A model generated the notes under the pieces. It was not told where the DNA came from. It saw only the letters and a program-made list of their open reading frames with translations, and did no database searches. The position numbers were made by a program, and so were the translations under genes. Source: an uncultured Acidobacteriia bacterium (GTDB taxonomy: Bacteria > Acidobacteriota > Terriglobia > Bryobacterales > Bryobacteraceae). Taken from it: a DNA stretch of 64,000 bases. Positions 1-64,000 of this stretch are shown one piece after another. Position 1 is the stretch's first letter; every line of letters starts with the position of its first letter. Location: the NCBI GenBank assembly GCA_903875575.1, contig CAIQWJ010000029.1, forward strand, positions 1 through 64,000, in the 5' to 3' direction.

Positions 1-169
1 CCCGAACTCCCGCCGCCGCGGCAGCTTTCGTCGGACCGGCTTTGGGAAATTTGCCAGGCGATCTTGCCTCCGGCTGATTCGATCACGTTTCCGAACATTT
101 TCATCTCCAGGAGTGCCCCGCACCTCGGGCCGTAGAGTTGACAATTAAATATTCGTTATAATGGGGCCT

Positions 170-1348
170 ATGCCCGCGAACCGCATCACGCGTCTGTTCC
201 TTGGCGGACTGGCTCTCATCCCGATGGCGGCCTTTGCCCAGTCGGTCCCGCTCGCGCAGGACAGTTACGTCGTACCGGGCACCTCCGCCAACTTCGGCCG
301 CCAGCAGTTCCTCGCCGTGGGCGGCTCCAACGCGAACCAGGCGCTGGTCCAGTTCGATCTCTCCACCCTGCCGAGTGGCACCACGGCAGCCAACATCAGC
401 AAGGCGACTCTTGTCCTGTTCTCGAAAACAGTGACCGCCGCCGGAACCGTCAATATTTCCCGCGCCAGCGGATCCTGGACCGAGCTCGGCGTCAACGGCA
501 ACAACGCTCCCTCGGCAGGAACGGCCGTCGCCAGCGGTGTCAGTGTGGTGACCTCCGGCTGGTACCTCTACGTGGAAGCCACCTCCGCGGTGCAGGCCTG
601 GCTCACCAGCCCGACGTCCAACAACGGCTTTATCATTACGGCCAACGACGGCGTCGTGAACGTGCTCTTCGATAGTAAGGAAAGTGCCACTACCAGCCAT
701 CCGGCCCAGTTGCTGATCACGCTCAGTTCGTCGGGCAGCACCGGAGCCACAGGTTCCACCGGAGTCTCAGGATCGACAGGCACCACTGGCTCGACGGGCG
801 CTACTGGTGCCACTGGCGCCACCGGATCGACAGGAGCTACCGGTGTCACCGGCGCAACCGGCGTGGGAACCCAGGGCAATACGGGTCCCGCAGGTTCCCC
901 TGGTGCCGCAGGACCCACCGGCCCCACCGGTACAACCGGTGCCGCTGGCGGCCAGACATCGGCCGCTAACCCCTCCGGAATTCCGTTTACTATCGTGGGG
1001 CACAACAGCGGGGCCGCCAATTGGGACCCCAGCGACAGCAATCAGAATGCTTCGATCGTTCCCACCGTCATGTCGCTTTCCACCACCGCATGCAAGCCGG
1101 CAATGACCATCTATTCATTCATGAGTGCCTCCACCACATTCACGTTGAATTCCGCATCGTTCGCTTCGGGATCATTAACAGGATCTGCCGGCTCCACCAT
1201 TCTGAGTTGTACGGCATCTGGCTATTCCAGCGGATCCCCCACCTCATGCACGGTGACGGCCGGAAGCAACGTCGCCGCCGCTACCCCCATGTACCTCACA
1301 TTCTCCGGAGGCACCGGAAGCGCCTTTGTGGCGTTTTCCTGCCAGTAG
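170..1348 (+). CDS. DNRLRE-like domain protein with collagen-like Gly-X-Thr/Ala repeats, secreted
   Basis: Signal-peptide-like N-terminus; DNRLRE-like region ([29 protein letters not shown]); G-A/S-T-G-triplet repeats ([19 protein letters not shown]...). ATG at 170 preferred over 161, which lies in a TATAAT box. Confidence 0.8.
719..950 (+). repeat. Collagen-like triplet repeat (GXT/GXA/GXP) coding region
   Basis: Translation [43 protein letters not shown]...[23 protein letters not shown]. Confidence 0.85.
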
Positions 1349-1354
1349 CGCCGG

Positions 1355-4072
1355 CTACTGCCCCGCCCCAATACCCACGAATCCGGCCCAGTAGAACGGA
1401 TGCCGCCATGCGGGGTTCCGCAGCAGCTTCAGCTTCGCTTCCTGTAAGGCGCGCGCCGTCGTCTCCCCCTTCGCCAGCCCCTGATGCAGCCCGGTCATCA
1501 GCGTTGCCGTGGACCGCGAATCCACCTTCCACAAACTGGCAATCGTCGCCGGCGCACCCGCCACGAACAGCGCCCACGACATCCCCGCGATGCCCGCCCC
1601 GCTGCCACTCCCCCTCGCCGTCTCGCAGCCCGAAAGAATCACCAACCGCGCGTTGAGATGCAGATCCATAATCTCCCGCGCCTCCAGGTTACCGTCGTTC
1701 TGACTCCCACCCGATTTCGCCCCAGGCGCCATCGCAAGATACGAATAGAGCGGCTGCGCATCGTCGTAACTCCCATGCGATGCGATATGAATCACCGAAT
1801 AGCGGCTGCCGTCATCCCGCAGAGCCGCCTCGGTCGCCGCCGCCCCTGTCAATACTTTGCTGCGACCCGCCGCGTACAGCTTCCCGATTGCGTTCACCTC
1901 CGCCGCGGCCTCCGGCAGATCGCCGGTCGGATCGCCCAGTGCCAGCATCGTGGTTACCCCGCGACGTCGCGCACTTACCGAACGCATCCGGTCCAGTACC
2001 GTCGCCGAGGGCACATAGAACACCTCATAGCTCTCGGCTACGAACTTACCGCTGCCATCCTGCATCGCGTCGAACGGAATCTGCCAGACAGGGCCGTCGG
2101 GCGAAACAATCAGCCGGGTCACGTTGCTTAGATCCGTCTGCAGCGGCTTCACCAGCGCGTTGTAAAGCTCCCCGGCCAGCGCCCCGAAACCCAGATCGCG
2201 AGCCGCGATCTGGCCCCGCCACCTGGCCGCCATGCTCGCCAGTTTGTGCTCATCGATGGCCAACTGATGCACCCGTACGCTGGGTTTGCCACCCACCCGC
2301 CGGACCACGAACGCGTAAACCTCGCGTTCCCCTACCGAGTACGACACCATCGCCGTCTGCTCGTCCGGCAACAGCGCCGCCGCCCGCGCCATGCTGACTG
2401 GTTCCGGATCCGCCCGCCGCAACGCCAGTTCCGGGTGCGCCGCATAAACGCTCGTCCGGAAGCCCGAGTACTCGGATCGCAGCTTCTCCATCTGTGTGGT
2501 CAGTTGCGTCCGCTCCGCGGCCTTCGCCGAACGCACGCGCAGATTCATCTGGGCGAGCCGCGCCAGCAGGTCCTTGTTCCGTTGCGCCTCTTCCGGCGTC
2601 AGCAGCCTTGCCATCTCGGCGCGACCGGCGTTGAAATCGTCCAGCAGTACGCGGCTCTTCGACAACTCCGCATAACGGAAAGCCGCTGCCGTCTTCCTGT
2701 CCCCCACCTCCAGCGCAACCATGCCGTTGTACGCATAACGGGTGTTATCGGCAAAGTCGGCCTGCGTCGCTTCGTCGCCGGCCACTTTCAGCCGCATCTG
2801 TTCAAACAGCCCGATAGCCTTCAGATACTCCGCGCGCGCTTTGTCGGTCAGCTTCTCCACACGGTAAATGTCGCCCTGCGCCATCGTCAGGTGCATCATG
2901 GCCCGCCAGTCGCCCGCCTCTTCCGCCAGCCCCTTTACCTGATCCACCTGGGCCTGCGCGTCCAGCGGCCGTAGCAGCTGGACGTAGACCGCCGCTTCAA
3001 ACAGATGCGCCAGCGTTTTACCGCTCCCGTCGCCCGCTTTCTCCGCCAGCGCAATGCCCTGCTCCAGATAGTCGAGCGCTTTCGTGAAATCTCCCCGCTC
3101 CTGCGCTACCAGCCCGAGGTTCATTGTCGATCCTGCGCGGATATCGTCATCCTGAGGGCTGTGCGCCACCTCCAGCGACTGGCGAAAGTAACGCTCCGCC
3201 TGATCCAGCCGATCCTGCACCAGCGCCAGTTCGCCAAGGTTCTGATAGGCCGAGGCCAGCCGCGCATTCGGCCCCTGCTGGAGCTTGATCGCAAGGCTGC
3301 GTTCCAGATAGCCGGCCGCTGAGTCGTAATCGAAGACATGACGCGCCGCTACCCCCAGATTGTTCAGGACGGCGGCCTGACCGCTCAGATTCTTCAGCTT
3401 CTCCGCGATGGCCAGTGCCTTCGTCAGATAGGCGATCGCAGCCCGATGGTTCCCATTGAACGTCGCCGACCCACCCGCCGCCGAGTACGCGCGGCCCAGC
3501 ACCAGTTCATTCCCGCTCGCCGTGGCCAGTTCCACCGCCTGAACCCCGGCGTTAAAGCTCTCTTCGTATTGCCCGACGCTGTTTAGCGACTGGGAGAGCG
3601 ATGTGGCGGTGTTAGCGGCCTCAACCAGCTCCGTCGGCTGATCATGGCCTGGAGCGATCTGAATGGCCAGCGCCTTCCGGGAAAGCGCGATGGCATCCTG
3701 AAACTCACCCTGCCGTCCGCGGACAAAGCCCAGTTCCGACAGGACCAGCGCTTCCACGTCGGCGTCGCCGATGCCGGAGGCGATCCCCTGATCGAGCCGC
3801 AACAAAGATTCGGCACCGGCCATATCTTTGGACTCTCGCTTGACGGCCTCCGCGATGAGTGCCTGCACCAGCCCCGGCGACCATTCGCTCCGATGGGTAG
3901 CAGCCTCACCTGCAGGCGAGGCTGCTGCTGCGATGCCGGCAGCCAGCGCCTTCTGTGCCTCGGTCGGCGTGGGCGGCGCAGCGACGGCAACGCCGACAAG
4001 ACACCCGGCCGCCAGTACGCGCAGGACGAGACACGCGATCTCGTCTCTGATGCCTCTTCGGTTCGCGTGCAT
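1355..4072 (-). CDS. TPR-repeat protein with C-terminal CHAT (caspase-like) protease domain
   Basis: TPR-like repeats; CHAT-like catalytic motifs VIHIASHGSYDD and LVILSGCETARG; hydrophobic N-terminus. Start 4072 preferred to 4132 (GATAAT box 6 nt upstream). Confidence 0.85.
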   Translation of the reverse strand: MHANRRGIRDEIACLVLRVLAAGCLVGVAVAAPPTPTEAQKALAAGIAAAASPAGEAATHRSEWSPGLVQALIAEAVKRESKDMAGAESLLRLDQGIASGIGDADVEALVLSELGFVRGRQGEFQDAIALSRKALAIQIAPGHDQPTELVEAANTATSLSQSLNSVGQYEESFNAGVQAVELATASGNELVLGRAYSAAGGSATFNGNHRAAIAYLTKALAIAEKLKNLSGQAAVLNNLGVAARHVFDYDSAAGYLERSLAIKLQQGPNARLASAYQNLGELALVQDRLDQAERYFRQSLEVAHSPQDDDIRAGSTMNLGLVAQERGDFTKALDYLEQGIALAEKAGDGSGKTLAHLFEAAVYVQLLRPLDAQAQVDQVKGLAEEAGDWRAMMHLTMAQGDIYRVEKLTDKARAEYLKAIGLFEQMRLKVAGDEATQADFADNTRYAYNGMVALEVGDRKTAAAFRYAELSKSRVLLDDFNAGRAEMARLLTPEEAQRNKDLLARLAQMNLRVRSAKAAERTQLTTQMEKLRSEYSGFRTSVYAAHPELALRRADPEPVSMARAAALLPDEQTAMVSYSVGEREVYAFVVRRVGGKPSVRVHQLAIDEHKLASMAARWRGQIAARDLGFGALAGELYNALVKPLQTDLSNVTRLIVSPDGPVWQIPFDAMQDGSGKFVAESYEVFYVPSATVLDRMRSVSARRRGVTTMLALGDPTGDLPEAAAEVNAIGKLYAAGRSKVLTGAAATEAALRDDGSRYSVIHIASHGSYDDAQPLYSYLAMAPGAKSGGSQNDGNLEAREIMDLHLNARLVILSGCETARGSGSGAGIAGMSWALFVAGAPATIASLWKVDSRSTATLMTGLHQGLAKGETTARALQEAKLKLLRNPAWRHPFYWAGFVGIGAGQ

Positions 4073-4202
4073 CCATCCATTATCGCGCCCCAGCCCAGCA
4101 CCCGACAGCCCCCATCGGTTAACGCCCGCCACCTGCTGCCGCTAGTCCCGCAGCAGCCAACCACCCCGTGACCACTCGACGACACCGCGCGCCCCGATTG
4201 CC

Positions 4203-4402
4203 GTGAGCCTCCCCTCACCACCCCCCTGCGTGAGCCGACCACCCACCCCGATTGGCGTAAACCGGCCTCGCCCCGCCGCCCTGGCGCGAACCGCCCCCCA
4301 CACCACCCCCCAGCGTGAGCCGAACACCCACACCACCCCCCTGCGTGAGCCGACCCTTCACCACCACCCTGGCGCGAGCCGACCACGCCCAACCGCCGTC
4401 AC
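4203..4402. repeat. Degenerate intergenic tandem repeat, about 7 units of 27-30 bp
   Basis: Units start at 4203, 4230, 4257, 4286, 4315, 4345 and 4374, each opening with GTGAGCC, GTAAACC or GCGARCC and ending in a C-rich tract (CACCACCCCCCTGC). Confidence 0.85.
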
Positions 4403-4489
4403 AGCCGAACTTCCGGAAAATGTAAACCTGTGTCTGGCAATCCCCGGCTTGCCACAGTTTTCGGCTAATATTGGATCGGGCCGAAACGA

Positions 4490-6007
4490 ATGAGACTACC
4501 GATTGCGATATCCCGACTTAACCGCATTGCGTGGCTGTCCGCCCTTGCCTTGGCTGGCTGCCTGTCCGCCGCCACCTCAGTCGACCCTGCAACCGGAACA
4601 GCGGATCAGTTCTTCGGCGTCGACAAAGTCTATGCGTTTCACCTGACGATGACGGCTGAGCAGTACAACAAACTGGAACCACCCGGAGGAGGCGGCATGG
4701 CCCGACCTGGCGTTTCTGGAGACGATCGTTATCCCGCGTCCACCGCTTCTCTGGAATTCGAGGGCCGCACCTGGGGTACCTTGACCCTGCGGTACAAAGG
4801 CAATTCCAGCTACCGTTCGGCAGGTGCGCTGAAACGTCCCCTCAAGCTGGAGTTCCAGGGGGCGGGAGACACCAAAGATAAAGACCGCACGTTCTTTGGG
4901 ATGGCGAAAATCAACCTGAATAACAACGCTATGGACGCGAGCCAGATGCGGGAAGCTCTCGGCTATGAAGTATTCCGGCGTGAGGGCGTGCCCGCGGCGC
5001 GAACAGCGTTCGCCAAACTTTACATCACCGTGCCCGGCAGGTATGACAACCAGTACGCGGGGCTTTACACCGTAGTGGAACAGATCGACCAGACGTTCTT
5101 CAAAGACCGCTTCGGCAAGAAGGCCGGACCAGTGGTGAAGCCCGAGGGCCTCAGTGGCATGCCCTATCTGGGCGAAGACTGGAACGCCTGGCTGGTGCGC
5201 TATGGCGCGAAGTCCACCGATAAGATCAACCCGGAAGACGCGAACAGATTCATGGCGTTCGTGAAATTCGTCAATCAGGCGTCAGACGAAGATTTCGCGA
5301 AGCACATCGGGGAGTATGTCGACGTTGACGAGTTCCTCCACTTCCTCGCTGTGGAAGTTGCGCTGGTGAATCTGGACAGTCCGCTCGGCATGAACCACAA
5401 TTACTACATCACCGTGAACCCGAAAACGCAGAAAGTCACGTGGATCCCCTGGGATCTCAACCTGGCGTTCGGTGGCTTTGGCGGCGGGGGGCGCGGCGGA
5501 GGAGGCGGCAATCCGCCACAGGATCTCAGTGTCAACCGACCGGCCGCCAAAGGACAAATGCCGCTGGCGGACCGGTTACTGGCCATACCGGAAGTACTCG
5601 CACGTTACGACGAAATTGTGCGGACTCTGGTGACGAAGAACTTCACGGAAAAGCGCGTAAGCGAGCTGATGGAACTCATGGCGGGAGCGATACGTTCGTC
5701 CGTGAAGACCGATACGGCAGTGTCCTACGCGCAGTTCGAACGCCATATGGCTACGGACCCTTCCACCGTGACGCTGGTGGATGCTGCGCCGGTGAATAAC
5801 AGCTTCCCGGGTGGTGGCGGCTTTGGTGGGCGCGGCGGCGGACGGGGTGGCCCGGGCAACAATGCGCCTCCGCTTCGACAGTTCATACCGCTGCGAATTG
5901 AGTCGGTGCTGGAACAACTGGATGGTAAGCGCGAGGGGTTTACGTCCTCCGGCAGAGGTGGCGGGCGCGGCGGGTTTGGCGGACCGCGCGGCGGCTTCGG
6001 CAACTAG
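4490..6007 (+). CDS. CotH kinase-like protein with Gly-rich insertions
   Basis: FEGRTWGTLTLRYKGNSSYR, LNNNAMDASQMREALGYEVFRREGVPAARTAFAKLYI, WIPWDLNLAFGG; Gly/Arg-rich loop and C-terminus. Confidence 0.85.
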   Translation: MRLPIAISRLNRIAWLSALALAGCLSAATSVDPATGTADQFFGVDKVYAFHLTMTAEQYNKLEPPGGGGMARPGVSGDDRYPASTASLEFEGRTWGTLTLRYKGNSSYRSAGALKRPLKLEFQGAGDTKDKDRTFFGMAKINLNNNAMDASQMREALGYEVFRREGVPAARTAFAKLYITVPGRYDNQYAGLYTVVEQIDQTFFKDRFGKKAGPVVKPEGLSGMPYLGEDWNAWLVRYGAKSTDKINPEDANRFMAFVKFVNQASDEDFAKHIGEYVDVDEFLHFLAVEVALVNLDSPLGMNHNYYITVNPKTQKVTWIPWDLNLAFGGFGGGGRGGGGGNPPQDLSVNRPAAKGQMPLADRLLAIPEVLARYDEIVRTLVTKNFTEKRVSELMELMAGAIRSSVKTDTAVSYAQFERHMATDPSTVTLVDAAPVNNSFPGGGGFGGRGGGRGGPGNNAPPLRQFIPLRIESVLEQLDGKREGFTSSGRGGGRGGFGGPRGGFGN

Positions 6008-6025
6008 CCTGGATATGATGGGCGG

Positions 6026-7237
6026 GTGTCTGCCACCCTTCCACGCCTTCGCTTTGACCTTGACATCATGCCCTCGCCCGTAGAGGACCGCCCCGGTCTT
6101 CTGATGCGCGACTCCCTGCATTATTCGGACTCCGTGCTGATCATTCCTCCGCATCTGATCGACTGCCTGTCATTATTCGACGGGCAGCACACCGAGCGGG
6201 ATCTGCATGACCTGCTCTATCGGATGTCGGGCGATCTTCGGGCAGGTGAAGCGGGCGATCAGTTGACGGCTGCGCTCACTCGCAGCGGTTTTCTGCAGGA
6301 TGAGGCCTTCGCGACGATTCGCGAAGCGAGACACAGAGAGTTTGCGGAGGCTCCGTCGCGCGTCCCGGCTCACGCAGGTACAGGCTATCCCGACAATACC
6401 GAGGAGTTGAATCTGGTAATGCGGCACTGGATGGGCGAGCCGGGCGAAGGCGACGCTGAAGTGATGGGAATTGCTGCGCCGCACGTCAGCCCTGAGGGCG
6501 GGTACGAATCGTACCGGGCTGCGTACTCAAAGCTGGGGCAACAGATGCGAGAGAAGACTTTCGTGGTACTGGGGACATCACATTACGGCGCGCCGGACAA
6601 ATTCGGCCTGACCCGCAAGCCATACGTCACGCCGTTTGGCGCGGCAAAGACGAATATCGCGCTGGTGGATGAACTGGCCGGCGCGGCTGATGAGGCGATC
6701 GGGATGGAAGATTATTGCCACTCCGTGGAGCATTCCATCGAGTTTCAGGTGGTCTTCCTGCAATCGATCTTCGGGCCGGATATACAGGTACTGCCGATCC
6801 TTTGCGGGTCCTACTTTCGCAGCATTTACGGAGGCGGGATGCCGGAGGATGAGGACAGCGTGAAGCGTTTCCTCGGTTCGCTGGGCGAAATCGCGGAACG
6901 GGAGAAGGATCGTCTGTGCTGGGTGCTGGGAGTCGACATGGCGCACATGGGGGTTCGCTATGGCGACGAGTTTGCCGCGCTGGCGGATGCCGATGAGATG
7001 CTCGCGGTAGGCGGGCGGGATCGCCAGCGGATGGACCGTATCGCAGAGGGGGATTCGGCTGGTTTCTGGGATCTGGTGCGGGAGAATCGGGACGATCTGA
7101 AGTGGTGCGGATCTTCGCCGTTCTATACGTTCATGAAGGTCTGCCCGCAGGCGCGGGGCAGACTGGAGCGCTACGAACAGTGGAATATCGACGAGCAGAG
7201 CGTGGTCAGCTTCGCCGGGATGTCCTTTCGACGGTGA
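6026..7237 (+). CDS. MEMO1 / AmmeMemoRadiSam system protein B family, with N-terminal extension
   Basis: MGIAAPHVSPEGGYESYRAAYSKL, VVLGTSHYGA, CHSVEHSIEFQVVFLQSIFG typical of the MEMO1 family; about 130-aa N-terminal extension. Confidence 0.88.
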   Translation: MSATLPRLRFDLDIMPSPVEDRPGLLMRDSLHYSDSVLIIPPHLIDCLSLFDGQHTERDLHDLLYRMSGDLRAGEAGDQLTAALTRSGFLQDEAFATIREARHREFAEAPSRVPAHAGTGYPDNTEELNLVMRHWMGEPGEGDAEVMGIAAPHVSPEGGYESYRAAYSKLGQQMREKTFVVLGTSHYGAPDKFGLTRKPYVTPFGAAKTNIALVDELAGAADEAIGMEDYCHSVEHSIEFQVVFLQSIFGPDIQVLPILCGSYFRSIYGGGMPEDEDSVKRFLGSLGEIAEREKDRLCWVLGVDMAHMGVRYGDEFAALADADEMLAVGGRDRQRMDRIAEGDSAGFWDLVRENRDDLKWCGSSPFYTFMKVCPQARGRLERYEQWNIDEQSVVSFAGMSFRR

Positions 7238-7246
7238 GCGGACGGG

Positions 7247-8137
7247 CTACCGCGGGCCGGGACCGCTGCGCACAATGGCCTGGCTGACAACCGCGGGCGG
7301 CGCGATGAGCTTTGCGGGCATCAGTTGCGCAGTTCCTGTCGGCGTCGGGTTGAAGGTACTGAAATACACCCAGTTCAGGATGTCGTGGTTCTCGAAGCCT
7401 CCTCCTGTGCCGGCTGAGAGGCCTACAGCAGCATCCGGTGCGTAGTTAAGCAGGGCCGGGAGCGAAAGAGGAAGGTCTATCAGATCCGCCGGACGCGTTG
7501 TGGAGCTATCGGCGAGGGCAACATGGACGTGGCTGCCATCGTAGTCGATCCAGACCGACCAGACATCACCGTTGGACATGCAGCCAACAATGCCGGCCGG
7601 GAGACTGCAGTTGGCCACGCCGAGGGGAGTCCGGCTGACCAGATTCTCTTTGGTGCCGTCGGTCTGAATGTTGACGCGGTTGTTATTGATTTCGCCCTCG
7701 TTCCGGTAGGTATCAAACCGGATGCTGATACTGTGACCGATGCCGTCGTACCCGGTGGTGCCACCGGTGATGCCGAGATTGGGCAAGCCTTTTTCGCGAA
7801 TGATGAATGCGATGCCATCGGCCGGCGCGAGGCCCCCCGGATTGGTGATTCGGAACTGGAAGAAGGTACTGAAAGTATCGGCAGACAGCTGGAACGGAAC
7901 GGGTTGGGCAGCGAAGGCACTGCCTGCGGAGCAGCAGGCCGCGGGGGTCAGCCGGAGGACGTTGCCGTCGCTGGTCCGGGTGGTAGAGGCGGTGCCATTG
8001 ATCGACAGGCCCGTGGTAACCGAGAAATCCGGATACGAGAGAACCTGCGCAGACGCGGCAATTGTCCCCAGGGAGAGGAGCCCCACGACTCGAACTGTCG
8101 AAAACCCGGGCCGGAAGCGCTTGGCGATGGAACTCAT
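7247..8137 (-). CDS. L-type (legume-like) lectin domain secreted protein
   Basis: ADGIAFIIREKGLPNLGITGGTTGYDGIGHSISIRFDTY...NNNRVNIQTDG; signal-peptide-like N-terminus. Confidence 0.75.
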   Translation of the reverse strand: MSSIAKRFRPGFSTVRVVGLLSLGTIAASAQVLSYPDFSVTTGLSINGTASTTRTSDGNVLRLTPAACCSAGSAFAAQPVPFQLSADTFSTFFQFRITNPGGLAPADGIAFIIREKGLPNLGITGGTTGYDGIGHSISIRFDTYRNEGEINNNRVNIQTDGTKENLVSRTPLGVANCSLPAGIVGCMSNGDVWSVWIDYDGSHVHVALADSSTTRPADLIDLPLSLPALLNYAPDAAVGLSAGTGGGFENHDILNWVYFSTFNPTPTGTAQLMPAKLIAPPAVVSQAIVRSGPGPR

Positions 8138-8255
8138 ATTATGATTATGCGCTTCTTAGGGCCTTACAAGGCACAAATTGCGAAGTGTCTCGGTTTCGGG
8201 GAAACCCTGACGCTATCCGGTCGCGTGATAGCATGAAAAATTCCCCCCTCCTGTA

Positions 8256-9497
8256 ATGATTCGAGCCGTAAAAGGAACCCGGGACTTATTGCCTCCGGAC
8301 ACCGCTGTGTGGAACCGGGTAGAGCAATGCGCCCGCGAGGTTTTCCGTGCCTACAATTATCACGAGATCAGGACGCCCATTCTGGAAGAAGAGCAGCTCT
8401 TCGCGCGGGGCGTCGGAGCCGATACGGATATTGTTTCCAAGGAGATGTACGCCTTTGAGGACCGCGATGGCTCGCGGCTGGTGCTGCGGCCTGAGAATAC
8501 GGCTTCGGTGATTCGCGCCTACATCGAGCATCGGCTGGACCAACGGCCCGGCGTGCAGAAGCTCTACTACATTGGTCCAATGTTCCGGCGCGAGCGTCCA
8601 CAGAAGGGCCGCTACCGTCAGTTCTTCCAGATCGGCGCTGAGGCGATCGGGTCCGATTCGCCGTTTGTGGATGCCGAAGTGATCGAGATGGTCTCGGAAA
8701 TGCTCACCAGAACGGGGTTGAGCGGATTCACGTTGCTGATCAATTCCGTGGGCTGTCAGAATTGCCGGCCGCAGTTCGTCGAGAAGCTGCGTGCGGCGTT
8801 GCAGCCGATCGCCGCACAACTCTGTACAGATTGCCAGCGGCGCGCGGAGACGAATCCTCTGAGGGTACTGGATTGCAAGGTACCGGAAGATCAGGCGCTG
8901 ATCGGGCAGTTGCCTTCGATCCTGGATAGTCTGTGCGAAGTCTGCGCGCCACATTTTGAGCACGTGCGGACGTATCTGACGGATCGCGGCATTCCCTTCG
9001 AAGTGAAGCCACGGCTGGTGCGAGGGCTCGATTACTACATGCGCACCACTTTTGAAGTGACGCACGGGGATCTGGGCGCACAGAATTCGGTATTGGGCGG
9101 CGGGCGCTACGACGGGCTGGCGGAATCGCTGGGGTCGAACATCCATTCGCCGGGGATCGGGTTTTCGATCGGCGAAGACCGGCTGGTAATGACGGTGGCA
9201 CAGAGCGAGGCGGCGACGCTCGACGTATTTATCGCGCATTTAGGCGAGGCGGCGCTGCGCCATGCGGGTATTCTGGCGCGCGACCTGCGGCGCGAGGGCA
9301 TTTCTGTGGAAGTGGCCGCGAATCTCAAGCTGAAGCGCGCCATGGAATTGGCGAATAAGGCTGGCGCGCGGTATGCCCTTATTCTGGGCGACGACGAAAT
9401 TGCGGCGGGTGTTTATTCGTTGAAGGACATGAAAACAACGGAACAGCACCGGGTGACGCGGGAACAAATTTTTGACAGGATTGGAAACAGGAATTGA
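8256..9497 (+). CDS. hisS: Histidine--tRNA ligase
   Basis: Class II aaRS motifs: [51 protein letters not shown]. Confidence 0.98.
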
Positions 9498-9499
9498 CC

Positions 9500-11299
9500 A
9501 TGCAGTCAGGCGAAATACATAAGTACCGAACTCATACATGTGGCGAACTGAGAGCCTCGAACACCGGCAGCGTTGTACGGCTATCGGGATGGCTCCGCAA
9601 CCGCAGAGACCACGGCGGCGTTTACTTTATCGATCTGGCGGATCACTATGGAGTGACGCAGGTGATCATAGCGCCTGGCACCGCTTCTTACGAACTGCTC
9701 TCCGGCCTGCCGAAGGAAACCGTGATTCGGGTTGACGGCATGGTTGTGGCCCGCGACGCCGGGGCAATAAATCCGGGCATGGTAACGGGCGAGATTGAAG
9801 TGCGAGTGACGGAAGCCGAACTGCTGGGCACCACCGAGCCAGTGCCTTTCAGCGTTTTTCCGGAATCGCAGGTGCCGGAAGATCTGCGCCTGACCTATCG
9901 CTTCCTGGATCTTCGCAAATCGAAGATGCATGCCAACATTCTGCTGCGTTCGAGGATCATCGCAAGCATCAGGCGGCGCATGGTGGACCTGGGCTTTGTG
10001 GAGTACCAGACACCGACGCTGACCGCAAGCAGCCCGGAAGGCGCGCGCGACTTCCTGGTGCCGTCACGGCGGCATCCAGGCAAGTTCTACGCCCTTCCCC
10101 AGGCTCCGCAGATGTTCAAGCAGCTCATCATGGTGTCTGGATTCGATCGTTACTTTCAGATCGCGCCCTGCTATCGCGACGAAGATTCGCGCGCGGACCG
10201 TTCGCCTGGCGAGTTCTACCAGCTCGATCTTGAGATGAGCTTCGTCACGCAGGACGACGTGTTCAAGGCCGTGGAAACGCTGCTCGCCGGGTTGTTTACC
10301 GAATTCCGAGCGGATCGACCAATCACGGCTACGCCCTTCCCCCGGATTCCCTACTCTGAAGCCATGTTGAAATATGGCTCTGACAAGCCGGATCTGCGCA
10401 ATCCTTTGGTCATACAGGACCTCAGCGAGATGTTCAGGGAATCGACCTTCCGGGCGTTTGCGGGCAAGGTGGTTCGCGCGATCAATATTCCCGGTGGTGC
10501 CGGCAAATCCCGTACCTTCTTCGACAAGCTGGAAGAACAGGCAAAGGGCGGCGGGGCAGCGGGCCTGGCATGGCTCACCGTGGAAGCCGATGGCTCACTG
10601 AAGGGTCCGGTAGCGAAGTTCCTGACTCCGGAAACGGCTGAACGGCTGAAGAGTGAATGCAGCGCAGGCGTGGGCGATGCGGTCATTATCCTGGCGGACA
10701 CGGAAGTCGCAAAGATGTGCCGCATTCTGAGCGGACTTCGGGACAATCTGGGCCGCCAGCTCGGGCTGATCGAAGAAAACGTCTACAAGTGCTGCTGGAT
10801 CGTCGATTTCCCGATGTACGAAACCGATGACGATGGCAAGATTGCTTTCAGCCATAACCCGTTCTCGATGCCGCAGGGCGGCCTGGATGCGCTGAACAAT
10901 CAGGACCCGCTGACCATCAAGGCTTTCCAGTACGACATCGTGTGTAACGGCTACGAGCTTTCATCCGGCGCGATCCGGAATCACCAGCCCGAGATCATGT
11001 ATCGGGCGTTTGAGATTGCCGGTTATCAGCGCGAGGAAGTGAATTCGCGCTTCAAGGCGCTCATCAACGGTCTGAAGTACGGCGCGCCGCCACACGGTGG
11101 CATCGCTCCGGGTGTGGATCGTATCGTGATGCTGCTGGCCGACGAACCGAACATCCGCGAAGTCATCATGTTCCCGATGAACCAGAACGCGGAAGACATG
11201 ATGATGAACGCGCCGAATACGGTGCGTCCGGAACAGCTGCGCGAACTGCATATTCGGGTGGTGGAACCGCCGACGAAGAAGCCCGCCGAACAGGCGTAA
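9500..11299 (+). CDS. aspS: Aspartate--tRNA ligase
   Basis: [74 protein letters not shown]; directly follows hisS. Confidence 0.98.
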
Positions 11300-11321
11300 A
11301 GAACGCGCATCTGGCAAGAGA

Positions 11322-11371
11322 AGAGCCTGCCGGACGATCCAAAAGGATCCGTCCGGCAGGCTCTTTGTTTT
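11322..11371 (+). terminator. Rho-independent terminator after aspS
   Basis: AGAGCCTGCCGGACGATCC-AAAA-GGATCCGTCCGGCAGGCTCT (one bulge) followed by TTGTTTT. Confidence 0.9.
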
Positions 11372-11388
11372 GACGGTGTTTCGCCGTT

Positions 11389-13611
11389 TTAGTGGTGTTT
11401 CAGTTCTTCCTGAATGTCCGCGATCGCCCCGGCGTGGCGCTCTGGGTTGTCGAGGTCCTGTTTCAGGCGTTGCAGGGCAACACCTACAATGTCGCGATGA
11501 TGCAACTTCGAGTTGAATTCGTCCTGCGTCAGCTTGAGCCACATGCCGTGCAGGCGATCCAGATCTTCCGGCCACAGGCGCGGCGGATGCGGACCGAGAT
11601 TGACGAACAGCGTCTTGGCGTTCGGGTCCAGCACTTCAAGAGAGAACGGGTGCCGCGGTTCGGGCAGTTGCTCCCAGGCCAGACCGATGCGCTGGGCGAG
11701 ATCGGCGGCGTCCATTCGCAGGGAAGCGCCGACGACGACGCGGATCGCCTGAATTTTGGCTGCTGTCTGCACGATGGCTGCGAAGGGATCCTGACTTGGC
11801 ACTACCAGCAGTTCCACCGTTTTGCCTTCTTTTTCGGCAGTGGTTACGACGTTGGTGAAGAGTTCGCGCTCGTAATCGGTGAAAAGCTGGTCGTTGGCCA
11901 GGTGGTATTCAGAAGACGCGGTTGAAATCTGGCGAACCGTCATGACGACGATGTCATGGCGCCGCAGGTTAGTTTTTTCTACAACCGTTCGCAGATGCGA
12001 CAGATTGTTGGCGTCGCGCACCGCGACCAGGATGGAACCGGGGCGGGCCTTCAGGCTGGTGGTAGCCACTTCAGGCTGCAGTTCGAGATTGAATTCTTCG
12101 AGGCCGTGCTTCACGCCCTTCATCTTCTTCCTGTTGATGTGTTCGGAAACTGTGAAGATGACGAACAGGATGACGGTGAAGATGATGCCGTAGATAGTCG
12201 CGTTCTTCTTGGAAAACAGATTGGCGACGGCGGTCATGCCCAGAAGCAGCGTTGTCGCGCCCAGACCCACGGGGATCTCCACGCCGCCGATACGCAGATT
12301 TCCGGGGAACTTGTATTCCTGATCTTTGCGATGGTAGCGAAGCACCAGAACGCCCAGAGCTTTCAGGAAGAAGCTCCACACCACACCGAAGGCATAGGCT
12401 TCGCCGAGCAGATAGACGTCGCCGCCGCTGAGCGCGATCGTGAGGATCTGCAACACCGAAATCAGATTAATGATGCGCGATGTTGTGCCGTACTTCTTGT
12501 GCGGTTTGCGAAACCAATCGACCAGCACGCCATCTTCCGCCACGCGATTCATCACGCCGTTGGCGCCGATCATGGAAGTGTTGACAGCACCCGACAAAAT
12601 GATCACGCCCACGAATACAACAAATACCTGAAAGCCCAGGCGCATGATCTCGGGGCCGGCGAGATACATTGCCAGACCGCCCAGAAGGTTGTCTACGTAT
12701 TGGGGACGAACGGCATCGGGGATGATCATTGCCGCAAAGACCGTGATCACGCCCGTGCAGACCACGGAGTAGATGCAGACGATATTGCCGGTAATGCGCA
12801 GGTTCTTCAGTTTGGGATAGGCAATTTCGCGGTAGACCTGCGCGAGGGTTTCAAAGCCGCTCATGGAGAGCAGCGAGTGGCCGAACGCGATGATGACCGC
12901 GACGAACGAAATGGCAGGGAAGATGGTGCCTTTGAACCAGCCCAGGGATTCATCGGTGAAATGGAGATTGTGCGGCAGCGGCGCAGGTGGGATTTGAGCG
13001 GGACCGTGCAGAATTAGAGTCAGCGGGCACCAGACCACGAAGATGACCACCATGACCGTCGTGATCTGCATGATGCGCAGCGCTTTTCCGCTCGATTCAT
13101 GCATGCCCTTGATATTCAGCCACCAGAAGTAGATGGTCACCAGCACGGCGAAGCCCGCCGAAAACGAGTTCGGGGAGACCTGCGCATTGTAGTGCATCAT
13201 TTTGGCGATCTGATTGGTCAGACCGGCCAGATATTGCCCCGCAGACACCACGCTGATGGGCCCGGTGAGGATGTAATCGAACAGCAGCGAAGAAACCGAG
13301 ATACGGGCGATGAAAGGTCCCATGGCATCGCGAACCACGACGTAGACGCCGCCACGGACGAACATGGACGAACTCTCCATGTAGACTGATCGCACGGCAA
13401 AGCTGAACAACATGACAGCAAGCACGAACCATGGCGCACTGCGACCGACAGCGTGTTCGGCAATACCGCCGGCGTAAAAGGCCGACGAAGCCAGATCGCT
13501 TAATACGATGGAGGCTGCGCGCCAGAACGAGATGAAGGCCAGAGCTACGGTAGTTGCGACTACTACCCTGGCAGTTTTCGCCGATTCGGGGCGAGGTTCA
13601 GATTGTGTCAA
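11389..13611 (-). CDS. APC-superfamily permease (KimA/YdaO-like topology) with C-terminal USP-like domain
   Basis: SIVLSDLASSAFYAGGIAEH and many TM segments; soluble C-terminus RPGSILVAVRDANN...RVVVGASLRMDAADLAQRIG. TTG start with AGGAG upstream; preceded by a c-di-AMP riboswitch. Confidence 0.85.
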   Translation of the reverse strand: MTQSEPRPESAKTARVVVATTVALAFISFWRAASIVLSDLASSAFYAGGIAEHAVGRSAPWFVLAVMLFSFAVRSVYMESSSMFVRGGVYVVVRDAMGPFIARISVSSLLFDYILTGPISVVSAGQYLAGLTNQIAKMMHYNAQVSPNSFSAGFAVLVTIYFWWLNIKGMHESSGKALRIMQITTVMVVIFVVWCPLTLILHGPAQIPPAPLPHNLHFTDESLGWFKGTIFPAISFVAVIIAFGHSLLSMSGFETLAQVYREIAYPKLKNLRITGNIVCIYSVVCTGVITVFAAMIIPDAVRPQYVDNLLGGLAMYLAGPEIMRLGFQVFVVFVGVIILSGAVNTSMIGANGVMNRVAEDGVLVDWFRKPHKKYGTTSRIINLISVLQILTIALSGGDVYLLGEAYAFGVVWSFFLKALGVLVLRYHRKDQEYKFPGNLRIGGVEIPVGLGATTLLLGMTAVANLFSKKNATIYGIIFTVILFVIFTVSEHINRKKMKGVKHGLEEFNLELQPEVATTSLKARPGSILVAVRDANNLSHLRTVVEKTNLRRHDIVVMTVRQISTASSEYHLANDQLFTDYERELFTNVVTTAEKEGKTVELLVVPSQDPFAAIVQTAAKIQAIRVVVGASLRMDAADLAQRIGLAWEQLPEPRHPFSLEVLDPNAKTLFVNLGPHPPRLWPEDLDRLHGMWLKLTQDEFNSKLHHRDIVGVALQRLKQDLDNPERHAGAIADIQEELKHH

Positions 13612-13654
13612 GAAATTCTCCTGGTTCCTGTTGCCATTGCGGAAACAACTTCCA

Positions 13655-13796
13655 AATTGGGCCTGCGGGGTTAGCTGACGGGCTGGAGCTTGAAAGTACT
13701 CCGTCCTGACTCCGGACTTAGCCCCCGTATTACATGGGTCCCCCGCTCACGTCGTGAAGAGTCTCACGACCGATTCGGCTCCTTTCAGATTAGCAT
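13655..13796 (-). promoter_or_regulatory. c-di-AMP riboswitch (ydaO/yuaA class)
   Basis: Minus strand reads GCTAATCTGAAAGGAGCC...GTGAGCGGGGGACCCATGTAATACGGGGG...CCCGTCAGCTAACCCCGCAGGC, matching the conserved blocks CUNAAUCU, GCGGGGGACCCA and CGUCAGCUAACCYCGYAGGC. Confidence 0.9.
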
Positions 13797-13811
13797 GGGA
13801 GTGTACGGATT

Positions 13812-15137
13812 ATGACAAACGAAGAACTGGCAAAGCACGTTGTTCGCCACCTGCGCGAGCGCGGCCATATGGCATGGCTGGTGGGCGGTTGCGTACGCGA
13901 TCTGCTGCTCGGCCGCATGCCGAAAGACTTCGACGTGGCGACTTCCGCGCAACCCGTGGAATTGCTTCGGCTCTTCCCGAAGGCGGGCCAGGTGGGCGCG
14001 CATTTCGGCGTAGTGCTGGTACATGAAGCCGGTGCCCACGTTGAGGTGGCGACGTTCCGCAGCGACTTCAACTATTCGGACGGACGTCGGCCGGAAACGG
14101 TGCAGTTCGAAACGGATCCGGCGCAGGATGCGATTCGAAGGGACTTCACAATCAATGCGCTGTTTCTCGATCCCGACACCGACGAAGTGCTGGATTACGT
14201 GGGGGGGCGCGCCGATCTTCACGCCGGAGTGATTCGTGCCATCGGAGATCCGATCCGCCGCTTTCAGGAGGATCATCTCAGGCTGCTGCGGGCGGTACGC
14301 TTCGCTGCGCGACTGGGTTTTGAGATTGAGCCTGCGACCTGCGCGGCTATCCGGGAATTGGCGCCGGCGATCGCGACGATATCGGTGGAACGAGTTCGCG
14401 ACGAGATCTCGCGCATCCTGACCGAAGGCGGTGCGCGACGGGGTTTCGAGCTTCTGGACGCGACAGGCCTGCTCCACGAAATCATGCCGGAAGTGGAGGC
14501 GATGAAAGGCGTCGAACAGCCGCCCGAGTTTCATCCGGAGGGTGACGTGTGGACGCACACGATGATCATGCTGGAAGGTCTACACGAGCCGTCGCTTGAA
14601 CTGGCGCTCGGGGTGCTGCTGCATGATGTGGGCAAACCTGGCACTTTTCGGGTGGCTGATCGCATTCGCTTTGACGGACATGTGGAAAAGGGTCTGGAAG
14701 TGGGACACCGCTTGCTGGTGCGGCTTCGCTTCCCCACGGCGGTTATCGCCCAGGTGGAAGCGCTGATTGCCAATCATATGCGTTTCAAAGACGTGCCGAA
14801 GATGCGCGAAAGCAAACTGAAGCGCTTCCTGCGGATGCCGGCGTTCGAAGAGCATCTGGCGCTGCATCGCCTGGATTGCCTTTCGAGTCATGGAAGCCTG
14901 ACGAATTACGATTTCGCGCAGACCAGACTCCGGGAAGTTCCGCCGGAGCAACTGCGCCCGGTGCCTTTGATCACAGGGCGCGATCTCATCGCCGCAGGCT
15001 GCCGCCCCGGCCCCGCTTTCGCTTCAGCGCTGCGCGAGGCCGAGGACGCACAACTGGAGGGCAGGGTCACAGGCAAGGAAGAAGCGCTGCAAATTGCGCT
15101 GCAGAACTTCTATTCCACGACCTTGGCCACGAAGTAG
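13812..15137 (+). CDS. CCA tRNA nucleotidyltransferase / poly(A) polymerase family with HD domain
   Basis: AWLVGGCVRDLLLGRMPKDFDVATSA, RRDFTINALFLDP, RRFQEDHLRLLRAVRFAARLGFEIE, HDVGKPGTF. Confidence 0.93.
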   Translation: MTNEELAKHVVRHLRERGHMAWLVGGCVRDLLLGRMPKDFDVATSAQPVELLRLFPKAGQVGAHFGVVLVHEAGAHVEVATFRSDFNYSDGRRPETVQFETDPAQDAIRRDFTINALFLDPDTDEVLDYVGGRADLHAGVIRAIGDPIRRFQEDHLRLLRAVRFAARLGFEIEPATCAAIRELAPAIATISVERVRDEISRILTEGGARRGFELLDATGLLHEIMPEVEAMKGVEQPPEFHPEGDVWTHTMIMLEGLHEPSLELALGVLLHDVGKPGTFRVADRIRFDGHVEKGLEVGHRLLVRLRFPTAVIAQVEALIANHMRFKDVPKMRESKLKRFLRMPAFEEHLALHRLDCLSSHGSLTNYDFAQTRLREVPPEQLRPVPLITGRDLIAAGCRPGPAFASALREAEDAQLEGRVTGKEEALQIALQNFYSTTLATK

Positions 15138-15607
15138 GTGACCTTCTTCCCCCTGGCCAGTTTCATGAGATGCGGGACTTTTGCCGGGATGTGCAGAACG
15201 TCGCCAGGCCCAAGCAGGACCTCAGTGCCGCCTTTGATCGAGGCACCGCGGATTTCACCGGGGGTGGTAGTCTTGCCTTCCACGACTTCGCCGCCATAGA
15301 CCATTGTCACCGCGCCAGACTGAATCATGATGATGTCAGCCTGTTTTTCGTGCCATTCGGCCTGTCCGGAACCTTCGCGATGAGCCACCATGAAAGTCCG
15401 GTTGCCCACAGTGTCGATTGTTTCGGACGCGACTTTATTGGCATCAAGTTTCGCGGCCAGTTGTACGCCCTTCGCGGCAATATCGGACGACTTCCAGACG
15501 TGGAAGCCAGCCGGATCGCCTGCGGGAAAGGCGGAAACGGAGAGGGACAGAAGAACAACGCAGGATTTCAGGAAAGTTGTGTGGGTCATGGATGGGTTTA
15601 CAGACAA
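15110..15607 (-). CDS. Cupin-domain secreted protein
   Basis: Cupin-like core GSGQAEWHEKQADIIMIQSGAVTMVYGGEVVEG...LGPGDVLHIPAKVPHLMKLA; signal-peptide-like N-terminus. Confidence 0.75.
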   Translation of the reverse strand: MSVNPSMTHTTFLKSCVVLLSLSVSAFPAGDPAGFHVWKSSDIAAKGVQLAAKLDANKVASETIDTVGNRTFMVAHREGSGQAEWHEKQADIIMIQSGAVTMVYGGEVVEGKTTTPGEIRGASIKGGTEVLLGPGDVLHIPAKVPHLMKLARGKKVTYFVAKVVE

Positions 15608-15652
15608 TCAGCTTATCGCAAATCGGAGGGCAAAACAGATACAATCGCTGTC

Positions 15653-15964
15653 ATGCGCAAACTGATTCTCATGGCGATCGTTCTGCTGACCTGGTCCGCT
15701 CAGGCTGCAAAGCCACCCAAGGTGCCAAAAACACCTCCGGGGCCGAAGTCCGGGCATCAACTGGAGGTATTGCAGTTCGAAGCCACTGCCGTGTGCCCGG
15801 CAACCGGCAGCGCGGGCAAGTGCCCTGGCTATGTGGTGGGATTTATCAGACCGCTCGAATGTGGCGGCACGGACACCGCCTTGAATATGCGATGGCTGAC
15901 TCCTGAGGCCGCGAAGGCCATCCGAAACACCGTGAGGAAGTCAGGTTGCGGCAAGAATCCGTAG
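15653..15964 (+). CDS. Small secreted protein of unknown function
   Basis: Signal-peptide-like MRKLILMAIVLLTWSAQAAKPP; Cys residues in the mature part; TACAAT box 7 nt before ATG. Confidence 0.6.
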   Translation: MRKLILMAIVLLTWSAQAAKPPKVPKTPPGPKSGHQLEVLQFEATAVCPATGSAGKCPGYVVGFIRPLECGGTDTALNMRWLTPEAAKAIRNTVRKSGCGKNP

Positions 15965-15996
15965 CGGGGCAACGCCGAAATCAGTTAAACTCGACC

Positions 15997-17724
15997 ATGC
16001 GTAGCCTTGCTGTGCTTTGCCTGATCTGTTTGTCACCGCTGGTCCACGGCCAGACACCCACTGCTGCGGGTAACTTCTTCAAAGACACCTTTGAACAAAT
16101 GCTGCGCGACGATCCGGAGTATGCCACCGGCACGGGTCGCCACGAATATGACGATCGGTGGACGGACTGGTCAAAGGCCGGACGCGACCAGCGCCGCCGG
16201 TTTCTGGAACAACGCATGGCCCAGCTTGAAACCGCGGCGGTCGGCGATTCCGCCGCGGACCTGCTGACCAAGCGCGTTGTCCGTTATGACTTTGCCTCGC
16301 GACTGGAAGCCTGGGATCTGGACATCCACCTGCTTCCGGTGGGCCAGATGCATGGTTTTCACATCAGCGTTTACGTGACCATCGACCAGATGCCTTCGAA
16401 CACGGTTCACGATTACGAGAACATCATCGCCCGGCTGCGCGGCGTGCCAGTCTACGTGGATCAGTACATCGGCATCATGGATGAAGCCATTGCCGCGGGC
16501 ACGATGCAGCCGCGGATTGTGGCGGATCTTGTCATCGGCCAGCTTGATACGCAGATGAAGCAGGATGCCGGGCAAACGGCTTTGCTTAAGGCTTTTCGCG
16601 CCTTCCCAACGGGTATCCCGCAGGCCGAGCAGCAGCGACTGAAACGCGCAGCGGAAGACGCCTACAACCAGCAGTTTCTGCCGGCCTGGCGCAAACTTCA
16701 CGATTACATGGTGGGTTCCTACCTGCCGCATGTTCGCCCTACGGACAGCGTGTCTTCCATGCCCGGAGGGCGTGCGGCGTATTCGATTCTGATTCATCGT
16801 CTGACCACTACTACTCTGTCTCCCGCCGAAATCCACAAACTCGGCGAACAGGAAGTTCTGCGAATTGAAGGCGAGATGACGGCAGTCATGAAAGAGGCCG
16901 GCTTTTCGGGAACCGTCGCGGAATTTCAGAAGAAGATGGACGACGATCCTTCGCAGCATTTCAAGTCACAGGACGAGATGCTGGCCAACTCGCGAAACAT
17001 CGCGATGATCGTCGAGCCGGAATTGCCTAAGCAGTTTCGGCACATTCCGGCGCTGTTGTTTGGCGTGCGGCCCATTCCGGCGGATCGCGAAGCCTCCTCT
17101 GCCACCAACGCACAGGGCGCGTCCGCCGATCTTTCCACCCCAGGCTGGTTCAATCTAAACACCTACAAGCCGGAGAAGCAGGTGCGGTACGACCAGGAGT
17201 CGCTGGTCCTGCACGAAGCGATTCCGGGGCACATTTTTCAGGGTGCGGTTGGACGGCAGCAGACCGGACTGCCGGATATTCGCCGCTACTACTCGAACAG
17301 CGCCTTCGGCGAAGGCTGGGCGTTATACGCGGAGTCGCTGGGATCGCAACTCGGCTTGTACAAGGATCCCTATAGCCATTTCGGTCAGCTGGCCAGCGAA
17401 CGGTTTCGCGCGGTGAGGCTGGTGGTGGACACCGGCATTCACGATCTTGGCTGGACGCGGGACCAGGCCATCGATTATTTCAAGGCACACTCGCCGCAGG
17501 TCTCGCTGGCGGAGGTGGATCGCTATATTTCCTGGCCGGCACAGGCGCTTTCTTACAAGATGGGCGAACTGCGGATTCGGGAATTGCGGACAAAGACCGA
17601 ACAGCAACTCGGCGCAAGATTCGACGTGCGGGATTTCAACGACGCGGTCATCCGGGAAGGCCGACTGCCGCTCGATCTGCTGACGGAGCAAATCGACCAG
17701 TTCATCGCTAACGCGGCCCGCTAG
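15997..17724 (+). CDS. DUF885 family protein (putative M32-like secreted peptidase)
   Basis: ESLVLHEAIPGHIFQGAVGRQ, YYSNSAFGEGWALYAESLG, signal-peptide-like N-terminus. Confidence 0.88.
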   Translation: MRSLAVLCLICLSPLVHGQTPTAAGNFFKDTFEQMLRDDPEYATGTGRHEYDDRWTDWSKAGRDQRRRFLEQRMAQLETAAVGDSAADLLTKRVVRYDFASRLEAWDLDIHLLPVGQMHGFHISVYVTIDQMPSNTVHDYENIIARLRGVPVYVDQYIGIMDEAIAAGTMQPRIVADLVIGQLDTQMKQDAGQTALLKAFRAFPTGIPQAEQQRLKRAAEDAYNQQFLPAWRKLHDYMVGSYLPHVRPTDSVSSMPGGRAAYSILIHRLTTTTLSPAEIHKLGEQEVLRIEGEMTAVMKEAGFSGTVAEFQKKMDDDPSQHFKSQDEMLANSRNIAMIVEPELPKQFRHIPALLFGVRPIPADREASSATNAQGASADLSTPGWFNLNTYKPEKQVRYDQESLVLHEAIPGHIFQGAVGRQQTGLPDIRRYYSNSAFGEGWALYAESLGSQLGLYKDPYSHFGQLASERFRAVRLVVDTGIHDLGWTRDQAIDYFKAHSPQVSLAEVDRYISWPAQALSYKMGELRIRELRTKTEQQLGARFDVRDFNDAVIREGRLPLDLLTEQIDQFIANAAR

Positions 17725-17764
17725 GCGCGCGAGTCATTCAGACGAGGCGCGCTAACATGATTAG

Positions 17765-18358
17765 TTGCTCGCCCATTTGACCCAAGTCCTCATTGCGTGG
17801 GGCCCGCTCGGTATTCTGCTGCTCTCCGTTCTGGATTCGGCGGGAATTCCCGTAGCGGCCGTTTTCGATGCGCTGTTGATCTTCATTTCCGTCCAGAGGC
17901 CTGGAGTGGCATGGTGGTGCGCGGGACTCGCCGTGATCGGCTCCACGGTTGGCAATGTAATTCTTTTTAACCTGAGCAGGCGGGGTGGCCAGCGGTTTCT
18001 GGCCAAATCGGCTTCCGAAGGCCGCGCCATGCGCTTTCGCGCATGGTTCCTGCGGTATGGCCTGCTCACTGTGTTCATTCCTGCGCTGATCCCGATACCG
18101 ATGCCAATGAAGCTGTTCGTGATCACCGCCGGAGTGCTTGGGACACCGTTGTTTGAGTTCCTGGGGGTGGTGCTGCTGGCGCGAATACTCCGCTACTTCG
18201 GCGAGGCCTGGCTGGGCGTGACACTGGGCAGCAACTCGACCACGTTCCTGAAAACGCATGTCTGGCAATTGACAGCGTCGGCCGTGGCGCTGTTCGCGGT
18301 TTTGTATGGGCTGATGCTGCTGCGCAACCGCAGAACAAATTCGTCTCAGCAGACATGA
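17765..18358 (+). CDS. VTT/DedA (YqaA-like) membrane protein
   Basis: WGPLGILLLSVLDSAGIPVAAVFDALLIF, FIPALIPIPMPMKLFVITAGVLGTPLFEFL; TTG start. Confidence 0.75.
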   Translation: MLAHLTQVLIAWGPLGILLLSVLDSAGIPVAAVFDALLIFISVQRPGVAWWCAGLAVIGSTVGNVILFNLSRRGGQRFLAKSASEGRAMRFRAWFLRYGLLTVFIPALIPIPMPMKLFVITAGVLGTPLFEFLGVVLLARILRYFGEAWLGVTLGSNSTTFLKTHVWQLTASAVALFAVLYGLMLLRNRRTNSSQQT

Positions 18359-18379
18359 TGTGGCGGCTATAATCAGGCC

Positions 18380-19837
18380 GTGAAGAGATTCTCCGCTATT
18401 GCGAGTGCGTGGCTGGTCCTGACGGTCTCCCTGCACGCTCAGACAGGCCCAAACGATCTGGTGTCCGCGCGCGCGATGGCGGAACGCGGTGTGGCGACCG
18501 GGCAGTTGTACCTCGGCGAAAGCTACCGGGACGGGGACGGCGTCGCCAAAGATCTGAAAGAAGCCGCGCGATGGTTTCGACTCGCTGCGGACCAGGGCAA
18601 TGCGCTGGCGCAGTTCAACCTCGGCTATCTCTACTTCGTCGGCCAGGGCGTGCCGGAAGACCACAAAGAAGCGGTGCGCTGGTATCGGGCCGCTGCTGAA
18701 CAGGGTATCGATCTCGCACAGAATAATCTCGCTTACAGCTATCGCAAGGGCGATGGTGTTGCGCAGGATTCCAAAGAGGCTGTGCGCTGGTATCGCATGG
18801 CAGCCGACAAAGGCAATGCCACCGCGCAGACGGCACTCGGCGACTGTTACCACGATGGCGAAGGCGTGATGCACGATTTCAAGGAGTCGCTGCGGTGGTA
18901 CCGCCTGGCCGCTGAGCAAGGCAATGCGGTCGCCCAGTTTCATGTCGCGGAGGCCTACCGGACAGGCGAAGGCGTTGCCGTCGACAACAAAGAGGCAGCG
19001 CGTTGGTATCGGTTGTCGGCCGATCAGGGATATGTCACTTCCCAGGCCTTCCTTGGACTCATGAGCGCGGCTGGTCTTGGCGTGCCGCGAAATGTCGCTG
19101 AAGCCGCAAGGCTGTTCAAACTGGCTTCGGATCAGGGTCACAAAGTAGCGATGTTCAATCTGGCGGATTGCTACCGCTTGGGAGAGGGCGTCGCACGGGA
19201 TCCGAAGGAGGCGTTGCGGCTGTATCGTTTTCTGGCTGAGCACGACGACTTGCCAGCGCAGAATAACGTTGGTATGGCTTATCGGGATGGCGATGGGGTG
19301 GCCCGGGACGCGGTGGAGGCGGTGAGATGGTTCCGACAGGCCGCCGAAAAGGGCCATCCGGGGGCACAGGTGAATTTAGGGACGGTCTACCTAAAGGGCG
19401 ACCAGGGTGTTGCGCAGGACTACAAGGAGGCTCTGCGGTGGTTCCACGCCGCGGCGGATCAATCGGACGCCGTCGCACAGTTCAATCTCGGCGGCATGTA
19501 CGAACGTGGAGAGGGCGTGACCAAGTCGCTTGTAGAGGCCGCGAAATGGTACGGTCTCGCGGCAGATCAGGGAGACTCTACCGCGCAGCTGAGGCTCGGG
19601 AAGATGTTTGCCGCGGGCGAGGGCGTGAAAAGGGACGGAGTGCAAGCCTGGAAGTGGCTGGACCTGGCGACTGGCGGAACAGAGGCCAGCGCGGAGGAGG
19701 CAGCGGTTGCCGTGAAATCGCGCAATGAGGTGGCCGTGGGAATGAATGCGGCGCAGCTTGCCGAGGCCCGGCGTCAGGTTGAGAAATGGAAGGCGGACCA
19801 GGTAGCAGCTCAGCCGTTTGGTCTTTTCAGCAAGTAA
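18380..19837 (+). CDS. Sel1-like repeat protein
   Basis: Repeated A-(x)-YRxGDGVAxDxKEAxRWYRLAADQGNAxAQ units of about 36 aa; signal-peptide-like N-terminus. Confidence 0.92.
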   Translation: MKRFSAIASAWLVLTVSLHAQTGPNDLVSARAMAERGVATGQLYLGESYRDGDGVAKDLKEAARWFRLAADQGNALAQFNLGYLYFVGQGVPEDHKEAVRWYRAAAEQGIDLAQNNLAYSYRKGDGVAQDSKEAVRWYRMAADKGNATAQTALGDCYHDGEGVMHDFKESLRWYRLAAEQGNAVAQFHVAEAYRTGEGVAVDNKEAARWYRLSADQGYVTSQAFLGLMSAAGLGVPRNVAEAARLFKLASDQGHKVAMFNLADCYRLGEGVARDPKEALRLYRFLAEHDDLPAQNNVGMAYRDGDGVARDAVEAVRWFRQAAEKGHPGAQVNLGTVYLKGDQGVAQDYKEALRWFHAAADQSDAVAQFNLGGMYERGEGVTKSLVEAAKWYGLAADQGDSTAQLRLGKMFAAGEGVKRDGVQAWKWLDLATGGTEASAEEAAVAVKSRNEVAVGMNAAQLAEARRQVEKWKADQVAAQPFGLFSK

Positions 19838-19841
19838 TCAC

Positions 19842-20315
19842 ATGGATACTCCACGATCAAGACTGGCCTGGACACTGGAGGCTGTTTCGGCCATTGCGCT
19901 GGCGGCTGCGATTGGCGATGTCGCCATCCATTGGAGCCTGGTTCCCGACCGGATTCCAGTGCACTTCGGGGCGTCTGGTCAGCCCAACGGGTGGGGTGGC
20001 AAGAATATGCTGCTGTTGCTGCTGGGAACGACTGTTGTGATGTCAGCCCTGCTCACGGCGGCAGAGAAGTACCAGTGGCTGATTAATCTTCCCATGACGG
20101 TGGACCGGGAGTCGCCGGCGGTGCGGAAACTACTGCGGAGCATGGCGATCACGCTGAAGGTTGTGGTCACGGTTTCCTTCTTCTGGATTGTGGACGCCAC
20201 CATGCGGACGGCGCTCGGTGAAGCGAACGGTTTGGGGCAGGCCTTCCTGCCGCTTTTTCTGGGTGGGGTTGGGGTACCGATGGTTTACTACCTCGTTCGG
20301 CTGTCGCGGCTGTAG
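19842..20315 (+). CDS. DUF1648-like small membrane protein
   Basis: HWSLVPDRIPVHFGASGQPNGWGGKN typical of DUF1648/SdpI-related proteins; several TM segments. Confidence 0.7.
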   Translation: MDTPRSRLAWTLEAVSAIALAAAIGDVAIHWSLVPDRIPVHFGASGQPNGWGGKNMLLLLLGTTVVMSALLTAAEKYQWLINLPMTVDRESPAVRKLLRSMAITLKVVVTVSFFWIVDATMRTALGEANGLGQAFLPLFLGGVGVPMVYYLVRLSRL

Positions 20316-20381
20316 GGTAATGGGGCACGACTGGTCGGCAGACCTTCCGGCAAGGCCTGATAAACTTGGTGTTATCAACGT

Positions 20382-20470
20382 GCCCGGGTGGCGAAATCGG
20401 CAGACGCAACGGACTTAAAATCCGTAGCCTCGCAAGGGGCGTGCGGGTTCAATTCCCGCCCCGGGCACCA
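20382..20470 (+). tRNA. tRNA-Leu (anticodon TAA), CCA encoded
   Basis: GCCCGGG...GGACTTAAAATCC anticodon arm, long variable arm, GGTTCAATTCC T-arm, CCCGGGCACCA 3' end. Confidence 0.97.
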
Positions 20471-20559
20471 ACTCGCAAGCAGCTCTGTCCGGGGATTTGC
20501 TTTCGCCAGAGTTTTCCTTTCGCGTCATCGCCCGCGCTGTATTCTAAGAAGCGGCATCC

Positions 20560-23100
20560 ATGACGCATCCAACCGCCTCCCCGCCAACCGCGAGCAGTCC
20601 CCGCGTCCCTGCCGTTCTCTTCGGTCTGACCATCCTGCTCAGCGCCTTCCTGCTGTTTCAGGTTCAGCCGCTGATCGCGAAACTCATCCTGCCGTGGTTT
20701 GGAGGCTCCGCCGCCGTCTGGACGAGTTGCATGCTCTTTTTCCAGCTTGCGCTCTTAGGCGGTTACGCATGGGCACATTGGCTGAACGGACAGCCTCTGA
20801 AGCGGCAGATCCTGCTGCATGTCGGCCTGTTGGCTGTGAGTCTTGCTGTGCTTCCGATCATCCCCTCCACTTACTGGAAGCCCACCGGCGGAGAGGATCC
20901 GCTGCTTGGCATTTTGGGGCTGCTGACCGCTACCGTGGGGCTCCCCTACTTTCTGCTATCCGCTACAAGCCCTCTGCTGCAAACCTGGTATTCGCGGGCT
21001 AATGGCGGGGCTGTTCCGTACCGGTTCTTTGCGCTTTCCAATGCGGGCTCCATGGCCGGGCTGCTGACCTATCCGGTTCTGGTGGAGCCGAATCTTACAA
21101 ATCGCTATCAGGCATGGATGTGGTCCGCCGGGTTCGCCTTGTTCTTCGTTTGCTTCGCCGTGGTGGCGTTCCGGTCTTATTCGGCTCCCGACGTTGTGGA
21201 ATCACCCGGGGCATCTGCCGGAGGCGTTGCCGCTGAAACCGCCGCACCAACCTGGCGGGATAAGCTGCTCTGGACCGGACTGGCGGCCTGCGCATCGGCG
21301 TTGCTGCTGGCCGTGACGAATCATCTGACGCAAAACGTTGCGGCCATCCCGTTTCTCTGGGTGCTGCCGCTGAGTCTGTATCTGCTGAGCTTCATTCTCT
21401 GCTTCGACAGCGACCGCTGGTACAGGCGTCGATTTTTCGCCGGATTGACCGCGGTTGCGCTGCCTTCGATCGCTTACGCTATCTCCGGCAACGGCAACTT
21501 CACGAATCTCCTAGTGGCGGTCGGCATGTATTGCGGCGCGCTGTTCGTGGTTTTCATGGTGTGTCACGGAGAACTTGCCAGGCACCGCCCTGCGCCGCGT
21601 TATCTGACGTCGTTTTATCTGATGGTGTCGGTGGGTGGCGCGATCGGCGGTCTGCTGATCGGCTTTGTGTTCCCTTACGTGCTGCCCGCGCTGATTGACC
21701 TGCCGATCGTGCTTTCGCTTACCGGTTTCCTGATGGCATGGCTGCTGTGGCGCGACTACGCGGTAACGTCAGAAGGCGATTCGGCAGGGAAGAGCGATGA
21801 GACGACGTTTGACAAGCCGTGGGACAAGGTCGTGATGACGGCGAATATCGCAGCGGCTATTCTGTTTGTCGGAGGGCGGGTTGTCGCCGCGAAATACTGG
21901 GGTGCGCCGGCACCGGGCGAGGCTACCTACGATGTGCCTGCCCTGCTGGCGTTGACCTGCGTGTTTATTGAGTACCTGTTATGGCGGAGTCGCGGTTCCG
22001 TGGACGCTGACACCGAGAAACGGGACCGCGGGATAGTGCTCACATTTGCCGGAGGCATTGTGGCGTTCCTGGTCTGGCGACTGGCGGCGATCCGGATCTG
22101 GGGCGCGCCGCAGTTGCCCGACGGGCCGTGGGATGTCACTGTGCCCGTCAGTCTGGCATGTCTAATTGGCGTGTATCTCCTCTGGCGCTGCCGCGACACG
22201 CTTGATAACAACCTGATCGTCTGCGCCGCAACCACGGGGCTTGCATTCGCGATGACCGGGTATATGGCAAAAGATGCATGGAGTGGCATCGGCTCGGCCC
22301 GGCTCCTGACGCGGAATTTCTATGGCGCACTGGTGGTTTACGATCAGGAATCCGGCGGCGATATGGGGCCTTACCGCGTGCTGAAGCACGGGACTATCGA
22401 CCACGGCGAACAGTTTCTCTGGCCGCAGAACCTTCGTCATGCGACTACGTACTACGCGGACAAATCAGGTCTGGGGCTGGCGCTTCACACACTGCGGCAG
22501 GAAGGGAATATCAATGTGGGCTCGATCGGGCTGGGTGCCGGCACCACGGCCGTGTACGCGCGTCCGGGCGATCACTACTTTTTCTATGACATCAACCCCA
22601 ATGTGCCGAAGATCGCGAATACGCAGTTCTCGTTTCTGAAGCACTGCTACGGAACGCACGAGATTATTCTGGGCGACGCGCGCCTTTCGCTGGAGAACGA
22701 ACTGAAGCGCGGCATCAACCATAAATTTGATCTCCTCTCTGTGGATGCGTTTTCCGGCGACGCGATTCCGGTGCATCTGCTGACCCGCGAGGCTTACAAA
22801 ATCTACTGGCAGCACCTGTTGCCGGATGGCGTGCTGGCGGTTCACGTTTCCAATCTGTATCTTTCGCTGGCTCCCGGCGTGGCACTCGCCGCGGCGGAGG
22901 CTGGTAAGCAGGCCATGGTGATCAATTTTGACGGCAACGAAGACAAGGAAGAGACGTCGTCGGAGTGGGTGCTGGTGACGTCAAAGAAGGGCTTCTTCGA
23001 CCGTGACGAGATCAAGCCGGTGGCCAAGCCAATTGCGCCGATTCCCGGTTTGCGGGAGTGGACGGACGATTACAGCAACCTGTACAAGATCCTCCGTTAA
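20560..23100 (+). CDS. Fused membrane protein / spermidine synthase-like protein
   Basis: N-terminal multi-TM region (LFQVQPLIAKLILPWFGGSAAVWTSCMLFFQ); C-terminal Rossmann methyltransferase-like region (IGLGAGTTAVYARPGDHYFFYDINP, FDLLSVDAFSGDAIPVHLLT). Confidence 0.88.
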   Translation: MTHPTASPPTASSPRVPAVLFGLTILLSAFLLFQVQPLIAKLILPWFGGSAAVWTSCMLFFQLALLGGYAWAHWLNGQPLKRQILLHVGLLAVSLAVLPIIPSTYWKPTGGEDPLLGILGLLTATVGLPYFLLSATSPLLQTWYSRANGGAVPYRFFALSNAGSMAGLLTYPVLVEPNLTNRYQAWMWSAGFALFFVCFAVVAFRSYSAPDVVESPGASAGGVAAETAAPTWRDKLLWTGLAACASALLLAVTNHLTQNVAAIPFLWVLPLSLYLLSFILCFDSDRWYRRRFFAGLTAVALPSIAYAISGNGNFTNLLVAVGMYCGALFVVFMVCHGELARHRPAPRYLTSFYLMVSVGGAIGGLLIGFVFPYVLPALIDLPIVLSLTGFLMAWLLWRDYAVTSEGDSAGKSDETTFDKPWDKVVMTANIAAAILFVGGRVVAAKYWGAPAPGEATYDVPALLALTCVFIEYLLWRSRGSVDADTEKRDRGIVLTFAGGIVAFLVWRLAAIRIWGAPQLPDGPWDVTVPVSLACLIGVYLLWRCRDTLDNNLIVCAATTGLAFAMTGYMAKDAWSGIGSARLLTRNFYGALVVYDQESGGDMGPYRVLKHGTIDHGEQFLWPQNLRHATTYYADKSGLGLALHTLRQEGNINVGSIGLGAGTTAVYARPGDHYFFYDINPNVPKIANTQFSFLKHCYGTHEIILGDARLSLENELKRGINHKFDLLSVDAFSGDAIPVHLLTREAYKIYWQHLLPDGVLAVHVSNLYLSLAPGVALAAAEAGKQAMVINFDGNEDKEETSSEWVLVTSKKGFFDRDEIKPVAKPIAPIPGLREWTDDYSNLYKILR

Positions 23101-24098
23101 GTTGGGGTCAGTAACCCATCCGTCATGTTGCGCAGGCCAATGCCAAACTGCCGCTCCAGATCGTAAGTCACGCCGTGGACAGTGCCGGCACCATTGGCAA
23201 TGGTGAGCTTGCGGGTACGGACGTCTTCCGCGTATTTTGAACCGGCGGCTTCGGCGCGGCGATTCGCGATTGAGCGGAGTTTCGCCACTTCGATATTGGG
23301 CGGCGTGGCAGTTGCCGGGATGGCCGCGAAATCGGCGCGGATGACAGCCTCTGTGGCTGCGGATATTGAATAGTTCTGAACGCGAATATCGAACATCAGA
23401 GCAAGGGCGCGTTCGGAGCTGACGCCGAACCTCGCGCAGAGCTGAAGCGCGGCGGCGTGGATGGCCGCGGCGTGCTCCACCTGAATCGCCTGAAACTCCG
23501 ATGTGCGCCCGAGGGCACGGAACATGCCCCGCCACGGCTCGAAGATCTGGTGACGCACGGGGTCCTGAATGCCACGTACCCAGGTCAATTGCGCGGCCCG
23601 AGCTGTCTCGAGCATCGAGCGAACTTCGGGCAGATGATCGTGAAAGATGCCGGACATCACGGCTTCCTGATTGTTCAGCATCTGAGTCAGGAGCGGCTGG
23701 AGAGTTCCCTGGCCAAAGTTCCACTGAGCCACGCCAAGGCTCAGGCCCTGGCCATCGAAATCGCCAGAGAGTCCCGCGAAGCAATCCGGTATGCCTGCTG
23801 AAGTTTCAAAGGTTCCGGTGAGGGCAAGGCATCGTTGTGTGAGAGGAGCGTTGAGCAGCGGATTGACGGGAGTCGGCGGCGCGGTTTGCGGCTGAGGGAA
23901 TAGCGAAGCCCATGTTTGGTCGCCGACGACGCCATCGGGCGCGAGGCCCCTCGATTTCTGGAAGCCCTTAACGGCGGCTTCTAAGCCGCCGCCGAAAATA
24001 TTGTCGACGGAACCGGTGTAGAGTCCTAATTCCGCCAGACGGGATTCCAAATGCCCGACAGAGCTACCGGTGGAGCCGCGATGAAGAAGAATAGCCAT
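23097..24098 (-). CDS. Peptidoglycan-binding domain protein, putative cell-wall-active enzyme
   Basis: N-terminal PG_binding_1-like repeat (GSTGSSVGHLESRLAELGLYTGSVDNIFGGGLEAAVKGFQKSRGLAPDGVVGDQTWASLF), then a domain with DCFAGLSGDFDGQGLSLGVAQWNFGQGTL. Confidence 0.75.
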   Translation of the reverse strand: MAILLHRGSTGSSVGHLESRLAELGLYTGSVDNIFGGGLEAAVKGFQKSRGLAPDGVVGDQTWASLFPQPQTAPPTPVNPLLNAPLTQRCLALTGTFETSAGIPDCFAGLSGDFDGQGLSLGVAQWNFGQGTLQPLLTQMLNNQEAVMSGIFHDHLPEVRSMLETARAAQLTWVRGIQDPVRHQIFEPWRGMFRALGRTSEFQAIQVEHAAAIHAAALQLCARFGVSSERALALMFDIRVQNYSISAATEAVIRADFAAIPATATPPNIEVAKLRSIANRRAEAAGSKYAEDVRTRKLTIANGAGTVHGVTYDLERQFGIGLRNMTDGLLTPT

Positions 24099-24278
24099 GC
24101 AGTTTTCCTGTGCGCAGGGGTTGCCTACGTACAGGGTGTAGCATGACCGAAAAGGGAAAAACAGCTAAGCTATTGATTAATAAAGGGAAACAGGCCGTGA
24201 CTCCTTTTTCGAAATAGCCGCAGGTGGCATCAGTCGCGCCCTCGCGGTCGCGGCGCTGAATCGCTTTCTGACTGGCTA

Positions 24279-25391
24279 TCAGAGGAAAGTTTTGAATTCC
24301 ATGATGTCGCCATCCTGGACCACGTATTCCTTGCCTTCGGTGCGGGTCTTACCGAGTTCTCGGCAGCGTACGAAGCTGCCACAGGCGATGAGATCGTCGT
24401 AAGCGGTGGTTTCCGCCGAGATGAAGCTCTTCTCGAAATCGGAGTGGATCACACCGGCGGCCACCGGGGCTTTGTCACCCGCACGAATAGTCCAGGCGCG
24501 CGTTTCCTTCTCACCGGTGGTGAGATAAGAGCGCAAGCCCAGCAACGTGTAGGCTTCCCTGATCAGCGTGCCCGCGCCAGTCTCCGCGCCGTTTTCGACG
24601 CCCAGACCCGCCAGATACTCAGCGCGCTCTTCGGGCGGCAGCGTCATCAGTTCAGATTCAATTTCCGCGGAAACCACGACAACGCGCGTGCCGAGGTGGG
24701 TAGCCGCGTAGTCACGCACTTTCCGGACCCAGGAGTTGTTTTCGGGATGAGCCAGATCGTCTTCCGAAACGTTGCAGGCGAACAAAGTGGGCTTAGCCGT
24801 CAGCAGGAAAAGACCCTTGCGGATCGCGGCCTCCTCAGGGGTGACTTCCATGGTGAAAGCGTGCTTGCCATCGTTCAAATGAACCTCAACACGGTCGAGA
24901 AGGGCAAGTTCAGCCTGTGCCTTTTTATCACCGCCTTTGGCGATTTTCTGCTGGCGGAGACGGCGCTTCTGGACGCTGTCGAGGTCGGCCAGGATCAGTT
25001 CGGTGTTGATAATTTCGATATCGCGGATGGGGTCCACCGTATCCATGACGTGTTCGATATCGGAATTCTCGAAACAACGAACCACCTGCACGATGGCGTC
25101 GACTTCGCGGATGTGGCCCAGAAACTGGTTGCCGAGGCCTTCGCCCTGGCTCGCGCCCTTCACCAGACCGGCGATATCGACGAATTCGAAGACCGAGGGG
25201 ATGATCTTTTGCGTTTTGCTGATTTTTGCGAGCACATCGAGGCGCTCGTCCGGGACCGTAACGACCCCCTGATTGGGTTCAATGGTGCAGAACCGGTAGT
25301 TTGCCGCCAGAGCCTTGCGGCTTTGCGTCAGCGCATTAAAAAGCGTGCTTTTGCCCACATTGGGCAGACCTACGATTCCGGCACAGAGCAT
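24279..25391 (-). CDS. ychF: Redox-regulated ATPase YchF
   Basis: GIVGLPNVGKSTLFNALT, FVDIAGLVKGASQGEGLGNQFLGHIREVDAIVQVVRCF, C-terminal VQDGDIMEFKTFL. Confidence 0.97.
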   Translation of the reverse strand: MLCAGIVGLPNVGKSTLFNALTQSRKALAANYRFCTIEPNQGVVTVPDERLDVLAKISKTQKIIPSVFEFVDIAGLVKGASQGEGLGNQFLGHIREVDAIVQVVRCFENSDIEHVMDTVDPIRDIEIINTELILADLDSVQKRRLRQQKIAKGGDKKAQAELALLDRVEVHLNDGKHAFTMEVTPEEAAIRKGLFLLTAKPTLFACNVSEDDLAHPENNSWVRKVRDYAATHLGTRVVVVSAEIESELMTLPPEERAEYLAGLGVENGAETGAGTLIREAYTLLGLRSYLTTGEKETRAWTIRAGDKAPVAAGVIHSDFEKSFISAETTAYDDLIACGSFVRCRELGKTRTEGKEYVVQDGDIMEFKTFL

Positions 25392-25487
25392 GTTGAGTGG
25401 AGACGACCTTGATTTGGTATCGGGATTCGACGACAGATTGACTACTTTACGATTTTACTAAACGAGGTTTGCTACCATAGATCTGTT

Positions 25488-25697
25488 ATGGCAATCCCGA
25501 ATGTAAAGCGTTTCCGCCCTTTCTGCAGTGTCTGCAACGAGAGCTTCTCTGTGATGGCAGTTCTGCCCAACAATGCGAATGTGGAGGCGTACCTGGCTGA
25601 TGTCGTGTCACGTCACGACCACAAAGCTTTCCAGGATGCGAAGAACCTTCATACTAAGGTCCGCGTCGGTCAGCAGAAGCAGAAGAAGGCGAAGTAG
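25488..25697 (+). CDS. Small CxxC-containing protein of unknown function (69 aa)
   Basis: Intact ORF with FCSVC motif and Lys-rich C-terminus; followed by a terminator-like hairpin. Confidence 0.5.
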   Translation: MAIPNVKRFRPFCSVCNESFSVMAVLPNNANVEAYLADVVSRHDHKAFQDAKNLHTKVRVGQQKQKKAK

Positions 25698-25768
25698 TTT
25701 TTCCCTCTGCCGGGGCATGGATGCCGGATTGGCCGGTAAGCCTCGCGATTTGAATCATTTAAGCCTAA

Positions 25769-25806
25769 TAGCCGGGCCGTGGGGCGGATGACCCCTGGCC
25801 CGGCTA
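25769..25806. terminator. Terminator-like hairpin between convergent genes
   Basis: TAGCCGGGCC...GGCCCGGCTA perfect 10-bp inverted repeat, extended inside by GGGG/CCCC; no strong T-run. Confidence 0.65.
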
Positions 25807-25833
25807 GTTGTGTGTTCGCGGTGGCATTCCGGC

Positions 25834-27159
25834 TCACAGCCGCGCCCGCAGCGACCGGAGCGCGCGCAGGCCTTCCTGTGCAATGTTGGTGTCTGTTTCC
25901 CTGCTTAGCCTGTCCAGCCACGGGACGGCGCTGGAATCGCCCGTAACGGCCAGAATTCTGGCCAATTGGATCTTCTCATCCTTCGTGCCCGTTTCCAGAG
26001 GCAGCCGCAGTGCGGCCAGCACGGCCGGCTTTCGCGAAGCCTCAGTCAGGTAGGCTGCGGCGGTTTCGCGCCAGGCGGCGGAATTCAACGTGTTCAGTAA
26101 GTAACGGAAAGGAGCGCTCTCCGCCGTATCCACGTTGCCCGCGAGCGTAATGGCGAAAGCGGAGGCCAAACGCGGCGGCATCTTGTCGTCGTCCTTCCAG
26201 ACGCGGTCAATGGCGACCCGATCGGAGGCATCGCCAACCCGGCCTAAGCCTTCGACTGCGGCAGCGCGCAGCCTTTCGTCTTTGTGCATCAGGTAACGCT
26301 GCAGAAGCGTGCGGTCGGTCGGTTCCGGCATGAGGGCGATGGCCACCAGCGCGGCACGTTCGGCCTTGCTGCCACGAGGTTTGTCCACGATCCCCCGCAG
26401 CGTCGGCAGTCCGTCCCTCGCCTGGAGCAGGCCGACGGTTTCGATGGCAACTCCCTGGATGCGGTCATCCAGATCGCGCAGCAAATAAGTAATCTTCGGG
26501 CCGGCTTCCGGGTCCCGAATCTTGCGGATCGCCACCAGCGACTCATACATAACGGTGTTGTCTTTGGTTCGCAGCGCTTCGAGGAGATCCGGGATCGCGG
26601 CGCGACCACGGAGGATTCCGACAGCCCGGCAGGCTCCGGCCTTCACTTCCATACCGTTGCCGCCGCTCGCCAGCTTCCCGATGGTCTCAATCACTTCGGG
26701 ACGCACGGTTACAAAGCCTTCAATCTCCTGATCGTTGGAGTCGCTGAACTTCGCTTTGATCGCGGCACCTGCGCGCGCGATGGACGCGGCGGGTCCCTGT
26801 CTGACATAGCCGGGCAGATAGAAATTCACCATGCCATCGATGGCGCGGAGCTGCATTTCCGGATCGGGATCATGACTGGCGAGGATCAGTGGATCGAGGG
26901 AATCCTTACCACCTACCTCTGTCAGTTGTTTGACCACTTCGATACGGGTGATCAGGGCAGGGCTATTGAGGTATTGGGCAAGCTTCGGGATGGCGACCTG
27001 GCCATCTTTTGCGACCATACGCACGTCTTTTGGCTGGGGGCCCGTCTGGGCCAACCCTGGAACAGGGGGAAGAGCCAGTAATGCGCAGACCACTCCGGCC
27101 AGCGGGAATCCATAACGTATCAGGCGAAGCGGGAGGCGACAAGGAATCGAACAAGGCAT
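25834..27159 (-). CDS. HEAT-repeat secreted protein
   Basis: Repeated units such as SPALITRIEVVKQLTEVGGKDSLDPLILASHDPDPEMQLRAIDGMV; signal-peptide-like N-terminus. Confidence 0.78.
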   Translation of the reverse strand: MPCSIPCRLPLRLIRYGFPLAGVVCALLALPPVPGLAQTGPQPKDVRMVAKDGQVAIPKLAQYLNSPALITRIEVVKQLTEVGGKDSLDPLILASHDPDPEMQLRAIDGMVNFYLPGYVRQGPAASIARAGAAIKAKFSDSNDQEIEGFVTVRPEVIETIGKLASGGNGMEVKAGACRAVGILRGRAAIPDLLEALRTKDNTVMYESLVAIRKIRDPEAGPKITYLLRDLDDRIQGVAIETVGLLQARDGLPTLRGIVDKPRGSKAERAALVAIALMPEPTDRTLLQRYLMHKDERLRAAAVEGLGRVGDASDRVAIDRVWKDDDKMPPRLASAFAITLAGNVDTAESAPFRYLLNTLNSAAWRETAAAYLTEASRKPAVLAALRLPLETGTKDEKIQLARILAVTGDSSAVPWLDRLSRETDTNIAQEGLRALRSLRARL

Positions 27160-27217
27160 CTGTATCGATTATGCCGCACAAACGGACAGCGGAATGCGGC
27201 GTTTGGGCGGTTGAAGT

Positions 27218-28063
27218 CTAACGAATGAATTCGACTTCGACTTTGTTTGGGATTACACCGGCTTCGAAGCCTTTGTCGAACAGCAGACGAGTGGCCTTCG
27301 GGATGTCGTCGCCAGCGTCGACCGTGTGGTGATTCACGTACATCCCGACGAACTTTTCGGCCAGTCGCGGCTCCATGTCACGGGCGAACTGCATGGCGTA
27401 TTCGAGCGCTTCCGCGTGGTTGTCCAGCGCGTACTGGATACTGTCGCGCATCATGCGGCAGCATTCCGTCTTCACGTGATCCGGCAGGGAACGCAGGAGA
27501 ACATTGCAACCGAGAGGCAGCGGGAGTCCGAACGTTTCCTTCCACCATTTGCCGGTGTCCAGAACACGATGAAAGCCAGCCTTATTATAAGTGAGCTGCG
27601 CTTCATGGATAATGAGGCCGGCATCGGCCGCGCCGTCCTGCACCGCTTCGAGAATGTGATCGAACGGGACCACCACGGGGATGAAATCCGGCTCGAAGAT
27701 CTTCAGCGCCAGGTATGCCGTGGTCATCATGCCCGGAATGGCAACGCGCTTTCCTTTGATTTCAGAAGCTTCCATCGGGTGAGTGGTGACGACCAGCGGG
27801 CCGTAACCGTCGCCGACACTTGACCCACTGGCCATCAGGACGTACTTATCCGCCACGTATGTATACGCGTGATACGAAATTGCGCTGAGATCGTAAAAGC
27901 CTTCGCGGGCTTTCCTGTTGAGCGTTTCGATGTCCGCCAGTGTATGTCGAAAGTTAACAAAAGACGAGCGGACTTTCTTGGTCGCCAGTCCGTAAAACAT
28001 GAACGCGTCGTCGGAGTCCGGACTGTGAGCGCTCTGGATTTCAAATGTTTGCTGTTGCGGCAT
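27218..28063 (-). CDS. mqnD: 1,4-dihydroxy-6-naphthoate synthase family (futalosine menaquinone pathway, MqnD-like)
   Basis: AHSPDSDDAFMFYGLATKKV, ISYHAYTYVADKYVLMASGSSVGDGYGPLVV, DAGLIIHEAQLTY. Confidence 0.87.
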   Translation of the reverse strand: MPQQQTFEIQSAHSPDSDDAFMFYGLATKKVRSSFVNFRHTLADIETLNRKAREGFYDLSAISYHAYTYVADKYVLMASGSSVGDGYGPLVVTTHPMEASEIKGKRVAIPGMMTTAYLALKIFEPDFIPVVVPFDHILEAVQDGAADAGLIIHEAQLTYNKAGFHRVLDTGKWWKETFGLPLPLGCNVLLRSLPDHVKTECCRMMRDSIQYALDNHAEALEYAMQFARDMEPRLAEKFVGMYVNHHTVDAGDDIPKATRLLFDKGFEAGVIPNKVEVEFIR

Positions 28064-28211
28064 ATCGAAGGGGCGGAATTGACCAGTATCTCACGCCGTA
28101 CGCCATCAACCAACGACTGATCATTTTAGTTAATTAGCCTAAGAATATATAGATTCCTGTTGACGCTTCCCGCATAATAAATTTCGAAGACACCCTAAGG
28201 AGGTGGATGAT

Positions 28212-28409
28212 ATGGAACAACAACGCAAAAAGATTGTAGTGAATGTAATGATCCCGTTCGTCATGGCCCTGATCGTATTGGGCATGGTGATGACACGTCC
28301 AACCATGGAAGGTATCCGGACCGTGAATGTCGGCATGCTGCTGCTGACCGGCTCGCTGTTTGGTATCGCCGTGGCGCAGACGGTTTCCGTTCTCCGCAAG
28401 GCAAAGTAA
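28212..28409 (+). CDS. Small two-TM membrane protein (65 aa)
   Basis: Strong Shine-Dalgarno TAAGGAGGTGGATGAT upstream of ATG; two hydrophobic stretches. Confidence 0.65.
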   Translation: MEQQRKKIVVNVMIPFVMALIVLGMVMTRPTMEGIRTVNVGMLLLTGSLFGIAVAQTVSVLRKAK

Positions 28410-28457
28410 GACGGCGGCCGTTGCGGAACCGCTTCGCGTGAGATAAGCGAGTCGTAG

Positions 28458-28489
28458 GTGGCAGCGGTCAGTTTCTGATCGCTGCCGTC
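28458..28489 (+). terminator. Terminator-like hairpin after the 65-aa ORF
   Basis: GGCAGCGGTCAG-TTT-CTGATCGCTGCC-GTCTT, 12-bp stem with one G-T pair. Confidence 0.6.
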
Positions 28490-28633
28490 TTACCCACAAG
28501 TGCGCCTGAGAGGAGGCGTATCTTGTGACTCTGCCGGTACGGGAGAGTCCTGGGCGGATCCGAAGCAGCCATTATTTCGCATCGCCGTATGGTGTTTGCT
28601 GGTGCGAGGTATTTTTGGCGCTCCTGTTTGTCA

Positions 28634-29686
28634 CTAGTTTCCGAGGTATCTGGAATAGACACTTCTGGCTATGCCGGGATCGGTAGTGCCTTTGATAATG
28701 GCGCGACCGTCCGGGAAAACAGTCAATTCGTACTGGAGATCCTGAAAGCGCAGAGCAAACTCGTTCGCTCGCACAGTGCCCAGACCCGCCAGGCTGCCGG
28801 CAAGCGCCACAAGGTCGACTGGCCGCCTCCGCTCGTGAATCTGTACCGCATTGCGGCCGCATAAACTGACTGGCGCACGGTTGGTGCTGGTCAGGCAGAC
28901 AAACTCGCGCCGCCCACAGGTCGGGCAATCGATATTACGCGATGGCATCGAAACCTCCCGTACCGGCCCTGCCCACAAGTCCGCCGTAAAGATCTTCCGC
29001 CGCACACTTCCTGTACGTCCCGCCAGAATTTTGATCGCTTCCATCGCCTGAACAGATCCAATCACGCTCGTCACGGGGCCCAGAACGCCGGCCGTTTCGC
29101 ATGTCGGTTGGGCACCAGCGGGTGGCTCAGGGTAGACGCAACGGAAGCAGGCTGAATCCCCAGGCAGGACGGGCATCGCGATACCATAGGCCGAAACGGC
29201 CGCGCCGTAGATCCAGGGAACCCCGTCGCGCACCGCAAAATCGTTGATCAGCAGGCGGGTTTCGAAATTATCCGTGCCATCGAGGATAACGTCGGCACCT
29301 CCGAGCAATTCCTCAACATTCCCCGCATCCAGATCTGAAATGTGGGCCTCTATGGCGATGTTCGAATTCGCCGCGAGCAGATGGCGACGCGCCGCCTCCG
29401 CCTTAGGCAGAGCGACTTCGGCGTCGGCCTCCGTGTACAGCACCTGGCGCTGCAGGTTGCTGACTTCCACGTAATCGCGATCCACAAGGCGCAAAGTACC
29501 CACGCCGGCTCGGGCCAGGAGCCCGGCCTGAACCGTTCCGAGGGCGCCGCATCCGACGACCACTGCGGTGGCGCGGCCCAGGCGCTCCTGCCCTTCCGGA
29601 CCCAGAGGGGAGAATCGGGTCTGTCTGCTGTAACGATTGTTGTGGGGTTCGCTCACTGTTTGCAGACGGATGGCGTCTGGCGACAT
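28634..29686 (-). CDS. HesA/MoeB/ThiF family E1-like adenylyltransferase
   Basis: RYSRQTRFSPLGPEGQERLGRATAVVVGCGALGTVQAGLLARAGVGTLRLVDRDYVEVSNLQRQVLY, CxxC pair (DCPTCGRREFVCL). Confidence 0.92.
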   Translation of the reverse strand: MSPDAIRLQTVSEPHNNRYSRQTRFSPLGPEGQERLGRATAVVVGCGALGTVQAGLLARAGVGTLRLVDRDYVEVSNLQRQVLYTEADAEVALPKAEAARRHLLAANSNIAIEAHISDLDAGNVEELLGGADVILDGTDNFETRLLINDFAVRDGVPWIYGAAVSAYGIAMPVLPGDSACFRCVYPEPPAGAQPTCETAGVLGPVTSVIGSVQAMEAIKILAGRTGSVRRKIFTADLWAGPVREVSMPSRNIDCPTCGRREFVCLTSTNRAPVSLCGRNAVQIHERRRPVDLVALAGSLAGLGTVRANEFALRFQDLQYELTVFPDGRAIIKGTTDPGIARSVYSRYLGN

Positions 29687-29766
29687 CGTAACAGATAGTC
29701 AGGGATTGTTGTAAATAAACGGCAACGCCATCAACATAGGGCATTTCCATTGGTAGTATGGAACTG

Positions 29767-32700
29767 GTGCGGAGTCTGTGTTTTACGAGCTTTTTAGCTA
29801 TTTGTCTGCTCGGTCCCGCCGCTAACGCGGAGCCTCAAGCCGTAACACGTGTGCCCGTGGCGACAAGCCAGGCTGCGGCGGCAAATGGCGCATCGCTGGA
29901 CGGCCTGACCATCGCACATCTGACGTTCGAACCCGCAGAGCAACCGCTGGAGGCGTCCGTCCTGTTCGACCTGCTGCCTTTCCGCGTCGGCGGTACATTT
30001 CGCGCCGCGTTAACGCGGGATGCGATCCAGAGACTTTACGCGACTGGCCGTTACGCGGATATTCAGATCGATGCCGAGCCATCTGGTGCCGGTGTACCCG
30101 GTACGGGTTCCGGCGTAGACCTTCGGATTGTTACGAAGGGCAGTTGGTTCTTCGGGCATGTCGAGATTCAGGGCGACGTTTCCGAACCACCCAACGCCGG
30201 CCAGATCCTGAGCGTGACCGGCATCACGCTTGGCCAACCGTTTGACGTCGGGGATATTGCAGCAGCCGAAGAGAAGATCCGTCAGTTGCTGATCAACAAC
30301 GGCTACTTTCTTCCGTCGATCTCCCACCGCATTGACTATGAGAACGCGGATCAACAGGTGCGCGTGACCTTTGAGCTAAGAGTCGGCCGCCGGGCTCATT
30401 ACGCGCTGCCGGTGATTACGGGCGACACATCCGTTCTCAGCGCACGGGCGATCGACAGGGTGACCGATTGGCACCGGTTTCTGATGCCAGGCTATCGCGG
30501 CATTACTCAGACGCGCACGAGAGTCGGTATCGACAAGATCCGGCTCGCCTACCAGAAGTCCAACCGATTACTGGCGACCGTGACGTTCTCCGGCATCGAT
30601 CAGGCGGGTGGCGACGGGAAGGGCAAGGGCCGCACGCCACTGGGAACGGCACGAATTGAAGTAACGCCTGGACCGGTCGTCGATGTGAAGGCAACCGGAG
30701 CCAAAGTGTCCCGGAAGGATCTGACTCAGAATCTGCCCATTTTTGAAGAAGGCGCTGTGGATGCTGACCTGCTGGCAGAGGGGAAGACAAATCTCCGCAA
30801 CTATTTTCAGGAGCAGGGCTATTTTGATGTGGAGGTAGAGTTCAGCCGCCGGGATGTAAATGGCAGCAAGACGGAGATTGAGTATGCAGTCAAACCCGGG
30901 CAGCGGCATCGAATGGTCAGCCTCGCGATCCGTGGCAACAGGTACTTCGATGAAAAAACGCTCCGGGAGCGAATGCTGGTGTTACCGAAATCGTTCGAGT
31001 TCCGCCGGGGACGGTACAGCGAGAGCATGGCTGCCCGGGATAAGGCGGTAATAGAAGAACTCTACCGTTCAAATGGCTTCCGTGACGTCCACGTACTCAT
31101 CGAGACACAGGATGACTACAGGATGGTGAAAGGCGATATCGCGGCCGTCTTTACCATTACAGAAGGCGAGCAATACCGGGTGGCATCCCTCACCGTCGCG
31201 GGTGCAGAGAAGCTGGATCTCTCAACAACAACTGACCGATTAACGTCGCAGGCGGGGCAGCCATTCAGCGAGGCCGATGTAGCGTCTGACCGGGAAACGA
31301 TACTAAATGCGTACGGCGCGGCCGGGTATTCAGATGCTGCTTTTGAATGGACGTGGGCTCAAGGTCCCGCACCCTTCACTGTTGCGCTGAAATTCACGAT
31401 CCGTGAGGGAGCCCCGCAGTTCGTCCGCGACGTTATTGTGACGGGTCTCTCGACCACGCGCAGTTCGCTGGCCTATGCGCAGGTGAAAGAGAGGCCAGGG
31501 GATCCTCTTTCGGCCACAGCGATGGCGGAAACGCAGCGGCGATTATACGATCTGGGAATTTTTTCTCAGGTCAACATGGCAGTGCAGAATCCGGACGGGG
31601 AAGAGACACGCCGCCGGGTTCTGTACGATCTTCAGGAAGCATCACGCTACTCTTTCACCGCCGGTCTTGGCACGGAGTTCGGACGCATAGGCACCGGCAC
31701 TACGTCGTCCGATCTTTCAAATCCCGGCGGTTCGGCAACCCTGACGCCCCGCGTTTCTTTGGGGCTGACACGCCTGAATCTTCTGGGGCTGGGCCAGTCG
31801 CTTGGCATCCAGCTGCGGCTCTCCACGGTGCAAAAGCGCGGCTCGATCAACTACTTCGTGCCCAGGGTTTTCAACCGAGCGCGTTTTGACGGGAACTTTA
31901 CCATCCTCTATGACGACACTTACGACGTGAACACGTTTCGAGCCATTCGCCGGGAAGTTTCGGCGCAGGTGTCAGAGCGCATTTCGAAAACGCTGACCGC
32001 TTTCTATCGCCTCTCGTACCGTGATGTCGGCGTATCCGAACTCAGAATCTCGCCCTATCTGGTTCCGCGGCTGGCTCAATCCGCACGGGTGGGAATCGGG
32101 TCATTCAACGTGGTGCATGACCGCCGGGACGATCCCATCGATCCTCACAAGGGAATCTACAGTACGCTTGACGTTGGTGTGGCCACGAAGGCTCTGGGTT
32201 CGCAGACCAACTTTGTCCGGCTACTGGGACGCAATTCGACGTACTACAGTCTGGGGCCGAAACTGGTACTGGCGCGTGAAACACAGTTCGGCGTGGAGAA
32301 GGCGTTCCGGGCGACGGTGTCGACCGATTTTTCGGATCCCATCCCCCTGCCCGAAAGATTCTACGGTGGCGGTGGAACCACTATGCGCGGTTTCCCGCAA
32401 AACCAGGCCGGCCCCCGAGATCCGTCCACAGGGTTTCCGATCGGCGGCTCCGCACTCTTTTTCAACAGTACCGAATTGCGCTTCCCCCTCTACGGCACAA
32501 ATATTCGCGGAGTATTTTTTGAGGACATGGGTAACGTGTTTTCGACGATCGGCAATATGTCGCTCCGGTTCAATCAGAATGGCCTTGGGGATTTTGACTA
32601 CATGACGCACGCAGCGGGGTTCGGCCTGCGCTACAGAACACCACTGGGCCCTCTGCGCTTCGATCTTTCCTATGGTCTGAATCCGCCTAAATACAACGGG

Positions 32701-32829
32701 TTTACGGGCGACTATTCCCAACTGGTGCAGTGTACGCAGCCAGGCACGCCGGCAACCGGAGTCTGCCAGCCGTCGGTGCAGCAGATCAGCCACATTCAGT
32801 TCTTTTTTTCCATCGGGCAGGCCTTCTGA
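29767..32829 (+). CDS. Omp85/BamA-TamA family outer membrane assembly protein with POTRA repeats
   Basis: Several POTRA-like repeats and a C-terminal surface-antigen barrel (YGGGGTTMRGFPQNQAGPRD, GLRYRTPLGPLRFDLSYGLNP). Start is ATG 29758 or GTG 29767; the ATG overlaps a TAGTAT box. Confidence 0.9.
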   Translation: MRSLCFTSFLAICLLGPAANAEPQAVTRVPVATSQAAAANGASLDGLTIAHLTFEPAEQPLEASVLFDLLPFRVGGTFRAALTRDAIQRLYATGRYADIQIDAEPSGAGVPGTGSGVDLRIVTKGSWFFGHVEIQGDVSEPPNAGQILSVTGITLGQPFDVGDIAAAEEKIRQLLINNGYFLPSISHRIDYENADQQVRVTFELRVGRRAHYALPVITGDTSVLSARAIDRVTDWHRFLMPGYRGITQTRTRVGIDKIRLAYQKSNRLLATVTFSGIDQAGGDGKGKGRTPLGTARIEVTPGPVVDVKATGAKVSRKDLTQNLPIFEEGAVDADLLAEGKTNLRNYFQEQGYFDVEVEFSRRDVNGSKTEIEYAVKPGQRHRMVSLAIRGNRYFDEKTLRERMLVLPKSFEFRRGRYSESMAARDKAVIEELYRSNGFRDVHVLIETQDDYRMVKGDIAAVFTITEGEQYRVASLTVAGAEKLDLSTTTDRLTSQAGQPFSEADVASDRETILNAYGAAGYSDAAFEWTWAQGPAPFTVALKFTIREGAPQFVRDVIVTGLSTTRSSLAYAQVKERPGDPLSATAMAETQRRLYDLGIFSQVNMAVQNPDGEETRRRVLYDLQEASRYSFTAGLGTEFGRIGTGTTSSDLSNPGGSATLTPRVSLGLTRLNLLGLGQSLGIQLRLSTVQKRGSINYFVPRVFNRARFDGNFTILYDDTYDVNTFRAIRREVSAQVSERISKTLTAFYRLSYRDVGVSELRISPYLVPRLAQSARVGIGSFNVVHDRRDDPIDPHKGIYSTLDVGVATKALGSQTNFVRLLGRNSTYYSLGPKLVLARETQFGVEKAFRATVSTDFSDPIPLPERFYGGGGTTMRGFPQNQAGPRDPSTGFPIGGSALFFNSTELRFPLYGTNIRGVFFEDMGNVFSTIGNMSLRFNQNGLGDFDYMTHAAGFGLRYRTPLGPLRFDLSYGLNPPKYNGFTGDYSQLVQCTQPGTPATGVCQPSVQQISHIQFFFSIGQAF

Positions 32830-33521
32830 TGACTCGCACATTCTCATTCATGATGTGTGGACTGCTCGCGTGGAGCGCCACGCCAGCGAGCGCCGCACTG
32901 GTGGATCGGGTGGCCATTACGGTGGGAAACAAGGTCATCACGGAAAGCGAGATTGTCCGGCGAATCCGGCTCGCTGCATTTCAGAACGGGCTGCAGCCGG
33001 ACTATGGTCTGGCGGCACGCCGGGAAGCGGCCAGGAGTCTGATTGATCTGAAGATGGTGGAGCGGGAGATGGACCTCGGTCACTATCCCCGCACGGAGCC
33101 GGAGCGGGAGATGGACCTCGGTCACTATCCCCGCACGGAGCCGGAGCGGGCGAAAACGCTGCTGGCCGCGTTTACCGCTGAGCATTTTCGCTCCAGTCCG
33201 GAGGCTTTGCGGATGGCGCTGGCCGGAAGTTCCCTCGCATCCGCCGATCTTATGGAAGAACTCGCCGAGCAAAACGATCTGACTTCATTTCTCGACCTGC
33301 GCTTCCGTCCCTCGGTGCAGATTTCCGACGCCGAAATCGAAAAGTATTTTCACGAGAACATTGAGTCAAAGAATCCCGTCCCGCCCGTGGAATTGAGCGA
33401 TGTCCGGACCGGCATCGAGCAGATTCTGGCCGCACACCGTGCGGATCAGGATCTGGACGCGTGGCTGCAGGACCAAAAGAAGCGGACGAAAATTGTTTAC
33501 GTGGTGGAGGACCTGCAGTGA
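32829..33521 (+). CDS. SurA-N-like periplasmic chaperone without a recognisable PPIase domain
   Basis: VDRVAITVGNKVITESEIVRRIRLAAFQNG...RREAARSLIDLKMVEREM resembles SurA N-terminus; ATGA overlap with the upstream Omp85 gene. Confidence 0.75.
   Translation: MTRTFSFMMCGLLAWSATPASAALVDRVAITVGNKVITESEIVRRIRLAAFQNGLQPDYGLAARREAARSLIDLKMVEREMDLGHYPRTEPEREMDLGHYPRTEPERAKTLLAAFTAEHFRSSPEALRMALAGSSLASADLMEELAEQNDLTSFLDLRFRPSVQISDAEIEKYFHENIESKNPVPPVELSDVRTGIEQILAAHRADQDLDAWLQDQKKRTKIVYVVEDLQ
33060..33150 (+). repeat. Perfect in-frame 42-bp tandem duplication plus 7-bp partial third copy
   Basis: (GAGCGGGAGATGGACCTCGGTCACTATCCCCGCACGGAGCCG)x2 then GAGCGGG; encodes (EREMDLGHYPRTEP)x2. Confidence 0.98.
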
Positions 33522-36500
33522 ACCGCCGCCTGAAAATTGGACTCGCAGTCTTCGCGTCCCTGGTAATTCTGGTGCTGGTGACCGGCTGCGCGGCGCTTTT
33601 CGTCGCGCAGAGCGACTGGCTTCGTGAGAAGCTCCGCGCCGCCATCGTGGAGCAGGCGGAAACGGCTACCGGAGGACGGGTTGAGATCGCAAAGTTTCAA
33701 CTCAACTGGAGCAGCCTGAACGCTGAGGTGGACGGTCTTGTTATCCACGGCACGGAAGCGCCGAGCCAGGCCCCGTTTCTCGCCGTGGACCATGTAACCA
33801 TAGGCCTCCGGATCGTCTCCCTCTTCACACGCGATATTCGTCTGGAGAAACTCACCGTCACGCGCCCACGAGCGCATATCATCATCGACGCGGCTGGCGG
33901 CACCAATCTGCCGCGCCCGAAAACAACCTCAAACGCACGTACGGCAGACACCATCCTCAATCTGAAGATCGCGCACGTTGCGGTGCGGGACGGAACAGCG
34001 CTGGCTGAATCGCCAGGCAATCCGCCGCATACTTATCCATGGAGTGGCGGCGGGCGGAATCTCGCTCTTTTGGCCACCTATGACCCCGCGCGCGATCGCT
34101 ACGCGGGCGACGTCTCGTTTGCTCCGCTGCATCTGACGCTCGAAGGGTATGGTCCGCTGGATGTGGACCTGACGGCGACGGCAGCCATGGAGCGGAATCG
34201 AGTGTTCGTACAGAAGGCCACACTGAAGAGCCAGGGCTCGGAAATCGACCTCAGCGAGATCAATATCGGGAGCTTCGCCGACCCCGTAGTGACCGCGCAT
34301 TATGGTGTAACAGTCTCGGCGGCGGAGGCAGCGCGGGTGCTGCACTGGAAGCTTCCTATATCGGGCACGGTAAACGTGGCGGGCAATGCGCGATACGTGT
34401 CACCGGAGGATTTCGAACTTGCAGGGGATCTCCGCGGCACCGGACTTGCCTATGGCAAGGTTCGCAACATCCGACTGACAGGAAAGGTCGCGGGTTCGCA
34501 GGCCAAAATGGCGATCACCTCGTTGCGGGCGAGTCTGCTGGGCGGCACCGCCGTTGGCGGCGTGGAGACAAAAGGCTATGAGGTTTACCGGATCGCCGGT
34601 ACCATCGCAGGCCTCGACGCGCGAAACCTCGCGGCACTGGGCACCACACAAACCGTTCCTTACGATGGCGTGCTGGCAGGCACGGTGGCCGCCACCGGGA
34701 GATTTCGCGATACCTCGCGTTTCGACGATGCCACCGCGCACCTGACGATCGGGCCCGCCGCAATCGGCCCCACCGCTCATGGAGAGCTATCAGTACATTA
34801 CACCGGCTCGACTTCAAAACTCGAAGTGTCCAATTCGTGGCTTCAACTGCCCAATACCCGCCTGGATGTGAGCGGAACACTTGGTGCCGCACAGACCATA
34901 TCGCGGGCTTCCTCGCGGTCCACATCGCTGGCTGTCAAACTCGACACCAACGACCTCAACGATCTTCTCCCTGTGATGAGCGGGCAGGCTCTGCCTTTCA
35001 CTCTGCGAAACGGTTCGGCGTCATTCGCCGGAACTGTAAGCGGCACTCTCGACGACCCTCGCGTGGAAGGCCACGTCACCCTGAACCACGCCGTCTACGA
35101 TAACCGCCTTGTGGATTCAGTCACCGGAGATGTCACTGCATCGGCTACGCAGGCGACCACCACCCACGCCACTCTGGTCTATGACGGCATCACCGCGAGC
35201 GTTGCTGGCACAATCACACTCACGAACTGGTCCGCAGACAAAAAGTCAGCCGTTTCGGGCGATGTGACGATCGGGAACGTGGATCTGGTGCACGCCCTGA
35301 CACTATCGGGACTGGAAAAAGACGTGCCTGCAACCGGCACTGTATCGGTAAGCGCGAAGGTATCCGGAACGGTCGGACAGCCGGCGGGAAGCGCCGACGT
35401 CACGTTCAGCAAAGGCTTGTTTTACCAGCAGCCGTACGACTCCATCACCAGTCATCTGCAGTACACCAATGCGGATCTGCAAACCGCCAGCGGCGTCTTC
35501 ACTTCCGGCCCGAAGCGAGTCACCTTCGACATTCGTTACCCGCACAACGGCCAGACGTTCCCCGCCGGCTCGCTGGAAATCTCGGCAGCCAGCAATACGA
35601 TGGCGCTCAACCAGATTGCGCTATTGCGGCAGCGGCAACCGGATATTCAGGGCACTGCACAGTTTCAGGGAAAGTCGACCGTGCGCGTCTCCGTTGACGC
35701 ACAGAAGACCGCCCACTTCGAATTGACGAGCCTGAACGGCGATGGCACCGCCACGGGTATCGGACTTGCCGGGCGCGAACTGGGCAATTCACATTTCTCC
35801 GCCCGAACACAGGCCGGCACATTGACCGCCGACTTTGATTCCAACGTGGCAAATGCCGCCATCAAAGGACAGGCGCGAGTGGAACTGACGGGTGACGACC
35901 GGACAACGGGTTCCATTTCCCTGTCCAACGCAAACGTCGGCGCTGTGGCCGCCCTGCTGTCAAGCGGCGACGATGCAAAGAAATTCGCGTTCGATGGCTC
36001 GGTGGAGGCGCAGGTGGATTTCAGCGGCCCGCTTTTCCTCCCGGCGCAGATGACGGCAACAGCCACGGTGCGGCAACTCGAGGTACATCCAACTGCAGGC
36101 TCGCCTCTTGCGAAGGCGATCGCCGGATTCAGCCTTCGCAGCAGCGGGCAGGTAAAAGTCTCCTACGAGAAGTCGGTGATCCGGGTGGATTCTGCGCACT
36201 TTCTGGCACCGGAAACAGACATGACCATCAGCGGTACTGCAGATACTTTGAGTGCGACCCCGTTGAATCTGCGCCTGCAGGGCGACGTCAATCTCGCCAT
36301 CCTGCGGAACTTCGTGCCGGATCTGGTGGCGTCGGGAACAGTCTCCGTCGCAGGCCTGGTTCGGGGAAGCTGGGGCACTCCCGATTTCAGCGGGCGCGCA
36401 GGTATTCGCAATGGCGAATTCCACTATCCGGATTTCGCCAATGGTTTGAGCAACGCGACAGGCTCCGTCGTGTTCTCGGGTTCGCGGGCCACCATTGAAT

Positions 36501-37558
36501 CCTTCAATGCCGAGACCGGCGGGGGTAAGCTCACAGGCGCAGGCTTCGCTAATCTGATTCCGGATACCGGCGAAGTTGCTTTTCAGTTCTCGGCAAGGAC
36601 GAAGGACGTTCGTCTGCGCTATCCGCAGGGGGTGAGTTCCATATCAGACTCTGAACTCCAGTTGGTACGCAATCCGCAGCGGAGCAGTATTTCGGGGACC
36701 GTAACAGTGCGCAGATTAGTGTTCAACCCCCAGCAGGACGCCGCCGGGATGTTAGCGGATATGAGCCAGAGCGCGCGTACTCCGGCAGCCGGCAGCAATT
36801 CGCTGGCGAACATGAACCTGGATATCCTCATCCAGACCGCGCCCGATGTAGCGCTGCAATCCAAGGTAGCGGAGAGTATTCAGGCCGACGCGTCACTGCG
36901 ACTGCGCGGCACTGTCGCGAGCCCCGCACTGCTGGGAAGGGTGAACGTTTCCCAGGGGGAAGTGCTCTTCTTCGGCAACAAGTACACCATCAGCCGAGGG
37001 GCAATTTCCTTCTTCAATCCGTCGAAGATCGATCCGATTCTCGATGTGGATCTTCAGACAAAGGCGCGCGGGGTCGATGTAACACTCACGGTCACAGGTT
37101 CACCTTCGAACCTGGGAATGACCTACAGGTCTGACCCGCCGCTGGAGTTTTCGGACATTGTCGCTTTGCTGGCCACTGGCCGAACGCCGGACGATCCCTC
37201 GGTCGCCCTGCGCGGCAATGCGCCGACACCGAGCTTTGAGCAACTGGGGGCCTCGGCACTAATCGGCCAAACGCTGGCGAACCCTGTTGCTGGACGTCTG
37301 CAGCGATTCTTCGGCGTCAGCCGGATCAAGATCGATCCGCAGCTATCGGGTGTTGGCGGCAATCCCGGCGCGCGGCTCACGGTGGAGCAGCAGGTGACTC
37401 CGGATATTCTGTTTACTTACATCACGGACGTATCGAATACCAGTCAGCAGTTGATTCGGGTGGAATGGGCGTTCAATCGCAACTGGTCCGCCGTGCTGGA
37501 GCGCGAACAGAACGGCTACGTCGGGCTGGACTTCACTTATAAGAAGCGGTTCAAGTAG
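33518..37558 (+). CDS. TamB-like (translocation/assembly module) protein
   Basis: N-terminal TM anchor and AsmA-like region; long repetitive beta-rich body; C-terminal LDVDLQTKARGVDVTLTVTGSPSNLGMTYRSDPPLEFSDIVALLATGR typical of TamB. GTG start overlaps the upstream TGA. Confidence 0.9.
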   Translation: MNRRLKIGLAVFASLVILVLVTGCAALFVAQSDWLREKLRAAIVEQAETATGGRVEIAKFQLNWSSLNAEVDGLVIHGTEAPSQAPFLAVDHVTIGLRIVSLFTRDIRLEKLTVTRPRAHIIIDAAGGTNLPRPKTTSNARTADTILNLKIAHVAVRDGTALAESPGNPPHTYPWSGGGRNLALLATYDPARDRYAGDVSFAPLHLTLEGYGPLDVDLTATAAMERNRVFVQKATLKSQGSEIDLSEINIGSFADPVVTAHYGVTVSAAEAARVLHWKLPISGTVNVAGNARYVSPEDFELAGDLRGTGLAYGKVRNIRLTGKVAGSQAKMAITSLRASLLGGTAVGGVETKGYEVYRIAGTIAGLDARNLAALGTTQTVPYDGVLAGTVAATGRFRDTSRFDDATAHLTIGPAAIGPTAHGELSVHYTGSTSKLEVSNSWLQLPNTRLDVSGTLGAAQTISRASSRSTSLAVKLDTNDLNDLLPVMSGQALPFTLRNGSASFAGTVSGTLDDPRVEGHVTLNHAVYDNRLVDSVTGDVTASATQATTTHATLVYDGITASVAGTITLTNWSADKKSAVSGDVTIGNVDLVHALTLSGLEKDVPATGTVSVSAKVSGTVGQPAGSADVTFSKGLFYQQPYDSITSHLQYTNADLQTASGVFTSGPKRVTFDIRYPHNGQTFPAGSLEISAASNTMALNQIALLRQRQPDIQGTAQFQGKSTVRVSVDAQKTAHFELTSLNGDGTATGIGLAGRELGNSHFSARTQAGTLTADFDSNVANAAIKGQARVELTGDDRTTGSISLSNANVGAVAALLSSGDDAKKFAFDGSVEAQVDFSGPLFLPAQMTATATVRQLEVHPTAGSPLAKAIAGFSLRSSGQVKVSYEKSVIRVDSAHFLAPETDMTISGTADTLSATPLNLRLQGDVNLAILRNFVPDLVASGTVSVAGLVRGSWGTPDFSGRAGIRNGEFHYPDFANGLSNATGSVVFSGSRATIESFNAETGGGKLTGAGFANLIPDTGEVAFQFSARTKDVRLRYPQGVSSISDSELQLVRNPQRSSISGTVTVRRLVFNPQQDAAGMLADMSQSARTPAAGSNSLANMNLDILIQTAPDVALQSKVAESIQADASLRLRGTVASPALLGRVNVSQGEVLFFGNKYTISRGAISFFNPSKIDPILDVDLQTKARGVDVTLTVTGSPSNLGMTYRSDPPLEFSDIVALLATGRTPDDPSVALRGNAPTPSFEQLGASALIGQTLANPVAGRLQRFFGVSRIKIDPQLSGVGGNPGARLTVEQQVTPDILFTYITDVSNTSQQLIRVEWAFNRNWSAVLEREQNGYVGLDFTYKKRFK

Positions 37559-37566
37559 CCGAGGCT

Positions 37567-38826
37567 TCAGCCCTTCAGATAGCCCCTGAACTTATCCACG
37601 CTGCCCGGATAACCCGGAAACACCTTACCGATCTGTTTGTTCCCCAGATGGTTGAAGACGGCCTCGCTTAGCACGTCGCGAAAATCCGTTGTCAGCGCCA
37701 GATCGCGCTTTTCATAGAGTTGCTCCGGCGCAAGCCCCGGCCATTGCCCGTACACTTTACCGCCCTGCACCGGGCCGCCCATCACGAACATCGCGTTGGC
37801 GTGGCCGTGATCCGTACCGCGGTCGCCGTTCTCTTTCGCCGTGCGTCCAAACTCCGACATCGTCACAACGACCACGTCTTCCATGCGGTCGCCCAGATCC
37901 TTGTAGAACGCCGCGAGCCCGCCGCCGAACTCCGTGAGTCGCTGGGCCAACTGACCCACCGAGGCCTTCGGGCCAACTTCCTGCGCATGGTGATCCCAGC
38001 CTCCCAGATCTGCGAACGCGACTTCCACGCCCACGTTGGACTTAATCAACTGGGCAATCTGCCGCATGCTGTCGCCGAAACGGCCGCCTGGGTACTGCGC
38101 ACCGCCCGCGGGCTGATACGGGGTCTTCTGAACAGATTGCAGCAATGCCACGGCGTCAAATGTCGCGCGACCAGTGCCATTCAGAATCTGATCGCCCGAG
38201 CCCGCGTACATCGCTTCCAACGCTTTGGCTGCGGCCGCGTCGCGAACACCGAACGCACCCAGGCTCTCCACCGCAACGGCTTCGTTATCGCCGCGCATAC
38301 TGCGTGGCAGGGTGGGTCCCAGACTGACCGCGCGCACGGGCGAGGGTTTGCCCTCGGCGGGCGGCAACGCGCGATTGAGCCACCCATCGTTGGTCGCCTT
38401 GAGACCGGGCGTGCCGGACTCCATGTAATCCTGCGCATCAAAGTGAGAGCGAGTGGGGTCAGGCGAACCGGCCGCGTGGACAATCGCCAGTTGCCGACTG
38501 TCCCACAGCGGCTTGAGCGGAGCGAGCGACGGATGCAGGCCGAACATGCCATCGAGGTCGATGACAGCGTCTTCCTTCGCGATGTTCTCCGCCGGACGAG
38601 GGATGGAAATCGTGGGGCGCAGATCGTAGTAGTGCTGTTCGCCGTGCGGCACCACAATATTGAGGCCGTCGGCCGCGCCCCGCTGGAAGATCGCAACCAG
38701 AACCTTCTTTCGCTGACCACTGTTACTCTGCGCGAACGCCGCCCGCTGCAGCCAGAGCGGCGAGGTTCCGACGCCAACCATGGCGATAGCGGAATCTCTC
38801 AGAAATATACGTCGTGAAACCGGCAT
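37567..38826 (-). CDS. DUF1501 domain-containing protein
   Basis: RRIFLRDSAIAMVGVG, RKKVLVAIFQRGAADGLNIVVPHG, VVVTMSEFGRTAKENGDRGTDHGHANAMFVMG. Confidence 0.92.
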   Translation of the reverse strand: MPVSRRIFLRDSAIAMVGVGTSPLWLQRAAFAQSNSGQRKKVLVAIFQRGAADGLNIVVPHGEQHYYDLRPTISIPRPAENIAKEDAVIDLDGMFGLHPSLAPLKPLWDSRQLAIVHAAGSPDPTRSHFDAQDYMESGTPGLKATNDGWLNRALPPAEGKPSPVRAVSLGPTLPRSMRGDNEAVAVESLGAFGVRDAAAAKALEAMYAGSGDQILNGTGRATFDAVALLQSVQKTPYQPAGGAQYPGGRFGDSMRQIAQLIKSNVGVEVAFADLGGWDHHAQEVGPKASVGQLAQRLTEFGGGLAAFYKDLGDRMEDVVVVTMSEFGRTAKENGDRGTDHGHANAMFVMGGPVQGGKVYGQWPGLAPEQLYEKRDLALTTDFRDVLSEAVFNHLGNKQIGKVFPGYPGSVDKFRGYLKG

Positions 38827-38852
38827 TTTGGACCTCTTTTGTAACCTTTGAC

Positions 38853-40976
38853 CTATCTACGCTGGAAATCCGGCGACCCCAGGGTCAGGCCGGCCACCAT
38901 CGGACCCGCAGGCGGAGCGGCAGGGATGGGCCGACCGTTCTGCGCCTGCTGCTTTGCCGCCTGGTCCGCGATCGCCTGATCCAAACCAGCCTGAATCGCA
39001 GCCTGAGACGCAGGCGACGCATCGGCCAGCAGGATATTTCGCTCGATCTGCGCCGGATCCGCTGCAAACTGGGTCGGATCCACCTTGACGCCCGCTACCT
39101 TTCCCTGAGCCAGAGTATGGGCAAAATTCATCCGAGCCAGCAGGGACGCTGAATTCAGCCAGTCGGCACCCCGATTCGTGTAACCGGTTGGCTCGGCCTT
39201 GCGATAAAGCGGCTGCCCCAGAGTATTCATCAGGCCCACCATTTGTACCGCCGTAGCCACCTCGCCGTTTACCGCACGCACTGCGCTGACCACCATTTCG
39301 AGAGGCGATTTCAGCTTGGCACGGAAATTGGTTGCGGCCCAGAATTCATCGGTACCGAGCATGGTGCGCATCACTTCGTGCAGATCGCCATCGGTATTTG
39401 TGAATGTAGCCGCCATCTTGTCGACCAATGCCTCGGCCGGGTTATCAGACACGAAGCGGATCGCCAGACTCTTCGCAATGAAATGAGCGGTAGAAGGATG
39501 CTTCACCAGAATGTCGATCACCTTCAGCCCATCGTCAATGCCGCCGCCGGCGGGAATCGTCACGCCAAGAACGTGCTTCTCGCCGCGATCATGCATACGC
39601 GGATTGAAAAAGAATCCCCCACCCTGCTGCGGTTGCCGGATGGTCCAGCCGGTAAAGCAACGCGCCACTTCTGTAACATCCTGCTGCGTGTACCCACCGT
39701 CCACACCGAGCGTGTGGAGTTCCATCAGTTCGCGCCCATAGTTCTCGTTGAGTCCCTGCTTCCGCCCATTCGCGGGCGCGTTGGGCCGCGGGGCCGCTCC
39801 GTTCGGATCGCCGGCAGATTCCCAGTTGTCGAGATAGAACAGCATGGCCGGGCTCTCCGCGGTCGCCAGCAGCAGATCCTTGAATTTACCCAGAACGTGC
39901 GGGCGGATGACGTCGCGTTCGTAAGCGGTGACCATAAAACGGTCGGCACCCTTGTCGAGATACACGTTGAAATGATTAAACCAGAAGTCCGCCAAAACCT
40001 CTTCCAACTGCCGGTTCGAATAGATCGCCCGCAGAAGTTTGCCTTCTGTGAGGTCACGATTGACCACCTGTTGCGGTGTATTCAGAACTTCCACGCGCCG
40101 ACGCATAGCGGGTGTTCCGGCATTAGCGAGACGGGTCCGGATGGCTGGCGGGAGCGCTTCGAGAGCGTCTACCAGCTGATCGTCAGGGAGCGATTCCAGC
40201 AGAGCCAGACGGCTTTCCTGCGTTCCGTTGAGGAAGGCCTGTTTCTGCTCAGGGCTGAGGGGCAGCGCGCTGAGCATTTCAGGCGTCATGCGGGCACCGG
40301 GGGGCATTAGACCGGCAGCAGCCCCCGCTGGTCTGCTCGGTGCCACAGGGCGCGGAGCCGCAGCCTGGGCAGTTGCCTGGTCCGTCATCATTGGCGCGGG
40401 GGAGGACGTTGGCGGCACGGCATCCTTCATGGTGGATTGAACGTTACCAATGCTGGCTTCGGCCACGACAGGACCAGTCGGCTGGGCGGCTTTTGCTGTA
40501 ACTGCGTCGTCCGCGGCCTTCTTCTTCTGGTAGCGCGAAATTGCGGTCTGAACCGCAGCCCGCGTCAAGGGATCGTCTTTCGAAGGCAGAGGCAGCTTGC
40601 CATCGATCATCGCCTTAATCATTTGCTGCGACGGATACTTTTGCAGCATCGCCGCAGTACCCATCTGCAGGGTATCCAGAGGTTCCAACTTGGCCAGCAG
40701 GACAGGATTCTCGGGGATAGAAGCTGGCTGAAGCTGCTGCTCGATCCACTTCTCCACGCCCATCTGCTTCACCTGCTCCAGATCGCCAGGGCGCGGCCCG
40801 AAAGTGAGGCGATTCAGAGCGTGCAGAGCCTTCTGATCGTCCGTCATGAGCGGAATCTTCGGTGCCGCGAGAGTCGCGGCCTTCGACGCGGCGGGCGCCT
40901 TTGGCTTCTTCGCCGCGTAGCCGGTTGCCATCATCGAGAGGCCGGCGAATGCCAGTACCAGAGATTTTCGTTGCAT
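38853..40976 (-). CDS. DUF1800 domain-containing protein
   Basis: ALHALNRLTFGPRPGDLEQVKQMGVEKWIEQQL, NENYGRELMELHTLGVDGGYTQQDVTEVARCFTGWTI; start 40976 gives a signal-peptide-like N-terminus. Confidence 0.92.
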   Translation of the reverse strand: MQRKSLVLAFAGLSMMATGYAAKKPKAPAASKAATLAAPKIPLMTDDQKALHALNRLTFGPRPGDLEQVKQMGVEKWIEQQLQPASIPENPVLLAKLEPLDTLQMGTAAMLQKYPSQQMIKAMIDGKLPLPSKDDPLTRAAVQTAISRYQKKKAADDAVTAKAAQPTGPVVAEASIGNVQSTMKDAVPPTSSPAPMMTDQATAQAAAPRPVAPSRPAGAAAGLMPPGARMTPEMLSALPLSPEQKQAFLNGTQESRLALLESLPDDQLVDALEALPPAIRTRLANAGTPAMRRRVEVLNTPQQVVNRDLTEGKLLRAIYSNRQLEEVLADFWFNHFNVYLDKGADRFMVTAYERDVIRPHVLGKFKDLLLATAESPAMLFYLDNWESAGDPNGAAPRPNAPANGRKQGLNENYGRELMELHTLGVDGGYTQQDVTEVARCFTGWTIRQPQQGGGFFFNPRMHDRGEKHVLGVTIPAGGGIDDGLKVIDILVKHPSTAHFIAKSLAIRFVSDNPAEALVDKMAATFTNTDGDLHEVMRTMLGTDEFWAATNFRAKLKSPLEMVVSAVRAVNGEVATAVQMVGLMNTLGQPLYRKAEPTGYTNRGADWLNSASLLARMNFAHTLAQGKVAGVKVDPTQFAADPAQIERNILLADASPASQAAIQAGLDQAIADQAAKQQAQNGRPIPAAPPAGPMVAGLTLGSPDFQRR

Positions 40977-41061
40977 AGGGCTTTTCCCATTATCTAACGC
41001 TTTTGGGGAAGCAAAGTTGCGGAGGCAGACGATAGTTCGCATCCAGGCTAACATCAATTTC

Positions 41062-43482
41062 ATGCGCACCTTCCTTCTATTCCTGACTTCAGTTGCCCTG
41101 GCGGCCGCGCAGGCACCCGCCGCTCCGGCCACCATCGCAGAGAAAACAAAGGAAATGACGGCGATGCCCGGCTATTTCCCCCTGTACTATGACGCGAAAA
41201 CAGGCCGTGTGTTCCTCGAAGTCAGCCGCTGGAACAGCGACTTTCTTTATGTCAATTCCCTGCCCGCAGGGGTCGGCTCCAACGATATCGGACTGGATCG
41301 AGGTCAGATCGGCGGTTCCATGGTGGTGCGTTTTGAGCGCTACGGCCCGAAGGTGCTGCTGGTGCAGCCGAATCAGAGCTATCGCGCCGTCACCTCGGAC
41401 CCCCAGGAACGCCGGGCCGTGGAAGAGTCTTTTGCGCGATCCGTGATCTGGGGCTTTACCTCGGAAGCCGAGGAGGGGAACCGCGTATTGATCGACGCTA
41501 CCAGCTTCTTTCTGCGCGATGCGCACAGCGTCCCCGAAACACTCTCACGCGAAAACCAGGGCAGTTTTTCGCTCGATGACCGACGTTCGGCCATTTACCC
41601 GGACCGTACCAGGAACTTCCCCCGCAACACGGAAGTGGAGGCGATGCTGACGTTCTCCGGCAGAGGCGCGGGGCCCTGGGTGCAGTCCGTGACGCCAAGC
41701 CCGGATGCGCTCACTGTCCGCGAGCACCATTCCTTTGTGGCGCTCCCTGACGCCGCGACGTTCCACACCCGCGGCTATGATCCCCGAGCCGGCTTCATTG
41801 GGATGAGTTACATGGATTACGCGACGCCGATTGCTGAACCCGTAATGAAGCGCTTTATCATCCGCCACCGACTGGAGAAGAAGAATCCGGCGGCCGCCGT
41901 GAGCGATCCTGTTCAACCCATCGTGTACTATCTCGACCCGGGCACCCCGGAGCCGATCCGATCGGCACTGCTGGAAGGCACCCGCTGGTGGTCGCAGGCT
42001 TTCGAAGCAGCGGGGTTCAGCAATGCTTTTCGGGTGGAGATGCTACCCGCAGATGCGGATCCCATGGATGTCCGTTACAACCTGATCGAGTGGGTGCACC
42101 GTTCCACGCGGGGCTGGTCTTACGGCGAGGCCATCACAGATCCGCGCACGGGCGAAATTATCAAGGGCCAGGTGTCGCTCGGTTCGCTGCGCGTGCGTCA
42201 GGACTTTCTGATTGCAGAGGGTCTGATCGCAAAGTATGAGCAGGGTCAACCAATCGATCCCCGCATGGAGCGAATGGCGCTCGCACGTCTTCGTCAACTG
42301 GCCGCGCATGAGGTTGGCCACACACTCGGACTGGAGCATAACTTCGCCGCCAGCGCGCATGACCGAGCTTCCGTGATGGACTACCCGCCGCCGTTTGTAA
42401 AGCTCAACGAGGCGGGCGAAATCGACCTAAACGAAGCTTATGCCACCGGCATCGGCGAATGGGACAAACTTGCGATTCGATATGGGTATTCGCAGTTCGC
42501 GACGGGCGTGAGTACCGACGCGGAGCGCGCAGCGCTCAATGCGATTCTGAATGAGGCTCGCGACAAGGGCATCGTCTTCATCTCCGACCGCGACGCGCGC
42601 ACAGCGGGCGGCGCGCATCCGATCGCGCATCTTTGGGACACGGGAGCGAATGCAGCCGACGATCTCAACCGAGTCATGCAGATTCGTGCGAAGGCACTGG
42701 CTGGCTTCTCCGAACAGAAAATCCGTTTCGGCGTGCCGATGAGCACGCTGGAAGAAGTTCTCGCGCCGGTATATCTGCTCCATCGCTACCAACTGGAAGC
42801 GACGGCAAAAGTGGTGGGCGGGCTGAACTACACGTATGCGGTTCGTGGCGATGGTCAGACCGTGGCAGAGATCGTACCCGCAGCCGAACAACACCGCGCG
42901 CTCGATGCGATCGTGAAGACGCTGGACCCCGCAGCGCTGACGCTGCCCGAGCGCATTCTGAAGCTGTTGCCACCGCATCCGCCGGAATTCGAGGCGACAC
43001 GCGAGGACTTTCACTCGCGGACCCAGATCACGTTTGACTCCATGGCTCCGGTGGAAGCCGCCGCCGATATGGCTGTCGCTATGCTGCTCAATCCCGAACG
43101 TGCCACGCGCCTGATCGATTACCATTCGCGCGATGCGAAGAATCCGGGTCTGGATGAAGTGATTGACCGGCTGATTACGGCCGCGTGGAAGACACCACGC
43201 GCCGGCCTGCGGGATTCCGAGACACAGCGCACGATTGGGAATGTGGTGCTGTACCGCCTGATGACACTGGCACAGAACGCAACAGCTTCGGAGCAGGCCC
43301 GCGCAATTGCTTTTACGAAACTGGATGATCTGCGGAAATGGCTGCTGGCCAGACAGAATACTGATACGGCGGAACGCGCCCATTCGGTTTACGCTGCCGC
43401 ACAGATCAAGCGTTTTCAGGATGACCCGAAAGTGATCACGGTAAGTAAGCCTGCCGACGCGCCGGATGGTTCGCCAATTTAG
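41062..43482 (+). CDS. Zinc-dependent metalloprotease (DUF5117/DUF4953-like)
   Basis: HEVGHTLGLEHNFAAS zinc motif; RTRNFPRNTEVEAMLTFSG, VMDYPPPFVKL; signal-peptide-like N-terminus. Confidence 0.9.
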   Translation: MRTFLLFLTSVALAAAQAPAAPATIAEKTKEMTAMPGYFPLYYDAKTGRVFLEVSRWNSDFLYVNSLPAGVGSNDIGLDRGQIGGSMVVRFERYGPKVLLVQPNQSYRAVTSDPQERRAVEESFARSVIWGFTSEAEEGNRVLIDATSFFLRDAHSVPETLSRENQGSFSLDDRRSAIYPDRTRNFPRNTEVEAMLTFSGRGAGPWVQSVTPSPDALTVREHHSFVALPDAATFHTRGYDPRAGFIGMSYMDYATPIAEPVMKRFIIRHRLEKKNPAAAVSDPVQPIVYYLDPGTPEPIRSALLEGTRWWSQAFEAAGFSNAFRVEMLPADADPMDVRYNLIEWVHRSTRGWSYGEAITDPRTGEIIKGQVSLGSLRVRQDFLIAEGLIAKYEQGQPIDPRMERMALARLRQLAAHEVGHTLGLEHNFAASAHDRASVMDYPPPFVKLNEAGEIDLNEAYATGIGEWDKLAIRYGYSQFATGVSTDAERAALNAILNEARDKGIVFISDRDARTAGGAHPIAHLWDTGANAADDLNRVMQIRAKALAGFSEQKIRFGVPMSTLEEVLAPVYLLHRYQLEATAKVVGGLNYTYAVRGDGQTVAEIVPAAEQHRALDAIVKTLDPAALTLPERILKLLPPHPPEFEATREDFHSRTQITFDSMAPVEAAADMAVAMLLNPERATRLIDYHSRDAKNPGLDEVIDRLITAAWKTPRAGLRDSETQRTIGNVVLYRLMTLAQNATASEQARAIAFTKLDDLRKWLLARQNTDTAERAHSVYAAAQIKRFQDDPKVITVSKPADAPDGSPI

Positions 43483-43603
43483 CCGCCGCTACTTATGAAA
43501 CGACTTGCGATGCCGACGACGAGGCCTGGCGTCATTACAAGAGGCCGAGAAATCAGTCGGAACTTGTCTGGGATACCTGCATCCCGGTCGTCTTCGTTTT
43601 TAC

Positions 43604-43806
43604 ATGGCTGTGAACCGTTTTTTCAGGACTACCGTGCCCGGATTCGGACCGATCGGCATTTGGATGCTCCTGTTCGTGGTTGCAGGAGCACAGCTTTCAA
43701 ACTGGCGTTGCCCAGGATGCGGCAAGTGTTTCTCCGCAACTTCGTTGCACCACAAATCATTTCTCACGAGTAAATGCGATAACGGTGGCCTGCCGCAGTT
43801 CGAGGC
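43604..43806 (+). pseudogene. Possible remnant of a small TM plus zinc-ribbon protein
   Basis: MAVNRFFRTTVPGFGPIGIWMLLFVVAGAQLSNWRCPGCGKCFSATSLHHKSFLTSKCDNGGLPQFEA: first CxxC intact, second knuckle CxxG; frame then runs through antisense of the Hsp70 gene. Confidence 0.35.
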
Positions 43807-43822
43807 CAGACAGTGCCGCGCG

Positions 43823-45136
43823 TCAGTGACTATCCCGCGCCTTCAAAGCCAGCCCCCGGGCCACCGAGGTAAATTCATTCCCCGCAGTAATCTTCTCCGC
43901 TCCAAAGCGCGATTCAAAAACACGCCGCACAGCGGGCACAAAGGACGACCCGCCCGTCAGAAAGACCTTATCTACCCGCGCCGCAGCCACGCCGCATTGC
44001 TTCAGCAGGCCATCAACACACCCGCTGATCTGCTCCAGCTCTTCAGCGATCCACCCTTCAAACGCTGTCCGCTCCACGTTCTCTTCCAGTTCCACGAAGC
44101 CATCCGAGAACCGGAACGTCGCGGTATCCCGCGCCGAAAGATCGCACTTCACCGTCTGCACCGAGCGATGCAGCTGATACCCAAGATCTTCGGTAATGAG
44201 ATGCAGCAGCGCGCCAATCTTCTCCGGCTCCACCGCCTGTGCTTCCACGCTGCGAAGCATGTTCATCGTTTCTTTGGAACGCAGGAAAGACAGATGATGC
44301 CATTTCTCCACCTTCGCGTAGACCCAGCCCGGTACAGGCAGCATCTTATTCATCGACCGCAGTTGCGTTCCCGCACCCAACGCAGGCGACACGAGCTTCC
44401 GCACGATCTTCGCATCGAAGGCATCGCCCGCAATGCCAACGCCGGAATTCCCCAGCAGATCCTCAGGCTTTCTGCCGCGCCGGCGAACTTCCGGGCCCAC
44501 ATGGATCAGTGAAAAATCGCTCGTGCCGCCGCCGAAGTCGCCAATGAGAATCAGTTCGTCGTGCGCCAGGGTGGATTCGTAGTGATAGGCGGCACCAACC
44601 GGCTCCATCTCAAACGAGACGGTATGGAAGCCCGCAATACGAAAGGCCTCGCGCAGACGCTCTTCTGCGTAGAGATTGTCGTCTTCACTCTCCGCCGAGA
44701 CGAACCGTACCGGTCGGCCCACAACCGCCGAATGTATGGGCATGCCGAACTGGTGCTCGGCTGCCACGCGAAGGTCTTTGAGAATGCGCGCGATCAGTTC
44801 TTCGAGCGTACGCCGCCGACCGAAAACCTCCGTGGTCTTGAGACTGCGGCTGGTGAGAAACGACTTGAGCGACTGAATCAGGCGGCCTTTGTTTTCGGCC
44901 TCCAGATATCGCTCGATACCAAACGGACCCGTCCAGGACTTCAGTATTTCGCGGCCCGCCTCTCTGGCCTGTTCCAGGTAGAGAAGCGAGCGATATGAGT
45001 CGGTGAGTTCGCCGCGAAAGGGGAAATACGCAAGGCTGACTTCGCCCGATTCGCGGGCAAACGCCACCGAGCTGTTCGTGGTTCCGAAGTCGATACCGAT
45101 CGACGCGGCGGAAGCCTTTGTTCCAGCCCGGGGCAA
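43823..45136 (-). CDS. Hsp70 family protein (YegD-like short chaperone)
   Basis: IGIDFGTTNSSVAFA, ELILIGDFGGGTSDFSLIHVG, VFLTGGSSFVPAVRRVFESRFG; TTG start immediately after the tig stop. Confidence 0.9.
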   Translation of the reverse strand: MPRAGTKASAASIGIDFGTTNSSVAFARESGEVSLAYFPFRGELTDSYRSLLYLEQAREAGREILKSWTGPFGIERYLEAENKGRLIQSLKSFLTSRSLKTTEVFGRRRTLEELIARILKDLRVAAEHQFGMPIHSAVVGRPVRFVSAESEDDNLYAEERLREAFRIAGFHTVSFEMEPVGAAYHYESTLAHDELILIGDFGGGTSDFSLIHVGPEVRRRGRKPEDLLGNSGVGIAGDAFDAKIVRKLVSPALGAGTQLRSMNKMLPVPGWVYAKVEKWHHLSFLRSKETMNMLRSVEAQAVEPEKIGALLHLITEDLGYQLHRSVQTVKCDLSARDTATFRFSDGFVELEENVERTAFEGWIAEELEQISGCVDGLLKQCGVAAARVDKVFLTGGSSFVPAVRRVFESRFGAEKITAGNEFTSVARGLALKARDSH

Positions 45137-45137
45137 G

Positions 45138-46400
45138 CTACTCGGCCGTCTTCGTGGCGTGCTCGAACAGGTAGTTCAGCGTCTTCTCAGTCTGGATGTG
45201 CGACGCGATGCGGCCCAGTTCGCCGTTCTCGGTCAGCTTTCGGCGCATGGCGGCCACGGTCTGCTTCTCCTGCCGCGCGATGCGATCCAGCTCGCGATCC
45301 ACTTCTTCGTTCGTGGCCACGATGGATTCGGTTTCCGCAACCTTGCCGAGAATCATCGACGCCTTCACTTCACGAGCCGCGGCATCCTTCTGGGCAGCCT
45401 TGACCTTCGTCCAGTCCAGGTTAAACGACTTCGGATCCACGCCTTCGGCCTGCAGCGCGCGCAGGCGCTGTTCCACGCGATTCTGAATCTGGCGATCGAT
45501 GAAAACTTCCGGCACCGGGAAATCGTTGGTGTCGACCAGTTTCTCAACAATCTTGTCCTTCGCCTCACGCTGGGCATCGCCCAGGCGTTGCGCCTGAATC
45601 GACTTGCGAACGGCTTCTTTCACTTCGTCGAGCGTGCGGAAATCGCCCAGATCCTGAGCAAACTCGTCATTCAGTTCGGGAAGTTCCTTACGCCGCAAAC
45701 CCTTGACGCCAACCTTGAAGCGTACCGTCTTACCCGCCAGTGTTTCACGACCGTAATCGGCCGGATAGACAACATCGAATTCCTTGTCGTCGCCCGGCGA
45801 AGCACCCGTCAGGTTTTCCGTGAAGCCCGGCAGCGTCTCGGGTCCGCCAATCAGAACCTGAACTTCATCGGCCTTGATTCCTTCATCGGTCCCGGAGAGA
45901 CTTTCCAGCGAAACCACGGCGTAATCGCCGGCCGCGAGCGGACGCGCATCTTCATTCGCGTAAGTGGCCTTGGTATCGCGAATCTCTTCGATCCGCTTGT
46001 TGACGTCTTCGTCCGTCACTTCCGGCTCTTTGTATACCACTTCCACACCGTTGTAGTTCGTGATATCGAGCTGAGGGAACACTTCAAAGCTCGCCTTGAA
46101 ATGAACGTCCTTGCCGTCATGGAAATGAACATCCGTAACGTCGGGACGGCTGATCGCGCGCAGTTGCTCGGCGGCAACACGCTCGTCGATCGCCTTCGGG
46201 ACCAGGTTTTCCAGTACTTTTTGACGAATATCGCCGTCGTAATTCTTACGAATCAGCGACATCGGCGCTTTGCCGGCGCGGAATCCCTTCAGATGAACGC
46301 GTCCGCGAAACTGTTCCGCGACTTTCGCGGTTTCCTGCTCGACGTCCGCAGCGGGAATCGTGATTTCAAGCTCGTGCTTGCAGCCTTCTACCAATGCCAA
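45138..46400 (-). CDS. tig: Trigger factor
   Basis: Trigger-factor N-domain (VKGFRAGKAP-like LKGFRAGKAPMSLIRKNYDGDIRQKVLENLVPKAIDE), FKBP-like middle region and helical C-terminus. Confidence 0.93.
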   Translation of the reverse strand: MALVEGCKHELEITIPAADVEQETAKVAEQFRGRVHLKGFRAGKAPMSLIRKNYDGDIRQKVLENLVPKAIDERVAAEQLRAISRPDVTDVHFHDGKDVHFKASFEVFPQLDITNYNGVEVVYKEPEVTDEDVNKRIEEIRDTKATYANEDARPLAAGDYAVVSLESLSGTDEGIKADEVQVLIGGPETLPGFTENLTGASPGDDKEFDVVYPADYGRETLAGKTVRFKVGVKGLRRKELPELNDEFAQDLGDFRTLDEVKEAVRKSIQAQRLGDAQREAKDKIVEKLVDTNDFPVPEVFIDRQIQNRVEQRLRALQAEGVDPKSFNLDWTKVKAAQKDAAAREVKASMILGKVAETESIVATNEEVDRELDRIARQEKQTVAAMRRKLTENGELGRIASHIQTEKTLNYLFEHATKTAE

Positions 46401-46486
46401 TTTGGGTCTACCTCGGAGAGAAAAGAATGGAACGGAATTACCAGAATATCAGAGCTTCCCGTACCGGTTGACGCGGGAGAGCGGAT

Positions 46487-47065
46487 TCACCGCGTCAGCG
46501 CATCGTCCAGCGCCTTCGCGACATCGTCGTAAACGATGGTTTCACTGAAGACTTTCCCCGCGGCGAAGACCGTCGGAAGCTTCTTAATGCCACGCGCCGC
46601 CGCGAGTTGAATATCCTGATCTACCGCTGCAGCCAGCCGCTGGTCGGTCAGCGCCGCGACAATCCCCGTGTCGCTCAGCTTATTGCGCGCCGCGAAATCG
46701 CTCACCCATGACCTAAGGCCCGCCGGCGTAATATGTTCCTGCTCCGCCAGCAACTCGCGCCTGAAGACCACACTGAGCCGGGGACTATGCTCGAAGACCC
46801 ACCGCGCCGCCATCGCGGCCGAACGGGCCCATTCGTGACGACCCAGCGGAAAATCGCGATGAATGAAGGCCACTTTCGATCCATACCGTGGCAGCAGCTT
46901 ATCGTCCAGCATGGTCCGGAACGCCTGACAGTAGCCGCACTGCATGTCTTCATAAATGGTGACTTTGATCGAACTGTCGGGGTTGCCTTCCACAAGATCG
47001 TTGGTCGCGCAGGTAGCCGGTATCATTGCCAACGCGAACATCAAAGCCAGAGTAGTGGAGCGCAT
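46487..47065 (-). CDS. DsbA-like thiol:disulfide oxidoreductase family protein
   Basis: SIKVTIYEDMQCGYCQAFRTML...VAFIHRDFPLGRHEWA; CGYC active-site-like motif; signal-peptide-like N-terminus. Confidence 0.85.
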   Translation of the reverse strand: MRSTTLALMFALAMIPATCATNDLVEGNPDSSIKVTIYEDMQCGYCQAFRTMLDDKLLPRYGSKVAFIHRDFPLGRHEWARSAAMAARWVFEHSPRLSVVFRRELLAEQEHITPAGLRSWVSDFAARNKLSDTGIVAALTDQRLAAAVDQDIQLAAARGIKKLPTVFAAGKVFSETIVYDDVAKALDDALTR

Positions 47066-47150
47066 GAGATTCTTCTAAGATTCTAACGCCGGAGGCCGGC
47101 TTTGGGTTACGTTTTTAGCGGCAGGGGAGTCAAACGCTACTCTGTTAGAG

Positions 47151-48023
47151 ATGGAACTCACGCCGCTTCGGGTCTTCATGACGGTCGCCAACGAGCGCAG
47201 TTTCTCGCGCGCCGCCGAGAAACTCGGACGGACGCAGCCCGCCGTGTCGCTCGCGCTGCAGCGCCTCGAAGCTGAGCTTGGCGAAAAACTTTTTGATCGT
47301 TCTGCCAGAGACGTGGTTCTAACGGACGCCGGCCGCACGGTTCTCGAATTCGCCCGCCGTTTTCAGAATCTGGAATCGGAACTGGGCAACGCCATTGCTG
47401 AACTGCGCGACCATTCCGCGGGATGCCTGGCCATCGGGGCCAACGAGTCCACGGGCCTGTACCTGCTGAAGCACATCGAACGCTACCGGCACCTGTATCC
47501 GCGAGTCAAGGTACAGGTTCGCCGGGGTTTTTCCAGCCGCATCCCCGGAGAGATCGTGGATGGAAATCTGGAACTCGGAGTGATCAGCTACGAACCGCGC
47601 GATGAGCGGCTGCTCTCCACGGTGATCTATACCGACGCGCTCGTCTTCGTAGTCTCCCCCCAACACCGATTGGCGGGACGAAAAGACGTTCCCATCAGCG
47701 AACTGGGCGACGAGACCTTCATCGCGCATAACGTGCTCTCCCCGTACCGCGAAATCGTCCTGCGCAGCTTCCACGAGCGCGGCGTACGCCTGAATATGGA
47801 CATCGAAATGCCCACCGTGGAAACAATTCGCTGGATGGTGGAACGCAACCTCGGTGTCGCCTTCCTGCCTCGTATGTGTGTGGAGCAGGAGATCGCCGAA
47901 AAGAGTCTGGTTACCGTGCGTGTGCCCGAACTCGACGTGGAACGAAAGATTTACCTTGTGCAGCCCTCGCGCCGTGCCCTGAGCTACGCAGCGGAGGCGT
48001 TTCTCCGCCTGGTCCTCGAATGA
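47151..48023 (+). CDS. LysR-family transcriptional regulator
   Basis: N-terminal wHTH MELTPLRVFMTVANERSFSRAAEKLGRTQPAVSLALQRLEAELGEKLFDRS. Confidence 0.95.
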   Translation: MELTPLRVFMTVANERSFSRAAEKLGRTQPAVSLALQRLEAELGEKLFDRSARDVVLTDAGRTVLEFARRFQNLESELGNAIAELRDHSAGCLAIGANESTGLYLLKHIERYRHLYPRVKVQVRRGFSSRIPGEIVDGNLELGVISYEPRDERLLSTVIYTDALVFVVSPQHRLAGRKDVPISELGDETFIAHNVLSPYREIVLRSFHERGVRLNMDIEMPTVETIRWMVERNLGVAFLPRMCVEQEIAEKSLVTVRVPELDVERKIYLVQPSRRALSYAAEAFLRLVLE

Positions 48024-48304
48024 TACTGAAGAAAAAGAAGAACTGGATTGCCGTCTTGCTGGCGGTGTCAATATTGTATGGACTGGATGATCTCTCCGCC
48101 CGGTTTGGCGTGCCATCCCGACCTCAATTCGCCACTATGACGGTCAAGCGCTATTTCTACATCAACGAGAAATACAACAAGTTCAGCTATGAGCCGCTAC
48201 CCTCAATGGACGTGCGCTGCGTCAACGCGCTGTTTCCGCACTCAGGATACCGGCCCTGCTGGTATCTGAAACGGCACCTGATGGAGACGATCCCTGTCAA
48301 CTAA
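48020..48304 (+). CDS. Small membrane-anchored protein of unknown function (94 aa)
   Basis: ATG overlaps the LysR TGA (ATGA); single N-terminal TM. Confidence 0.6.
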   Translation: MILKKKKNWIAVLLAVSILYGLDDLSARFGVPSRPQFATMTVKRYFYINEKYNKFSYEPLPSMDVRCVNALFPHSGYRPCWYLKRHLMETIPVN

Positions 48305-48322
48305 CGCCGGTTACGCCCCTGA

Positions 48323-49498
48323 TCAGTCTCCAAGAAACCGGCCATAGGCCTTCAGCCCCGCCACATTGTCGCAAATGGCCTTAATTCCAGCCGTGATTGG
48401 AATGGCAAGCACCAGCCCCGCCGCGTCCCATAGAAATCCCCAAAACATAAGAGAGAACGTCACAACCAGCGGATTCAGATGCACCCGTGCGCCCACAAGC
48501 TTAGGGTAAAAAACGTTCATCGCCGTCAGATGCAGGGTGACGACAACAAGGCACGATAACAGAATCGCGGTGCTGTCCGACCCCGCCGCCAGGCACGCAA
48601 ACAGCGGTGGCAACATACCCAGAGGCAGTCCAATATAGGGAGTCAGGCTGAGAAAGCCGCTCAATGCGCCAATGAGGAACGGATAACGAAGACCGATCAG
48701 GGCGAACAGCGCGCAACTGAAGGACGCCAGGATGATGCCAATCATGAAATTGCCTACCACAAAGGCTCGCGCCATGGTCGAAATGCCGCTCACGCTCCGC
48801 GCGACAACCAACCGGTCCGCCCCTTCAAAGAAACGCAGGAAACTCTTGTAAATGTGATCTCTCCAGCTCAGCATGAAGTAGACGAGAAAGGGTACAAAAG
48901 ACGACATGAGCACGAACTGATAAACGGTACCGAGGCTCGAAACCACATAGTCTGCAACAGGATTGCGATCGTCGTGAATGCGAACTTCCTGAATAGCGCC
49001 GGGCTGCGGTATGGGGGGCTGAGGCGCGGTCGCCTTCCTGCCCTGTTTCGGAGGTGTCGCGGTAGCCCCCGAAGCGCCAGGCACTCCTGATTTCGGTCCG
49101 GTGCCAAGAATCTGGGTGGTGGCGTCGCCAACGCTCTGAATGGCTGCAGTCGTTCGTCCCACCGCTTTGGTGAGGTTTTTCTGCAGTTCCGGTGCCTCGC
49201 GCGCTATCCCCGAAAGCTGATTCCATAACGCCGCGCCGGTGAAGTAAAGGGCCAAAACCGCGATGAGACAGACGATAAATGTCGCCAGCGGGCGCGGAAT
49301 CCGGATTCGCGTCAGCAGGCCGACGAATGGTTCCAGAAGAAAGGCGATAATCACAGCGACGAGCGCTGTGATGAAAACCGGTCGTGCCCAGTAGAGCAAG
49401 GCGATGACAACGCCGCCCGCTATGACGGAAAGAGCGTAACTGCGCGCTCCTTCTTCCGCCGCGGCTCCAAAATTTCGGCTGCGCAGTTCCATGGACAT
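48323..49498 (-). CDS. AI-2E family transporter
   Basis: LLYWARPVFITALVAVIIAFLLEPFVGLLTRIRIPRPLATFIVCL, LIGALSGFLSLTPYIGLPLGMLPPL. Confidence 0.9.
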   Translation of the reverse strand: MSMELRSRNFGAAAEEGARSYALSVIAGGVVIALLYWARPVFITALVAVIIAFLLEPFVGLLTRIRIPRPLATFIVCLIAVLALYFTGAALWNQLSGIAREAPELQKNLTKAVGRTTAAIQSVGDATTQILGTGPKSGVPGASGATATPPKQGRKATAPQPPIPQPGAIQEVRIHDDRNPVADYVVSSLGTVYQFVLMSSFVPFLVYFMLSWRDHIYKSFLRFFEGADRLVVARSVSGISTMARAFVVGNFMIGIILASFSCALFALIGLRYPFLIGALSGFLSLTPYIGLPLGMLPPLFACLAAGSDSTAILLSCLVVVTLHLTAMNVFYPKLVGARVHLNPLVVTFSLMFWGFLWDAAGLVLAIPITAGIKAICDNVAGLKAYGRFLGD

Positions 49499-49587
49499 GG
49501 CCTTTGAAACCAGTGTAGTGGGTGAGTGTGCGCTGCTCCTCTCAAACAGCCCCGCCCCCGCGGTATCCCCCGCCCTACAATCGAAAG

Positions 49588-50031
49588 GTGGGACGAATTC
49601 TGGCGCTCGATCTTGGCAGGAAACGGATCGGCCTCGCCATCAGCGACGAAATGGGCTTCACCGCACAGGGTCTCGATACCCTGGAGCGGCGGGGACGCCG
49701 TGACGACATCGAAGATCTGCGCAAACTGGCATCCGTCCGCGGGGTGACGCAGTTCCTGATCGGCGATCCGATGCATATGAGCGGAGATGCCAGCCGTCAG
49801 GGCGACTACACCCGCGAGTTTGCCGCGGAACTGGAGCGCAAGACGGGCCTGCCTGTCGAATTCCGCGACGAGCGCTGGACCAGTCGCGAAGCGGAACGCA
49901 CCCTGCGTGGTTCCGGCGTTGCCAACGGCAAACGCAAGGCAACCATCGATAAGCTGTCTGCCGTAATTCTGCTGCAAAGTTACCTCGATTCCGTCCGGCC
50001 GGGCTCATTTCAGATGGAGCAATGGCAGTGA
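49588..50031 (+). CDS. ruvX: Putative pre-16S rRNA nuclease / RuvX (YqgF family)
   Basis: GRILALDLGRKRIGLAISDEMGFTAQGLDTL, VEFRDERWTSREAERTL; GTG start with TACAAT 6 nt upstream. Confidence 0.9.
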   Translation: MGRILALDLGRKRIGLAISDEMGFTAQGLDTLERRGRRDDIEDLRKLASVRGVTQFLIGDPMHMSGDASRQGDYTREFAAELERKTGLPVEFRDERWTSREAERTLRGSGVANGKRKATIDKLSAVILLQSYLDSVRPGSFQMEQWQ

Positions 50032-51023
50032 AGAAACTGATCGCGTTCCTGCTCCTGCTGGCCGTGGTTGTCGGTTGCGCCGGGGTCTATGCGCTGCATG
50101 AAGTCACGCAGCCGTATAAGGGTTTCGCCGAACCGGTCCTCATCGAATTCCCTCGCGGGACCAGCACCGCCCAAATGGCCACCATGCTCTCCGAACATGG
50201 CGTCATCGAACGGCCGTGGCTCTTTATGGCGGCGCGAGCGGTCCGGCGCGGCGCGCGGTTACAGGCAGGCGAGTACAAATTCGAAAAAGCCGCATCGCCG
50301 CTTGACGTGTTCGGTCGAATCGCGCGTGGCGATATCTATTACATGGATCTGCTGATCCCGGAGGGGTTCAACATGTTCGACATTTCCGAGGCAGTGGAAA
50401 AGCTCGGCACCATGACGGCTGCGGCGTTTCTCGATGCAGCGCGCGATCCATCCCTGATCCTGGATCTGGACCCGAAGGCCGAGTCACTGGAAGGCTACCT
50501 GTTCCCGAACAAGTACCGCGTCTACCGCAAGACCACGGCGCGCGAACTGTGCCGCATGATGACCAACGAATTCCGCAGTCAGTGGCAATCTCTTGCCGCG
50601 GGGACGAAGGCGACGCACGACGCGGTGACGCTGGCCTCGCTCGTGGAGAGGGAGGCAAGGCTGCCGGAGGAACGGCCGCGGGTCGCATCCGTGTTTCACA
50701 ATCGCCTCCGCATCGGGATGAAGATGCAGTGCGACCCGACCACCGTATACGCCGCGCTGCTCGAAAATCGCTATCGAGGAGTGATTCACCAGTCGGATCT
50801 CGACAGCCAGAATCCGTACAACACCTACCAGCACACGGGACTCCCGCCGGGGCCGATCGCCAACCCAGGCCTGAGTTCCATCAAGGCGGCCCTGACGCCG
50901 GAGGATACGCCGTATCTGTTCTTCGTCGCCAAAGCGGACGGCTCCGGCGGCCACAACTTCACCGACTCTCTGCAGAAACACGTCGCGGCTGTCGCGCGAT
51001 ATCACCGTGCCTCGGGCCACTAA
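50022..51023 (+). CDS. mltG: Endolytic murein transglycosylase MltG
   Basis: LIPEGFNMFDISEAVEK, LEGYLFPNKYRV, ASLVEREARLPEERPRVASVFHNRLRIGMKMQCDPTTVYA, YNTYQHTGLPPGPIANPG; overlaps ruvX. Confidence 0.95.
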   Translation: MAVKKLIAFLLLLAVVVGCAGVYALHEVTQPYKGFAEPVLIEFPRGTSTAQMATMLSEHGVIERPWLFMAARAVRRGARLQAGEYKFEKAASPLDVFGRIARGDIYYMDLLIPEGFNMFDISEAVEKLGTMTAAAFLDAARDPSLILDLDPKAESLEGYLFPNKYRVYRKTTARELCRMMTNEFRSQWQSLAAGTKATHDAVTLASLVEREARLPEERPRVASVFHNRLRIGMKMQCDPTTVYAALLENRYRGVIHQSDLDSQNPYNTYQHTGLPPGPIANPGLSSIKAALTPEDTPYLFFVAKADGSGGHNFTDSLQKHVAAVARYHRASGH

Positions 51024-51468
51024 GAGAGCGAAGGTTCTGGAATTCGCGGCCTCGCGAGGCTGGACTGGCATTGGCGAAGCGGAGTGGAACGAACTTCGCC
51101 AGGCGTTACCTGAGATATCCGTCGCCACAATCCGTGAAGCAGGACTCCCGATCGATGCGCCCTGGTGCGGCATCCGGCAGCACACGTTTGAAGAGCTGTC
51201 AGACTCGCTACTGGCATTCAGTGCGGTCTATGAAGCCCGACCAGACCTGCAGCAATTCTGTCGGGAACAGGTCATCGCAGCCAAGGATCACGCGAAATTC
51301 GTAGCCATTCGCAGCACTGTCAGTCCGGAGACACGCGAACGAAAGGCCACCATGGCGGAATGGATGCTGGTCTGGCTTGGCGATCCCTCCCTGTTCCCGG
51401 TTTGGGCGCATGCTCGCCGGGCTATGTCGACGACACCACCGGATACCGAGCCGCCTCCCACGCCGTAA
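51007..51468 (+). CDS. Hypothetical protein (153 aa)
   Basis: GTG start overlapping mltG 3' end; coherent hydrophilic protein sequence. Confidence 0.6.
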   Translation: MPRATKRAKVLEFAASRGWTGIGEAEWNELRQALPEISVATIREAGLPIDAPWCGIRQHTFEELSDSLLAFSAVYEARPDLQQFCREQVIAAKDHAKFVAIRSTVSPETRERKATMAEWMLVWLGDPSLFPVWAHARRAMSTTPPDTEPPPTP

Positions 51469-52822
51469 TCCCGCCCGCCAGTTCGATCAGATTCGTGATG
51501 CCGTACTGGTTCAGGATACTGACCGCAATGGACGACCGATACCCACCTGCGCAGTGAACGGCAATACGCCGTGTCCGCGGGACCTCGGCAATTCGCTCCT
51601 GTAAATGATTCAGCGGAATGTTCACACTGCCTTCCAGGTGTTTCGTATTCCATTCGCGAGGGGCGCGGATGTCGACAACCAGGGGCGGATTTTCCGACGC
51701 GAGTTCCTCTGCCAGCATGGACGCGCTCACCCGCTCAGTAGGCCAGACCAGATCTCCCCTCTCCGCCAGCGCGGCCATTCCGCCATGCAGATGACCCTTC
51801 ACGTGATCGAACCCGATTCTCCCCAGCCGAAGTGCCGCCTCCTCTTCGCGGCCCGGTTCGGCAATGATCACGATGGGTTTCGCACGGTCCAGCAATGTCC
51901 CGGCCCAGGTGGCATACTGTCCGCCCAGCCCGATATTGAGGCTGCCCGCCAGATGGCCCTTGGCAAACTCAGCGGCATCGCGCACATCAAGAATCTGCGC
52001 ACCCGCGTCGCCCATTCGAAGGACCTCGTCCAGTTCAATCGGCTTCAGGACCTGCCGCAGCGTCTGGTCCAGTGTCGCGTGCTCACGCGTATTCAAAATT
52101 GCGTCATACGTGAAGTACGCCGGTGCCTCCGGCTGATCGGCGGTGACCAGTCGGATGAATTCTTCTTTCGTCATCGGCTGAAGCGCGTAGTTCAGGCGGC
52201 GCTGATCGCCAAGCGTGGACACCGTGTCGGAGGAGAGCTGTTTTCCGCACAGCGACCCCGCGCCATGTGCGGGATACACCAGCGTCTCATCGGGAAGGGC
52301 CAGCAGCTTGTCGTGCAAAGAGTCGTAGAGATATCCACCGAGCGCCTGCGCCGTCCAGCCAAGGGACGCACGGAGATCAGGCCTCCCGACATCGCCGATA
52401 AACAACGTGTCGCCGGTCAGCACAGCGTGGGGCTTGGTCGCGTCTTTTTGCAAATCGAAAACGAGAATCGAGATGGATTCGATCGTGTGCCCGGGAGTCT
52501 CCAGAACCTGTAACCTCATCCTCGTGAACTCAAGAGCCTCGCCGTCCTTCATCGGAACGAATGAGTATTCCGCCTGAGCCTTTGACCCGAGCCGGATATC
52601 CGCACCACAACGGTCCCGCAGTTCCAGATGTCCGGCGAGAAAATCGGCGTGGAAATGCGTCAGGAAGACGTGGCGGATCTTCACGCCCAGACGGTCTGCG
52701 TCGTCCAGATATTGCTGGATGTCCCGCTGTGGGTCGACCACGACTGCGATGCGGCTGACCTCGTCCGCCAGCAGATACGACGCATGCGCAAGACAGCCCA
52801 GATAGTACTGTTTGAGGACCAT
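51422..52822 (-). CDS. MBL-fold hydrolase with C-terminal rhodanese domains (persulfide dioxygenase-like)
   Basis: HVFLTHFHADFLAGHLELRDRCGADI, VLTGDTLFIGDVGRPDL; two rhodanese-like regions, the last with IAVHCAGGYRSSIA. Confidence 0.92.
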   Translation of the reverse strand: MVLKQYYLGCLAHASYLLADEVSRIAVVVDPQRDIQQYLDDADRLGVKIRHVFLTHFHADFLAGHLELRDRCGADIRLGSKAQAEYSFVPMKDGEALEFTRMRLQVLETPGHTIESISILVFDLQKDATKPHAVLTGDTLFIGDVGRPDLRASLGWTAQALGGYLYDSLHDKLLALPDETLVYPAHGAGSLCGKQLSSDTVSTLGDQRRLNYALQPMTKEEFIRLVTADQPEAPAYFTYDAILNTREHATLDQTLRQVLKPIELDEVLRMGDAGAQILDVRDAAEFAKGHLAGSLNIGLGGQYATWAGTLLDRAKPIVIIAEPGREEEAALRLGRIGFDHVKGHLHGGMAALAERGDLVWPTERVSASMLAEELASENPPLVVDIRAPREWNTKHLEGSVNIPLNHLQERIAEVPRTRRIAVHCAGGYRSSIAVSILNQYGITNLIELAGGITAWEAARYPVVSST

Positions 52823-52882
52823 CGCTGCCCATTGTAAAACACGCCCAAGCAATTCCAGCCTTACGAACCATAAATAAAGCGA

Positions 52883-53215
52883 TCAGGCAGGCCCGGCGAT
52901 TTCCGTACAAAACTCCAACTGAATACCACCGCCTTCCGGGAACTGATCGGAGCGCCGGCCCTCAGAAGTCAAACGCACTTTGAACGTTTCTGAAACGGAA
53001 AACATCTCCGCTCTCCTGACGGGTGCCATGGGACCGCTAAGGATTCGACCACAAGCAAAGAATGCTCCAAGGTACATTCTGCGCCCTCCAAAGGGCCCGC
53101 AGTTGGGGCAGCCGCACACTTCGGGGCTGCCTTGCTCGATTCGCTCGCAGCAGGCACGGTTCCGGGAGGGTTCCGCCTCGACTGTCCACGGCCCAATCTG
53201 GATTGTGACTGGCAT
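52883..53215 (-). CDS. Small Cys-containing protein of unknown function, possibly internally shortened
   Basis: MPVTIQIGPWTVEAEPSRNRACC...CGCPNCGPFGGRR...GRILSGP; intact ORF in an otherwise empty interval. Confidence 0.5.
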   Translation of the reverse strand: MPVTIQIGPWTVEAEPSRNRACCERIEQGSPEVCGCPNCGPFGGRRMYLGAFFACGRILSGPMAPVRRAEMFSVSETFKVRLTSEGRRSDQFPEGGGIQLEFCTEIAGPA

Positions 53216-53245
53216 ACAAGCCTAACTCAGAGTCGCCGTTCGCCA

Positions 53246-55024
53246 CTAATGCGAATGCCGCGGCACAACCTCCCGCAGATCCCCATAACCCACCGCAAAC
53301 TCCAGGCAAGCCCCCGTATCCAGTTGCCCGACATGCGCGCGATACAACTCCTGCCACGGCGAATCGTTCCGCAACTTCACTGGCGGCAGCGCCTGCCGCC
53401 GCGCTTCAATCTCCTCATCACTCACCAGCAGATCCACTCGCCGATTCTTCAGATCCACCTTGACCATATCGCCCGATTGCAAAATCGCCAGATTCCCGCC
53501 CGCCGCCGATTCCGGCACGGTATGCAGAATCGACGGACTATCCGACGTCCCGCTCTGCCGCCCATCGCCCATACACGGCAGCATCCTCATCCCGCTGCGC
53601 ACCAGCGCGCCGGGCGGCGTCATATTCACAACTTCCGACGACCCCGGATATCCCAGCGGTCCCGTCCCGCGCACCACCAGCATGCAGTGTTCGTCGATAT
53701 TCAGCTTTGGATCGTCGATATGCTTCCGGTAATCCTCCGGCCCATCGAACACGATGACCCTCGACGTGAAGCATTCTTCCGAACCCGGCGTAGACAGGAA
53801 CCGCCGCCGGAACTCCTCGCTCACCACCGAAGTCTTGATCAGCGCCGAGGTAAACAGATTCCCGCTCAGCACCATGAACCCGCCCTGTTTCTTCAGCGGA
53901 TTCGAATACGGGCGAATGATCTTCTCATCCAGAATGCGAACGTCCCGGCAATTCTCTCCCACGGTGCGACCGTTCGCGGTGATGGCATCGGCATGCAAGC
54001 GTCCGGCCCGAACCAGTTCGCCCATGATCGCCGGGACGCCGCCCGCGCGATGAAAGCCCTGCCCCAGATACTCGCCGGCTGGCTGCACATTCGCCAACAG
54101 CGGAACATCGTGACCGACCGTCTCAAAATCCTTCACATCTACGTCAACGCCCATATGCCGCGCAATGGCCGTAATGTGCGGGGCGCAGTTCGTCGAACCG
54201 CCAATCGCCGAGTTCACGACTATCGCGTTCTCAAAGGCCTGTCGCGTCAGGATCTTCTTCGGCGTCAGATCCTCCCGCACCATTTCAACGATTCGCCGGC
54301 CTGTCTCATAAGCCATGCGCGCCCGTGCGCCATCGGGTGCCGGTATCGCCGCGCATCCCGGAAGGGACATCCCCAGCGCTTCCGCCACTGAGTTCATAGA
54401 CAGCGCCGTACCCATCGTGTTGCAGTGACCCGGTCCGGGCGACGATTGACACGTAATCTCAATGAGTTCATCGTCCGTAATCTGTCCCGCCGCGCGCAGC
54501 CTGCGCGCTTCCCAAAGCGCGGTGCCGGAACCAGCCAGTTTGCCGTTGTAGTAGCTATCGATCATCGGTCCGCCCGAAAGCACAATCGCGGGCAGATTCA
54601 CTGTTGCGGCAGCCATCAAACTCGCAGGCGTGGTCTTGTCGCAGGCCGTGGTCAGCACCACACCGTCAAATGGATACCCGCAAAGAATCTCCACGAGTCC
54701 CATGGATGCGAGATTGCGATCCAGCGCCGCCGTCGGTCGCCGGCAACTCTCCTGCATCGGATGCAGCGGGAACTCGATCGGCACGCCGCCAGCATCACGA
54801 ATGCCATCTTTCACGCGCGCCGCCAGTGACAGATGAATCCGATTGCAGGGCGTTAGTTCGCTGCCCGATTGTGAAATGCCGATGATGGGCCGCCCGGATT
54901 GCAGTTCTTTCCGGGTGAGTCCCCAGATCATGTAGCGGTCAATGTAAATGGCGGTTTCGCCAGGCTCTGCCGGGTCGTTAAACCAGATCTCACTGCGCAG
55001 GCGATGCGGTGTGTCGGTGCTCAA
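53246..55024 (-). CDS. IlvD/Edd family dehydratase (sugar-acid dehydratase-like)
   Basis: [88 protein letters not shown]. Confidence 0.92.
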
Positions 55025-55083
55025 GAAAATTCCCTCGGTTAATACGTTATCAGGAGCCAGCCGCCGCCCCCTATACTGATTTC

Positions 55084-57081
55084 ATGCCCTTCAATCTGGC
55101 CGTAAACTACAGTCCTCAGGGCGACCAGAAGGCCGCCATTGCGGAACTCGCGCGCGGCATCGAAGACGGCGAGAAGCATCAGGTTCTGCTCGGTGTCACC
55201 GGCTCCGGCAAGACCTTTACGATGGCCAAGATCATCGAGCAACTGGACCGCCCCGCGCTCGTTCTGGCCCACAACAAGACCCTCGCCGCCCAACTTTACC
55301 ACGAATTCAAGACCTTCTTCCCGTCAAACGCGGTGGAGTATTTCGTCAGCTATTACGACTATTACCAGCCCGAAGCCTTCATCCCTTCGAGCGGTGTCTA
55401 TATCGAAAAAGAAGCCACAGTAAACGAGGAACTCGACCGCCTCCGCCTCTCCGCCACCCGTTCCCTCTTCGAGCGCCGCGACTGCGTCATCGTCTCCAGC
55501 GTCAGCTGTATCTACGGCCTCGGATCGCCGGAAGCCTACTACGGCATGTTGCTGATGCTCGAAAAAGGCCAGCAAATCACCCGTAAAGAGATCATCGCCA
55601 AGCTGGTGGAGATTCTCTACGACCGCAACGATCTCGATTTCCGTCGCGGTGCTTTTCGCGTGCGTGGCGACGTGATTGAAATCTATCCTACCTACGACGA
55701 GTCCGCCTTCCGCATCGAAATGTGGGGCGACGAAGTAGAGCATCTCTCGCGCATCGATCCTTTGACCGGCGAAATCCTCCAGGTCTACCAGCGCCTGCCC
55801 ATCTATCCGAAGACCCACTATGTGATGTCGCGGCTCACCAAGGACGCGGCCATCGAATCCATCAAGGCTGAACTCGAAGCCTGGCGGCCACAACTGGAAA
55901 AGCAGGGCAAATTGGTGGAAGCCCAGCGCCTGCACCAGCGCACAATGTTCGATCTCGAAATGATCAAAGAGATCGGCTTCTGCCACGGCATCGAAAACTA
56001 TTCGCGCCACTTTTCCCACCGTCTCCCGGGTGAAGCGCCGCCAACTCTGCTCGACTATCTGCCGGACGACGCACTGATGTTCCTCGACGAAAGTCACCAG
56101 ACTATCCCGCAGCTTCACGGCATGTACCACGGCGACCGCTCACGCAAGGAGGTCCTGGTGGCGCACGGGTTCCGCATGCCCAGCGCGCTCGATAACCGCC
56201 CGCTGACGTTCGAAGAGTTCGAACACCGGGTCAACCAGATCGTTTACGTTTCAGCCACTCCAGGCCCTTACGAACTGACCAAATCCGGTGGCGTTGTGGT
56301 GGAACAGATCATCCGACCCACTGGGCTGCTGGATCCTGAAGTGGAGATACGTCCCATCCGCGGGCAGGTAGACGACCTCCTGCACGAAATCCGTCTACGC
56401 ACCGCGAAGAACCAACGCGTGCTCGTCACCACCCTGACAAAACGCATGGCGGAAGATCTTTCGGAATACTACGCGGAAGCCGGCGTCAAGTGCAACTACC
56501 TCCACTCCGAAGTCAGCACTCTGGACCGCATCAAGATCCTGCGCGATCTCCGACGGGGCGAGTTCGATGTTTTAATTGGCATCAATCTCCTGCGGGAAGG
56601 TCTCGACCTGCCGGAAGTCTCGCTGGTCGCGATTCTCGACGCCGACAAAGAAGGTTTTCTCCGCTCCATGGGCTCGCTCATTCAAACCATGGGCCGCGCT
56701 GCGCGTCATCTGGAGGGCCGCGCCATCCTTTACGCCGACGTCATGACTGATTCCATGAAACGGGCTATCGACGAAACCAATCGCCGGCGCACCACCCAGA
56801 AGCAATACAACGAAGAACACAACATTACCCCGCAATCCATCATCAAACCCATCGATATGATGCTGATCGCCATCGCGGAAGGTGACTACGTCACCGTTCC
56901 CGACGAAACGGAAGCGGACGCCGAACTGCCGCCGGCGGAGCGTGAAAAGCTGATTGAGGACCTCGAACGCGCCATGAAAGAAGCAGCCCGCAAGTTTGAA
57001 TTCGAGCAGGCCGCACAGCTTCGCGATAGAATCAAACAACTTCGGACAAAAGACGTTGCGGGCATCGGAATCCCAGATTAA
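55084..57081 (+). CDS. uvrB: Excinuclease ABC subunit B
   Basis: [60 protein letters not shown]-terminal UVR motif; TATACT box 6 nt before ATG 55084. Confidence 0.98.
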
Positions 57082-57907
57082 GTACGGCGTAATTGGCGGC
57101 GGCGCTCTGAGCAAGAGCCTCATCGGCAAACTCCCGCGCAAAGCCCGGCAAATTGGCCCGGTGGTCAGTGTCTCGTACCGAAACGCCAGCCGAATCACTA
57201 ACGTCATGCGCGCGGGGCATCCGGCGCTCGTCGAAGAACTGGACGGCATCCCGATCATTCTCCTCCACGCGCAGGCTGATCAGATGCGCGCAATCGCAGT
57301 CTTACTCGAAGACGCGAAGATCCGCTGGAAAGGCAAGTGCCTCATTTTCTGCGATTGCGACGCCCCCGTCGCGATTGTGCATAGCTTTCGAGCGCTTGGC
57401 GCCAGCACCGCCGTAGCCCGCCAGTTCGGAATTGCCGGCAAGATCATGCTGGAAGGCCAACCTGCGGCGCTTGCATGCGCGCACCGTCTGGCCGCGGAGT
57501 TACGTCTCCGGCCAATCGAAATCGCCATGGGCGCCGGTTACCTGTTCGCCGCCGTCCAGACCCTGTCCACAGCCGTTACCACGCCGCTCGTGGACCGCGC
57601 CGCCGACATGCTGCGGGCCGCTGGCCTCGGCGACAAGGATGCCGTGAAAACAGCGACAGCCATGTTTGAACAAAGCATTCAGGAATACAGTCATTCCGGC
57701 AAACAGAGCTGGGCCTGGTACAAAGGGGAGCCCGACGTGGACGGGATTGAAGCCGAAATCGGCACCGTTGCGGAGGATTTCCGCGATCTTTTTCGTGAAT
57801 TGATTCTCTCCAGCTTCGATCACTTCGACAAACACCCGGAAATCGCCCTGAAACTGAAGGCGACCCGCCTGAGTGCGCTGGCCGCCGCGGGAACAGGGCG
57901 GCCATGA
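57056..57907 (+). CDS. Rossmann-fold NADP oxidoreductase-like protein (P5CR/DUF2520-like)
   Basis: [42 protein letters not shown] start overlapping the uvrB 3' end. Confidence 0.7.
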
Positions 57908-58560
57908 ACGCCACCGAGTTCATCGCTGCGCTGCAACTCGGGCTCGTCGCTCTCAGTTCCGTCTTCTTCCTTGTGGATCCTGTCGCCACCATTCCCGTCT
58001 TTCTTCACATGACCTCCAATGCGGGCCCGAAAGAGCGTTCAGGAATAGCACGAAGTGCCGCCTTAACCTGCTTCTTCGTGCTCGCAGGATTTTCGGTAGC
58101 GGGGACCCTGCTGTTTCATCTCCTGGGCATCACACTGCCGGCATTTCGAACTGCCGGCGGCATTATCCTCCTCCTTGTTGGGCTGGATATGGTGCAGGCC
58201 CGGCGCTCGGGCACCAAGGAAGTGCCCGGCGAGGCAGAGGAGGCGGCGGTGAGAAGCGATGCGGGCATCGTCCCCCTGGGTATGCCTATGCTCGCCGGTC
58301 CTGGTGCCATCTCGAACGTCGTGGTACTGATCGGCCAGGCATCCAACCTGTGGGAAAAGCTGATGGTCTATGCGGCCATCGCCGTAACCGCCCTCGCCTG
58401 CTACTTCGTGCTCGCCGGCGCTGGCAACGTCCGCAAACACATTAGCGAAACCGGCATTCACATCCTGACGCGAATCATGGGCATGCTCATTACAGCCCTC
58501 GCTGTGCAATTTATCGCCACGGGCGTGATCGCTCTGGGCCTCGTGCCCGCCGTTCGCTGA
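57904..58560 (+). CDS. MarC family integral membrane protein
   Basis: LSSVFFLVDPVATIPVFLHMTSN, GIVPLGMPMLAGPGAISNVVVL; ATGA-type overlap with the preceding gene. Confidence 0.9.
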   Translation: MNATEFIAALQLGLVALSSVFFLVDPVATIPVFLHMTSNAGPKERSGIARSAALTCFFVLAGFSVAGTLLFHLLGITLPAFRTAGGIILLLVGLDMVQARRSGTKEVPGEAEEAAVRSDAGIVPLGMPMLAGPGAISNVVVLIGQASNLWEKLMVYAAIAVTALACYFVLAGAGNVRKHISETGIHILTRIMGMLITALAVQFIATGVIALGLVPAVR

Positions 58561-58588
58561 GATGTCTGCAACCGGTTCAAACGTAATA

Positions 58589-58622
58589 AAGCCCGGCCAG
58601 AGGTGTCCCGTGCCGGGCTTCT
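58589..58622 (+). terminator. Terminator hairpin downstream of the MarC-like gene
   Basis: AAGCCCGGC-CAGAGGTGTCCCGT-GCCGGGCTT followed by CTT. Confidence 0.75.
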
Positions 58623-58654
58623 TCAATTCTGCTGGAAAGCGCACCTGATGAATT

Positions 58655-58891
58655 TCAGCCTGCGTGCTGAAGCCTGTACTCGCTCACAATCTGCTCCATC
58701 TGATCTTTCAATTGCAGCTTGAGTTTTTTCAGACGATGCTCCTCAATTTCCTCATCCGCCGACAGGGTCGGCTTACTCTCCAGCGTTTCCACGAGAGCGT
58801 CGTACTCGTGGTGCCGGGTCATGAGGTCGCGAAAGGTCTCATTCGTCTGCATCAGATGCGCTTTGAGTTCTTCCTGAATTGCCTTGTCCAT
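58655..58891 (-). CDS. DUF465/YdcH-like small protein
   Basis: MDKAIQEELKAHLMQTNETFRDLMTRHHEYDALVETLESKPTLSADEEIEEHRLKKLKLQLKDQMEQIV. Confidence 0.85.
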   Translation of the reverse strand: MDKAIQEELKAHLMQTNETFRDLMTRHHEYDALVETLESKPTLSADEEIEEHRLKKLKLQLKDQMEQIVSEYRLQHAG

Positions 58892-59024
58892 CCTGGTCTC
58901 TCTCCTTAGAGTGGAGTTGCTCACCGGGCCCTTTTCCAGGACAACTCAGACCATCTGGCCCGGCGGGTAGCTTCACTTCATGTTTGAAGTGCGGCGGAAT
59001 CTTCCGCCGTCTAACTGGACTTTA

Positions 59025-59456
59025 TCACGGTCTCTTTTGCATGACAATAGCGTTTACATTCCCACTTCCGTAATAGCCCTTTCGAACCCCGGCACGCACC
59101 CAGCCGTGGTGTTCATAAAGCCGTATGGCTGGCTCATTTGGCTCAGCCACTTCCAGAAAAATGTCCCCTGCCGCCTCTCGCGCCAGGGCTTTCAACAGAG
59201 AGGAAGCCACCCCCCGGCGGCGATAATCGGGCGAAACCGCCAAGTTCAGTAATTCGGCCTCATCCGGCGTCGATTGCCGCCATGCGCAGAACCCCGCGGG
59301 TATCCCTTTTTCTGCTTCCAGCACCGCAAACAGAATTCGGAAACCCGAGTAATCGCCCACCGGCCACTGGGCAGCTTCAGGCGAAGTCTGCTGAAGCCGC
59401 GCAATCGCAGGATAGTCCGCTTCGGCTGCCGCCCGGATGAGAATGGCATTGGTCAT
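59025..59456 (-). CDS. GNAT N-acetyltransferase (RimI-like)
   Basis: LLNLAVSPDYRRRGVASSLLKALAREAAGDIFLEVAEPNEPAIRLYEHHGWVRAGVRKGYY. Confidence 0.9.
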   Translation of the reverse strand: MTNAILIRAAAEADYPAIARLQQTSPEAAQWPVGDYSGFRILFAVLEAEKGIPAGFCAWRQSTPDEAELLNLAVSPDYRRRGVASSLLKALAREAAGDIFLEVAEPNEPAIRLYEHHGWVRAGVRKGYYGSGNVNAIVMQKRP

Positions 59457-59518
59457 AGCTGGGCCTGAATCCGGCATGTCCCATTGTCCCGCCAGCCGTG
59501 TTGTGATGGTATTTGGAC

Positions 59519-60115
59519 ATGACACCCATCGGGCATTCCACGCGACGCACAGCAGCCACTGTGGCCCTGGCTGTCTTGACCGTTGGCTTGCTGCTCCTCG
59601 CAGGCACCCCCGCGGCCGATGTCGCACACCAGAAGTTCGCTCGCATTGAAACCGGCACTTTGCCGGCCGGAATGCGCGTGGATCTGTCCGCCAGTGAACT
59701 CAACGCCTGGGCTGCGGACGAGGCGATTATTTACGCCCCTGGCGCAACCCGCAATCTGCGACTCTCACTGACTACGAACGGCGCGTCCGGTTCCGCCATG
59801 ATCGACTTCCTGAAGCTACGCCAGGCCACAACGCATGAAGATCCCGGCTGGCTCATGCGGAATTTGTTTTCCGGCGAACGCCCGGTCTCCGTGAAGGTGC
59901 GCTTCGAATCGCGCAATCGCCGAGCCCGCGTCGATGTTGACCGGGTGGAGGTTTCCGGAGTCGCCATCGAGGGAGCAACCCTGAACTTCCTGGTCCAGAA
60001 CTGGCTGCGGCCCACGTTTCCGGACGTGAAGATCGATGAGTGGTTTGATCTTGGCTATCGTGTCGACAGGTTCACCGTGTTGCCGTCAGGCGCTTCCCTC
60101 TTCATCGGAAAGTAG
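59519..60115 (+). CDS. Secreted or membrane-anchored protein of unknown function
   Basis: N-terminal hydrophobic segment, then IETGTLPAGMRVDLSASELNAWAADEA; intact ORF in an otherwise empty interval. Confidence 0.6.
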   Translation: MTPIGHSTRRTAATVALAVLTVGLLLLAGTPAADVAHQKFARIETGTLPAGMRVDLSASELNAWAADEAIIYAPGATRNLRLSLTTNGASGSAMIDFLKLRQATTHEDPGWLMRNLFSGERPVSVKVRFESRNRRARVDVDRVEVSGVAIEGATLNFLVQNWLRPTFPDVKIDEWFDLGYRVDRFTVLPSGASLFIGK

Positions 60116-60140
60116 AGCGGACTCACGCCGAATCCGGGAG

Positions 60141-60527
60141 TCACCATAACACGCGCACGCCGTATTGCTCGATGGCCTTATCGGGGGTCAAAATCGTCAA
60201 GCCATGCACAATGGCCTGTGCCACCAGCATGCGATCAAAGGGATCGGCGTGAAGAGCCGGAAGCCGGCCGGCGTGAAGCGCAGACTCCTCGTCGATCAAC
60301 AGCGATTCAATGCCGCTGGCTTCGCGCACTCGTGGTACAAAAACGTCTGGCCGTTCCGAGAGCGGAAGACGACCGGACGCGTGCTTGATACCGATCTCCC
60401 ACGCCGATGACGCGCTGAGAAAACGCCTGTTCGCCTGATCGAGAAAAGCGGTCGAGGCTGTCTTACTTAGGCGTGGAGACCCCGACGCAATCCAGAGAAA
60501 AGTGCAGGTATCGAGCAGAATGCGCAT
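60141..60527 (-). CDS. PIN-domain toxin (VapC-like)
   Basis: MRILLDTCTFLWIASGSPRLS...SASSAWEIGIKHASGRL...LLIDEESALHAGRLPALHADPFDRMLVAQAIVHGLTILTPD. Confidence 0.9.
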   Translation of the reverse strand: MRILLDTCTFLWIASGSPRLSKTASTAFLDQANRRFLSASSAWEIGIKHASGRLPLSERPDVFVPRVREASGIESLLIDEESALHAGRLPALHADPFDRMLVAQAIVHGLTILTPDKAIEQYGVRVLW

Positions 60528-60538
60528 TGCGAAATCTG

Positions 60539-60784
60539 TCACTCTCCGTTAAAAAGGCGCAGCACTTCGTCGGGCAGTGGTTCGAAAAACGAGTCGGGGA
60601 CGACAAACTCACCCTTTGCAACCCCAATCCGGGGCTTACGGACAGGCTTCCCCCGAAGTGATCGGATTTCGGCTACCGGCTTGTTGCGGTTGCACAACAC
60701 GATTGTTTCGTCGGGCTGCAACTCCGCAAGATAGCGCGACAAGTTAGTTTTTGCGTCGTGGATATTCACCTGGCCCATGACCAT
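60539..60784 (-). CDS. Phd/YefM-type antitoxin
   Basis: MGQVNIHDAKTNLSRYLAELQPDETIVLCNRNKPVAEIRSL; directly upstream of the PIN toxin. Confidence 0.88.
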   Translation of the reverse strand: MVMGQVNIHDAKTNLSRYLAELQPDETIVLCNRNKPVAEIRSLRGKPVRKPRIGVAKGEFVVPDSFFEPLPDEVLRLFNGE

Positions 60785-60819
60785 ATTCTGACCTATTAAC
60801 TAAACTAAGTCAATTCGTC

Positions 60820-62895
60820 TCACCCCCTCCTCAACCGCAAACTGTTCGTCACCACCGAAACACTCGACATCGCCATCGCTGCCGAGGCAATCATGGGCGA
60901 TAGCGTCCAGTCCGTCCAGTGATAGAAAACTCCCGCGGCCAACGGAATCCCTATTACGTTATAAATAAAGGCCCAGAACAGATTCTGCCGGATCACCCGC
61001 AGCGTCCGCAGCGCCAGCGCCAGCGCTTCCGGTACCCCGCGCAGATCGCCCCGCATCAGAATCACGCCACCCGCTTCAATCGCAACATCCGTCCCTGTAC
61101 CGATGGCAATCCCCACATCCGCCGATGCCAGCGCCGGCGCGTCGTTGATCCCGTCCCCCACCATCGCGACCCGACGCCCTTCCCCGCGCAGTCTCGCCAC
61201 TTCCAGTTGCTTCCGTTCCGGCAACACACCCGCCAGCACACGCCCGTCTTCAATCCCCACCGCACGAGCCACATCGCGAGCTACACGCTCGTGATCGCCC
61301 GTGATCATCCAGACCTTTGCACCCATTGCAGCCAGATCGCGAACGGCGTCAGCCGCGCCCGTCTTCACTTCGTCGCTGATCTCAAACTCCCCGGCTCGCA
61401 CGCCATCCACGTCGAGCGCGATGGCCCCCGCTTCTCCCCGCCCCACCAGCACGCGCCGTCCAGCCACCACAGCCTCCGCGCCCCTTCCCGAAATCGCGCG
61501 AAACTCGGTCGATGCCTCGCGAGTGCCCCCGCCCGCCTTCGCCAAAAGCGCACGCGCCACCGGATGCTCGCTCCACTGCTCCACGGCCGCAGCCAGTCCG
61601 ATGACCTCCGGCTCGCTAAACCCATTCAAGGCCCGCACCCGCGTTACCACCGGCTTGCCCGTCGTGATCGTGCCTGTCTTATCCAGCACCACTGTATCTA
61701 CCCGCGCCGCCGCCTCCAGCGCTTCTCCGCCCTTGAACAGTATGCCGCGTAACGCACCGCGCCCTGTGCCCGCCATGATGGCTGTCGGCGTCGCCAGGCC
61801 CATCGCGCACGGGCAGGCGATGATCAGTACCGCCACTGCGTGCACCAGCGCCATGGCCACCGGGGCAAAATACAGCCATACGCCAAACGTCGCCAGCGCG
61901 ATCACTAACACCACCACCGTGAAGTAACCGCTCACCTCGTCCGCCATGCGCGACACTGGCGCCTTCGAACCCTGCGCTTTCTTCACAAGGTCGATAATCC
62001 GCGCCAGCGCCGTATCCTTGCCCACCTTCGTCGCCTCAAATCGGAACGCGCCGGCACCGTTCACGGTACCGCCGTTGACGTCCGACCCGGTCGACTTCGC
62101 CACCGGAAGACTTTCCCCGGTTAGCATCGATTCGTCGATCTCGCTCGCCCCCTCCCGCACCACTCCATCCACCGGAACCTTTTCGCCCGGCCGCACCACG
62201 ACCTGATCCCCCAGGCACAATTCCGCGAGCGGAACTTCCACCTCAAGGCCGTTGCGCACCACGCGCGCCACCGGAGGCTGCAGGCCCATCAGCGTTCGGA
62301 TAGCATCGGAAGCACGCCCGCGCGCCCGCGCCTCCAGCATTCTTCCCAGCAGAACCAGGGAAATGATCACGGCGGAAGCTTCGAAATAGACGTCCATGCT
62401 CATCCCGCCCGTGAACAGCACCCACACCGAGTAAGCGAATGCCGTTCCTGTGCCAAGCGCAATAAGAGTATTCATGTTGGCCGCCCCGTGGCGCAGGGCG
62501 GTCCACGCATCGCGAAAGAAGGGCAAACCGGCATATCCCAAAACCGGCAGAGTAAGGATCATCTGCGCGAGAGGCCAGTGCTCCGTCATGCCCAGGATGA
62601 AGACAGGAATTGCGAAAACGGCAGCCACGGTGAGGCGCCGTTTGAGGTCTCGCGCTTCGGCTTGTTCGGCGATTTCCAGCGGGCCGGAAGGTACTTCGTA
62701 CCCCACGTCCTCCACGGCGATAATCAGGTCTTCCACCCGAACCCGAGCGGCATCGTACCGCACGGAGGCGATACGAGTGGCAATATTGACACTCGCCTTC
62801 TCCACGCCCGCCGTACTGCCGAGTTGCTTCTCAATCGTCCGTGCGCACGCGGCGCACGTCATTCCGACGATAGGTAATTCAACCTCGTCCGTCAC
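60820..62895 (-). CDS. copA: Copper-translocating P-type ATPase
   Basis: N-terminal HMA motif [18 protein letters not shown] motif [56 protein letters not shown]. Confidence 0.95.
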
Positions 62896-62898
62896 GGC

Positions 62899-63129
62899 TC
62901 ACAACCGCGCTGCGTGAAACCCGATCTGATCCACCGCACTGATCAGATCTTCCACCTTCACCCGTGATTCGTCGTAACGCACCGTAGCCTTACCCGCCGC
63001 AAGATCAACCGCCGCGCTCGCCACACCCGCAACGCCCGAAAGCTTTTTCGTGACACTGCGAACGCAACCCTGACAGGTCATACCTTCCACTTTCAGTTCT
63101 ACGCTGGAATTCATACCTTGATGATGCAC
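62899..63129 (-). CDS. Heavy-metal-associated domain protein (CopZ-like copper chaperone)
   Basis: VEGMTCQGCVRSVTKKLSGVAGVASAAVDLAAGKATVRYDESRV; adjacent to copA. Confidence 0.92.
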   Translation of the reverse strand: MHHQGMNSSVELKVEGMTCQGCVRSVTKKLSGVAGVASAAVDLAAGKATVRYDESRVKVEDLISAVDQIGFHAARL

Positions 63130-63138
63130 CCGCCGCCA

Positions 63139-64000
63139 TCATGATTCACGCAATCGGACCCGAAAAAATACCATCACTCCCGCCGGGCGGCTCCCGTAAG
63201 AGGGCTGCAGCTGCCCAGGCAGGCTGTAAACCGTGAAATTGACACCCAGCCCTGTGGCAAGCCGTGAAATCAGAGGAAAATCGCGGGTATACCCGGCGGT
63301 GTACGCGCCAACCCGAAACGACTGCCCGTAAAGCGGCGAACCGGATGCAAATAATTCGTTCTTGTCGACCAGTTCTACTCGCCCCGTAACGTAGTTCCGC
63401 CCCTGAAACCGGGCCACGCTCTCCAGTCCGTAACCGTTCAGATTCACACCATCGCCCGTCTTGTGGACCCGTCCCCAAATCACGCTCGTCGCCCAATTTC
63501 CCCCGCCATATGGCCGGTTGTAACTCACAGACGCGGTCGTCCGAACCTGATCACCCGGTTCCAGCGCCTCTGGATGCGCCAGCTTCCCCATAGATACCTG
63601 CCCGCTCCAGTTCGCTCCCGGTGCCACAGTAAACCGTACCGACCAGGAATCGACCGCTCCGTGATCGATGTTCCACCGATTCTCGTTCGGTTCGCCACCG
63701 TGAAAACCGCTGGCCTCGAAACCAAAAGTGCCGTGTGTAATTCCCGCAGTTACCACCTCGTTGGAAATGTGGGTGGAATCCTCCAGATGATGCCCCAGGG
63801 TAGCCTGCGGCAATTCCGCCGCGGAGACGCGATGAGGGAAGGCCACAGGCCCCAGTGCCGGGTCCCCGACCGGCGCCGCGTACAAAGTCAGATTTGTGCC
63901 GTGGCCCAACCGGCGCGAGTACTCAACAGCCAGTTCCATCAGAAAATCGTGCGGATGCTGTCCATCCAAAATTGGCACCCCGTGGAGTGTCTCCCCTGTC
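63139..64000 (-). CDS. Outer-membrane barrel-like protein, 5' part outside the window
   Basis: Frame is open past the predicted start to the window edge (TGETLHGVPILDGQHPHDFLMELAVEYSRRLG...); alternating beta-strand pattern. Confidence 0.75.
   Translation of the reverse strand, partial: TGETLHGVPILDGQHPHDFLMELAVEYSRRLGHGTNLTLYAAPVGDPALGPVAFPHRVSAAELPQATLGHHLEDSTHISNEVVTAGITHGTFGFEASGFHGGEPNENRWNIDHGAVDSWSVRFTVAPGANWSGQVSMGKLAHPEALEPGDQVRTTASVSYNRPYGGGNWATSVIWGRVHKTGDGVNLNGYGLESVARFQGRNYVTGRVELVDKNELFASGSPLYGQSFRVGAYTAGYTRDFPLISRLATGLGVNFTVYSLPGQLQPSYGSRPAGVMVFFRVRLRES

Follow-up and report, generated by a model that had tools for sequence, protein, structure and literature searches.

The TAM of Proteobacteria is a two-protein system in which TamA, an Omp85 protein with three POTRAs, is encoded together with TamB, which reaches from the inner membrane to its Omp85 partner in the outer membrane. 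The DUF490 domain of TamB binds POTRAs (PMC11361582), and TamB also forms a hybrid barrel with TamA, pairing through its last strand (PMC12800296); a similar hybrid-barrel model has been put forward for BamA and TamB of Borrelia (PMC13382580). Two further papers implicate TamB, together with YhdP and YdbH, in phospholipid transport (PMC8593681, PMC8912898). Closest to the locus described here is the duplicated BamA-TamB operon of Acidobacteria, in which an extra BamA with seven POTRAs precedes TamB (Heinz et al., 2015, PMC4494059). The Omp85-TamB pair is therefore already known, and only the chaperone component is new: the gene between the two goes unmentioned in that paper, and the words SurA, chaperone and isomerase do not occur in its text. 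As for SurA itself, the E. coli core alone binds BAM, complements surA loss with respect to membrane sensitivity and retains a good part of the activity as a chaperone (PMC11366764, PMC2556385).

The window (the whole stretch of DNA analysed, 64,000 nucleotides) carries three overlapping genes on the + strand. It resembles TAM in encoding an Omp85 protein together with a TamB and differs from it in that the Omp85 is a BamA-type protein with seven POTRAs and a gene for a core-only SurA-like protein, here called mini-SurA, is included; the departure from classical TamAB that had been claimed for the locus, a third and SurA-like gene, is thus real. The Omp85 gene (29758-32829, 1023 aa) encodes a signal sequence, seven POTRAs and a 16-strand barrel ending in GQAF. 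It is followed by mini-SurA (32829-33521, 230 aa), a periplasmic protein with a signal peptide, a SurA N-domain, a C-terminal helix and strand and no PPIase domain, and by TamB (33518-37558, 1346 aa counted from its GTG), with an N-terminal membrane anchor, an AsmA/YhdP-like start, a long beta region and DUF490. These reading frames and coordinates agree with the original prediction, and Pfam confirms the Omp85/POTRA and TamB assignments. One junction required correction: the ATGA reported between the Omp85 and SurA-like genes is in fact TGATG (32827-32831), in which the TGA (32827-32829) and the ATG (32829-32831) have one base in common. The overlap reported at 33518 is present as GTGA (33518-33521), formed by the TamB GTG (33518-33520) and the mini-SurA TGA (33519-33521). 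The operon is bordered on one side by a ThiF-family gene in divergent orientation (28634-29686) and on the other by a convergent DUF1501 gene (37567-38826), both identified with Pfam, and the unit therefore consists of three genes only. A simple scan for promoters and terminators gave nothing above chance.

The Omp85 protein matches PF01103 and PF07244 with 150 (149.7 for PF01103) and 142 bits, passes the BamA model TIGR03303 (333.8 bits against a cut-off of 297, precisely 297.15) and falls far below the cut-off of the TamA model (85.8 bits against 625). In the AF2 model (mean pLDDT 81.7), whose best PDB matches are BamA structures, seven beta-alpha-alpha-beta-beta POTRA units (29908-31638; residues 51-128, 131-208, 219-303, 307-379, 385-468, 474-549 and 555-627), of which Pfam detects six, precede a barrel of about 16 strands (31648-32826) that carries the RGF motif in the sequence GGGTTMRGFP. 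With seven POTRAs the protein is neither a TamA, which would have three, nor a canonical BamA, which would have five and be the sole or housekeeping copy. We considered that it might be the only BamA of the cell and rejected this, as a better-scoring BamA (418 bits) is encoded on another contig of the same genome (C74), where it adjoins two OmpH/Skp genes. BamA often lies beside Skp in other bacteria. Such bamA-skp pairs are like the trio in placing a periplasmic chaperone gene next to an Omp85 gene, but Skp is unrelated to SurA and in this genome the pair belongs to the canonical BamA. Given that canonical copy, the window Omp85 is the duplicated seven-POTRA BamA of Heinz et al. (PMC4494059). 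The predicted Omp85/BamA-like barrel accordingly stands, with the qualification that it belongs to a second, seven-POTRA paralogue.

The third protein is the only TamB of its genome (one match). Its DUF490/TamB C-terminal domain (36503-37552, residues 996-1345), which is expected to engage Omp85, matches PF04357 with 124.9 bits, above cut-off; there are also weak matches to DUF748, YhdP and AsmA. The long beta region and the N-terminal membrane anchor, which is visible in the sequence, are likewise those of a TamB. An aromatic residue at the very C-terminus is enriched in the TamB family and not strictly required (PMC4494059). It is absent from the window TamB, which like most TamBs of such trios ends in RFK or RFR, one residue beyond a Phe. 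The BamA-TamB system of Borrelia (PMC13382580, PMC11361582) is similar in that TamB partners a BamA-type Omp85. There, in contrast, the protein is the only BamA and has five POTRAs, the gene order is TamB-BamA, and the described complex contains BamB/BamD and not SurA.

A core-only SurA-like protein

Single-sequence searches of Pfam, NCBIfam and the PDB with the middle protein gave nothing reliable, and no Pfam or NCBIfam match over cut-off. The SurA_N model PF09312, which we take to be the same family as IPR015391, did not match the window protein; applied one by one to seven members of the family it reached at best 22.6 bits against a cut-off of 30.8, and its best E-value across 41 members was 7.9e-6. 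A profile of 41 relatives, however, matched E. coli SurA among PDB sequences over the N-domain (E 4.6e-11), and its last 35 residues gave a separate weak match to the SurA C-terminal helix. In the AF2 model (pLDDT 89.8) the N-domain and the C-terminal part are both confident, and the top Foldseek matches are SurA in BAM-SurA complexes (9hg9_F and 8pzv_F; TM-score 0.57-0.58 on the query). Family profile and predicted fold together bear out the SurA-like identity proposed from the sequence: the protein has the SurA core fold of N-domain and C-terminal helix.

Mini-SurA shares this fold and the docking-strand region with E. coli SurA and with the artificial SurA core. Where SurA in nature carries one or two PPIase domains, mini-SurA has none: within its 230 residues neither the model nor Pfam shows a Rotamase domain, and a short linker to the N-domain takes the place of the PPIase domains ahead of the C-terminal core helix and strand (33393-33500, residues 189-224). 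In this sense mini-SurA corresponds, as a natural protein, to the artificial core. The linker is shortened further in some members (L047, L052 and L074), and no trio member of the family has room for a PPIase domain. Loss of an ordinary PPIase domain in this genome alone, which had been named as a finding that would undo the prediction, is therefore not what we see, since the domain is absent throughout the family. A local truncation or pseudogene was also considered and rejected, because every syntenic relative examined has the short form and dN/dS is low. PPIase-bearing SurA/PpiC/PpiD proteins are present elsewhere in the genome. The window copy does carry a perfect 42-bp tandem duplication (33059-33150, found by TRF; 14 residues, EREMDLGHYPRTEP), which the alignment shows to be absent from its relatives.

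At the predicted mature N-terminus, the segment ALVDRVAI (32892-32915) aligns with the strand of E. coli SurA, residues 23-28, that beta-augments BamA POTRA1 (PMC11366764), and Asp26 is the sole invariant column in the family alignment. The ALVDRVA segment is compatible with POTRA docking and is not proof of it, because Asp26 and the docking strand both belong to the general SurA_N fold.

A 2024 survey of IPR015391 counted 73 core-only homologues among 14,244, 49 of them from Halomonas (PMC11401910). The statement that SurA homologues almost always keep their PPIase domains (PMC11401910) needs qualification, because mini-SurAs do not reach the model of the family surveyed. Our search of the open-access literature found no prior report of a mini-SurA in Acidobacteria; as far as that search shows, a clade-wide core-only SurA tied to Omp85-TamB is undescribed.

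Conservation and history of the trio

The class-level set joined 60 relatives to the genome of the window, 61 genomes in all, and 42 class-level loci, the window included, were examined. A first TamB scan of the contigs had given four loci only; the single-protein mini-SurA query found a match in 58 of the 61 genomes. Of the three without a match, one (G058) proved to contain the trio when searched with the profile, another (G034) is only 62% complete and shows a fragment of TamB on a short contig, and the third (G060, 98% complete) has neither TamB nor mini-SurA. The order Omp85, mini-SurA, TamB on one strand is kept at all 42 loci, interrupted at L045 by an insertion of about 3.5 kb between mini-SurA and TamB. 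The junctions are similarly regular. The TGATG overlap recurs at 28 of 42 loci, mini-SurA starts between -4 and +5 nt from the Omp85 stop at 41 of 42, and an NTGA overlap joins the mini-SurA stop to the TamB start at 38 of 42, which is far more regularity than expected by chance. All three genes are under purifying selection, with dN/dS values of 0.12 for mini-SurA, 0.03 for Omp85 and 0.06 for TamB, figures that come from the closest pair, more distant pairs being saturated.

Across the phylum the mini-SurA profile has matches in 188 of 199 Acidobacteriota genomes, a figure that includes some SurA proteins of the PPIase type in which only the N-domain matched. A count centred on TamB, as an unbiased starting point, scored any mini-SurA within 12 kb. 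A linked mini-SurA is found in 39 of 101 TamB-bearing genomes, which represent 21 of 48 family groups, and it always shares the strand of TamB; 39 of 101 is a lower bound, because several mini-SurAs adjoin omp85 at contig ends. TamB lies upstream in 27 of the linked cases and downstream in 12. The window's gene order occurs in 11 of 11 of the class sample, and outside the class the trio is kept together in another order, TamB-Omp85-miniSurA. The survey of relatives suggested with the original prediction thus finds the SurA-like gene retained beside omp85 and tamB, at every class-level locus examined and in linked copies elsewhere in the phylum. The idea of a trio universal throughout the phylum we rejected, given the proportion of TamB-bearing genomes with linkage. 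About 18 loci have mini-SurA away from omp85 and tamB, with solitary copies in several families, and other lineages have TamB-Omp85 operons without it.

A single branch of the mini-SurA tree separates the copies with the window order from the others, and unlinked copies fall within groups of linked ones, so the linkage looks old and lost several times. Two whole trios are present in five genomes, the second-type copies having a longer TamB. These copies form one group in both the Omp85 tree (support 83) and the TamB tree (support 100), and the trio was therefore probably duplicated as a unit.

A possible third component of a TAM-like machine

That the trio recurs across the phylum suggests a relative of TAM with its own built-in chaperone. 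What is shown above is which genes are present, how they overlap, how well they are conserved, which folds are predicted for their products and which paralogues accompany them in the genome; from this we infer the docking site, the chaperone activity, the clients and the division of labour; likewise, from homology, synteny and gene overlap, we infer the terms chaperone, module and co-translated used in the original prediction. We give about even chances to a TAM-like machine to which a core-only SurA is dedicated, acting as a chaperone docked on the Omp85 POTRAs. TamB, anchored in the inner membrane, would span the periplasm and engage the seven-POTRA Omp85 in the outer membrane through its DUF490 end. 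Mini-SurA would be produced in step with Omp85 and TamB by way of the overlapping genes and then exported, and its N-terminal strand might dock on a distal POTRA of its own Omp85 in the manner of the SurA core on BamA POTRA1. Once docked, it could keep outer-membrane proteins that are still unfolded, or else the strands at the TamB C-terminus, ready for insertion, while general traffic would fall to the canonical BamA together with the Skp proteins and the SurA/PpiD proteins of the PPIase type. The fuller statement, in which mini-SurA is a true third subunit of a three-component TAM, evolved by loss of the PPIase domains and docking on the POTRAs of its own Omp85, we hold tentatively, at a little short of even chances. 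Retention of the trio through a change of order and a duplication favours the TAM-like machine, as does the one genome (G060) that lacks mini-SurA along with TamB.

A 2024 in vitro study suggested that chaperones might pass clients to TamA by binding a POTRA, as SurA does on BamA, while the same study saw no change in TAM-mediated assembly with E. coli SurA (PMC11341756); a general effect of SurA is therefore not to be assumed. Nor is mini-SurA needed for TAM generally, since many Acidobacteriota have TamB-Omp85 operons or fusions with no mini-SurA nearby. An operon that links a minimal SurA to Omp85-TamB and has been kept through rearrangement and duplication is a natural test system for client delivery to TAM. 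If the three-component reading is true, no earlier TAM-type system would have had a dedicated chaperone, and the mini-SurAs would be the first core-only SurA family that is both clade-wide and bound to one machine.

Among the alternatives, the strongest is that mini-SurA belongs to the Omp85-TamB complex as a fixed structural subunit, clamping the POTRAs in place of accessories such as BamB/BamD, and carries no clients. Its one-to-one coupling and co-duplication with Omp85 and TamB would fit such a role, as would the shortened linkers of L047, L052 and L074 and the loss of the PPIase domains, which aid client handling in E. coli (PMC11401910). We consider it unlikely, however, as the whole core fold is retained with high model confidence, the client-binding N-domain of SurA included, and as solitary copies exist without Omp85/TamB neighbours. 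Those solitary copies, found in several families, are also the one observation here against a private assembly factor that guards only its operon partners, either the Omp85 barrel or the TamB strands at the C-terminus, and serves no wider clients. Despite the position of the gene between its partners, with overlapping starts, and the separate mini-SurA copy in each second trio, we regard this as distinctly improbable. Still less credible is the view of mini-SurA as an ordinary neighbour in the operon, an envelope protein of the SurA_N family that is co-transcribed for regulation only and has no physical tie to the others: the family has undergone several losses of linkage and the canonical BamA of this genome adjoins Skp genes, but the linkage outlasts both gene-order change and duplication of the unit. 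A decayed, functionless remnant of a PPIase-type SurA, to which the short length, the scores below Pfam cut-offs and the 42-bp duplication might point, has next to no probability, since the purifying selection on the gene (dN/dS well below 1), the conservation of core positions, a confident fold and retention throughout the phylum already contradict it.

TamB-Omp85 fusions

TamB genes of more than about 2,000 codons in the phylum were single-frame TamB-Omp85 fusions, TamB first, in 20 of 20 cases examined (L193, L201 and L214-L231), and no mini-SurA was seen beside them. These fusions support the TamB-Omp85 pairing, and together with the operon they indirectly favour a physical complex of the two proteins. 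Our search of the open-access literature found no earlier report of such fusions, which would make TAM a single chain and so be of use in structural work. The fusion at L201, for example, has 2401 residues, of which 1070-1424 are TamB and 2067-2374 the Omp85 barrel, and contains seven POTRA stretches. In most of the fusions the Omp85 part starts two POTRAs later in the profile.

Conservation, absence and probable duplication of the trio

A divergent ThiF/E1-like gene (window 28634-29686) lies upstream of the trio formed by the Omp85 gene, the mini-SurA gene (encoding a SurA-like core protein without a PPIase domain) and the TamB gene. It is kept in this position, with 52-83% identity, at 27 related loci besides the window, which extend beyond the window's own family into further families of its order and its class. 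In one family member about 3.5 kb of other genes separate mini-SurA from TamB (L045:4141-7690), and in the 98% complete genome of one class member (G060) both TamB and mini-SurA are missing. A second type of full Omp85-miniSurA-TamB trio is found at six loci (L049, L053, L058, L061, L063 and L064), where TamB is longer at about 1,500-1,650 aa. The first trio is also present in five genomes that have the second type, and the unit was probably co-duplicated.

Features of mini-SurA and the TamB C-terminus

The window's mini-SurA carries a perfect 42-bp tandem duplication (window 33059-33150), which is in frame, adds 14 residues and is confined to this copy among those compared. The duplication is recent, and the duplicated segment has low confidence in the predicted model. 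Mini-SurA genes also occur apart from omp85/tamB (L109, L123, L124, L127, L128, L130, L133, L139-L141, L143, L147, L148, L151, L159 and L160); such genes adjoin, for instance, an HrcA-like gene at L109 and L124, and have MurA-like and repeat-protein genes nearby at L127, L128, L130 and L139. An aromatic residue at the very end of TamB has been described as enriched (PMC4494059). Most trio TamB proteins (window 37541-37555 and L032-L074) end in RFK or RFR, one residue beyond the aromatic position.

Other arrangements of TamB and Omp85

All 20 giant TamB genes examined in Acidobacteriota, from 16 family groups (L193:3782-11068, L201:3696-10901 and L214-L231), encode natural TamB-Omp85 fusions of about 2,040-2,430 aa in which TamB is followed by POTRAs and then the Omp85 barrel. 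A single such chain would be expected to reach from inner to outer membrane. The fusions are of two kinds, those at L193 and L201 having seven POTRAs whereas most others have fewer. At L196, L197, L198 and L199, which belong to a few Acidobacteriota families, TamB adjoins an Omp85 protein of TamA-like size whose match to the profile is limited to the later portion, with about three POTRAs. The window's own genome encodes a further Omp85 protein (L091:5657-7915) with an N-terminal sequence that resembles a patatin (GGGALALAHVGLIEWL); by eye the protein looks PlpD-like.
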